DNA of 33,307 nt from Syntrophaceae bacterium. Lineage in GTDB: Bacteria; Desulfobacterota; Syntrophia; Syntrophales; Smithellaceae. Each line of letters starts with the position of its first letter. Within the stretch, counting starts at the first letter, position 1. The stretch lies in NCBI GenBank assembly GCA_003142535.1, contig PLMQ01000061.1:55940-89246 (forward strand), read 5' to 3'. Below the pieces are notes generated by a model that saw nothing but the letters and a program-made list of their open reading frames with translations, did not search any database and was not told the origin of the DNA. The translations under genes and the position numbers were made by a program. Below are positions 1-33,307 of the stretch, piece after piece.

Positions 1-345
1 CCACGTTTTACGGGTGATATTGATATCTTCGTGCACTCATCTTCCCAAAACGCACAAAGAATTTTATCCGCCCTGGCTGATTTTGGTTTCGGCTCTCTGA
101 ATCTGACTGTTGATGATTTTCAAAATCACAATTCTGTAGTTCAACTGGGCTCACCGCCCGTCCGTATCGACATTATTACTTCAATAACAGGAGTTACCTG
201 GGAAGACGCTGCCGGAGGAAAGCAGGCTGGTTTATATGGTAATGTTCCTGTTTGTTTTTTAGGCAGAGAGCAATACATTGCCAATAAACGCGCAACCGGT
301 CGGAAAAAAGACCTGGCCGATCTCGAAGCACTTGGCGAAGAGTGA
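1..345 (+). CDS. Nucleotidyltransferase-fold protein, 5' truncated by the window edge
   Basis: The reading frame is open from base 1, so the true start lies outside the window; an internal GTG at 31 is not the real start. The visible part begins with T-G-D-I-D-I-F, which matches the G-x-D-x-D metal-binding core of MNT/AbiEii-like nucleotidyltransferases. A second acidic strand, R-I-D-I-I-T, follows, and the C-terminus ends with K-R-A-T-G-R-K-K-D-L-A-D-L-E, a common ending in this family. Proteins of this kind transfer a nucleotide to a protein or small molecule, and some act in toxin-antitoxin pairs. No partner gene is visible downstream, and the upstream neighbour is out of view. The fold is fairly sure; substrate and role are not. 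Confidence 0.7.
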   Translation, partial: PRFTGDIDIFVHSSSQNAQRILSALADFGFGSLNLTVDDFQNHNSVVQLGSPPVRIDIITSITGVTWEDAAGGKQAGLYGNVPVCFLGREQYIANKRATGRKKDLADLEALGEE

Positions 346-510
346 TTTAGAATAGAAACAAAATAAGTTCTCATCATCCAATGACACATTCATTAAAGAG
401 CTTTCATCATTACAAAATACGAAATGTACTGATTATAAAAATATGTATTGTTCGTTTCTAAATAGAGTTTCTTCCATTCAGAAATAGCATAAGTCGCTGC
501 TGATTCGTGG

Positions 511-516
511 AAGAAG
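511..516 (+). promoter_or_regulatory. Shine-Dalgarno AAGGAG for the Rossmann-fold gene
   Basis: AAGGAG lies 11 bases before the ATG at 528 and supports that start over the overlapping ATG at 532 in another frame. Confidence 0.6.
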
Positions 517-527
517 GAGTATAGGCT

Positions 528-1178
528 ATGAATGTTCTTATCTTTGGCGCAAGCGGTTCCGCTGGTGGCAGTGTTCTGCGGGCATGCTTCTCTTCTTCCG
601 CCGTCAAGGAGGTTCGCGCGATTACTCGGCGTCCGCTTCGCTTCACCCACAAAAAACTTCGTGTGTTCATTCACGATGATTATCTGGATTACGCGCCGGT
701 CGAAGAAGCCTTTACGAATGTTGATGCCTGCCTCTTCTGCCTGGGCATATCCGCGACACAAGTCTCCGGTGAAGAATATCGGAGGATTACGCATGACTTT
801 ACTCTTGCTGCAGCGCGCACGCTACTGCTTCACAGTCCGAATGCTACATTCCATTTCATCAGCGGTAAAGGTACCAATTTGAATAGCCACTTTATGTGGG
901 CACGGGTAAAGGCGGAGACCGAGCGTGATCTTATTTCTCTTGTCAATGCCGTCTGCTGGCGACCCGCGTTCATTGACGGTGAATCATCGAACAGTAGTCC
1001 TCGGTTATACCGGATTTTGCGACCGGCGTTGCGCCTATTGAAACCATTCCGCAGCCTCTACGTGAATGGACAAGACCTCGGGCGGGCTATGTTACGGGCT
1101 ACGGGCGAAAACATTCGAGGGCGGATAATTGAAAACGCGGAAATTAGAGACCTCGCTAATCATTTTCCCCGGATGTAA
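528..1178 (+). CDS. NAD(P)-binding Rossmann protein (atypical SDR / NmrA-like)
   Basis: The 216-residue protein opens with M-N-V-L-I-F-G-A-S-G-S-A-G, the G-x-x-G-x-x-G dinucleotide-binding loop after the first beta strand. An arginine pair (T-R-R, about residue 34) fits NADP preference. The segment F-C-L-G-I-S at about residue 71 and F-I-S-G-K-G at about residue 110 match strand ends of atypical short-chain dehydrogenases of the NAD-dependent epimerase / NmrA / HTATIP2-like type. A canonical Y-x-x-x-K is not obvious, although W-A-R-V-K-A-E lies where the active-site lysine helix would be. The size suits single-domain members. It stands alone on the plus strand between unrelated genes. Function could be an oxidoreductase or a redox sensor; I cannot name the substrate. 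Confidence 0.75.
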   Translation: MNVLIFGASGSAGGSVLRACFSSSAVKEVRAITRRPLRFTHKKLRVFIHDDYLDYAPVEEAFTNVDACLFCLGISATQVSGEEYRRITHDFTLAAARTLLLHSPNATFHFISGKGTNLNSHFMWARVKAETERDLISLVNAVCWRPAFIDGESSNSSPRLYRILRPALRLLKPFRSLYVNGQDLGRAMLRATGENIRGRIIENAEIRDLANHFPRM

Positions 1179-1292
1179 TAATTATTGTTGCATTAATTAT
1201 TTTCATTTGCTTTTTTCCTGTTACTAAGTAAGATTTCTAAGGCTATGGAGTATTTATATTAATTGTTGTTCATATATAATGAGGTAATTTTG

Positions 1293-1823
1293 ATGAAAAC
1301 GGTAAAAATACTTTTATTGTTATTGTTGACAGCAGTTCTTATGGGGTGTCCTGTAGTTTTAAAAAACATAGTCGGATTAGAGGAATATAAATTAGACGCA
1401 AAAAAGATAGACGGCACCTGGATAAATGATGAAGGCGCAATGCTTATAAAAACAATTGATGCGGATAAGGGTATTTTAAAACTCGTTTTCTTAGAAGATA
1501 GAGAAAACATTGAGGCCATGAAAATAAAAATAATGAAAGGAAATTCCTGGCTGTATTTCAATGTCCTGCCGAACAAAGATGGTAAAGAGGATGAATATAT
1601 CTGGCGCAGATTTCAAATAAATGAGAACAAAATTATTTTCTGGTACTCCTCCAATGAAGCTTTCACCAGAGCAATAGAAAAACGCAAAATCAAGGGAAGA
1701 ATAGATAATAAAAAGCACGAAGATCAAACATTATCTTTCAAGACATCCACGGTAATTCTTACTGACAGCGCCAAGAATATAATCGATCTGGCCGAGAAAT
1801 CCGACACATCATTCTTTACCTGA
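1293..1823 (+). CDS. Predicted lipoprotein of unknown function
   Basis: A start at 1293 is preferred over the upstream TTG at 1263. It follows a GAGGT ribosome-binding site and gives a clean lipoprotein signal peptide: M-K-T-V-K, then a leucine-rich core, then the lipobox L-M-G-C with the acylated cysteine at about residue 18. The mature part (about 158 residues) is charged and has the pattern I-D-G-T-W-I-N-D-E-G near its start, which resembles small periplasmic beta-barrel lipoproteins (lipocalin-like 'DGTW' openings). This fold reading is only a guess. I recognise no enzymatic motif. The gene is monocistronic, and the next gene is convergent (trpA). Confidence 0.75.
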   Translation: MKTVKILLLLLLTAVLMGCPVVLKNIVGLEEYKLDAKKIDGTWINDEGAMLIKTIDADKGILKLVFLEDRENIEAMKIKIMKGNSWLYFNVLPNKDGKEDEYIWRRFQINENKIIFWYSSNEAFTRAIEKRKIKGRIDNKKHEDQTLSFKTSTVILTDSAKNIIDLAEKSDTSFFT

Positions 1824-1911
1824 GATGAACCTGTGTTTTTTATTAAACTGACAAAACAGGAATCTAAATAACCGGCGTCTTTGGCAATAGCACTTATAGC
1901 AGCTATTGGTA

Positions 1912-2706
1912 TCAGGAAAGAGATTCTTTAATCGCCCTTACATAGTCGGCAACGATTTTTAATAAATCAGACTTATTTCTGTTTTCATCTATCAGACGCA
2001 CGACGGCGCTGCCGACGACGATGCCGTCGGCAAATTGCCCTATTTCGCGCGCCTGTTGCGGCTGCGATATGCCAAAGCCAATGGCTACCGGTAGTTTGGT
2101 AATTTTGCGGATCTTTTCCACTGCGGTTTTTATGTCGGCAATTTTCGGCGCTGCCGTACCGGTAATGCCGGTAATGGAAATATAATAGATAAATCCTGTA
2201 GCGTCGGCGGCAATCCTGCGCGTTCTTTCTTTGCCGGTTGTCGGTGCGATTAAAGAAATGAAATCAACACCGACGGCATCGGTATACTCTCTTAATTCCT
2301 GCGCCTCTTCCGGCGGTAGATCAACAACCAGAACGCCATCAACTCCCGCCATTTTAGCAGTATGAGCAAACTTCTTTACTCCATAAGCGAATATAGGATT
2401 GAAATAGCCGAAAAGTACGATCGGAATCTGCGATACCTGCCGCACTTCTTCGACCAATTTTAAAACAGCTTCCAGAGTAGTCCCCGATTTAAGCGCCCGC
2501 CGTGCTGCCGCCTGAATGACCGGACCATCCGCGGTGGGATCGGAAAAGGGAACGCCGATTTCCAAAATATCCGCACCTGCATTTTCCAGAGCAAATATCA
2601 GATTCTTTGTAATCTCCAATGAAGGATCGCCCGCCGTTAAATAAACGATCAGCGCCTTTTCTTTTTTACTGCGCATATAATCAAATTTTTCTGAAATCCT
2701 GCCCAT
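1912..2706 (-). CDS. trpA: Tryptophan synthase alpha chain
   Basis: TrpA cleaves indole-3-glycerol phosphate to indole and glyceraldehyde 3-phosphate in the cytoplasm and passes indole to TrpB. The 264-residue TIM barrel has the usual length. The catalytic glutamate lies in L-E-I-G-V-P-F-S-D-P (Glu49) and the indole-binding aspartate in T-A-D-G-P (Asp60), the same numbers as in the Salmonella enzyme. The phosphate-binding loops G-F-G-I-S and G-S-A-V-V are present. The ATG lies 3 bases after the trpB stop with a G-rich ribosome-binding site inside the end of trpB, so the two are translationally coupled. It is the last gene of the operon. I do not see a convincing terminator in the 88 bases to the convergent lipoprotein gene. 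Confidence 0.97.
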   Translation of the reverse strand: MGRISEKFDYMRSKKEKALIVYLTAGDPSLEITKNLIFALENAGADILEIGVPFSDPTADGPVIQAAARRALKSGTTLEAVLKLVEEVRQVSQIPIVLFGYFNPIFAYGVKKFAHTAKMAGVDGVLVVDLPPEEAQELREYTDAVGVDFISLIAPTTGKERTRRIAADATGFIYYISITGITGTAAPKIADIKTAVEKIRKITKLPVAIGFGISQPQQAREIGQFADGIVVGSAVVRLIDENRNKSDLLKIVADYVRAIKESLS

Positions 2707-2709
2707 GAC

Positions 2710-3894
2710 TTATCCCCTCTCAATAATTGTCTGCGCGTCTTTATCGCCTCTGCCCGATAAGCAAACCACGATGATTTTATTTTTTGACATCTGCGGCGCT
2801 ATTTTCATCGTGTAGGCCAGAGCATGCGCGCTCTCCAGCGCGGGAATTATCCCCTCCTGCCTTGACAAAAAAGAAAAGGCGTCAATTGCTTCTTTATCCG
2901 TCACAGTTACGTATTTAACTTTTTTTATGGCGTGAAAATAGGCGTGTTCCGGGCCTACTCCCGGATAATCTAGGCCCGCAGCAATCGAATAAGCATCACG
3001 CACCTGCCCGTGTTCATCCTGCAGTAGATATGTTTTGTTTCCATGCAGAACACCGACCTTGCCGGCATTAATACTGGCCGAATGCTCCGCTGTATTCAAA
3101 CCGTGTCCGGCAGCCTCCACACCATACATCGAAATATTTTTTTCATTGCGGAAAGGATAGAAAGTACCCATCGCGTTGCTGCCACCGCCAACACACGCAA
3201 CCAAAACATCGGGATTCCGGCCTTCTGCTTTTTTGATTTGCTTTTTTGTTTCCCGGCCAATAACGGATTGAAAATTGCGTACCATTTGCGGATAGGGATG
3301 AGGCCCGGCCGTTGTGCCGATGATATAAAAAGTATCGCGCACGCTAGAAACCCAGTAACGCATCGCTTCATTCATGGCATCTTTCAGTGTTGCCGTGCCG
3401 CGCTGCACAGGAACAACTTCCGCACCTAATATTTTCATCCGAAAGACATTCGGCGCCTGGCGGCGGATATCTTCTTCGCCCATGAATATCTTGCACTCCA
3501 TTCCAAATAACGCCGCTACTGTTGCTGTGGCCACGCCATGCTGACCGGCGCCGGTTTCGGCAATCACCTTCTTCTTTCCCATACGTCGTGCCAAAAGCGC
3601 CTGCCCCAGCGTATTATTTATTTTATGGGAGCCGGTATGATTCAAATCTTCGCGCTTCAAATATATTTTCGCCCCATCCAACGCTTTGGTCATTCTAGCG
3701 GCAAAATATAGCGGTGTTGCACGTCCGGCATAGTCGCGCTGATAATAGGCAAATTCCTTTTGGAAGGATTTATCCTTTTGAAGAGCCCTGTATGCTTTTT
3801 CCAAATCAATCAAGGCGGGCATTAATGTCTCGGCGGCATAGCGCCCACCGAAGATTCCGAAGTGTCCATTTTTATCTGGCTGTGTTTTCATCAT
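2710..3894 (-). CDS. trpB: Tryptophan synthase beta chain (TrpB1 type)
   Basis: This PLP enzyme condenses indole with serine to form tryptophan and works as an alpha2beta2 complex with TrpA. The 394-residue length is typical of TrpB1. The PLP lysine is in H-T-G-S-H-K-I-N-N (about Lys91), the phosphate-binding loop is G-G-G-S-N-A, and the catalytic acid region E-T-G-A-G-Q-H-G is intact. Two tandem ATGs (3894 and 3891) follow the GAGGAG site in the end of trpF. The first overlaps the trpF stop as ATGA; the second has the better spacing. A second, more divergent beta chain gene (trpB2) is encoded at 21016-22377. Confidence 0.97.
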
Positions 3895-4553
3895 TTTCTC
3901 CTCTTTGTAAAAATCAATGACGCATTATTTTGCTGCAAATCCGTTAAGCGCACAATTTCCAATATGCGGGCAATCTTTTGATGATCTTTTTTTCCGGGAC
4001 TAATTTCTACTCCGCTATTGACATCCAACGCCTGCGGCGTAACTTTCTGCAGCGCCTCTTTAACATTTTCCTCATTGAGACCACCCGAAAGAATCAGCGG
4101 CTTTTCTTTTTTCACCCGCAAAGCCAAATCCCAATTGGCTTTCCTGCCCGTGCCGCCGTAAAGACCAGCATAGCGGCTATCCACGAGAAGAGCGGCGGCA
4201 TTATATTGAAAAGCGCGAGTCAGATCAGTTTCGCTCTGCAAATTGACAGCCTTAATAATCAGCTGCGGCGTAAAAAGAGAACAATATTCAACAGACTCAT
4301 CGCCATGGAGTTGAACAAAATCCAGGTTGCAACATTGAACAACTTTTTCCACCTCTTCTGCCTTCTCATTGACAAATACTCCGACGCTTATTATTTCCTC
4401 CGGCAATTTTTTAATAATCAGTTGCGCTTTTTCCGGTGTAATATAACGTGGTGACGCGGAATAAAAGATAAAGCCTAAAGCCGCAGCGCCGGATTGCGCC
4501 GCGTACAGTGCATCTTCCTCATTGGTGATACCGCAAATTTTGACCTGCGTCAT
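3891..4553 (-). CDS. trpF: Phosphoribosylanthranilate isomerase
   Basis: TrpF performs the Amadori rearrangement of N-(5-phosphoribosyl)anthranilate to CdRP, the third step of the pathway. The protein starts with K-I-C-G-I-T, the conserved strand carrying the catalytic cysteine. It continues with G-F-I-F-Y-x-x-S-P-R-Y and V-Q-L-H-G-D-E, and ends its barrel with D-V-N-S-G-V-E, where the catalytic aspartate lies. At 220 residues it is slightly longer than usual, because of a basic C-terminal tail that ends in K-R-R-K. That tail is encoded by the sequence carrying the trpB ribosome-binding site. The stop overlaps the trpB start by four bases. About 200 bp of repeat sequence separates it from trpC, unlike the tight spacing elsewhere in the operon. 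Confidence 0.95.
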
Positions 4554-4562
4554 AAATTTATC

Positions 4563-4764
4563 CGTGAAACTCCAATTCCGAAAGTGAAGCGCATAACCTA
4601 AAGGTCACAGGTCGGAATTGGCAAGTTGTAATGAGACCCAAACTTCAGAAACAAAGTGCGCTGAAGTTTGCTGGTCGAATTATCCCGCAAAGCGGAGGGC
4701 ATGATGCCTCTCGGCTTGCTGCAAAATATGTTTCCAAATATTTCTTTGGTCTTCATGCCCGTGG
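4563..4764 (+). repeat. Repeat family A, copy 1 (between trpC and trpF)
   Basis: This is a dispersed palindromic element with the family start CGTGAAACTCCAATTCCGAA, an internal block AACCTAAAGGTCACA, the return arm CGGAATTGG that pairs with the start, an AATTATCCCGC block and the family end TTCATGCCCGTG. The same ordered blocks occur at 27871-28033 (+) and 30781-31021 (-), and more weakly at 8880-9040 (-). It fills nearly the whole trpC-trpF gap and is co-transcribed with the operon. Its right end runs into trpC, so the last codons and the stop of trpC are repeat sequence. No ORF inside is credible. Confidence 0.8.
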
Positions 4765-5532
4765 CTCCCCTTTGAGCTCCCGCAGCTTTTTCCCGATGTC
4801 GGAAGATGTAACCAATGCTTCACCTATCAAAAAAGCGTGAATGCCCGCTTTCATTATGGACTCGATGTCCGCTCTTTTACTTATGCCGCTTTCGGCAACG
4901 ATAATTTTCCCTTGCGGAATGAATTGTGCAAGTTCTTTGCAAGTATTAATATCAGTCACAAAGGTATCCAGATTCCTGTTGTTGATGCCGATGATTTCCG
5001 CACCGGCGGCAAGGGCTAAATCCAGTTCCGCACGAGTATGGACTTCGACCAATTGATTAAGACCGATCTCCTGCGCAACCCCGATAAAATCTTTCAGCCT
5101 GTTATCTAAAACAGCAGCAATAAGTAAAACGGCGTCTGCGCCGATTGCCCTGCTCTCATAAACCTGATAAGGATCAATGATGAAGTCCTTGCGCAAAAGC
5201 GGCAATTGCACCTTTTGTTTAATTTGCGTCAGATATTCTTTACGGCCTTGAAAATATTTTTCATCAGTCAGCACAGAAATTGCTGCCGCGCCATTTTCTG
5301 CATACGTGCGCGCAATTGCCATTGGATCAAAATTTTCCATAAGCCTGCCGCGTGACGGCGAAGCGCATTTCACCTCGGCAATGATGGCGCAGGGTTTATC
5401 GCTAAGAGCCGCTTTAAAATTACGGCAAGGTGCAAGCGCTTTCACAGATTTTTTCAAATCAGTCAATGGCATTGTGTGCTTTAATCGCTCAACTTCGTCT
5501 ATTTTTGTTTTGATAATTTTATCTAAAATCAT
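4753..5532 (-). CDS. trpC: Indole-3-glycerol phosphate synthase
   Basis: TrpC closes the indole ring, turning CdRP into indole-3-glycerol phosphate with loss of CO2 and water. The 259-residue TIM barrel has the standard length and is not fused to TrpF. Family motifs seen are I-I-A-E-V-K-x-A-S-P-S-R-G (catalytic lysine and phosphate loop), L-L-R-K-D-F-I-I-D-P-Y-Q, L-V-E-V-H-T, G-I-N-N-R-N-L and V-A-E-S-G-I. The start is the ATG at 5532. An in-frame stop lies a short way upstream, so no longer N-terminus is possible, and the ribosome-binding site is weak. The C-terminal residues P-R-A and the TGA stop lie within the end of repeat A copy 1, so the original terminus was probably replaced when the repeat inserted. 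Confidence 0.95.
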   Translation of the reverse strand: MILDKIIKTKIDEVERLKHTMPLTDLKKSVKALAPCRNFKAALSDKPCAIIAEVKCASPSRGRLMENFDPMAIARTYAENGAAAISVLTDEKYFQGRKEYLTQIKQKVQLPLLRKDFIIDPYQVYESRAIGADAVLLIAAVLDNRLKDFIGVAQEIGLNQLVEVHTRAELDLALAAGAEIIGINNRNLDTFVTDINTCKELAQFIPQGKIIVAESGISKRADIESIMKAGIHAFLIGEALVTSSDIGKKLRELKGEPRA

Positions 5533-5597
5533 AATAATTACTATATTCCAGCTTATGCCTGTTCATGGGGAACTAAGCTGATTTTTCCTCCTCAATT

Positions 5598-5741
5598 AGG
5601 GGGCTGTTCAAAAACGTTTAGATGCAAGGCTCGCAAGAACCGAAACGCGAGGCGTATTACAAATACGTTGAGCGTTTCGGTTTACAGCACAACGCCGCAG
5701 ATGAATTTTCGCGTGCCTTTAGGGTATTTCAACAGCCCCCT
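5598..5741. repeat. Repeat family C (between trpD and trpC), terminal inverted repeats
   Basis: The element is bounded by AGGGGGCTGTTCAA (5598-5611) and TTCAACAGCCCCCT (5728-5741), which are inverted copies with one mismatch. Inside is a core with GAGGCGTATTACAAATACGTTGAG. This core is close to that of family B, suggesting a shared origin. The left end starts 66 bp from the trpC start and the right end stops 4 bp from the trpD stop, so it fills most of the gap. I know similar 'CTGTTCAAAAACG ... TTTCAACAGCC' dispersed repeats from deltaproteobacterial genomes; that comes from memory rather than a search. Nothing inside looks coding. Confidence 0.8.
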
Positions 5742-5745
5742 GGCT

Positions 5746-6756
5746 TTAACTGTTGCTCATTTGAATGAGAGCTTGCAGTTTTTTAATGGCGGCGCCGCTG
5801 TCAATGCAGTCTTCCGCGATTTTAATTCCTTCTTTAATATCTTGCGCCTTTTCACCAGCAACAATGGCCAGCGCTGCGTTGATTAATACTACATCCCTGC
5901 AGGCGCCGGGCTTTCCACTAAGTACATCTTTGACAATTTGCGCATTTACTGTGGGATCACCGCCACGAATAGCTTCCAGCGGATATGTCTTCCCGAAGTA
6001 ATCAACCGGATTAATGTTATAAGTTTTGATTATGCCGTCTTTCAGCTCGGCAACACGGGTTTCGCCCGAAATCGTTACCTCATCCAAACCATCTGAACCA
6101 TGCACGACAAAGGCTCTCTTTGTGCCCACGTTTTTCAGCACACCGGCAAACATTTCGGTAAGCTTCTGATCATAAACACCCAATAGCTGCGCTGTTGCAC
6201 CCGCTGGATTAGTCAGCGGCCCCAGCATATTAAAAATTGTGCGAATACCGATCTCGCGGCGCGGACCGATGGCATATTTCATCGCCCCGTGCAGCTTGGG
6301 CGCAAAAAGAAAGCCGATGCCGATTTGCTGAATGCATTCCTCAACAATTTCCTGTCCGGCGCTGACATTGACGCCGAGCGCTTCCAGCACGTCGGCGCTG
6401 CCGCAGCCACTGGAAACTGCGCGGTTGCCGTGTTTGGCGACAATAATGCCGGTCGCAGCCACAACTATTGCCGTAGTCGTAGAGATATTGAAAGTATTGC
6501 AGGAATCGCCACCAGTGCCGCAGGTATCCACTATTGTTGTCGCACAGGCATTGACACGCGTTGCCTTCTGGCGCATGATACGCGCGGCTCCGGTGACTTC
6601 TTCCACGGTCTCGCCCTTCATCCTGAGCGCCGTAATCAAAGCGGCAATCTGTGCCGGTGTGGCATTGCCTTCCATTATTTCTTCCATCGCGGCCATCATT
6701 TCGTCTTCGCGCAAATCAATTTTATTTACCACCTTATCAATTGCTTCTTTAATCAT
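5746..6756 (-). CDS. trpD: Anthranilate phosphoribosyltransferase
   Basis: TrpD transfers phosphoribose from PRPP to anthranilate, the second step of the pathway. The 336-residue length fits a stand-alone enzyme; it is not fused to TrpG. Motifs seen are G-T-G-G-D (residues 80-84, PRPP pyrophosphate loop), [13 protein letters not shown]-x-C-G-S-A-D-V-L-E, P-R[18 protein letters not shown] and H-G-x-D-G-L-D-E. The ATG lies two bases after the trpG stop, with AAGGAG in the end of trpG, so translation is coupled. Repeat C separates it from trpC downstream. Confidence 0.97.
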
Positions 6757-6758
6757 GA

Positions 6759-7340
6759 TTAATGCTCCTTTCGACCGGTATATTTTAAAAAGTTTTTAAT
6801 AATGCGTTTGCCCTGCGGGGTGAGCACCGATTCCGGGTGGAATTGAATTCCTTCCACCGGATACTGCTTGTGACGCAAGCCCATAATCTCTCCATCTTCC
6901 GTATCCGCGCTGATTTCCAGGCAATCAGGAAGCGTTTCTCTCTTGACAATTAAGGAATGATAACGCCCGGCAGTAAAGGGATTGGGCAGGCCCGCAAATA
7001 TTGTTTTGCCGTCGTTTTTAATCAGCGATGTTTTGCCGTGCATAATCCGCTCCGCCCGGATAACATCTCCCCCAAAGGCAAAACCAATGGACTGATGCCC
7101 CAGACATATTCCCATTATTGGAACTTCCGTATAAAAGTTAAGGACAACATCTACAGTGATCCCCGCATCGCGCGGCGAGCAGGGTCCTGGCGATAAAAAG
7201 ATAGCGGCTGGTTTAAGTTTTTTAATTTCCTCCAGAGTAATTTTATCATTGCGATAGACGCGCACATCCTCACCCATTTGCCCCAGATACTGAACAATGT
7301 TGAACGTAAAAGAATCGTAATTATCAATCATCAAAATCAT
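6759..7340 (-). CDS. trpG: Anthranilate synthase glutamine amidotransferase component
   Basis: This class I glutamine amidotransferase supplies ammonia to TrpE. I start it at the ATG at 7340 ([12 protein letters not shown]), because GAGGAA lies six bases upstream. This gives a 193-residue protein of normal size and a 10-base gap after the trpE stop. An in-frame ATG at 7361 would overlap trpE. The nucleophile is in G-I-C-L-G-H-Q, the oxyanion motif is S-P-G-P, and the catalytic His-Glu is in Q-F-H-P-E-S-V-L. In many bacteria a TrpG of this type also serves as PabA. No pab genes are in the window, so dual use is possible but not shown. Confidence 0.95.
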
Positions 7341-7350
7341 TTTGTATTCC

Positions 7351-8847
7351 TCACTTGCCATTCTCGACTACAAAGCTACTTGCCGCCAGGCGTACCGCTT
7401 GGAGCATGGCGCACGCTTTGTTTAATGATTCCTGATGTTCCTTTTCAGGAATGGAATCATAGACGATGCCGGCACCGGCTTGAATATAAATTTTGTTTTC
7501 TTTCAAAAGAATTGTTCTGATGGTGATGCAGAAATCCATATTGCCGTTGAAGCTAAAATAGCCGACTGCTCCACCATATGTGCCGCGCTTTACGGGCTCC
7601 AGCTCATCAATTATTTCCATAGCGCGGACTTTGGGCGCACCCGTGAGCGTTCCCGCCGGAAAAGTTGCCGCCAGTACATCGAAGGCGTCCTTGCCTTTCG
7701 CCAACTGAGCGCGGACATTGGAGACCAGATGCATTACATGAGAATATTTTTCCACAACCATATACTGATTGACCTGAACGCTGCCAATTTCTGCCACACG
7801 CCCCAAATCATTGCGGCCTAAATCAACGAGCATCACATGTTCCGCTCGCTCTTTTTCATCTGATAACAATTCATCGGAAAGAGCCCGGTCTTCCTGCTCG
7901 GTTTTGCCTCTTTTTCTGGTGCCTGCAATCGGTCGCAATTCCATTGTCTGCTCCTCCAAGCGCACCATGACTTCCGGAGACGAACCAATGAGAGTTACAT
8001 CATCCAGCTTGAGAAAAAATAAATATGGCGAAGGGTTGACAAAGCGCAAAGCGCGATAAAGATCAATGGGGCTGGATTTACATTCGGTTTGAAACCGCTG
8101 CGAAAGCACAACTTGGATAATATCACCGCCGGTTATATATTCTTTTGCTTTTTCCACAACAGCCTCATATTGCGCTTCTGTCATATTGGAAGTAAAAGCT
8201 ACCTCGCCAGCTTCCGTGGAATCCTTTTCCTGATGAGCCGCCGCCATGGATAATGTTTTGATCATATCTTCGATCTTGCGGCAGGAAGCGGCATAAGCAT
8301 CTTCGAGTGAATCATGATCTTCAGTATAAGCACAGGCGACAATCTTGATTGTGTGCCGGACATTATCGAAGATCATCATCGAATCGCTGACTATGAAGAT
8401 AGATTCATCCAATCCCAAATCATCCTTTTGCCCACCGGGTAGCTTTTCCAGATAGCGCACCATGTCATAGCCTAAGTAACCCACCGCGCCGCCGTAAAAT
8501 CGCGGCAGTCCGGGAACTGATACGGGTTTATAGCGGCTTAACAAGTCCCGCAAATAATGCAGTGGATCGCCGTTATGCGGCCTTTTCGCCACTCTGCCTT
8601 TTTCCGTAATAATTACTTCAGTGCCGCGCACTTGAAAAACGACACCGGCATCGGTGCCGATAAACGAATACCTGCCCCATTTTTCTCCGCCTTCCACGCT
8701 TTCCAGCAGATAAACGTGCTCCTTCGCCTGCAGTTTCATCAAGACGGAAACAGGCGTTTCAATATCCGCCAATATTTCCCGATAGACCGGAATCAGATTT
8801 CCCCTTTGGGCTAACTTTTCAAACTCTGTAAAATTCGGTTCGTACAT
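7351..8847 (-). CDS. trpE: Anthranilate synthase component I
   Basis: TrpE makes anthranilate from chorismate and ammonia and is the committed, usually Trp-inhibited, step. The 498-residue protein has the N-terminal feedback motif L-L-E-S (residues 47-50) followed by V-E-G-G-E-K-W-G-R-Y-S-F-I-G. It has the C-terminal chorismate-binding signatures P-I-A-G-T-R-K-R-G, E-H-V-M-L-V-D-L-G-R-N-D-L-G, F-P-A-G-T-L-T-G-A-P-K and Y-G-G-A-V-G-Y-F. These distinguish it from PabB in a trp context. AAGGAG sits seven bases before the ATG. It is the first structural gene after the attenuator, and repeat A copy 2 lies in its 5' leader. Regulation is therefore likely dual: attenuation plus feedback inhibition. 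Confidence 0.97.
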   Translation of the reverse strand: MYEPNFTEFEKLAQRGNLIPVYREILADIETPVSVLMKLQAKEHVYLLESVEGGEKWGRYSFIGTDAGVVFQVRGTEVIITEKGRVAKRPHNGDPLHYLRDLLSRYKPVSVPGLPRFYGGAVGYLGYDMVRYLEKLPGGQKDDLGLDESIFIVSDSMMIFDNVRHTIKIVACAYTEDHDSLEDAYAASCRKIEDMIKTLSMAAAHQEKDSTEAGEVAFTSNMTEAQYEAVVEKAKEYITGGDIIQVVLSQRFQTECKSSPIDLYRALRFVNPSPYLFFLKLDDVTLIGSSPEVMVRLEEQTMELRPIAGTRKRGKTEQEDRALSDELLSDEKERAEHVMLVDLGRNDLGRVAEIGSVQVNQYMVVEKYSHVMHLVSNVRAQLAKGKDAFDVLAATFPAGTLTGAPKVRAMEIIDELEPVKRGTYGGAVGYFSFNGNMDFCITIRTILLKENKIYIQAGAGIVYDSIPEKEHQESLNKACAMLQAVRLAASSFVVENGK

Positions 8848-8879
8848 AAATTAACTCCTTCCAACTTTCAATCCGGCAT

Positions 8880-9040
8880 GCGCGGGATAACCCCGCTAAG
8901 CTTCGTACGCGGGATTAATTCAGCTAACAGATATTACTGCGCTACGCTTGCTATATCTGAGTTTCATTAATTCGACTTACCAATTTCAGCTTGTGACCTT
9001 TAGGTTATTCACTACGTTCCTGAAATTCGAGTCTCATTAA
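8880..9040 (-). repeat. Repeat family A, copy 2 (trp leader, between attenuator and trpE)
   Basis: Read on the minus strand it contains GAATAACCTAAAGGTCACAA, then a G-A-A-A-T-T-G-G-T-A-A-G-T block, then AATTAATCCCGCG, matching the order in the other A copies. Its outer ends have diverged: the start reads AATGAGACTCGAATTTCAGG instead of the usual CGTGAAACTCC form, and the TTTCCAAAG block is missing. It is co-transcribed with trpE. Confidence 0.65.
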
Positions 9041-9045
9041 AACGA

Positions 9046-9077
9046 CTAAGGCCGTGAATTCCTTCACGGCCTTAGTG
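9046..9077. terminator. Perfect 14-bp hairpin in the trp leader
   Basis: The arms ACTAAGGCCGTGAA and TTCACGGCCTTAGT enclose a four-base TTCC loop. On the minus strand it follows the attenuator terminator by 12 bases and is itself followed by CGTTTTAATG, a short U-run. It could be a second, weaker terminator, an RNase-protecting 5' structure or the edge of repeat A copy 2. The inverted repeat itself is certain; its role is not. Confidence 0.55.
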
Positions 9078-9088
9078 TAGTAGCAGAA

Positions 9089-9128
9089 ATAAAAAAGCCG
9101 TAAAGATGAGAGTCTCTCCACGGCTTTA
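9089..9128 (-). terminator. trp operon attenuator (Rho-independent terminator)
   Basis: On the minus strand AAAGCCGT pairs with ACGGCTTT and the stem is followed by a run of U. An inner GAGAG/CTCTC hairpin extends the stem. It begins 21 bases after the stop of the Trp-codon leader peptide. GAGGGTC in the leader (9161-9167) can pair with GACTCTC (9108-9114) inside the terminator with one G-U pair, a candidate antiterminator helix. The alternative fold is an eye-made pairing, not a computed one. Confidence 0.85.
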
Positions 9129-9148
9129 ATTTTAATTAATAAATAAGA

Positions 9149-9226
9149 TTAGCGGTAGACGACCCTCTGTATGCGGTTCCACCACCACCAATTATTAAGA
9201 GCTAATATTTTAACCATTGTTTCCAT
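9149..9226 (-). CDS. trpL: trp operon leader peptide with four consecutive Trp codons
   Basis: A 25-codon ORF runs from the ATG at 9226 to a TAA at 9149. It reads M-E-T-M-V-K-I-L-A-L-N-N-W-W-W-W-N-R-I-Q-R-V-V-Y-R. An in-frame ATG at 9217 could be the true start, since the peptide from there (M-V-K-I-...) aligns with the second leader peptide upstream of trpB2 (M-V-I-I-...). Four TGG codons in a row, a terminator just downstream and trpE as the next gene are the classic layout of ribosome-mediated attenuation. Low charged tRNA-Trp would stall the ribosome on the TGG run and change the fold of the downstream RNA. The ribosome-binding site is weak. Confidence 0.9.
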   Translation of the reverse strand: METMVKILALNNWWWWNRIQRVVYR

Positions 9227-9255
9227 AAACTGCTTTCAATTTCTAATTTGAAAAC

Positions 9256-9284
9256 TATATAGCAATAAGATAATTTTCTGTCAA
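9256..9284 (-). promoter_or_regulatory. Sigma-70-type promoter of the trp operon
   Basis: On the minus strand TTGACA (9284-9279) is separated by exactly 17 bases from TATATA (9261-9256). The start point should lie near 9249, about 23 bases before the leader peptide ATG. I see no obvious TrpR-type CTAG operator at the promoter. Confidence 0.85.
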
Positions 9285-9411
9285 CATTTTTTTGTTTTGT
9301 GCTGATTAGTGTGTATTTAATCCTTTTACAACCCTGATCATCAATTAGATAAGTTCTAAAAAACAGACAAATTACTGAACATGAACAACGTTCCCAATAT
9401 TTTCAATATTT

Positions 9412-9442
9412 AAAAGCCGCTGAGCATTACTCAGCGGCTTTT
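9412..9442. terminator. Bidirectional Rho-independent terminator
   Basis: AAAAGCCGCTGAG (9412-9424) and CTCAGCGGCTTTT (9430-9442) form a 13-bp perfect stem with a five-base loop and T-runs on both sides. It ends the minus-strand NHL lipoprotein gene, whose stop lies 35 bases before it, and shields the trp promoter region. Confidence 0.9.
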
Positions 9443-9477
9443 ATTTTATCTGCGCATTTTCCCCTGACAACTTACTG

Positions 9478-10737
9478 CTATTCAAATATCAGGTAACGGC
9501 TATTGCTATGATCTCCAATGAACAGCTTCGTTCCGAGGATATACACGCCCGTTGGGGATCGAAGCGTCCGCGCGGTGGGATTGGCGTCCGCAACGCCGTC
9601 CTGGTTGTCGTCGTTAGCCGTATAATGGGTGAAGTCCCCCTGGCCCAGAACCACATTCGCCGCGGTAAAGTTCGAGGTCGGAATAGTGTTCCAGATAAGC
9701 ACTCGGCTGTTGCCGATATCAGATACAACCAATTGGGTACCGTTGGAATCGAGATAATACGGAAAACTAAGCGTCCGTGCTGTGGGATTGGCGTCCGCAA
9801 CACCATCCTGGTTGTCGTCGTTAATAGCTTTATGGGTGAAGTCCCCCTGGCCCAGAACCACATCCACCGGGGTAAAGTTGGAGGTCGGAATACTGTTCCA
9901 GATGAGCACCCGGTTGTTGTTGGCATCAGCTACGATGAGTCGTGTTCCGTCACTCCAGACATCTGAGGGATAAGAAAGCGTCCGCGCTGTGGGGGCGACG
10001 TCCTGAACGCCGTTCTGGTCGTCGTCGTTAGCAATGCAGGTGGTAAAACTGTTCTGGCCCAGAACCACGTCCGCAGGCACGCCGTTGGACGTCGGAATGG
10101 TGTTCCAGATGAGCACCCGGTTGTTGTTACTGTCGGCCACGATCAGCTTGCCTCCGGCTGTCTCAATAGATTCCGAGTTTTTTAACCCTGCCTGGGTGCA
10201 GGACGAGCCGGTGAGTCCGAAGCCGGTCTGTCCGACGACAACGTCCGCAGGCTGAGTGCTTGTAGTGGGAGCCGAGTTCCAAATAAGGATTCGGTTGTTG
10301 CTATATTCGTCAACCAGAAGCTTTCCGCCGGAGACTCTGATTGATTCCGGTCCACGCATCTGATTTGCGGCGGAACCGGGTGTAGTAGTAAAAAAGTCCG
10401 GCTGGCCCAGAACAAAATCAGCGCTGGCGTTGTTGGACGTAGGCACGGTATTGAAACCGAGTACCCGGTTATTGCTATAATCAGGCGCATACAGTATTCC
10501 GTTATAGACCACAGGTTTGCCATAGGGGGTACTAAAAGTGTTTGCTCCGGCAGCGCCGCCTTGATTGGCAGTACCCCCGTTAAAATTCGATTGCCCGATT
10601 ACAACGCTCGCGTTTTGGAAAGTGGAGAGATTCACGATGGTCGGCCCTGCGGGAGCCGTGCTGCCTCCTCCTCCGCAGGCAAAAAGCATGTTTGCCGTAA
10701 TGACAACCCAAAACAACAGATTCAATTTCTTCTTCAT
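9478..10737 (-). CDS. Lipoprotein with NHL-like beta-propeller and calcium-loop inserts
   Basis: The start follows a strong GGAGG site. Residues 1-21 form a lipoprotein signal ending in L-F-A-C, followed by a glycine-rich linker, so the protein should be anchored in a membrane and face the periplasm or outside. The rest is built of six related units, each carrying N-N-R-V-L-I-W-N-x-x-P-T-S-N and V-V-L-G-Q, as in NHL-type propellers; the last ends as S-R-Y-L-I-F-E. Three later units carry an insert with D-D-N-Q-D-G-V, resembling thrombospondin type 3 or EF-like calcium loops. Total length 419. Such propellers bind proteins or sugars; the ligand is unknown. The nucleotide sequence of units 4 and 5 is nearly repeated, showing recent internal duplication. 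A hairpin with TTGACGG/CCGTCAA arms (10767-10795) lies in its 5' leader. Confidence 0.8.
   Translation of the reverse strand: MKKKLNLLFWVVITANMLFACGGGGSTAPAGPTIVNLSTFQNASVVIGQSNFNGGTANQGGAAGANTFSTPYGKPVVYNGILYAPDYSNNRVLGFNTVPTSNNASADFVLGQPDFFTTTPGSAANQMRGPESIRVSGGKLLVDEYSNNRILIWNSAPTTSTQPADVVVGQTGFGLTGSSCTQAGLKNSESIETAGGKLIVADSNNNRVLIWNTIPTSNGVPADVVLGQNSFTTCIANDDDQNGVQDVAPTARTLSYPSDVWSDGTRLIVADANNNRVLIWNSIPTSNFTPVDVVLGQGDFTHKAINDDNQDGVADANPTARTLSFPYYLDSNGTQLVVSDIGNSRVLIWNTIPTSNFTAANVVLGQGDFTHYTANDDNQDGVADANPTARTLRSPTGVYILGTKLFIGDHSNSRYLIFE
9545..9865 (-). repeat. Internal tandem duplication in the propeller gene
   Basis: Two consecutive blade units, including the insert with D-D-N-Q-D-G-V and the linker A-D-A-N-P-T-A-R-T-L, are almost identical at DNA level. 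This can be seen by comparing the stretches around 9580-9660 and 9785-9865, both with GTCCGCAACxCC then CCTGGTTGTCGTCGTTA. It points to recent gene-internal duplication by slippage or recombination. Confidence 0.7.
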
Positions 10738-10996
10738 AATAATACCTCCGGTAAAAAAAGTTGTTTTTGACGGCGCAACACCAGTCTCCCGTCAATCCTT
10801 TTTCCTATATGTGTCTATATATTCTTTTTAGCAGATGATTGCAAATATTTTTAGGTGCCTTCAAAAAATTAAACTGATTGGAAAAATGGTGACATTCCTC
10901 ACCTAAAAAATAACCCAGGCCGATAAAGTCAATTAACATTTATTAACATCCTCTCTAACGCTTTTTTAAATGAGAAAGCTAGTATCCGTCTCTGCA

Positions 10997-11329
10997 TCAT
11001 TTTATATAAATGTGATGAATACGGACACTCATCAAGCCCACCACCACAATAACTGTTGCGGCATCTATAGCAACCGTTATAGGCGTGCCTAAAACCCTAA
11101 GAGAATAGTCCTGAAACTTTTGAAGAGCTCCCTTTTCGACATAATAGAAACCATTTTCTATGTTTTTAAAATATTTAACCTTCTTATCAATGAGTTCACG
11201 TTCCGAAATATCTTTCATATTTATGGCAACATAGGTGTTGGGATCGGTAACTTCCCACAATTTAGCCGTAACGCAGGAAACTATGATCATTGCTGAAAAA
11301 ATTAATAATATAATTCGCTTTAAAGCCAT
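10997..11329 (-). CDS. Small predicted lipoprotein, unknown function
   Basis: This 110-residue protein starts M-A-L-K-R with a hydrophobic core ending in the lipobox I-V-S-C (cysteine at about residue 19). The mature region is charged in the middle (D-I-S-E-R-E-L-I-D-K-K-V-K-Y-F) and ends with a hydrophobic stretch, I-T-V-A-I-D-A-A-T-V-I-V-V-V-G-L, which could be a second membrane-associated segment. A GGAG site lies about 12 bases before the ATG. It stands 260 bp upstream of the propeller gene on the same strand. No family is recognised. Confidence 0.65.
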   Translation of the reverse strand: MALKRIILLIFSAMIIVSCVTAKLWEVTDPNTYVAINMKDISERELIDKKVKYFKNIENGFYYVEKGALQKFQDYSLRVLGTPITVAIDAATVIVVVGLMSVRIHHIYIK

Positions 11330-11383
11330 AATTATTCTTTTCTCCAGGTGTATATATCGTCCGGTGCATTTAAAATTGACATA

Positions 11384-11508
11384 ATACCATTTCTAAATCA
11401 AAGATGATATCGAAGCGGCAAGGAGGAGGCGACGAGGCGTATTGTACATACGTTGAGGAAGCCGACGACGACGCCAACAAAGATAGCGCTTTGATTCAGA
11501 ATTGGTAT
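11384..11508 (+). repeat. Repeat family B, copy 1 (upstream of the diadenylate cyclase gene)
   Basis: The 125-bp element begins ATACCATTTCTAAATCAAAG and ends with the inverse form, CTTTGATTCAGAATTGGTAT. Its core is GAGGCGTATTGTACATACG. It matches copy 4 at 31107-31231 (inverted) almost base for base through the first 70 bases, and copies 2 and 3 more loosely. It ends 8 bases before the -35 box of the next promoter. Confidence 0.85.
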
Positions 11509-11516
11509 AATCCCTC

Positions 11517-11546
11517 TTGACACCTGTTTAATTATTTCTATATAAC
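11517..11546 (+). promoter_or_regulatory. Sigma-70-type promoter of the cdaA-corA unit
   Basis: TTGACA (11517-11522) is followed after 16 bases by TATATA (11539) or after 18 by TATAAC (11541). The start codon lies about 35 bases downstream. Confidence 0.7.
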
Positions 11547-11579
11547 ATTTCCGGAAAAATACTTAAAGAATGAAATGTT

Positions 11580-13031
11580 ATGGCTATTATCGATACTGTG
11601 TTAGCTTTTATAAAAAGTGTCCGAATACAAGATATTCTGGACATGGTAATTATCGCCCTGATGATCTTTGCTTTGCTCACGTGGTTTAAGACAAGGGCTT
11701 CGCGTTTTGTTCTCATCGGCATAATCCTGCTTGGCGGCGTTTACAGTGCTGCCCGTTTTTTCCAACTATATCTGACCACCATTGTTTTGCAGGGTTTTTT
11801 CGCCATCTTACTCTTTGTGTTAGTAGTTATTTTTCAGGAAGACCTGCGCCGTTTTTTCGAGAGACTCGCCCTGCTGGGAAACATCCGAAAAAAAATTCAG
11901 CCGTTATCCGCTTTGGAAGACATCGCCGGAATAATTGCCGAAACGGCGACAAATCTGGCCAAAAAACACTTTGGAGCTTTAATCGTTCTGCAAGGGGATG
12001 ATCCCCTGGAACGGCATATCAACGGCGGCACAGCCTTAGATGGAATTGTCAGCGAGCCGCTTTTGGAGAGTATTTTTGATCCTCATTCCGTTGGCCACGA
12101 CGGAGCGGTCATCATTAACGGTGATCGCATTAAAATGTTCGGTTGCCATTTGCCTCTTTCCAGCAATACGGCAAACTACGGCAATATCGGACTGCGGCAT
12201 ACGGCAGCGTTAGGCTTGGCGGAGCGCTCCGACGCTTTGTGCATTGTTGTTTCCGAAGAAAGAGGCACAATATCTCTAGCCTATCATGATGAATTGCTGG
12301 CAGTAAAAAATGCAGCTGCGCTGCATGAAGCGCTGGAGAAATTTTATATCCGCAACGTTCCGGCAAGAAAGTCATCTCCTGTCGTAGCCTGGCTTAAAGA
12401 GAACACCCGCGAAAAAGTTATTGCCATCATTATTTCCATTATTTTATGGATTACGTTCGGCTACCAGCGGGAAGTTGTCCGGCGTGATTTGATTATCCCC
12501 ATCGAATACACAAATGTTCCTCCCAACTGGCGAATTGATGAACCGCGAGTAACAGAAGCCAAAATTTTCCTTAAGGGTCCGGCACAGTCATTTCAGTTAC
12601 TTGATGAACGTTCACTCAAATTGTCTCTGGATTTGTCGCTCATTGCCGGCAAAAAACGGGAGTTCGCTCTGGATAAAGATATGGTCAATGCACCTTCCAG
12701 TTTATCCATAACCGAAATCGCTCCGGAAAAAATTCGCGTATATGCTTCCAAGCTTTCCCCCCATACATTTCCCTTAAATGTCGTTACGCAAAATTCTTTA
12801 CCCGATAATTTATCGTTACAAAAAATTACCGTTACGCCATCCGCAATACGTCTATTGATGGATTCCCGCTTAAGTCTGGATCAAATAAGAATTGAGACGG
12901 AACCGGTCGACCTGCAAAAAATATCAAAAACAACATACATTGATGCGAAAATTGTCTTACCTGTCGGCGTTTCTTTTCCTGAGGGAAAGACACCTGTTGC
13001 CCGTGTGGCAGTAAAAATAAAAATAAAATAA
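11580..13031 (+). CDS. cdaA: Membrane diadenylate cyclase (CdaA-type) fused to YbbR domains
   Basis: The protein should make c-di-AMP from two ATP at the inner membrane. Three N-terminal transmembrane helices (about residues 19-36, 42-58, 65-85) are followed by a DisA_N domain with the catalytic D-G-A (174-176) in H-D-G-A-V-I-I and the ATP-binding segment G-L-R-H-T-A-A-L-G-L (204-213). A fourth membrane helix (about 280-295) leads to a C-terminal region (about 300-483) with the beta-rich repeat pattern of YbbR/CdaR domains, such as P-I-E-Y-T-N-V-P-P-N-W. In Firmicutes, CdaA and its regulator CdaR (YbbR) are separate neighbours; here they form one 483-residue chain. The usual R-H-R motif reads R-H-T. 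corA follows 13 bases later, pointing to an ion-homeostasis role. Confidence 0.88.
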   Translation: MAIIDTVLAFIKSVRIQDILDMVIIALMIFALLTWFKTRASRFVLIGIILLGGVYSAARFFQLYLTTIVLQGFFAILLFVLVVIFQEDLRRFFERLALLGNIRKKIQPLSALEDIAGIIAETATNLAKKHFGALIVLQGDDPLERHINGGTALDGIVSEPLLESIFDPHSVGHDGAVIINGDRIKMFGCHLPLSSNTANYGNIGLRHTAALGLAERSDALCIVVSEERGTISLAYHDELLAVKNAAALHEALEKFYIRNVPARKSSPVVAWLKENTREKVIAIIISIILWITFGYQREVVRRDLIIPIEYTNVPPNWRIDEPRVTEAKIFLKGPAQSFQLLDERSLKLSLDLSLIAGKKREFALDKDMVNAPSSLSITEIAPEKIRVYASKLSPHTFPLNVVTQNSLPDNLSLQKITVTPSAIRLLMDSRLSLDQIRIETEPVDLQKISKTTYIDAKIVLPVGVSFPEGKTPVARVAVKIKIK

Positions 13032-13044
13032 TTATGAGGCAAAA

Positions 13045-14106
13045 ATGCGCAACAAACATAATAAAAGATCAAAGAAAGCAGGTCTTGCCCCCGGTAGCCT
13101 GATTCATATTGGCGAAGCATATGCGGATAAATCCAAAGTTTCCGTTATTCGTTACGCTGAAACTTCTTTTTCCGAACGTACAATAAGTTCTATAGAGGAT
13201 TTACGCAGTCAAAAAGATAAACAGGGAATTACCTGGATTAATATAGACGGCCTGCAGGATGTAAATTTACTCGAAGAAATCGGCAACATGTTTGGTCTGC
13301 ATCCGCTGGTTCTGGAAGATATTCTGAACACCGACCAGCGTCCGAAAATGGAAGATTATTGCAATTATATTTATATTGTCCTGCGAAATTATACAAGTCA
13401 GGGCAACGGCGATTTACAATCCGAACAGGTAAGCATTGTTTTAGGTAAAAACTTTGTTCTCTCTTTCCGCGAAAAAGGGAGCAGTCTTTTCGATACAATT
13501 GAAAAAAGGCTGCGTGCCGATAAAGGCCGCATCAGGAAATCCGGCGCTGACTATCTTGTCCATTCCATAATTGATAATATTGTGGATAACTATTTTATAG
13601 TTCTGGAAAATCTGGAAGAAAAGATAGAATTTCTGGAAGACGATTTAGTAAGGCAAACAACCACCGCAACACTCCAAGAGATTCACATCCTGAAGAGAGA
13701 ATTGATTCTGCTGAGAAAATCACTCTGGCCGCTACGGGAAGCGATTAGTTCTCTGGAAAGATCGGATTCCTCGCTAATCAGTGAAGCTACCGGCATTTAC
13801 TTTAAAGATATATTCGACCATGTTATTGCCATAATTGATACAGTAGAAACATTTAGGGATATGCTTTCCGGCATGCTGGATATCTACCTTTCATCTGTCA
13901 GTTACAGACTCAACGAGGTCATGAAAGTCCTGACAATTATTGCCACTATTTTTATGCCGCTGACTTTTCTGGCCGGAGTTTATGGCATGAATTTTAAGTT
14001 CATGCCCGAATTGGAATGGCGCTGGGCCTATTTTGGCGTTTTAGGAATTATGCTGGCCATTGCCCTGTTAATGATTTTCTATTTTAAAAAGAAAAAATGG
14101 TTCTAG
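13045..14106 (+). CDS. corA: CorA-family magnesium/cobalt channel
   Basis: CorA is a homopentameric Mg2+ (and Co2+) channel of the inner membrane. The 353-residue length is standard. A large acidic and helical cytoplasmic part is followed by two C-terminal transmembrane helices. The signature Y-G-M-N (G-M-N at 314-316) lies at the end of the first, a short E-W-R-W-A-Y loop follows, and the basic tail is K-K-K-K-W-F. A GAGG site precedes the ATG. It lies 13 bases after the diadenylate cyclase gene, so the two are probably co-transcribed; c-di-AMP control of ion transport is known for potassium systems, but a link to this channel is inference. Confidence 0.95.
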   Translation: MRNKHNKRSKKAGLAPGSLIHIGEAYADKSKVSVIRYAETSFSERTISSIEDLRSQKDKQGITWINIDGLQDVNLLEEIGNMFGLHPLVLEDILNTDQRPKMEDYCNYIYIVLRNYTSQGNGDLQSEQVSIVLGKNFVLSFREKGSSLFDTIEKRLRADKGRIRKSGADYLVHSIIDNIVDNYFIVLENLEEKIEFLEDDLVRQTTTATLQEIHILKRELILLRKSLWPLREAISSLERSDSSLISEATGIYFKDIFDHVIAIIDTVETFRDMLSGMLDIYLSSVSYRLNEVMKVLTIIATIFMPLTFLAGVYGMNFKFMPELEWRWAYFGVLGIMLAIALLMIFYFKKKKWF

Positions 14107-14190
14107 GAAGAGTAAAATAGTTGCATTAGAATGGGAAATATGGTCAATTTAATTTCAGTAGGTTATTATTAATATTAGGAGGCATTTAGT

Positions 14191-14670
14191 ATGCGGGTTT
14201 TTGAAGCAAGCGATATCGTAGAAATTGCCATCAGGATTGAAGAGAACGGCGCTAATTTTTATAAATTTGCGGAGCAACTGGCCAAGCAGGAAGAGGCCAA
14301 GAAACTTTTTGCGCAGCTGGCAGTGGAAGAAGTAAAGCATAAAAAGATATTCGAAAGCATTTTCGCCAAGATGGAAAAATATAATCCGCCAGAAGGTTAC
14401 GAGGGAGAATACAGCGCTTATCTGCGCGACTATGTAGATAACAACATCATCTTCACTAAAGAAGTAATGGATAAAGAATTGGCAAAAGTGAAGGACACTA
14501 TGGCAGCCCTTGATTTTGCCATTAAACGCGAACTGGACTCCATACTTTATTATCATGAAATCAAGAGATTTGTTCCGGCAGCTCAGCATGCGGCCTTAGA
14601 TCAAATAATCGCCGAAGAAAGAAAACATTTTTCCAAATTATCCGAAGTAAAAAAACAATATTTAGCGTGA
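14191..14670 (+). CDS. Rubrerythrin-like ferritin-family diiron protein
   Basis: The 159-residue all-helical protein carries diiron ligands in the ferritin pattern: R-I-E-E-N-G (helix 1), V-E-E-V-K-H (E-x-x-H, helix 2) and a C-terminal A-E-E-R-K-H (helix 4), with Y-Y-H-E in helix 3. It lacks the C-terminal rubredoxin domain of classical rubrerythrin, since no CxxC pairs are present. Such proteins act in peroxide or oxygen defence in anaerobes, or in iron handling. The start has a strong AGGAGG site. It precedes the enoyl-CoA isomerase-like gene by 10 bases, so the two are coupled. Confidence 0.85.
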   Translation: MRVFEASDIVEIAIRIEENGANFYKFAEQLAKQEEAKKLFAQLAVEEVKHKKIFESIFAKMEKYNPPEGYEGEYSAYLRDYVDNNIIFTKEVMDKELAKVKDTMAALDFAIKRELDSILYYHEIKRFVPAAQHAALDQIIAEERKHFSKLSEVKKQYLA

Positions 14671-14680
14671 GGATAAGTTT

Positions 14681-15364
14681 ATGGCGACAATGGAACTGAA
14701 AAAAGAAGGAACTGTCTATATTCTCAGCTTGACCAATGGCACTAAAGCCAACACTTTTAATGAAGATATTATTGGTGAATATCACGCCATTCTTGACGAA
14801 GCGGAAGCTTCATCCGGCAATACGGCACTGCTCATTACCAGCACCGATCCCAAATTCTGGTCCAACGGCATCGACTTGGAATGGTTAATCACCAAACCCG
14901 CCAATTATTTATCCCAGTTTGCTTTTTTATTGGATAAGCTTTATCTGCGTTTTGCGTTATTGAATATGCCAACGGTGGGATGCCTGACCGGTCATACATA
15001 CGCCGGCGCCGCGGTACTGGCCACAACTTTGGATTTTCGTTTAATGCGCGCCGACCGTGGATTTTTTTGCTTTCCCGAAATTGACATCAAAATTCCCTTC
15101 TCACCAATCATGCAGCAGGTATTAAAATTATTGCCCGATCATCAGGCGCTTACGGAACTGGTGTTAACCGGCAAACGCGTCGGCGGTGAAGAAGCGATGA
15201 AGATGAAGATAGTATCGGGTGTTTATCCCGAAGATACTCTTTTCCCTAAATCCCTAGAGCTGGCAAAATTTTTAGCGCAAAAGGATCGGAAGACTTACAC
15301 CAAACTTAAAAGAGATATGCGTTGCAACCTGGCCGCTCTGCAGCAGAACTTACCGGCATTTTAA
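14681..15364 (+). CDS. Crotonase-fold enoyl-CoA delta-isomerase-like protein
   Basis: The 227-residue crotonase fold has the oxyanion-hole segments S-N-G-I-D-L and H-T-Y-A-G-A-A. Of the two catalytic glutamates of enoyl-CoA hydratases, only the second is kept (F-P-E-I-D-I); the first falls in the sequence A-V-L-A-T-T-L-D-F-R and is missing. Together with R-A-D-R-G-F-F-C-F-P-E-I-D this matches delta3-delta2-enoyl-CoA isomerases (ECI, including plant-type ECI) better than hydratases. It would shift double bonds during unsaturated fatty-acid degradation. The start at M-A-T-M-E-L follows GAGGA. It is short and lacks the usual C-terminal trimerisation helices. Substrate unknown. Confidence 0.82.
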   Translation: MATMELKKEGTVYILSLTNGTKANTFNEDIIGEYHAILDEAEASSGNTALLITSTDPKFWSNGIDLEWLITKPANYLSQFAFLLDKLYLRFALLNMPTVGCLTGHTYAGAAVLATTLDFRLMRADRGFFCFPEIDIKIPFSPIMQQVLKLLPDHQALTELVLTGKRVGGEEAMKMKIVSGVYPEDTLFPKSLELAKFLAQKDRKTYTKLKRDMRCNLAALQQNLPAF

Positions 15365-15410
15365 TCAATGACACCCGCTGAAAACAAGCGTAGCGAAGTT
15401 TGAAGCGTTG

Positions 15411-15465
15411 GTGGAATTGATCCCGAAAGCGAAGTTTTTCGGGGTCTCAGATGGTCCAATTCCAC
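15411..15465. repeat. Nested inverted repeat downstream of the isomerase gene
   Basis: The outer arms GTGGAATTG (15411-15419) and CAATTCCAC (15457-15465) enclose inner arms CCCGAAA (15422-15428) and TTTCGGG (15437-15443). The inner part, CCCGAAAGCGAAG, recalls the start of repeat A. No T-run follows, so an intrinsic terminator is doubtful. It sits in the convergent gap between the isomerase and response-regulator genes. Confidence 0.6.
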
Positions 15466-15524
15466 TCAGATGATTAGATCAGGCAAGAAGAAGGCTCAGT
15501 GGTGACAATAATGTGTTGTTACCC

Positions 15525-15542
15525 TAGAAAGCGAAAGGGTAT
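15525..15542. terminator. Small hairpin between convergent genes
   Basis: TACCCT and AGGGTA form a six-base stem at the very 3' end of the response-regulator gene. There is no long T-run, so it is only a weak terminator candidate. Confidence 0.3.
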
Positions 15543-16903
15543 TAATGTTTCAAACTGTATTTCTTTAATTTATAACGTAACATGCGTTCCGACATATTCA
15601 ATATTTCAGCGGCCTTTGTCTGATTATCTCCGGCCTTTTCCATGGCTTCCATTAGCAAATGCTTTTCTAATTCTTCCACTGATTCGCGCAATGAACCGGA
15701 TAATGTTTTGCCGATTGATTCGGACAAAGAAGTGGATTTGAATGGTAAATCATCAGATGTAATGTATTGATCACGGGCAATAACCACGGCGCGCTCCATT
15801 ATGTTAATCAGCTCCCGGACATTCCCCGGATAATTATATTTCAAAAGCAAATCGCGTGCTTCAGAAGACAATCCCTGAATATTTTTTCCATTTTCCCGAG
15901 AGAACTTTTCCACAAAATGATCAAGCAAAGCAGGTAAATCTTCTTTTCTTTCCCGCAACGGCGGCAGCGCCATAGTAACAACTTTTAATCTATAAAAAAG
16001 GTCTTCCCGAAAGTTCCCTTCTTTGACCTGAATATCCAGATCCCGATTGGTAGCACTGATGATCCGGACATCAACATGAATATTAATATTGCTGCCCAAA
16101 CGCTGGAATTCCCGTTCCTGCAAAAAGCGCAGCAGCTTAACCTGTATAGTAGGACTCAATTCCCCTATTTCATCAAGAAAGAGGGTCCCGCCATCTGCCT
16201 CTTCAAAACGACCGATACGCCTAGCGGTGGCTCCGGTAAAAGCTCCTTTTTCATGGCCAAACAATTCGCTTTCCAGCAAGTTTTCATGTAGCGCGCCGCA
16301 ATTAACAACAATGATTGGTTTTTGACCGCGGGTACTTAACTGATGAATCAGACGTGCCAAAAGCTCTTTACCAGTCCCGCTTTCTCCCTGAATTAGCACG
16401 GATGCCCGGCTCGCGGCCACGCGGCTGGCCATGTTGATCAGTTCTGTCATACGCGGGCTCTTGTAAATTATCCGGTCGGCAGTAACGCCCTTTTTACCGA
16501 GTTCTTCCTTCAAAAGTTCGTTTTCCCGAATCAGTTTTCTTCTCTCTGCCACCCTTTCTACTAAAAGCAACAATTCATCCAGTTCTACCGGCTTTGTTAT
16601 ATAGTCAATCGCACCAACTTTAATAGCTTCAACTGCCGTTTCAATTGTCCCGTAGGCAGTGATGATGACAACATCGATTTCCGGATTGATGCGTTTTACT
16701 TCTTTTAGTACCTGCAATCCATCCATGCCGGGCATTTTATAATCTAAAAGGATCAAATCGAAATGACCGCTCATTACACCTTTTATTCCTGCTTCGCCGT
16801 TTTCCGCTTCGGCCACAGTATGACCTTCCGAACGTAAAAAATCACGCAGCATTTCACGCTGGGATTGGCCGTCTTCAACAACGAGAATGCTTAATTTTTG
16901 CAT
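15542..16903 (-). CDS. NtrC-family sigma-54-dependent response regulator
   Basis: The 453-residue protein has three domains in order. The receiver (1-120) has acidic pocket E10/D11, phospho-acceptor D54 in L-L-D-Y-K-M-P-G-M-D-G and K104. The AAA+ sigma-54 activation domain (about 143-370) has Walker A G-E-S-G-T-G-K-E (173-180), the sigma-54 contact loop G-A-F-T-G-A (220-225) and Walker B L-F-L-D-E-I-G-E. A Fis-type helix-turn-helix lies at the C-terminus (about 420-450). All elements needed to open sigma-54 promoters are intact. It follows the kinase gene by 14 bases. The pair resembles ZraSR/AtoSC/GlrKR; the signal is unknown. Its likely targets include the promoter-like sequence at 18970-18985. 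Confidence 0.95.
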   Translation of the reverse strand: MQKLSILVVEDGQSQREMLRDFLRSEGHTVAEAENGEAGIKGVMSGHFDLILLDYKMPGMDGLQVLKEVKRINPEIDVVIITAYGTIETAVEAIKVGAIDYITKPVELDELLLLVERVAERRKLIRENELLKEELGKKGVTADRIIYKSPRMTELINMASRVAASRASVLIQGESGTGKELLARLIHQLSTRGQKPIIVVNCGALHENLLESELFGHEKGAFTGATARRIGRFEEADGGTLFLDEIGELSPTIQVKLLRFLQEREFQRLGSNINIHVDVRIISATNRDLDIQVKEGNFREDLFYRLKVVTMALPPLRERKEDLPALLDHFVEKFSRENGKNIQGLSSEARDLLLKYNYPGNVRELINIMERAVVIARDQYITSDDLPFKSTSLSESIGKTLSGSLRESVEELEKHLLMEAMEKAGDNQTKAAEILNMSERMLRYKLKKYSLKH

Positions 16904-16917
16904 AAACTTATCTCTTA

Positions 16918-18702
16918 TTATGTTTTGTCAATGAGTTTTTCACGGGGCAAAACAACTTCAAAAGTCGTTCCATCCCCTCTCCGGCTGATGACCCGGATTT
17001 CGCCGCCATGTCCCTTGATTATTTCACTGGCCAGCGGTATCCCTAAGCCCAATCCTTTTTCTTTAGTGGTATATTCGGGACTGAAAATCCTTTCTATTTC
17101 CTCCGCAGTCATGCCGCACCCGGTATCAGAGATGCTAACAACAATATAATTTTTGCCTTCTTTATCAACGGTAATGGTAATTTTACCTTCCGCAGGCATT
17201 GCTTCCATCGCATTTTTAATCAAATTAAGAAATGACTGCTGAAGTTTGTTGATATCCATCGGAATTATTGCCGGAATCTGACGCCACCTTGTTTCAATAG
17301 TTATTCCGCGGGCTGAGGCCTCTTCACGAATCAAACTGACAATTTTTTGCAGCACTTCGACAACGGAAAACTCGCTCAGTTCCAACCTGCGACTTTTGGA
17401 AAAAGAGAGAAACTCCTCAATAATACCGTTGAGACGTTTGATTTCGTCCCTGATCACACTGGAAAGGTTCTGAAAATCATCCACCTTACTTTGATCACCA
17501 GGCACAAAATCTCTTTTCAATCTTTGTGTGGCCATGCTGATTGCATTCAATGGATTGCGAATCTCATGCGCCACACCGGCAGCTAATTGCCCCAATGAGG
17601 AGAGCCTCTCTGCTTTTTCTAACCGACGCTCCATCTCAATAATACCGGCAAGATGGCGGTTCTGATCATGATACAGAAGGAACATGGACAATAAAGCAAC
17701 TATAACGACTATACCCATAAAGACGAAAATATTCCGTCGGTTTTCCGCAATAATCTTATCCATTGAACCACGGTCAAGGCCGATTCTTATGATACCGACA
17801 ATTTTTTTATCAATATATAATGGCGCAGCCATGTCTAAAATCTTGTTATCGTCAAAATCTACTTTTCGGCTGGCAATTCTTACTTTACCGGACAGAATTT
17901 CCTTAATATTGAAATCATCGCTGCTTAAAGCTTTCACCGGCTGCCCGATGCTGCTCAGCAGTTTGTTCTGATCGTTAATTATTTGCATGTAAGTTATGCC
18001 GTGGCCTTCGCTAATTTTCTTTATACCTCGTTCGACGGCAACTTTTAAACTCCAGTAAAGCAGTCCCGGTTTATCCAGATTAATGACTACCGTGCCGCTA
18101 TTATCCTTGCGTCGCAGACCGACAAAACCAATCCCTTCTTTAGTGCGAATTAGCTCCAGTATTTCAATTGTTGTCAGTTTCCGTCCGCCTCTCTCCAATT
18201 CATTTTTCTCGAGCATATCCGTTTTTAAATGACCGCTCTGGTAAACAGCTTGTCCATGAGAATCAAGAACAGCCAGATACCAGAAATTATTATCTACAGC
18301 TAATTTGTGGAGATAATGATTACTTATTTTTCCTTTTTTCCATTCTTCATCAATTTTTCTGCCGAACTCCGTCAGGGCTTCAATTACCCATTTTTTGGAA
18401 TAGGTGGCTTCCTCCTGGCTGGCTGTTTTAATTTCCGAGCCTTTCTTTTCAGGCATGGCAATGATACTTTTCAGATTTTCTTCAGTTAATCGCTGCAAAA
18501 CACTTACTGTATTCAGCGCCTGATCTTCCATAAACCCAACAAGGTTGGTCTCGCTCCTTCTAATATCTAATAATCCCATAATCAAGATCAGCGCTACCAA
18601 AACCGCAGAAACGATAGCAACGGCTAATGGCTGTAAAAAAGTGCCATTATAATTGTATTTTTTCCGGCTAATGATTAGTTTTTTCTTTCTTAAAGAAAAC
18701 AT
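16918..18702 (-). CDS. Membrane sensor histidine kinase (NtrB/ZraS-type)
   Basis: The 594-residue protein has a transmembrane helix near 24-45, a periplasmic sensor of about 280 residues that looks like a double Cache/PAS fold (for example A-A-P-L-Y-I-D-K-K-I-V-G-I-I-R-I), and a second helix near 328-350. A short coiled linker precedes the kinase core. The phospho-acceptor H379 lies in G-V-A-H-E-I-R-N-P-L-N-A; the N box is N-L-I-K-N-A-M-E-A, and the G boxes are D-T-G-C-G-M and G-L-G-L-G-I-P. The family partners NtrC-type regulators, and the partner gene lies 14 bases downstream. AAGGAG six bases before the ATG supports the start. No HAMP domain is evident. Confidence 0.93.
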   Translation of the reverse strand: MFSLRKKKLIISRKKYNYNGTFLQPLAVAIVSAVLVALILIMGLLDIRRSETNLVGFMEDQALNTVSVLQRLTEENLKSIIAMPEKKGSEIKTASQEEATYSKKWVIEALTEFGRKIDEEWKKGKISNHYLHKLAVDNNFWYLAVLDSHGQAVYQSGHLKTDMLEKNELERGGRKLTTIEILELIRTKEGIGFVGLRRKDNSGTVVINLDKPGLLYWSLKVAVERGIKKISEGHGITYMQIINDQNKLLSSIGQPVKALSSDDFNIKEILSGKVRIASRKVDFDDNKILDMAAPLYIDKKIVGIIRIGLDRGSMDKIIAENRRNIFVFMGIVVIVALLSMFLLYHDQNRHLAGIIEMERRLEKAERLSSLGQLAAGVAHEIRNPLNAISMATQRLKRDFVPGDQSKVDDFQNLSSVIRDEIKRLNGIIEEFLSFSKSRRLELSEFSVVEVLQKIVSLIREEASARGITIETRWRQIPAIIPMDINKLQQSFLNLIKNAMEAMPAEGKITITVDKEGKNYIVVSISDTGCGMTAEEIERIFSPEYTTKEKGLGLGIPLASEIIKGHGGEIRVISRRGDGTTFEVVLPREKLIDKT

Positions 18703-18731
18703 TTCGCTCCTTTGTGCTAATTTTGATCGTC

Positions 18732-18759
18732 ATATTAGGTGATTCCATAGAAAAGTCAA
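18732..18759 (-). promoter_or_regulatory. Possible sigma-70-type promoter of the kinase/regulator pair
   Basis: On the minus strand TTGACT (18759-18754) and TAATAT (18737-18732) are 16 bases apart, about 30 bases before the kinase ATG. The -10 box is only a fair match. Confidence 0.45.
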
Positions 18760-18778
18760 TCGTTATTGCGCAACCTAC

Positions 18779-18794
18779 TCGACATATTTGTCGA
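18779..18794. promoter_or_regulatory. Dyad TCGACA-N4-TGTCGA, possible activator-binding site
   Basis: The arms TCGACA and TGTCGA form a 16-base dyad. It lies just upstream of the possible kinase promoter and about 200 bases upstream of the divergent sigma-54-like promoter, a typical distance for an NtrC-type enhancer site. A weaker relative, CGAC-N7-GTCG, lies at 18891-18905. Confidence 0.5.
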
Positions 18795-18890
18795 AAGGAT
18801 AACAAATAATGTAATATACATATACCTGTTTTTACTATTATTTTTAAATAACCCTGTATTTTCCCCGACATTTCTTGCCGCAAGTAGCTG

Positions 18891-18905
18891 CGACGTATTG
18901 AGTCG
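18891..18905. promoter_or_regulatory. Second CGAC-N7-GTCG dyad, possible activator-binding site
   Basis: CGAC (18891-18894) and GTCG (18902-18905) repeat the half-sites of the dyad at 18779-18794 with one extra central base. It lies roughly 100 bases upstream of the candidate sigma-54 start point. Confidence 0.35.
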
Positions 18906-18969
18906 TAAAAAATCGCGTTGTTAATTATTTCTTATTATTTTCAATTACTTAGACTTATTTTGAAAATTA

Positions 18970-18985
18970 TGGCATAATACATGCT
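18970..18985 (+). promoter_or_regulatory. Sigma-54-like promoter (-24/-12) with an overlapping sigma-70-like -10
   Basis: TGGCAT (18970-18975) and ATGCT (18981-18985) place the GG and GC doublets at the sigma-54 spacing and match TGGCAC-N5-TTGCT with two differences. The same stretch can be read as a sigma-70 promoter, TTAGAC-N18-CATAAT (18949-18978). The sigma-70 start (about 18985) would retain the full outer helix of the RNA described next; the sigma-54 start (about 18996) would trim it. Confidence 0.45.
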
Positions 18986-19120
18986 TTAGATAAGAGCAAA
19001 GAAAAGATTGTCGACTAAATATAACGGGCATGATTAGCCGGCGACAAAATAAACCAGGAAGGCATTTTGCCTTCGCTCTTCATTAAGGGAGGCCACAACT
19101 AGGCCTCCCTTTCCTTTTTA
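18985..19120 (+). ncRNA. Candidate small structured RNA with Rho-independent terminator
   Basis: Nothing codes here on either strand, yet the stretch begins at a promoter-like site and ends in a strong terminator with no gene to terminate: the genes on both sides are on the minus strand. Three nested or adjacent helices can be drawn by eye: AAGAGC (18992-18997) with GCTCTT (19075-19080), TTGTCG (about 19009) with CGACAA (about 19042), and GAAGGC with GCCTTC (19058-19074, five-base loop). These make a three-way junction followed by the terminator stem. I do not recognise it as 6S, SRP, tmRNA or a known riboswitch. It lies divergently upstream of a sigma-54 activator/kinase pair, as GlmY does near GlrK. 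The existence of the transcript is inferred. Confidence 0.55.
19085..19120 (+). terminator. Rho-independent terminator of the candidate small RNA
   Basis: AAGGGAGGCC (19085-19094) and GGCCTCCCTT (19102-19111) form a perfect 10-bp GC-rich stem with a seven-base loop, followed by TCCTTTTTA. On the minus strand no comparable T-run follows and rarA lies on the other side, so it acts on the plus strand. Confidence 0.88.
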
Positions 19121-19121
19121 T

Positions 19122-19266
19122 TCCACTTCTAAATTAAAGCGCTATCTTTGTTGGCAGAGCCTGCCCGGCGCATGCTGGGTCATCGGCTACTTAACGTATT
19201 CTTCGTGTACGCCTGCTTCGCCTCTTCCTCGCCGCCTCGATATCATCTTTTATTTAGAAGTGGAGT
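19122..19266 (-). repeat. Repeat family B, copy 2 (between the small RNA and rarA)
   Basis: Perfect 13-bp terminal inverted repeats, TCCACTTCTAAAT (19122-19134) and ATTTAGAAGTGGA (19252-19264), bound a 145-bp element. Its minus strand shares GATGATATCGAGGCGGC and the ACGTTAAGTAGCCGATGA block with the other B copies. An insertion in its left part (GCCTGCCCGGCGCATGCTGG) makes it the longest copy. Confidence 0.82.
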
Positions 19267-19314
19267 AGCCATTAATTCAGAAAATTTCTGTCTAGACTCC
19301 TATTGTTAAGCAAT

Positions 19315-20667
19315 TTATTTGCCATTTTTATCTGCCGCTTTTTTTTGCCGCCAGAAATCCATTCTTTCCTTAATGGTCTTTTCATAACCGGTCTCTTTGG
19401 GCTCGTAAAATCTTTGCCCGCGTATTTTTTCCGGCAGGTATTCCTGAGCCACATAAGCATCGGCAAATTCATGAGCGTATTTATATCCTTTGCTGTAATC
19501 CAGAGATTTCATAAGCTTCGTCGGCGCGTTACGGATATGCAGCGGCACCGGCAGATAACCGGTCTTTGCTATAACTTCTTTGACTTGCCCATAGCCTACA
19601 TAAAGTGAATTGCTCTTCGGCGCCGTTGCCAAATAAGCGGCTGCCTGCGCCAGAGCCAGCTCACCTTCCGGCAGGCCGATAAATTCAAAAGCCTGCTTGG
19701 CGGCAATTGCCACCATTAAAGCGTGCGGGTCGGCGTTACCGATGTCTTCGGAGGCAAAACGAACCATGCGGCGGGCAATGTACAGCGGGTCTTCTCCCGC
19801 GGCCAGCATCCTTCCCAACCAATATAGCGCGGCATCAGGATCGCTGCCTCTCAAACTCTTATGGAGCGCGGAAATCAAATTATAATGTTCTTCACCATTT
19901 TTATCATACAAAAGAGCTTTTTTCTGCAGAGCATCCTGAGCAAACTCAGCAGTAATGATTCTCTTTTCTGCCGGCGCGTTTTGCAGCAGGGATACAATGG
20001 CTTCCAGATTGTTCAGAGCACTGCGGGCATCGCCATCGGCAAAAGCAACAAGCACACGAACGGCGTCAATTTCGGCTTGAATCTGTAATTTCCCCAAACC
20101 TTTTTGTTTATCCTGGAGAGCTCTTTCAACTATGGCGGCCAGTTCCTGCTCGGCAAATGGCTTGAGCAACAACACCCGCGTCCGGGATAAAAGGGGAGCA
20201 ATTACTTCAAATGAAGGATTTTCCGTCGTCGCACCGATTAAAGTAATTAAGCCGCTTTCGACATGCGGCAGGAAAGCATCCTGTTGCGCCTTATTGAAAC
20301 GGTGTATTTCGTCAACGAATAAAATTGTCTTTTTCTTTTTATTCTCCAGGGTGTCTTTGGCCTCTTCAATTACCGTCCTAATTTCTTTAACACCCGCGAG
20401 CACCGCAGAGAAACTGACAAAATTTGATTTCGTTTCCTGCGCTAATAGTCGCGCCAAGGTTGTTTTCCCTGATCCGGGAGGACCCCAAAAAATCATGGAA
20501 AACAATTTGTCTTCTTCAATAGCGCACCGCAACAGGCTGCCTTCACTCAGCAAATGCGGCTGTCCTATATATTCGGCAAGAGTGCGAGGCCGCATCCTTT
20601 CCGCCAGCGGCGCGTTTTCGTTTACTTCATTCTTACCCGCACCATGAAATAAATCCAACGTCTTCAT
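19315..20667 (-). CDS. rarA: Replication-associated recombination protein A (AAA+ ATPase)
   Basis: RarA/MgsA acts at stalled replication forks and resembles the clamp-loader and RuvB ATPases. The 450-residue length is typical. Seen are the N-terminal P-L-A-E-R-M-R-P-R-T-L-A-E-Y-I-G-Q motif, Walker A G-P-P-G-S-G-K-T (62-69), Walker B L-F-V-D-E-I-H-R-F-N-K, sensor I G-A-T-T-E-N-P-S-F, and the C-terminal tetramerisation region with Y-x-P (Y-L-P-V-P-L-H-I-R-N-A-P-T). Its ATG overlaps the stop of the small cysteine protein gene by four bases, so the two are translationally coupled. Confidence 0.95.
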   Translation of the reverse strand: MKTLDLFHGAGKNEVNENAPLAERMRPRTLAEYIGQPHLLSEGSLLRCAIEEDKLFSMIFWGPPGSGKTTLARLLAQETKSNFVSFSAVLAGVKEIRTVIEEAKDTLENKKKKTILFVDEIHRFNKAQQDAFLPHVESGLITLIGATTENPSFEVIAPLLSRTRVLLLKPFAEQELAAIVERALQDKQKGLGKLQIQAEIDAVRVLVAFADGDARSALNNLEAIVSLLQNAPAEKRIITAEFAQDALQKKALLYDKNGEEHYNLISALHKSLRGSDPDAALYWLGRMLAAGEDPLYIARRMVRFASEDIGNADPHALMVAIAAKQAFEFIGLPEGELALAQAAAYLATAPKSNSLYVGYGQVKEVIAKTGYLPVPLHIRNAPTKLMKSLDYSKGYKYAHEFADAYVAQEYLPEKIRGQRFYEPKETGYEKTIKERMDFWRQKKAADKNGK

Positions 20668-20924
20668 GTCTTCACCTTTGCCGCCGCAATAATTTCGATG
20701 AGGCTTGTCACTTTATCTTTAGGTCTGGCGGCAATAAATTTTTGCCATTGTTCAGCGGTTAATTTTTCTTTTAAAAAATTCTCTATGTCCAAAACAGGCT
20801 GCCAGCAGTGGATAGTCCTCATACAGGGTAAATCTCCCGCTTCCTGCAGGCAATAGGAAAATTTAACTTCATGTCCCAAACGGGGGCAGCGTGTCAGCTT
20901 ATCATTCAATTCTTTGTTCATCAC
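20664..20924 (-). CDS. Small conserved-looking protein with four cysteines, coupled to rarA
   Basis: The 86-residue protein has cysteines at 13, 25, 34 and 40 in the pattern C-P-R-L-G, then Y-C, then L-P-C, then H-C-W. This spacing could hold a zinc ion or an iron-sulfur cluster. The second half is a charged helix with no cysteines. I recall similar short 'C-P-R-L-G' proteins in other deltaproteobacteria, but cannot name a family. Its stop overlaps the rarA start as ATGA. A role with RarA in fork repair is suggested only by this coupling. The ribosome-binding site region lies in the terminator spacer after trpB2. Confidence 0.7.
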   Translation of the reverse strand: MMNKELNDKLTRCPRLGHEVKFSYCLQEAGDLPCMRTIHCWQPVLDIENFLKEKLTAEQWQKFIAARPKDKVTSLIEIIAAAKVKT

Positions 20925-20943
20925 GCCTTACATTGGCGAAAAA

Positions 20944-20984
20944 ATAAAAAACCGTCAAGGATTTTATTCCCTGACGGTTTTCAT
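20944..20984. terminator. Rho-independent terminator after trpB2
   Basis: AACCGTCA and TGACGGTT arms form a stem with extra GG/CC pairs inside. On the minus strand it is followed by a long T-rich run and ends the trpB2 transcript. It separates trpB2 from the downstream small gene and rarA. Confidence 0.85.
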
Positions 20985-21015
20985 ACTGAATATAGATTTT
21001 TTACTGCTGTACTGT

Positions 21016-22377
21016 TTACGGTTTCGGGAAATCCTTAATGGCATTGAGCGCCCGGTCAATTTCCGAATCCGGCAGCTCGTATGCTTCCAGTTTGCCTGAT
21101 AAATAAGCGTCATAAGCGGACAGATCAACGAGACCATGGCCACTCCAGTTGAAGAGGATTACTTTTTCCTTACCCTCTTCTTTGGCGCGCATAGCCTCAT
21201 CCACAACCGCTGCGATTACGTGATTTGTCTCCGGCGCGGGGATAAAACCTTCTGTGCGCGCCCACTTGACACCGGCATCGAATGTTTTTAATTGATCATA
21301 GGCTCTGGCTTCAACCAGTTTTTCTTTTACTAAATGGCTGACAATGGGCGCCATCCCATGATAACGCAAGCCGCCGGCATGAATCGGCGCCGGGATATAA
21401 TCATGGCCGAGTGTGTACATCGGCAGCAGCGGAGTAGTTTTGGCCAGATCGCCAAAATCATAAGCGAATGGTCCTTTGGTCATGCTGGGACAAGATGTTG
21501 GTTCAGCGCCGACAATCTTTACTTTTTTCCCGTGAATTTTATCGCACGTGAAAGGCAGGGCAAGACCGGCAAAATTGCTGCCGCCGCCGCAGCAACCCAT
21601 GACCACATCAGGATAAATGCCTATTTTTTCCATTTGCTTCTGGGCTTCGAGGCCGATTATTGTCTGATAGAGCAGGACATGATTCAAAACGCTGCCCAGC
21701 GCGTAACGCGTGTTTTTGCTGTTCACCGCATCCTCGATAGCTTCGCTGATGGCAATACCCAGACTCCCCGGTGAATCAGGATGTTCCGCTAAAACATTGC
21801 GGCCAGCCTGCGTTAAGTTACTGGGGCTGGGAAGACATTCCGCGCCCCAGGTGTTCATCATCATGCGGCGATATGGTTTTTGCTCATAGCTCACCTTCAC
21901 CATATAAACGCGGCATTCCAGGCCAAACATCTGGGTGGCCATCGCAAGAGCGCTGCCCCACTGGCCGGCGCCCGTTTCCGTCACAATTCTTTTTGTTCCG
22001 GCCACTTTATTATAATAAGCCATAGGTATCGCGGCATTTGGTTTGTGGGAACCGGCCGGGCTGACGCCTTCATGCTTATAGTAAATCTTCACCGGGCAAT
22101 TGAGCAATTTTTCAAAATTATAAGCGCGGTAAAGGGGAGAAGGCCGCCAGAGCAAATACTTTTGCAGAACTTCATCGGGAATATCAATCCAGCGCTGGGA
22201 ACTTGCTTCCTGCTCAATAATGTTCATGGGAAAAATTGCGGCTAAATCATCGTGTGTCACCGGCTGACCGGTGCCAGGATGCAGCGGCGGCTTCATGGGC
22301 GTCGGTAAATCCGCGACGATATTATACCACTTCTTCGGTATTTCCTTGTCTTCCAATAGTACCTTGACCTGTTTCAT
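21016..22377 (-). CDS. trpB2: Tryptophan synthase beta chain, TrpB2 type
   Basis: The start is set at the ATG at 22377 ([10 protein letters not shown]), because GGAGAGAG precedes it. This gives 453 residues, the TrpB2 length, against about 395 for TrpB1. The PLP lysine is Lys112 in S-P-A-G-S-H-K-P-N, and the loop G-G-G-S-N-F is intact. TrpB2 proteins lack TrpA-contact features of TrpB1 and are thought to work alone, salvaging free indole with serine. It has its own Trp-codon leader peptide and attenuator upstream, so it responds to tryptophan independently of the main operon. Repeat B copy 3 lies in its 5' leader. Confidence 0.93.
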
Positions 22378-22414
22378 AATTCTCTCTCCTTTTTTTAAAA
22401 TTTTATAAAATAAA

Positions 22415-22538
22415 TACCATTTTGCATTCAAATGGATACCTAGACGGCAAGGAAGAGGCTACGCAGACGTATATATTTTAATACGTTGAGTAGCCGATGA
22501 CGCCGCCAACAAAGGTAGGCGTTGAATGCGAATTGGTA
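22415..22538 (+). repeat. Repeat family B, copy 3 (in the trpB2 leader)
   Basis: Terminal inverted repeats ATACCATTTTGCATTCAA and TTGAATGCGAATTGGTAT (two mismatches) bound a 124-bp element with the core GGCAAGGAAGAGGC and AATACGTTGAGTAGCCGATG shared with copy 2. It lies between the trpB2 attenuator and the trpB2 start, so it is transcribed. Confidence 0.82.
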
Positions 22539-22542
22539 TGAC

Positions 22543-22580
22543 ATAAAAAATGCCATGAGTTTTCTCTTCCCATGGCATTT
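22543..22580 (-). terminator. trpB2 attenuator terminator
   Basis: On the minus strand AAATGCCATG pairs with CATGGCATTT, followed by TTTTTTA. It lies about 65 bases after the leader peptide stop and 165 bases before trpB2. Its 5' arm CATGGGAAG can instead pair with CTTCCCGTG (+ strand positions 22602-22610) in nine pairs with one G-U, a candidate antiterminator. Confidence 0.85.
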
Positions 22581-22601
22581 GTATATTTCTCTATGCGGAG
22601 T

Positions 22602-22672
22602 CACGGGAAGGTTCTTCCCTGCCCATGCTCACTTTTTTGTCAGAGCTTATGGGCAGACTTTTGCAGCCTGCC
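22602..22672 (-). promoter_or_regulatory. Alternative leader helices upstream of the trpB2 terminator
   Basis: Given as minus-strand sequence: GGCAG with CTGCC (22668-22672 with 22652-22656) overlaps the Trp codons. GCCCAT/ATGGGC plus GCTC/GAGC (22643-22654 with 22621-22630) shares bases with it and excludes it. GGGAAG/CTTCCC (22614-22619 with 22605-22610) competes with the antiterminator pairing. These were found by eye; the switching order is not resolved. Confidence 0.6.
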
Positions 22673-22706
22673 ACCACCAATTGTTATTAGAAATTATTAT
22701 AACCAT
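22647..22706 (-). CDS. Leader peptide of trpB2 with three consecutive Trp codons
   Basis: A 19-codon ORF from the ATG at 22706 to a TAA at 22647 reads M-V-I-I-I-S-N-N-N-W-W-W-Q-A-A-K-V-C-P. It aligns with the trp operon leader read from its second methionine (M-V-K-I-L-A-L-N-N-W-W-W-W), including the asparagines before the Trp run, so the two leaders are probably paralogous. The Trp codons overlap the first arm of a helix that competes with the next one, and a strong terminator follows. This is the layout of ribosome-mediated attenuation. No convincing ribosome-binding site is visible; GGAT lies about 9 bases upstream. Confidence 0.85.
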   Translation of the reverse strand: MVIIISNNNWWWQAAKVCP

Positions 22707-22742
22707 TTTTTAAGATCCAATTTATTCTTTCAATTGATGAGT

Positions 22743-22795
22743 CCCGTAACACAGCAAATTAATACTTGTCAAGTAAAAAATTTGCTGCACGCAGC
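22743..22795 (-). promoter_or_regulatory. Probable trpB2 promoter region with a palindrome over the -35 box
   Basis: On the minus strand TTGACA sits inside the perfect palindrome ACTTGACAAGT, itself flanked by the outer inverted pair AGCAAAT and ATTTGCT. The -10 box is poor, so the promoter may need an activator. The symmetric -35 region would suit a repressor or activator site. It lies about 70 bases upstream of the leader peptide. Confidence 0.5.
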
Positions 22796-22828
22796 AACTC
22801 AAAAATTAAGGGTATACCAATTTATCAT

Positions 22829-22856
22829 TTGACAAAAATACTTTTGCCCATATACA
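22829..22856 (+). promoter_or_regulatory. Sigma-70-type promoter of the first glycosyltransferase gene
   Basis: TTGACA (22829-22834), a 16-base spacer and TATACA (22851-22856) lie about 40 bases before the start codon. Confidence 0.7.
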
Positions 22857-22897
22857 AATAAGGCATTAATTATAAAAATAATCGGGAGGCCGCAGCA

Positions 22898-24571
22898 GTG
22901 ATGACCACTAAACATCGTACCCAATCCGCAAAGCCAAATTCCAAAGCGGCTAATTTTGAGAAAATTCAGAAGTTCAGTAAGCGAAACAAGTATTGGCCAT
23001 GGATTATTCTGGCACTCATTATATTATTTGCGACAGCTATTCGTACTCGCCTTTTGCAAATACCTTTAGAGCGTGATGAAGGTGAATTCGCCTATATGGG
23101 GCAATTAATGCTCCAGGGCATACCGCCTTATCTTATGGCATATAATATGAAACTCCCGGGTATTTATGCCGCTTATGCCTTGGTAATGGCGCTTTTTGGG
23201 CAAACGATCGCTGGTATTCATCTTGGATTGATATTGGTAAACTCCGCCGCCATTTTCCTTTTGTTTATGCTGACACGCCGCTTATTCGACAATATTGCCG
23301 CCATAGTCGCGGCTGCCTGCTATGCTTTACTCTCACTGAGTCCTTCAGTTCTGGGTACATCTGCACACGCGACACAGTTTATTGTGCCTCTGGCTTTGGG
23401 TGGAACTATTCTTTTATTGAGAGCTCTTGATTCCGGCAAAATCACTATTTTGTTTGTGAGCGGCTTATTATACGGGTTGGCATTTATTATGAAGCAACAT
23501 GCCATTTTTTTGAGCGCCTTCGCATTATTCTACTTCACAATGCATATAATAAATCGACGGCCAATTGATTGGAAAAGATTAGTGGCGGGAAATATAATCT
23601 TTATCATAGGGATGATTCTGCCTTTTTTAATTACCTGCGCCATTCTTTACAACGCCGGCGTTTTTTCCAAATTCTGGTTCTGGACATTTACCTACGCAAG
23701 TCAATATGTATCCGAGACGACTTTATCTGCGGCAATACAAAATTTAAAGGTCATGGCGCCTAAAGCTATCGCTCCATGGTTTTGGACTATTGCCGGAGTT
23801 GGTATCACTGCCATTTTCTGGAATGAAAAAGCAAAATTCCATCGGTTATTTTTACTGGGCTTCGCTATTTTTTCCTTCCTCACGATTTGTCCGGGATTTT
23901 ATTTCCGCAAACACTATTTTATAACTTTGCTTCCCGCAGTTGCTCTGCTCGCGGGAATCGCCGCAACAGCTTTGATTCAATGGCTATCCCATAGAAAGAT
24001 TGCTCCTGTTATACAAATTATTCCGGTTTTTGTCCTCATAGCGGTCCTTTTGAGTCCCGTTTTCCAATGGGGAGACTTTTTCTTCAAGATAACCCCGGTT
24101 GAGGCCTGCCGGTTAATGTATGGTCTGAATCCTTTTCCGGAATCCATCGAAATAGCACAATATATTAAGACACATACATCAAATGATGATCGTATCGCAG
24201 TTATCGGATCGGAACCGCAGATTTATTTTTACAGTAATCGAAAATCGGCAACCGGCTATATCTATGCATACGGTTTGATGGAGACCAATGATTATGCATC
24301 TAAAATGCAACTGGACATGATCAAAGAAATTGAAACGTCGCGCCCCAAGTATGTAGTGTTGGAGACTATCCCTACTGCATGGTTACAACAAAAAAATTCT
24401 GATATGACAATCATAAAATGGTCCGAAAAATACTTTAACCAAAACTATACCGCTGTCGGTTTTATAGATAGCATTTCCGAGGATAACTATAAATTTTATT
24501 GGGATGAGGAATCCAGGAGAAACAAGCCTTTATCGCCGTTTTATATTTATGTGTTAAAACGAAAATTATAA
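22898..24571 (+). CDS. GT39/ArnT-like polytopic membrane glycosyltransferase
   Basis: The 557-residue protein has a basic N-terminus, then about ten hydrophobic helices and a soluble C-terminal part of roughly 150 residues. The first external loop has L-E-R-D-E-G-E-F-A-Y, the acidic motif of GT-C enzymes (dolichyl-phosphate-mannose transferase / ArnT family). Such enzymes move a sugar from a polyprenyl-phosphate donor onto lipid or protein on the outer face of the inner membrane. The start could be the GTG at 22898 or the ATG at 22901; GGAGG fits the GTG slightly better. The second GT39-type gene converges on it. Donor and acceptor are unknown. Confidence 0.85.
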   Translation: MMTTKHRTQSAKPNSKAANFEKIQKFSKRNKYWPWIILALIILFATAIRTRLLQIPLERDEGEFAYMGQLMLQGIPPYLMAYNMKLPGIYAAYALVMALFGQTIAGIHLGLILVNSAAIFLLFMLTRRLFDNIAAIVAAACYALLSLSPSVLGTSAHATQFIVPLALGGTILLLRALDSGKITILFVSGLLYGLAFIMKQHAIFLSAFALFYFTMHIINRRPIDWKRLVAGNIIFIIGMILPFLITCAILYNAGVFSKFWFWTFTYASQYVSETTLSAAIQNLKVMAPKAIAPWFWTIAGVGITAIFWNEKAKFHRLFLLGFAIFSFLTICPGFYFRKHYFITLLPAVALLAGIAATALIQWLSHRKIAPVIQIIPVFVLIAVLLSPVFQWGDFFFKITPVEACRLMYGLNPFPESIEIAQYIKTHTSNDDRIAVIGSEPQIYFYSNRKSATGYIYAYGLMETNDYASKMQLDMIKEIETSRPKYVVLETIPTAWLQQKNSDMTIIKWSEKYFNQNYTAVGFIDSISEDNYKFYWDEESRRNKPLSPFYIYVLKRKL

Positions 24572-24660
24572 AATTGCATTAATTTAATTAACCAATTGCT
24601 TTTCCAGTGCCACATTTCCAGGAACTAAAAACGCTGCCATTGGGCAGACAAACTATACAG

Positions 24661-26367
24661 TTAATGCCGCCAGCCTTTTACTACCAATAGGGGCATATCT
24701 TCAAATAAATTTACCGGATTATCCATAAGTATTGTAATCTCTTCAATAGTTTTACCATATGCTTGGAAAATAGATGCCACCTGCTGTGACCAGGCAATCT
24801 GGTATGCCCCTTCACTCCAGCCATAAGGCGAATTAGGGGCAGGTGGCAGATGCAAAGGACTCTCTCCCGGATGAAGAAAATCCAATCTACCTACAACCAA
24901 TACCCGATGCCCATTTTGTAGTGTCTTGGTAATTTTTTGTAAAACAAGCTTTATCGGTTCTTCCTCCATCATTTTAATTTTAAGCATATCAGCACGATGT
25001 ACACTATGATCATCAATTTCCGGTAAAGTAATCCATGAAGCAGCGCCTTTGTAATAACGTGCGAAAGTAACGCCGCAATATGCTTGATATACAACAATCA
25101 AATCATCTTTTTCAGAGAGTGTTTCCAGTTTGGCCGCCAGTATATCGATATTTGTCCGGCGGGTATGGGCGGCATTCCATGAATTCGTAAAAATAAAAAC
25201 CGCAATACCGATTGCACATACTATCCGTATTATTCTACCAGCAAAACTTTTTTCACAAATAACGTCAATACCCTTATCTAATATTACAATGAGAACCGCC
25301 ATCAAAGGGAGATAATACCAACTTTGCGTAGGATAAGACAATATTTTCAGGAAACCCATATAAGCAACTATGCTCAAAAACATTGTTGTAAATAGAAATA
25401 CAGCCATGTCCCTTTGATCTAAAAAACGATCGGAAATGGGCTTAGCCAATATTCTGATAAATGTAAATACAGCAAGAAGCGCCAATATAAACCATGTCCA
25501 CGCAAGCAATGTACCCGCAGGATCAATGGCACTTTTAAATTTGCCGAAAATGAACGATAGAGTCATTGGGCCTTTCATAATGATAGACCATTCACTAACC
25601 TTGGAGACTATTCCAAGATAAGGCAATACTGATACTGCCGCTAATATGCCTGCGCTGAGCGGGAAAATGGTCAGTTTCCATTGACGGCGATAAAGGCCGA
25701 CTGCAACCGCACCCGTGCATATTGCGAATACAAGAAATGAGTTACGGTAGAGGCACTGCACGCTCAGGAGGATACAAACTGTATTTACAACCATTCGCCA
25801 AGGCGTAGGATTCTGAAAAACACGCCACATGGTACCCAAAGACAACAGTATCAGCAACACCCCCAGACCATAAGCGCGCAAGGAGTCACAAAAGAATGCG
25901 GTTGGAGACATGGCGAAAAGTACCAGTGAAATAACCGGTAGACGATTACCCAATGCCCGTCCGGCAAACCAAAGAGCGCCCAGAGTCCCCAACCCGATAA
26001 TTAATCCCAGCACCCGCAGCGCGAGATCCGTTCCGCCAAAACCAATAAATATCCATGCCCGGAGAAGTAGAAACCAGATAATAGGAAATGAATCATATTG
26101 AAGCTTGTGCCAGATGTCAGTTATTGACGTTAGTTTACTAATATTGACACTGTTTACCTCATCGCGCCAAAGCCCTCCCGAATGTAAGAAAACGAGCAAA
26201 TGAAGTATGATTAAAACGAGCAGAAGGATAGCGGCTAGTCCCCATTCCAGCCATTTAATCTGCTTGATATATTTTGGTCCGACATCCGCACCCGATGCGT
26301 CTATGCGAAAGGAATGATTTGTCTTTCGGGATAATTTTGTTATTTTTGTCCGCTTTTTTTGTAACAT
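24661..26367 (-). CDS. GT39-like polytopic membrane glycosyltransferase
   Basis: I choose the ATG at 26367 over a TTG four codons upstream; neither has a clear ribosome-binding site. After a basic tail there are about ten hydrophobic helices, starting W-G-L-A-A-I-L-L-L-V-L. The first loop carries G-G-L-W-R-D-E-V-N-S, the GT-C type catalytic D-E motif. A soluble C-terminal domain of about 170 residues follows. It shares its plan with the gene at 22898 but little direct sequence, so it is a distant paralogue. It lies downstream of the GpsA-like gene on the same strand with a 77-base gap and may be co-transcribed. Confidence 0.82.
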   Translation of the reverse strand: MLQKKRTKITKLSRKTNHSFRIDASGADVGPKYIKQIKWLEWGLAAILLLVLIILHLLVFLHSGGLWRDEVNSVNISKLTSITDIWHKLQYDSFPIIWFLLLRAWIFIGFGGTDLALRVLGLIIGLGTLGALWFAGRALGNRLPVISLVLFAMSPTAFFCDSLRAYGLGVLLILLSLGTMWRVFQNPTPWRMVVNTVCILLSVQCLYRNSFLVFAICTGAVAVGLYRRQWKLTIFPLSAGILAAVSVLPYLGIVSKVSEWSIIMKGPMTLSFIFGKFKSAIDPAGTLLAWTWFILALLAVFTFIRILAKPISDRFLDQRDMAVFLFTTMFLSIVAYMGFLKILSYPTQSWYYLPLMAVLIVILDKGIDVICEKSFAGRIIRIVCAIGIAVFIFTNSWNAAHTRRTNIDILAAKLETLSEKDDLIVVYQAYCGVTFARYYKGAASWITLPEIDDHSVHRADMLKIKMMEEEPIKLVLQKITKTLQNGHRVLVVGRLDFLHPGESPLHLPPAPNSPYGWSEGAYQIAWSQQVASIFQAYGKTIEEITILMDNPVNLFEDMPLLVVKGWRH

Positions 26368-26444
26368 AGTCTCTGACAATTTATAAATTAAAAATGGATT
26401 TAAACATCGTAGATAGATATGGCTAATATAATATTATAATTAAA

Positions 26445-27647
26445 TTAATCGAATAGCTCTTTATCCCGGCGATACCAGTGATCAGGCATAATACGGTACA
26501 TCAGCCTGGAAAACGGGCCTATGTATTCTTTTGTTCTTTTATCTTCTTGACAGGCGCGGATGACCATATCTTTTATCGCGTTTTTATTGCTTACTTCATT
26601 GAAGATCTTGTAAGCACAGGAGAATAGCGGACTGTACATGTTTTTCTTTTCCAGATATTTATAGACATTCCTGACGGTATTGGGACCTTCCGGTGTTCCG
26701 TCAATTCTCTCTAAAACGTGTAAGTTAGTTTCAATAGGATTACCAGTATAATTTTCGTAGAAATATTTTCCATAACGATAATTTTTGCTAGCCAGAGATG
26801 ACACTGTAACATACATATCGCCTACACCAGCCTGGCTGTGAAAAGCCTGAAAACTGCCACCTAAAAGCCGGGAGAGCGAACGTATCTCCACGCCGGAACG
26901 GGCAAATATAGTACCGGGTATAGAGTCTCCCAGTTCCAGAGAATCAGCTAATCCTTTAATGTTAGCCACAATATTTTTTAAAGCCCCGCAGGCTTCTACA
27001 CCGACAATATCAAAGTTGTAATATGAATTTAGTTCTTTGCGGTTAAATTTAAATAAATCTTCCCTAATGATATTGGCTATACGTTTTTTACCGGCAATGG
27101 TAACACAGACAGGGTTACCCAGCGCTATATCCACATCAAAAAATGGTCCGCCGATACAGGCAACCTGATATTTGTGCCGCAAATTATATAGATTGTTGTT
27201 GATTAATTGTGAAGGTGTTATCAGCTCTTTAGAAATTTCGTCCGAGATCAAACCTTTTATCGGAGAAATCAGGCAGGTATCGCCCGCTTTTTTATCGAGC
27301 ATGGGCTTTAAGTAATTAAGCAATTCCGGCAGACGATTCATGGTTATCGCCAGAACAATGAAATCATTGTTTTCTACGATGTGCTCCAGATCGTTGGTTG
27401 CATATACTTTCGGCGATAATCGTGGAACGTTTTGCATTCCGCCCAAACGTTTAGCCAGATCTTCGGTTAAATGCTTCGGGTTTAAATGATCGCGGTTTAT
27501 CGCCTTACATACTTCCGAATCGTGGTAATATATGGCTACGCGTTTATTATCGCGTCCCAGTTTGTAGGCAAAAGAAGTCCCCAGCCGGCCCGGCCCGATT
27601 ATCGCAACTCTTGTTGTATCTAAACTAGAAATTATCATCTTTTCCAC
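26445..27647 (-). CDS. GpsA-like NAD(P)-dependent glycerol-3-phosphate dehydrogenase, divergent
   Basis: The 400-residue protein has the GpsA plan: dinucleotide loop G-P-G-R-L-G (18-23), I-S-P-I-K-G-L (Lys131), and the C-terminal domain with A-C-G-A-L-K-N-I-V-A-N (catalytic Lys224) and G-V-G-D-M-Y-V-T-V-S-S. GpsA makes sn-glycerol 3-phosphate from dihydroxyacetone phosphate for phospholipids. This copy is about 65 residues longer than usual, mostly at the N-terminus and in a C-terminal tail rich in basic and aromatic residues. That suggests a specialised paralogue rather than the housekeeping enzyme. The start is the GTG at 27647, or the ATG at 27638 with GGAAAAG before it. Confidence 0.8.
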   Translation of the reverse strand: MEKMIISSLDTTRVAIIGPGRLGTSFAYKLGRDNKRVAIYYHDSEVCKAINRDHLNPKHLTEDLAKRLGGMQNVPRLSPKVYATNDLEHIVENNDFIVLAITMNRLPELLNYLKPMLDKKAGDTCLISPIKGLISDEISKELITPSQLINNNLYNLRHKYQVACIGGPFFDVDIALGNPVCVTIAGKKRIANIIREDLFKFNRKELNSYYNFDIVGVEACGALKNIVANIKGLADSLELGDSIPGTIFARSGVEIRSLSRLLGGSFQAFHSQAGVGDMYVTVSSLASKNYRYGKYFYENYTGNPIETNLHVLERIDGTPEGPNTVRNVYKYLEKKNMYSPLFSCAYKIFNEVSNKNAIKDMVIRACQEDKRTKEYIGPFSRLMYRIMPDHWYRRDKELFD

Positions 27648-27676
27648 TCATCTCTTCATCACAGTTTTGAATTTGT

Positions 27677-27706
27677 ATTATAGGAAATAAATTATCGGAA
27701 TGTCAA
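27677..27706 (-). promoter_or_regulatory. Sigma-70-type promoter of the GpsA-like gene
   Basis: On the minus strand a perfect TTGACA (27706-27701) and a perfect TATAAT (27682-27677) are 18 bases apart, about 30 bases before the start codon. Confidence 0.88.
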
Positions 27707-27870
27707 ACCTTTATAGCTCTTTTTATAAAAAAGTTAAACCAAATTCATTAATATTTATATTCATTTTAATTGCATTATCATGTAGTATTATTTAATAAAA
27801 TTAGGTTAAGCACAAAAATACAGGGGCTCTTAATATTGAAGAAGTGTTTTCCACTATCTACTTTTTTATT
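27707..27870. other. AT-rich intergenic stretch with no feature seen
   Basis: Between the GpsA promoter and repeat A copy 3 the sequence is very AT-rich. I find no ORF with a ribosome-binding site, no terminator and no clear inverted repeat. It may contain the upstream part of a promoter for the genes starting at 28104. Confidence 0.5.
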
Positions 27871-28033
27871 CGTGAAACTCCAATTCCGAAAGCGAAGACC
27901 GGCGGATGCTGGACGCAGCGCATTGGAATTGGTAAGTTGAATCCCGCCATAGGCGGGACGTAGCGGAGGGTATTATACCCCGCAGCGAGCTCGCGAAATG
28001 TTTCCAAAGCTTGCTTTGGGGTTCATACCCGTG
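27871..28033 (+). repeat. Repeat family A, copy 3 (left flank of the ywqK-usp-methyltransferase group)
   Basis: It starts with the family form CGTGAAACTCCAATTCCGAA, shared with copies 1 and 4, includes ATCCCGCCATAGGCGGGACG (also in copy 4) and ends with the block TTTCCAAAGCTTGCTTTGGG and CATACCCGTGAT. The central AACCTAAAGGTCAC block is missing, so this copy is internally deleted relative to copy 4. Confidence 0.85.
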
Positions 28034-28103
28034 ATTATTTGCTCTTCATCTCCTTTTTTGCCCTTGATGTTAGAAAATTCAGATCAAAGGTTGTGAATTA
28101 GAC

Positions 28104-28778
28104 ATGACTAAATCAGGCATTGCTCCCTTGGAAAAAGTATCATTTTATTCTAACGGGATTATGAAAGAAAAAAAATATCAGCTAGAGGGGAAGCTGGAAG
28201 GTGAATACCTTTCCTATTTTGATGACGGCCAAATTATGGCGCACCTTAATTTTGCGGGCGGCAAGAAAAACGGCGTAGCCATAACTTATTACCGGAATGG
28301 GCAAATAAGGGAACAAACTGATTTCATAAGTGATAAAATGAATGGCCTTTATATTTCGTATTACGAAAAGGGGAACATTCGGGAACAAGAGAATTACAGG
28401 AACGGCAAACTGGAAGGCAAATATCAAATTTATTACCGAACTGGGCAGTTAAAAGAAGAAGAAAATTTTACTAACGGTAAATTTGCTGGCGAGTATCTTT
28501 GTTATTACAAGAATGGACAAACTAAAGAGAAAGGCTATTTCCATAACGACAGACGCGAAGGCGAATATGTCTCTTATTTCAAAAGCGGGAAAATAAAAGA
28601 AATGGCTACATTTAAGAACGGAAATGTTGTCGGTCAATTTCTGACATACAATGAAGACAGTTCATCTGCGGTTATATCTGACGACGATAATTCCGGTAAT
28701 TTATCGGAAAAGTGGGAAGAAAAAGATGTTGCCGATTTGCTTCAGAACCTGGCCAGTTTTGATAAAAAAAATAAGTGA
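28104..28778 (+). CDS. YwqK/MORN-like repeat protein
   Basis: The 224-residue protein is built of about seven repeats of roughly 23 residues with the pattern Y-x-x-G-Q-I-K-E-x-x-x-F-x-N-G-K-x-x-G-E-Y, as in MORN-type 'YwqK family antitoxin' proteins. This fold is a beta hairpin ladder that usually binds proteins or lipids. There is no signal peptide, so it is cytoplasmic. The last 40 residues are acidic and break the pattern. The toxin-antitoxin label in databases is weak evidence, and I see no toxin partner: the next gene, 8 bases downstream and co-transcribed, is a universal stress protein. Confidence 0.8.
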   Translation: MTKSGIAPLEKVSFYSNGIMKEKKYQLEGKLEGEYLSYFDDGQIMAHLNFAGGKKNGVAITYYRNGQIREQTDFISDKMNGLYISYYEKGNIREQENYRNGKLEGKYQIYYRTGQLKEEENFTNGKFAGEYLCYYKNGQTKEKGYFHNDRREGEYVSYFKSGKIKEMATFKNGNVVGQFLTYNEDSSSAVISDDDNSGNLSEKWEEKDVADLLQNLASFDKKNK

Positions 28779-28786
28779 GCTGAATT

Positions 28787-29632
28787 ATGATTAAGAAAAT
28801 CCTTATTCCGTCTGATGGATCCACTAATAGCGACATAGCTCTGGAATACGGAATTTATTTAGCCCATCAGCTTGCCGCTGCTTTAACAGGACTTTATGTT
28901 TTAGATGTACATTTACTTCAGGGACCGATGATGACGGACATTTCCAGTTCTGTGGGTATGCCGCCGTCCGAAGGTTTTTTTGATGCAATTGCAATTGAAA
29001 CATCTCTTAACGAAAAAGCCGATTTCATCTTAAAGGATTTCCGTGAGCGTTGCCGGAAAGCTGGTCTGGAGACGGAAATTAAAAAAGTAATCGGCAAAGT
29101 TGAGGAAATAATCATTGAAGAAGCCCAAAATACCGATTTGATCTTAATGGCGAAAAAAGGTGAGCATTTTCATTTAAAAGAAGGAGGGCTGCTGGGCTCC
29201 GTTGCTCAATCCGTCATCCGTCATTCCGGGAAACCAGTTCTGATCACTCCTGATAGGTTCCAGGAAATAGAAAGCATGGGCATCGCTTATGACGGCAGCC
29301 CTTCAGCAAAAAAAGCTCTGGATATTTCTCTGGAATTATCGAAACAAACTGCTTGGGCACTTACTGCTGTTATTATTAACTCCAGTGAAGAAAAGGCATC
29401 TGCGCTCCGCGCTCAAGTTGAAGAAGTTGCCGAAACGCGGGAAACAGCTTGCGAAGTTATAATCATACCCGGCAAAGAAAGTGATGAAATCATTAATTAC
29501 ATCAAGGAAGGCACTGTAGAATTAATAGTGATGGGTGCCTACGGACATAACCGGTTGCGAGAATTGCTTCTGGGCAGCACCACTACTCACGTGATAAATA
29601 AGAGTCCAACCCCAGTTTTACTTATACATTAA
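28787..29632 (+). CDS. Universal stress protein with two tandem UspA domains
   Basis: The 281-residue protein has two UspA folds: residues 1-145, starting M-I-K-K-I-L-I-P-S-D-G-S, and 150-281. The second keeps the ATP-binding pattern G-A-Y-G-H-N-R-L-R-E-L-L-L-G-S. The first has G-x-x-x-x-x-x-x-x-G-G-L-L-G-S and may bind nucleotide less well. Tandem Usp proteins bind ATP and help cells survive starvation or stress; some sense cAMP or c-di-AMP in other bacteria. Usp proteins and nucleotide cyclases in the same window may be coincidence. It follows the YwqK-like gene by 8 bases. Confidence 0.92.
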   Translation: MIKKILIPSDGSTNSDIALEYGIYLAHQLAAALTGLYVLDVHLLQGPMMTDISSSVGMPPSEGFFDAIAIETSLNEKADFILKDFRERCRKAGLETEIKKVIGKVEEIIIEEAQNTDLILMAKKGEHFHLKEGGLLGSVAQSVIRHSGKPVLITPDRFQEIESMGIAYDGSPSAKKALDISLELSKQTAWALTAVIINSSEEKASALRAQVEEVAETRETACEVIIIPGKESDEIINYIKEGTVELIVMGAYGHNRLRELLLGSTTTHVINKSPTPVLLIH

Positions 29633-29745
29633 CTCTCCAATTGATGAAATTTTGAATTATGCGGAATTTTGTTTAGTATTTGATAAATTGTGCTTTATAT
29701 TCAGACATGTAAAAACTCTCAATAGTGAGCCACTGATCAATTGCG

Positions 29746-29762
29746 CCATTATGTGTCATAAT
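29746..29762. promoter_or_regulatory. Inverted repeat CATTATG-N3-CATAATG upstream of the methyltransferase gene
   Basis: Perfect seven-base arms with a three-base spacer lie 27 bases before the start codon. It could be an operator or an RNA hairpin near the ribosome-binding site. Confidence 0.4.
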
Positions 29763-29788
29763 GCCAAAAGTGAGGGGGAGAAAAAGGG

Positions 29789-30709
29789 GTGACTGCGATA
29801 CAAGAAGAAAAAGTGAGTAAGAGATCTGTTGAAAATCAACCATCGGAAACGGCCATGGGTGCTGCCACCCTACGCGCTCTCGCAACGCTTGAGGAGCGAG
29901 AAGAAATTAGGGGACAAGACTACCTTGCAGAGATATTCCTTACAGAAGAGCACAAAAGCCCCTTGAAAGACCCAGCGATAAGGGAATGGGTAATGAAGAA
30001 CAGGATTGCCCCTGGTATGTATGAATTCATGATCGCACGCACAGCCTTCTTTGACCATGTTGTAGAGCAAGCATTGTTGGAAAACATTCCGCAGATCGTA
30101 TTCCTGGGAGCAGGATATGATAGCCGATCTTACCGCTTCAAAGATATTATAAAAGATACCCGGATCTTTGAGTTAGATATTCAGCCGACCCAGCAGCGCA
30201 AAAAGGAATTGCTGTATCAAGCGAGCATTTCTATACCAGATCAGCTTATTTTTGTTTCCTTTAACTTCAAGACAGACAACATTGGAGGCATCTTGAATCG
30301 GGCAGGATTCAATAGAAACCAAAAAACTCTCTTTGTCTGGGAGGGGGTTACGTATTACCTTTCCGCGGAGGTTATTGATGATACTTTGAGTGTAATAACA
30401 TCAAATTCACCCGCTGGAAGCTTGATTTGTTTTGACTATGCATCCCATTCGCCTGACAGATTGAACGATGAAGGTTTAAAGAAAATGAGGGGAATGATGA
30501 GATCTAATTATCCTGGCGAACCAACTCAATTTGGAATAAAAGATGGGGAAATAAAATCATTTTTATCATCGAGGGGATATAATATTATTGAGCATTTAAA
30601 CTCAACAGAAATGGAGAGGAAATACCTTAATTTTCATGATGGTTCCTCGGAGGGGAAAGTCCCTGCCTCATTCAGTCTTATGCTCGCATCAATCTCGGAT
30701 CATAGGTGA
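29789..30709 (+). CDS. SAM-dependent methyltransferase, leucine carboxyl methyltransferase family
   Basis: The 306-residue class I methyltransferase has I-V-F-L-G-A-G-Y-D-S-R-S-Y-R-F as motif I, the hallmark of the LCM/PpmA group (TIGR00027-type). F-E-L-D-I-Q-P-T-Q-Q-R-K follows as the acidic SAM-ribose loop, and W-E-G-V-T-Y-Y-L is the family's central motif. In bacteria and fungi, relatives methylate carboxyl groups of small polyketides or proteins; this substrate is not known. The GTG start at 29789 follows a G-rich site; the first in-frame ATG is 24 codons inside. It may be acquired, as it lies within a pair of inverted repeats. Confidence 0.85.
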   Translation: MTAIQEEKVSKRSVENQPSETAMGAATLRALATLEEREEIRGQDYLAEIFLTEEHKSPLKDPAIREWVMKNRIAPGMYEFMIARTAFFDHVVEQALLENIPQIVFLGAGYDSRSYRFKDIIKDTRIFELDIQPTQQRKKELLYQASISIPDQLIFVSFNFKTDNIGGILNRAGFNRNQKTLFVWEGVTYYLSAEVIDDTLSVITSNSPAGSLICFDYASHSPDRLNDEGLKKMRGMMRSNYPGEPTQFGIKDGEIKSFLSSRGYNIIEHLNSTEMERKYLNFHDGSSEGKVPASFSLMLASISDHR

Positions 30710-30742
30710 GGTAAGCGAATTTTTCTTCCTGTTATCCACAAA

Positions 30743-30758
30743 TCGTCAACCTTGACGA
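30743..30758. repeat. Short perfect inverted repeat after the methyltransferase gene
   Basis: TCGTCAA and TTGACGA arms are separated by two bases, 34 bases after the stop codon. No T-run follows on the plus strand, so a terminator is uncertain. Confidence 0.4.
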
Positions 30759-30780
30759 AAATGCAGGACTTCAATCCGTA

Positions 30781-31021
30781 ATCACGGGTATGCCCCCAAA
30801 GCAAGCTTTGGAAACCGATTCCGCAGCAAGTTGCGGAGTACTTATACGGGATAATTCGGCTAACAAACTTCTATTCGCTTAGCTTTTGAAGTTTTAGTTT
30901 CATTACCCTCCGCTTCGTCCCGCCTATGGCGGTATTCAACTTGCCAATTCCGACTTGTGACCTCGCGTGACCTTTAGGTTATTAGGTTATTCGCTTCGCT
31001 TTCGGAATTGGAGTTTCACGA
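30781..31021 (-). repeat. Repeat family A, copy 4 (right flank, inverted to copy 3)
   Basis: It is the longest copy (241 bp). Read on the minus strand it contains the whole block set: start CGTGAAACTCCAATTCCGAA, the A-A-C-C-T-A-A-A-G-G-T-C-A-C block, the arm CGGAATTGG, CCGCCATAGGCGGGACGAAG, GAATTATCCCG, TTTCCAAAGCTTGCTTTGGG and the end CATACCCGTGAT. It is the best reference for the family. Confidence 0.88.
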
Positions 31022-31073
31022 ATAAATACGATTCACGCCCAGCGACAAACATCGGCACTGCACCAACATTTTG

Positions 31074-31102
31074 TTGACATATAAGACCGTTCTTCTTATA
31101 CT
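31074..31102 (+). promoter_or_regulatory. Sigma-70-type promoter of the adenylate cyclase gene
   Basis: TTGACA (31074-31079), a 17-base spacer and TATACT (31097-31102) make a near-consensus promoter. The predicted start (about 31109) falls at the very edge of repeat B copy 4, so the transcript's 5' leader consists of that repeat. Confidence 0.85.
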
Positions 31103-31106
31103 TCTA

Positions 31107-31231
31107 ATACCAATTTTAAATCAAAGCGATATCTCTGTTAGCAGCGACGTCAACTTCCTCACCGTATGTACAATACGCCTCGTCGCCTCCTCCTTGCCGC
31201 CGCGATATCATCTTTGATTTAGAAATGGTAT
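31107..31231 (-). repeat. Repeat family B, copy 4 (5' leader of the cyclase gene)
   Basis: The inverted ends are ATACCAATTTTAAATCAAAG and CTTTGATTTAGAAATGGTAT. Its minus strand matches copy 1 nearly base for base over GATGATATCG, GCGGCAAGGAGGAGGCGACG and AGGCGTATTGTACATACG. Confidence 0.87.
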
Positions 31232-31272
31232 AATCTACAGAAGGAATACCTTATCAAAGGGTAAATTATCTC

Positions 31273-33261
31273 ATGAAAAACGATGACAATTTCAAGAAAA
31301 AAAACGTATTCACTTTCCGCCTCAAGGGATCATTTCTTTCTGTACTTTTGCTCATTCAGGTTCTTATGATCGGACTCTCAATTGCGTTCGGCTATCTGAT
31401 GATATCCAATCTTAAGGAAGCGGAAGAGCGCAGGACGCAGAGTGTCACAAAACATATACAGAATGAGGTGAGGCACAGGATTTACCGGTCTCTGCTTGTC
31501 ACTTTAAATGTTGCCCACGATCCGGAAACCATCGAGGCATTCAGGAAAAACAACCGTGAAGCGCTTCTCAAGGTTACTTCTGCTACATGGAAGCAACTTC
31601 AAACCCACGGCATTACCCAGTTTCATTTTCATAAACCTACTGCCCAAGGCATCGTCTCTTTCCTGCGTGTCCACAAACCGGACATCTATGGCGAAGTTAT
31701 ATCCAACTACAGGCCGCTCGTTGTGAAGTGCCAGCTTGATAAAAAGACTGTTTCCGGTCTGGAACAGGGTAAGAGCGGCTATGGATTCAGAGCCTGCGCC
31801 CCGATTTTCTACAAAGATAAACTGATCGGATCCGTGGAACTCGGTGCCGGATTCAGCGAAGGATTCTTTAAACAACTGGATGCCGATTATAAAGGAAAAT
31901 GGAGCCTCGTAAATCTGGAAAGGGGTATCAATACAATCAATGAAGATAAAATAATACTAAGTTCGTATAACCAGACAGATGACATATCTCTGAACAACGC
32001 ACATCTTGTTCCTGAAGAAGTCCTAAAGCTGATCAAACAGGGTACTTCTTACCATGAGATAGACCGGGCAACTGAATCGGTTACTATGTATGTACCGATA
32101 CATAATTTCAGTGGTGACTATGTATTGTACATCACATACGAATATAAAACCCAATACTTTGCCCGGATAAGAAATGTTATCTATATCTCTTCACTGATTT
32201 GTTTTATTGGTCTGTTACTCTCCGGTACAATACTTTTCATTTTGTATAGACAGGTCACGAATCCTATCCGTGAGTTAGTCCAGGAGACCGAGAAGATCAA
32301 AAGTTTTAATCTCGACGAGAAAGTCAATATCCGCGCATCACTTTTTGAGATCAAGACTCTTGTGGATGCCATTGCCAACATGAAGGTAGGGCTGCAGTCC
32401 TTTAAAAAGTTTGTTCCGTCGCAGCTGGTGAGGCAGCTCGTGGAGTCCGGCCTGGAAGCAAACGCGAGCGGTCAGAGGCGTGAGGTTACAATTTTCTTCT
32501 CGGACATCGCGGATTTTACCACCATTTCCGAAACGATGCGACCGAGCGAACTCGCATCACATTTATCCGAATATTTCAATGAATTGACTAAAATCATCAT
32601 GGAACATCAAGGTACGGTCGACAAGTATATCGGCGACGCGATTATGGCTTTCTGGAATGCACCGGTTGAAATGAACGATCATGCCAAGGTGGCCTGCCAG
32701 GCAACGCTCAAAATTTTTCAGAGGGTCAATGAACTGGAAAAGAAATGGACCGCCGAGGGAAAACCGGTCTTCAGAACACGCATCGGAATAAATACCGGTG
32801 ATGTCGTCGTTGGAAATATGGGGTCGGAACAGCGCCTGAATTACACGGTCATAGGAGATCCGGTAAATCTGGCCAGTCGCTTGGAGTCTTTAAATAAATA
32901 TTACGGATCGAACATTATAATAAGCCAGTTCACCCATGAAAAATGTGCAGATGATTTCGAAGTACGCACCCTCGATTACGTTCTGGTCAAAGGAAAGATC
33001 AAAGCTGTTTCGATCTATGAGCTTCTGGCGGAAAAAGGCGATATCTCAACCATGGACAGGGAATATATTCTCTACTATGAAGAGGCCATTGCGTACTATT
33101 TGAAACGTGATTGGGGAAAGGCGATAGAAATCTTTGAGCGCCTGTTGGCGCAGAAACCTAATGACGGTCCCTGCAGAATGTTTCTGACGCGATGCAGAGA
33201 ATACAATGTTAATCCGCCGCCGGAGAGCTGGACAGGTGAATATGCACATGAAAAGAAATAA
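31273..33261 (+). CDS. Membrane class III adenylate cyclase with Cache-like sensor and HAMP
   Basis: The 662-residue protein has a transmembrane helix (about 21-44), a periplasmic sensor of about 255 residues that looks like a double Cache domain, a second helix (about 302-325) and a HAMP domain starting near N330. The class III cyclase domain (about 400-580) follows, with a short C-terminal helical tail resembling one TPR unit. Metal ligands are D411 (F-F-S-D-I-A-D-F) and D455 (K-Y-I-G-D-A-I-M-A-F-W). K451 and D529 (V-I-G-D-P-V-N) match ATP-selective residues, and N532 and R536 the transition-state pair. All are intact, so it should make cAMP. The signal is unknown. The ribosome-binding site is weak (AAAGGG). 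Confidence 0.93.
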   Translation: MKNDDNFKKKNVFTFRLKGSFLSVLLLIQVLMIGLSIAFGYLMISNLKEAEERRTQSVTKHIQNEVRHRIYRSLLVTLNVAHDPETIEAFRKNNREALLKVTSATWKQLQTHGITQFHFHKPTAQGIVSFLRVHKPDIYGEVISNYRPLVVKCQLDKKTVSGLEQGKSGYGFRACAPIFYKDKLIGSVELGAGFSEGFFKQLDADYKGKWSLVNLERGINTINEDKIILSSYNQTDDISLNNAHLVPEEVLKLIKQGTSYHEIDRATESVTMYVPIHNFSGDYVLYITYEYKTQYFARIRNVIYISSLICFIGLLLSGTILFILYRQVTNPIRELVQETEKIKSFNLDEKVNIRASLFEIKTLVDAIANMKVGLQSFKKFVPSQLVRQLVESGLEANASGQRREVTIFFSDIADFTTISETMRPSELASHLSEYFNELTKIIMEHQGTVDKYIGDAIMAFWNAPVEMNDHAKVACQATLKIFQRVNELEKKWTAEGKPVFRTRIGINTGDVVVGNMGSEQRLNYTVIGDPVNLASRLESLNKYYGSNIIISQFTHEKCADDFEVRTLDYVLVKGKIKAVSIYELLAEKGDISTMDREYILYYEEAIAYYLKRDWGKAIEIFERLLAQKPNDGPCRMFLTRCREYNVNPPPESWTGEYAHEKK

Positions 33262-33307
33262 TTTCAGCAATTCTTGTTTATTTTAGAACTCTAACTCAAA
33301 ATGTGTT
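33262..33307. other. Window edge, no feature seen
   Basis: The 46 bases after the cyclase gene hold no complete terminator or start of a gene. Confidence 0.4.

Follow-up and report, generated by a model that had tools for sequence, protein, structure and literature searches.

Here, we describe a previously undescribed family of small RNAs (sRNAs) in the bacterial order Syntrophales; sensor-driven sRNAs as such are known elsewhere. The reference locus lies in the window, i.e., the whole 33,307-nucleotide stretch of DNA that was analysed, which belongs to a 2.9-Mb genome of the Smithellaceae (Syntrophales). Within it, the sRNA gene occupies a 612-bp gap (18703-19314) flanked by a histidine kinase gene on one side and rarA on the other (Table 1). 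We assign a probability of roughly 0.78 to the reading that the product is a trans-acting regulatory sRNA that serves the neighbouring two-component system as its dedicated output and works through Hfq-independent base pairing. The first-pass annotation of this DNA had proposed that a structured small RNA is encoded divergently from the genes for a sigma-54 activator and a kinase. Conservation throughout the order, covariation, a -24/-12 element that hardly varies, and a conserved enhancer-type dyad all support this proposal. Comparison demonstrates the gene, its structure, its promoter element, the dyad, the linkage to the kinase and regulator genes, and the absence of Hfq; from the sequence we infer its transcription. 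Syntrophales, such as Syntrophus and Smithella, are key partners of methanogens, and since this sRNA family is supported by covariation and its promoter, activator site, and sensor are defined, both the signal and the targets are directly testable.

Table 1. Features of the sRNA locus and its neighbouring genes (window coordinates)
Feature	Position	Strand	Remarks
NtrC-type response regulator	15542-16903	-	receiver, sigma-54 AAA+, Fis HTH; presumed RNA activator
Sensor histidine kinase	16918-18702	-	HisKA, HATPase_c, weak sCache matches; divergent from RNA
Putative enhancer (UAS) dyad CGACATTTCTTGCCG	18866-18880	+	imperfect CGRCA-N5-TGYCG; window version CGACA-N5-TGCCG
IHF-like site TTTCAATTACTTA	18939-18951	+	between UAS and promoter
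Sigma-54 promoter (-24/-12)	18970-18985	+	TGGCAT-N5-ATGCT (TGGCATAATACATGCT); GG-N10-GC spacing; predicted +1 ~18996
Small RNA gene, ~123 nt	18996-19118	+	5' end inferred from promoter, 3' end from terminator
SL1 hairpin	19008-19047	+	loop ACGGGCATG at 19024-19032
SL2 hairpin	19058-19074	+	GAAGGC-ATTTT-GCCTTC
Unpaired pyrimidine stretch	19076-19082	+	CTCTTCA (CTCCTCCT in other families); conserved; candidate seed
SL3, intrinsic terminator and U-rich tail	19085-19121	+	10 bp, 7-nt loop
RarA/MgsA (rarA)	19315-20667	-

Structure of the RNA gene

The foldable non-coding stretch of about 130 nt noted at first reading is confirmed: positions 18986-19120 fold at -44.6 kcal/mol (z = -5.4), none of 200 shuffles folds equally well, and conservation is far above chance. 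The covariance model of the family matches 19006-19118 with 120.7 bits. The helices conserved across relatives are SL1, SL2, and the terminator; the outer helix, which closes the 130-nt fold of the window sequence, is not conserved. The most conserved part of the RNA is the SL1 loop (CGGGCAUG), in which GGG is invariant in 64 of 64 sequences. The pyrimidine stretch, CUCYUC/CUCCUCCU, is likewise kept among homologues and is complementary to Shine-Dalgarno sequences, the window's own clade having CUCUUC and not the full CCUCC. Both segments are predicted to be exposed, with mean unpaired probabilities of 0.74 for the SL1 loop and 0.84 for the pyrimidine stretch, against 0.48 for the whole RNA. 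SL2 is dispensable; family f10 and a paralogue in genome G017 both lack it and retain the terminator as well as SL1 and the pyrimidine stretch.

The perfect 10-bp terminator that had been described is confirmed at 19085-19111, with 7 G-C pairs among its 10 and TCCTTTTTAT following the stem, and it belongs to the RNA rather than to a degraded gene. A strong terminator at the end of the RNA is also what an attenuator would have, so that one could regard the element as the 5' leader, riboswitch, or attenuator of a plus-strand gene, or as a degraded gene with a leftover terminator. However, a plus-strand gene downstream is absent, RarA being encoded on the other strand at most loci of the order, and one-base indels, together with an ATG that several clades no longer have, rule out a conserved reading frame, which makes this explanation very improbable. 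A small ORF starting from the SL1 loop was rejected on the same kind of evidence: several clades have ATA or ACG in place of its ATG, and the indels are not multiples of three.

Conservation and covariation across Syntrophales

When the DNA of 59 relatives was searched, almost all genomes of the window's own family proved to carry the RNA, with E values down to 1e-32; in many of these relatives, homology starts at or slightly before the -24 element. At the named loci, the RNA occupies a constant place, ~270-330 bp from the kinase start and on the opposite strand, and the named relatives of the window kinase come from Smithella, Smithellaceae, and Syntrophaceae genomes. A first covariance model detected the RNA in 89 of 155 Syntrophales genomes and a second in 94 of 155; relatives of the kinase are present in 142 of the 155. 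In other families, the RNA is again found beside the same kinase (~50% identity), usually between the kinase gene and rarA, and it is divergent from an orthologous kinase/NtrC-type regulator pair wherever both have been assembled. Several kinase loci missed by the first model were recovered by the second. Inspection of most other missed loci revealed a -24/-12 element and, after it, an RNA-like sequence that includes CUCCUCC and a terminator of the GGGGAGGUC/GACCUCCCC type, and seven model-negative kinase loci also have the UAS at the expected distance. The absence from three Smithellaceae genomes without a model match is only apparent: in each, the contig ends before the RNA's place. A covariance-model search of a 395-genome sample of the phylum gave no strong matches outside Syntrophales. 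Matches at L187 (outside Syntrophales) and L183, which come without promoter and kinase, were treated as chance, and a weak match of the second model in the window itself (28168-28266, minus strand, 26.6 bits), which overlaps an ORF on the opposite strand, is probably chance as well.

In an alignment of 64 distinct sequences, 95.9% of helix cells are paired, and changes on both sides occur in 15 of 20 base pairs. Covariation, the check proposed at the outset, is evident from 178 double-change cells versus 55 (sd 8) in shuffled alignments and at most 28 with partners slid; fitting the alignment to the model somewhat favours the structure, but the slid controls and the visible changes are still clear. 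An example of a compensatory change is UAUCGGUU/AGCCGAUA versus UGUCGACU/AGCCGACA. For SL3, double changes are seen in 6 of 7 helix pairs, and 98.7% of cells are paired. Single-sequence folds can mislead, and the terminator hairpin and the fold could in principle be chance structures of intergenic DNA; given conservation across the order together with covariation, this notion has next to no credibility.

Additional copies of the RNA exist in some genomes. Genome G040 carries a tandem pair (L179, 4520-4634 and 5480-5594) beside the kinase, and G017 has a kinase-free copy on another contig (L271, C62:26852-26951) with a -24/-12 element of its own; this paralogue, the one without SL2, keeps the promoter, SL1, and the pyrimidine stretch.

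Promoter and upstream elements

The sigma-54-like -24/-12 element recognized in the first-pass annotation is kept nearly without exception: GG-N10-GC, with TGC, stands at the RNA 5' end in 81 of the 82 loci examined, and from this spacing at 18970-18985, the +1 is therefore expected near 18996. That annotation had overlooked the UAS dyad and the IHF-like site. The dyad CGACATTTMTTGCCG occurs in 70 of 81 loci, with near-matches in most others, and its distance from the -24 T downstream is 100-105 bp in nearly all cases (mostly -102 to -105; ~104 bp in the window). When scored against the IHF consensus, WATCARNNNNTTR, 59 of 81 loci have a site matching at least 8 of the 9 specified positions, compared with ~14% of shuffles, and the site is mostly at a fixed position, -30/-31. 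A sigma-70-like promoter overlapping the sigma-54 element (18950-18978), also suggested earlier, was discarded: 5 such sites were found versus 4.0 expected by chance, and this one is not kept in relatives.

The combined UAS and sigma-54 pattern occurs about once per genome, in most genomes at the sRNA locus, and a reversed control pattern is rare; this suggests that a single regulator has the sRNA as its dedicated output. Because of gene linkage, the adjacent NtrC-type regulator, the gene of which follows that of the kinase on the minus strand, is presumed to bind the dyad and very probably activates the sRNA. At one locus of family f6 (L272, G039 C6:85170), a second UAS and sigma-54 promoter precede an RNA-like stretch that contains CUCCUCC and a strong terminator.

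The sensor system

The regulator and the kinase best fit AtoSC and ZraSR, with no curated cut-off reached: the regulator scores 459.7 bits against ZraR (cut-off 760) and 371.6 bits against LuxO (cut-off 800), the NtrC cut-off is not reached either, and the kinase scores 209 against ZraS (cut-off 479). At five of the Desulfobacterota loci outside Syntrophales that have a related kinase (31-36% identity), namely L216-L219 and L221, the gene behind the divergent sigma-54 promoter belongs to PF13801 (ZraP/CpxP-like); within Syntrophales, a PF13801 gene adjoins the kinase in families f6, f13, and f15. A divergent sigma-54 zraP (PF13801) gene is absent at the window locus. In Escherichia coli, the main target of ZraR is the zraP/zraSR spacer (PMC8249747). 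Because PF13801 genes lie at or near related kinases and ZraR has this target, we propose by analogy that the system may be ZraSR-like and envelope-sensing, with an RNA as its divergent target here. As in ZraSR/ZraP, a kinase and an NtrC-type regulator would have one main target in the divergent spacer; unlike in ZraSR/ZraP, the divergent sigma-54 promoter serves a non-coding RNA, and the ZraS and ZraR cut-offs are missed. A more specific proposal is tentative, and we would put it at somewhat under even odds: in an envelope-stress system of the ZraSR kind, an Hfq-independent sRNA of the anti-Shine-Dalgarno type, conserved throughout the order, would have taken the place of the divergent periplasmic chaperone gene as almost the only sigma-54 target of the regulator. 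In other Desulfobacterota, this position in the genome is occupied by a ZraP-like gene, and here by an sRNA, a contrast that would represent a case of a two-component system switching its output from protein to RNA in Hfq-less bacteria.

Proposed mechanism and targets

In the model that we favour, the kinase would sense an envelope or periplasmic signal and phosphorylate the NtrC-type regulator, which would oligomerise on the CGACA-N5-TGCCG dyad ~104 bp upstream and contact sigma-54 RNA polymerase via an IHF-assisted loop. The resulting RNA of ~123 nt, started at the sigma-54 promoter and ended at the intrinsic terminator, would then pair with target mRNAs through the exposed anti-Shine-Dalgarno-like stretch and the SL1 loop, without Hfq, most likely blocking ribosome binding. 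Activation by the adjacent regulator, the nature of the signal, base pairing, and the targets are steps that we infer. Hfq was found in none of 20 genomes, the control genomes being positive, and the sRNA is therefore likely Hfq-independent. A point against this model is that Hfq-independent pairing is less firmly documented for Gram-negative bacteria.

By sequence, the segments most likely to pair are the pyrimidine stretch and the SL1 loop. Sites complementary to the loop number 48 in the own genome versus 18 for the control, several of them in a repeat-like context; this search of the own genome gave no convincing target, and none of the sites is at a convincing translation start. Separately, the motif TTCATGCCCGTGAT, which partly complements the SL1 loop, occurs many times in the same genome, in several cases at repeat-like places.

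Alternatively, the RNA could be real and sigma-54-controlled and yet titrate a protein, in the manner of CrcZ, CsrB, or 6S RNA, with no mRNA pairing. The almost invariant loop GGGCAUG could then be a protein-binding loop, and the absence of Hfq would fit as well. However, each RNA has a single copy of the loop, repeated GGA or CA-rich motifs are absent, and the second conserved element complements Shine-Dalgarno sequences, so that we regard titration as unlikely, though it is a more serious contender than the attenuator or degraded-gene explanation, and prefer mRNA pairing.

Relationship to known small RNAs

Literature searches retrieved no paper joining sRNA, Syntrophales, and sigma-54. No Rfam family matches the RNA, whether in the window or in seven relatives; a MicX hit (29 bits versus a cut-off of 75) was dismissed, as it is on the opposite strand, with promoter and terminator on the plus strand. 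Known analogues are Pxr, Qrr, GlmY, CrcZ, and NrsZ, and among them, Pxr, Qrr1, and GlmY come closest.

The comparison with GlmY next to GlrKR (QseEF) of Enterobacteriaceae, made in the first-pass annotation, holds as an analogy and fails as an identity. There too, a sigma-54 promoter lies beside the genes for a kinase and an NtrC-type regulator, which would be the reason to consider the RNA a GlmY family member. Against this, the Rfam GlmY covariance model does not match the window, whether at the gathering score or with E values of up to 10, and has no match in the seven relatives; the regulator, at 368.9 bits versus a GlrR cut-off of 763, is not GlrR; and the gene order differs. We therefore give membership in the GlmY family hardly any weight. 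Pxr/PxrKR and Qrr1/LuxO resemble the present system no less than GlmY/GlrKR does.

The Qrr RNAs of Vibrio are sigma-54 sRNAs under an NtrC-type regulator, LuxO, with qrr1 divergent from luxO, and they are multi-copy in some species, which the extra sRNA copies in G040 and G017 recall. Qrr RNAs need Hfq, which is absent here, and the present family further differs in lacking an Rfam match and in having a regulator that falls short of the LuxO cut-off. Unlike CpxQ, which arises by processing of the 3' end of an mRNA and relies on Hfq, the RNA described here comes with a sigma-54 promoter of its own and without an mRNA. The resemblance to CpxQ (cited in PMC7602753) is that of an envelope-stress two-component system with a ZraP/CpxP-type locus, the cpxP 3' end, that yields a regulatory RNA. 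Pxr of Myxococcus xanthus, with PxrK/PxrR, shares a sigma-54 promoter, three predicted stem-loops, a conserved SL1, and an Hfq-less host (PMC5684412, PMC5568312). In both cases, an NtrC-like regulator and a kinase are encoded next to the sRNA, and in the case of Pxr, they control it; Myxococcus has no hfq (PMC5684412), so that Pxr must be Hfq-independent. By contrast, pxr sits downstream of pxrR and is not divergent from the kinase gene, and Pxr is confined to Cystobacterineae. Local alignment with the Pxr pieces given as primers and probe in PMC5568312, a partial test, was no better than with shuffles (0.14).

Other features of the window

Just past the sRNA terminator lies an element of ~150 bp (19119-19270) with 21-bp inverted ends, TATTCCACTTCTAAATTAAAG and CTTTTATTTAGAAGTGGAGTA, which recurs at 11387-11509 and 31174-31228 of the window. 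Because it has 54 matches in its own genome, this element is an interspersed MITE- or REP-like repeat. A 572-aa ORF at 24661-26379 has no Pfam or NCBIfam matches. Finally, a single chain encoded at 11580-13031 combines matches to CdaA_N, diadenylate cyclase (DAC), and YbbR, and is followed by a CorA-type transporter (13045-14106); judging from these domains, the product is apparently a c-di-AMP synthase fused to its usually separate YbbR/CdaR-type partner.
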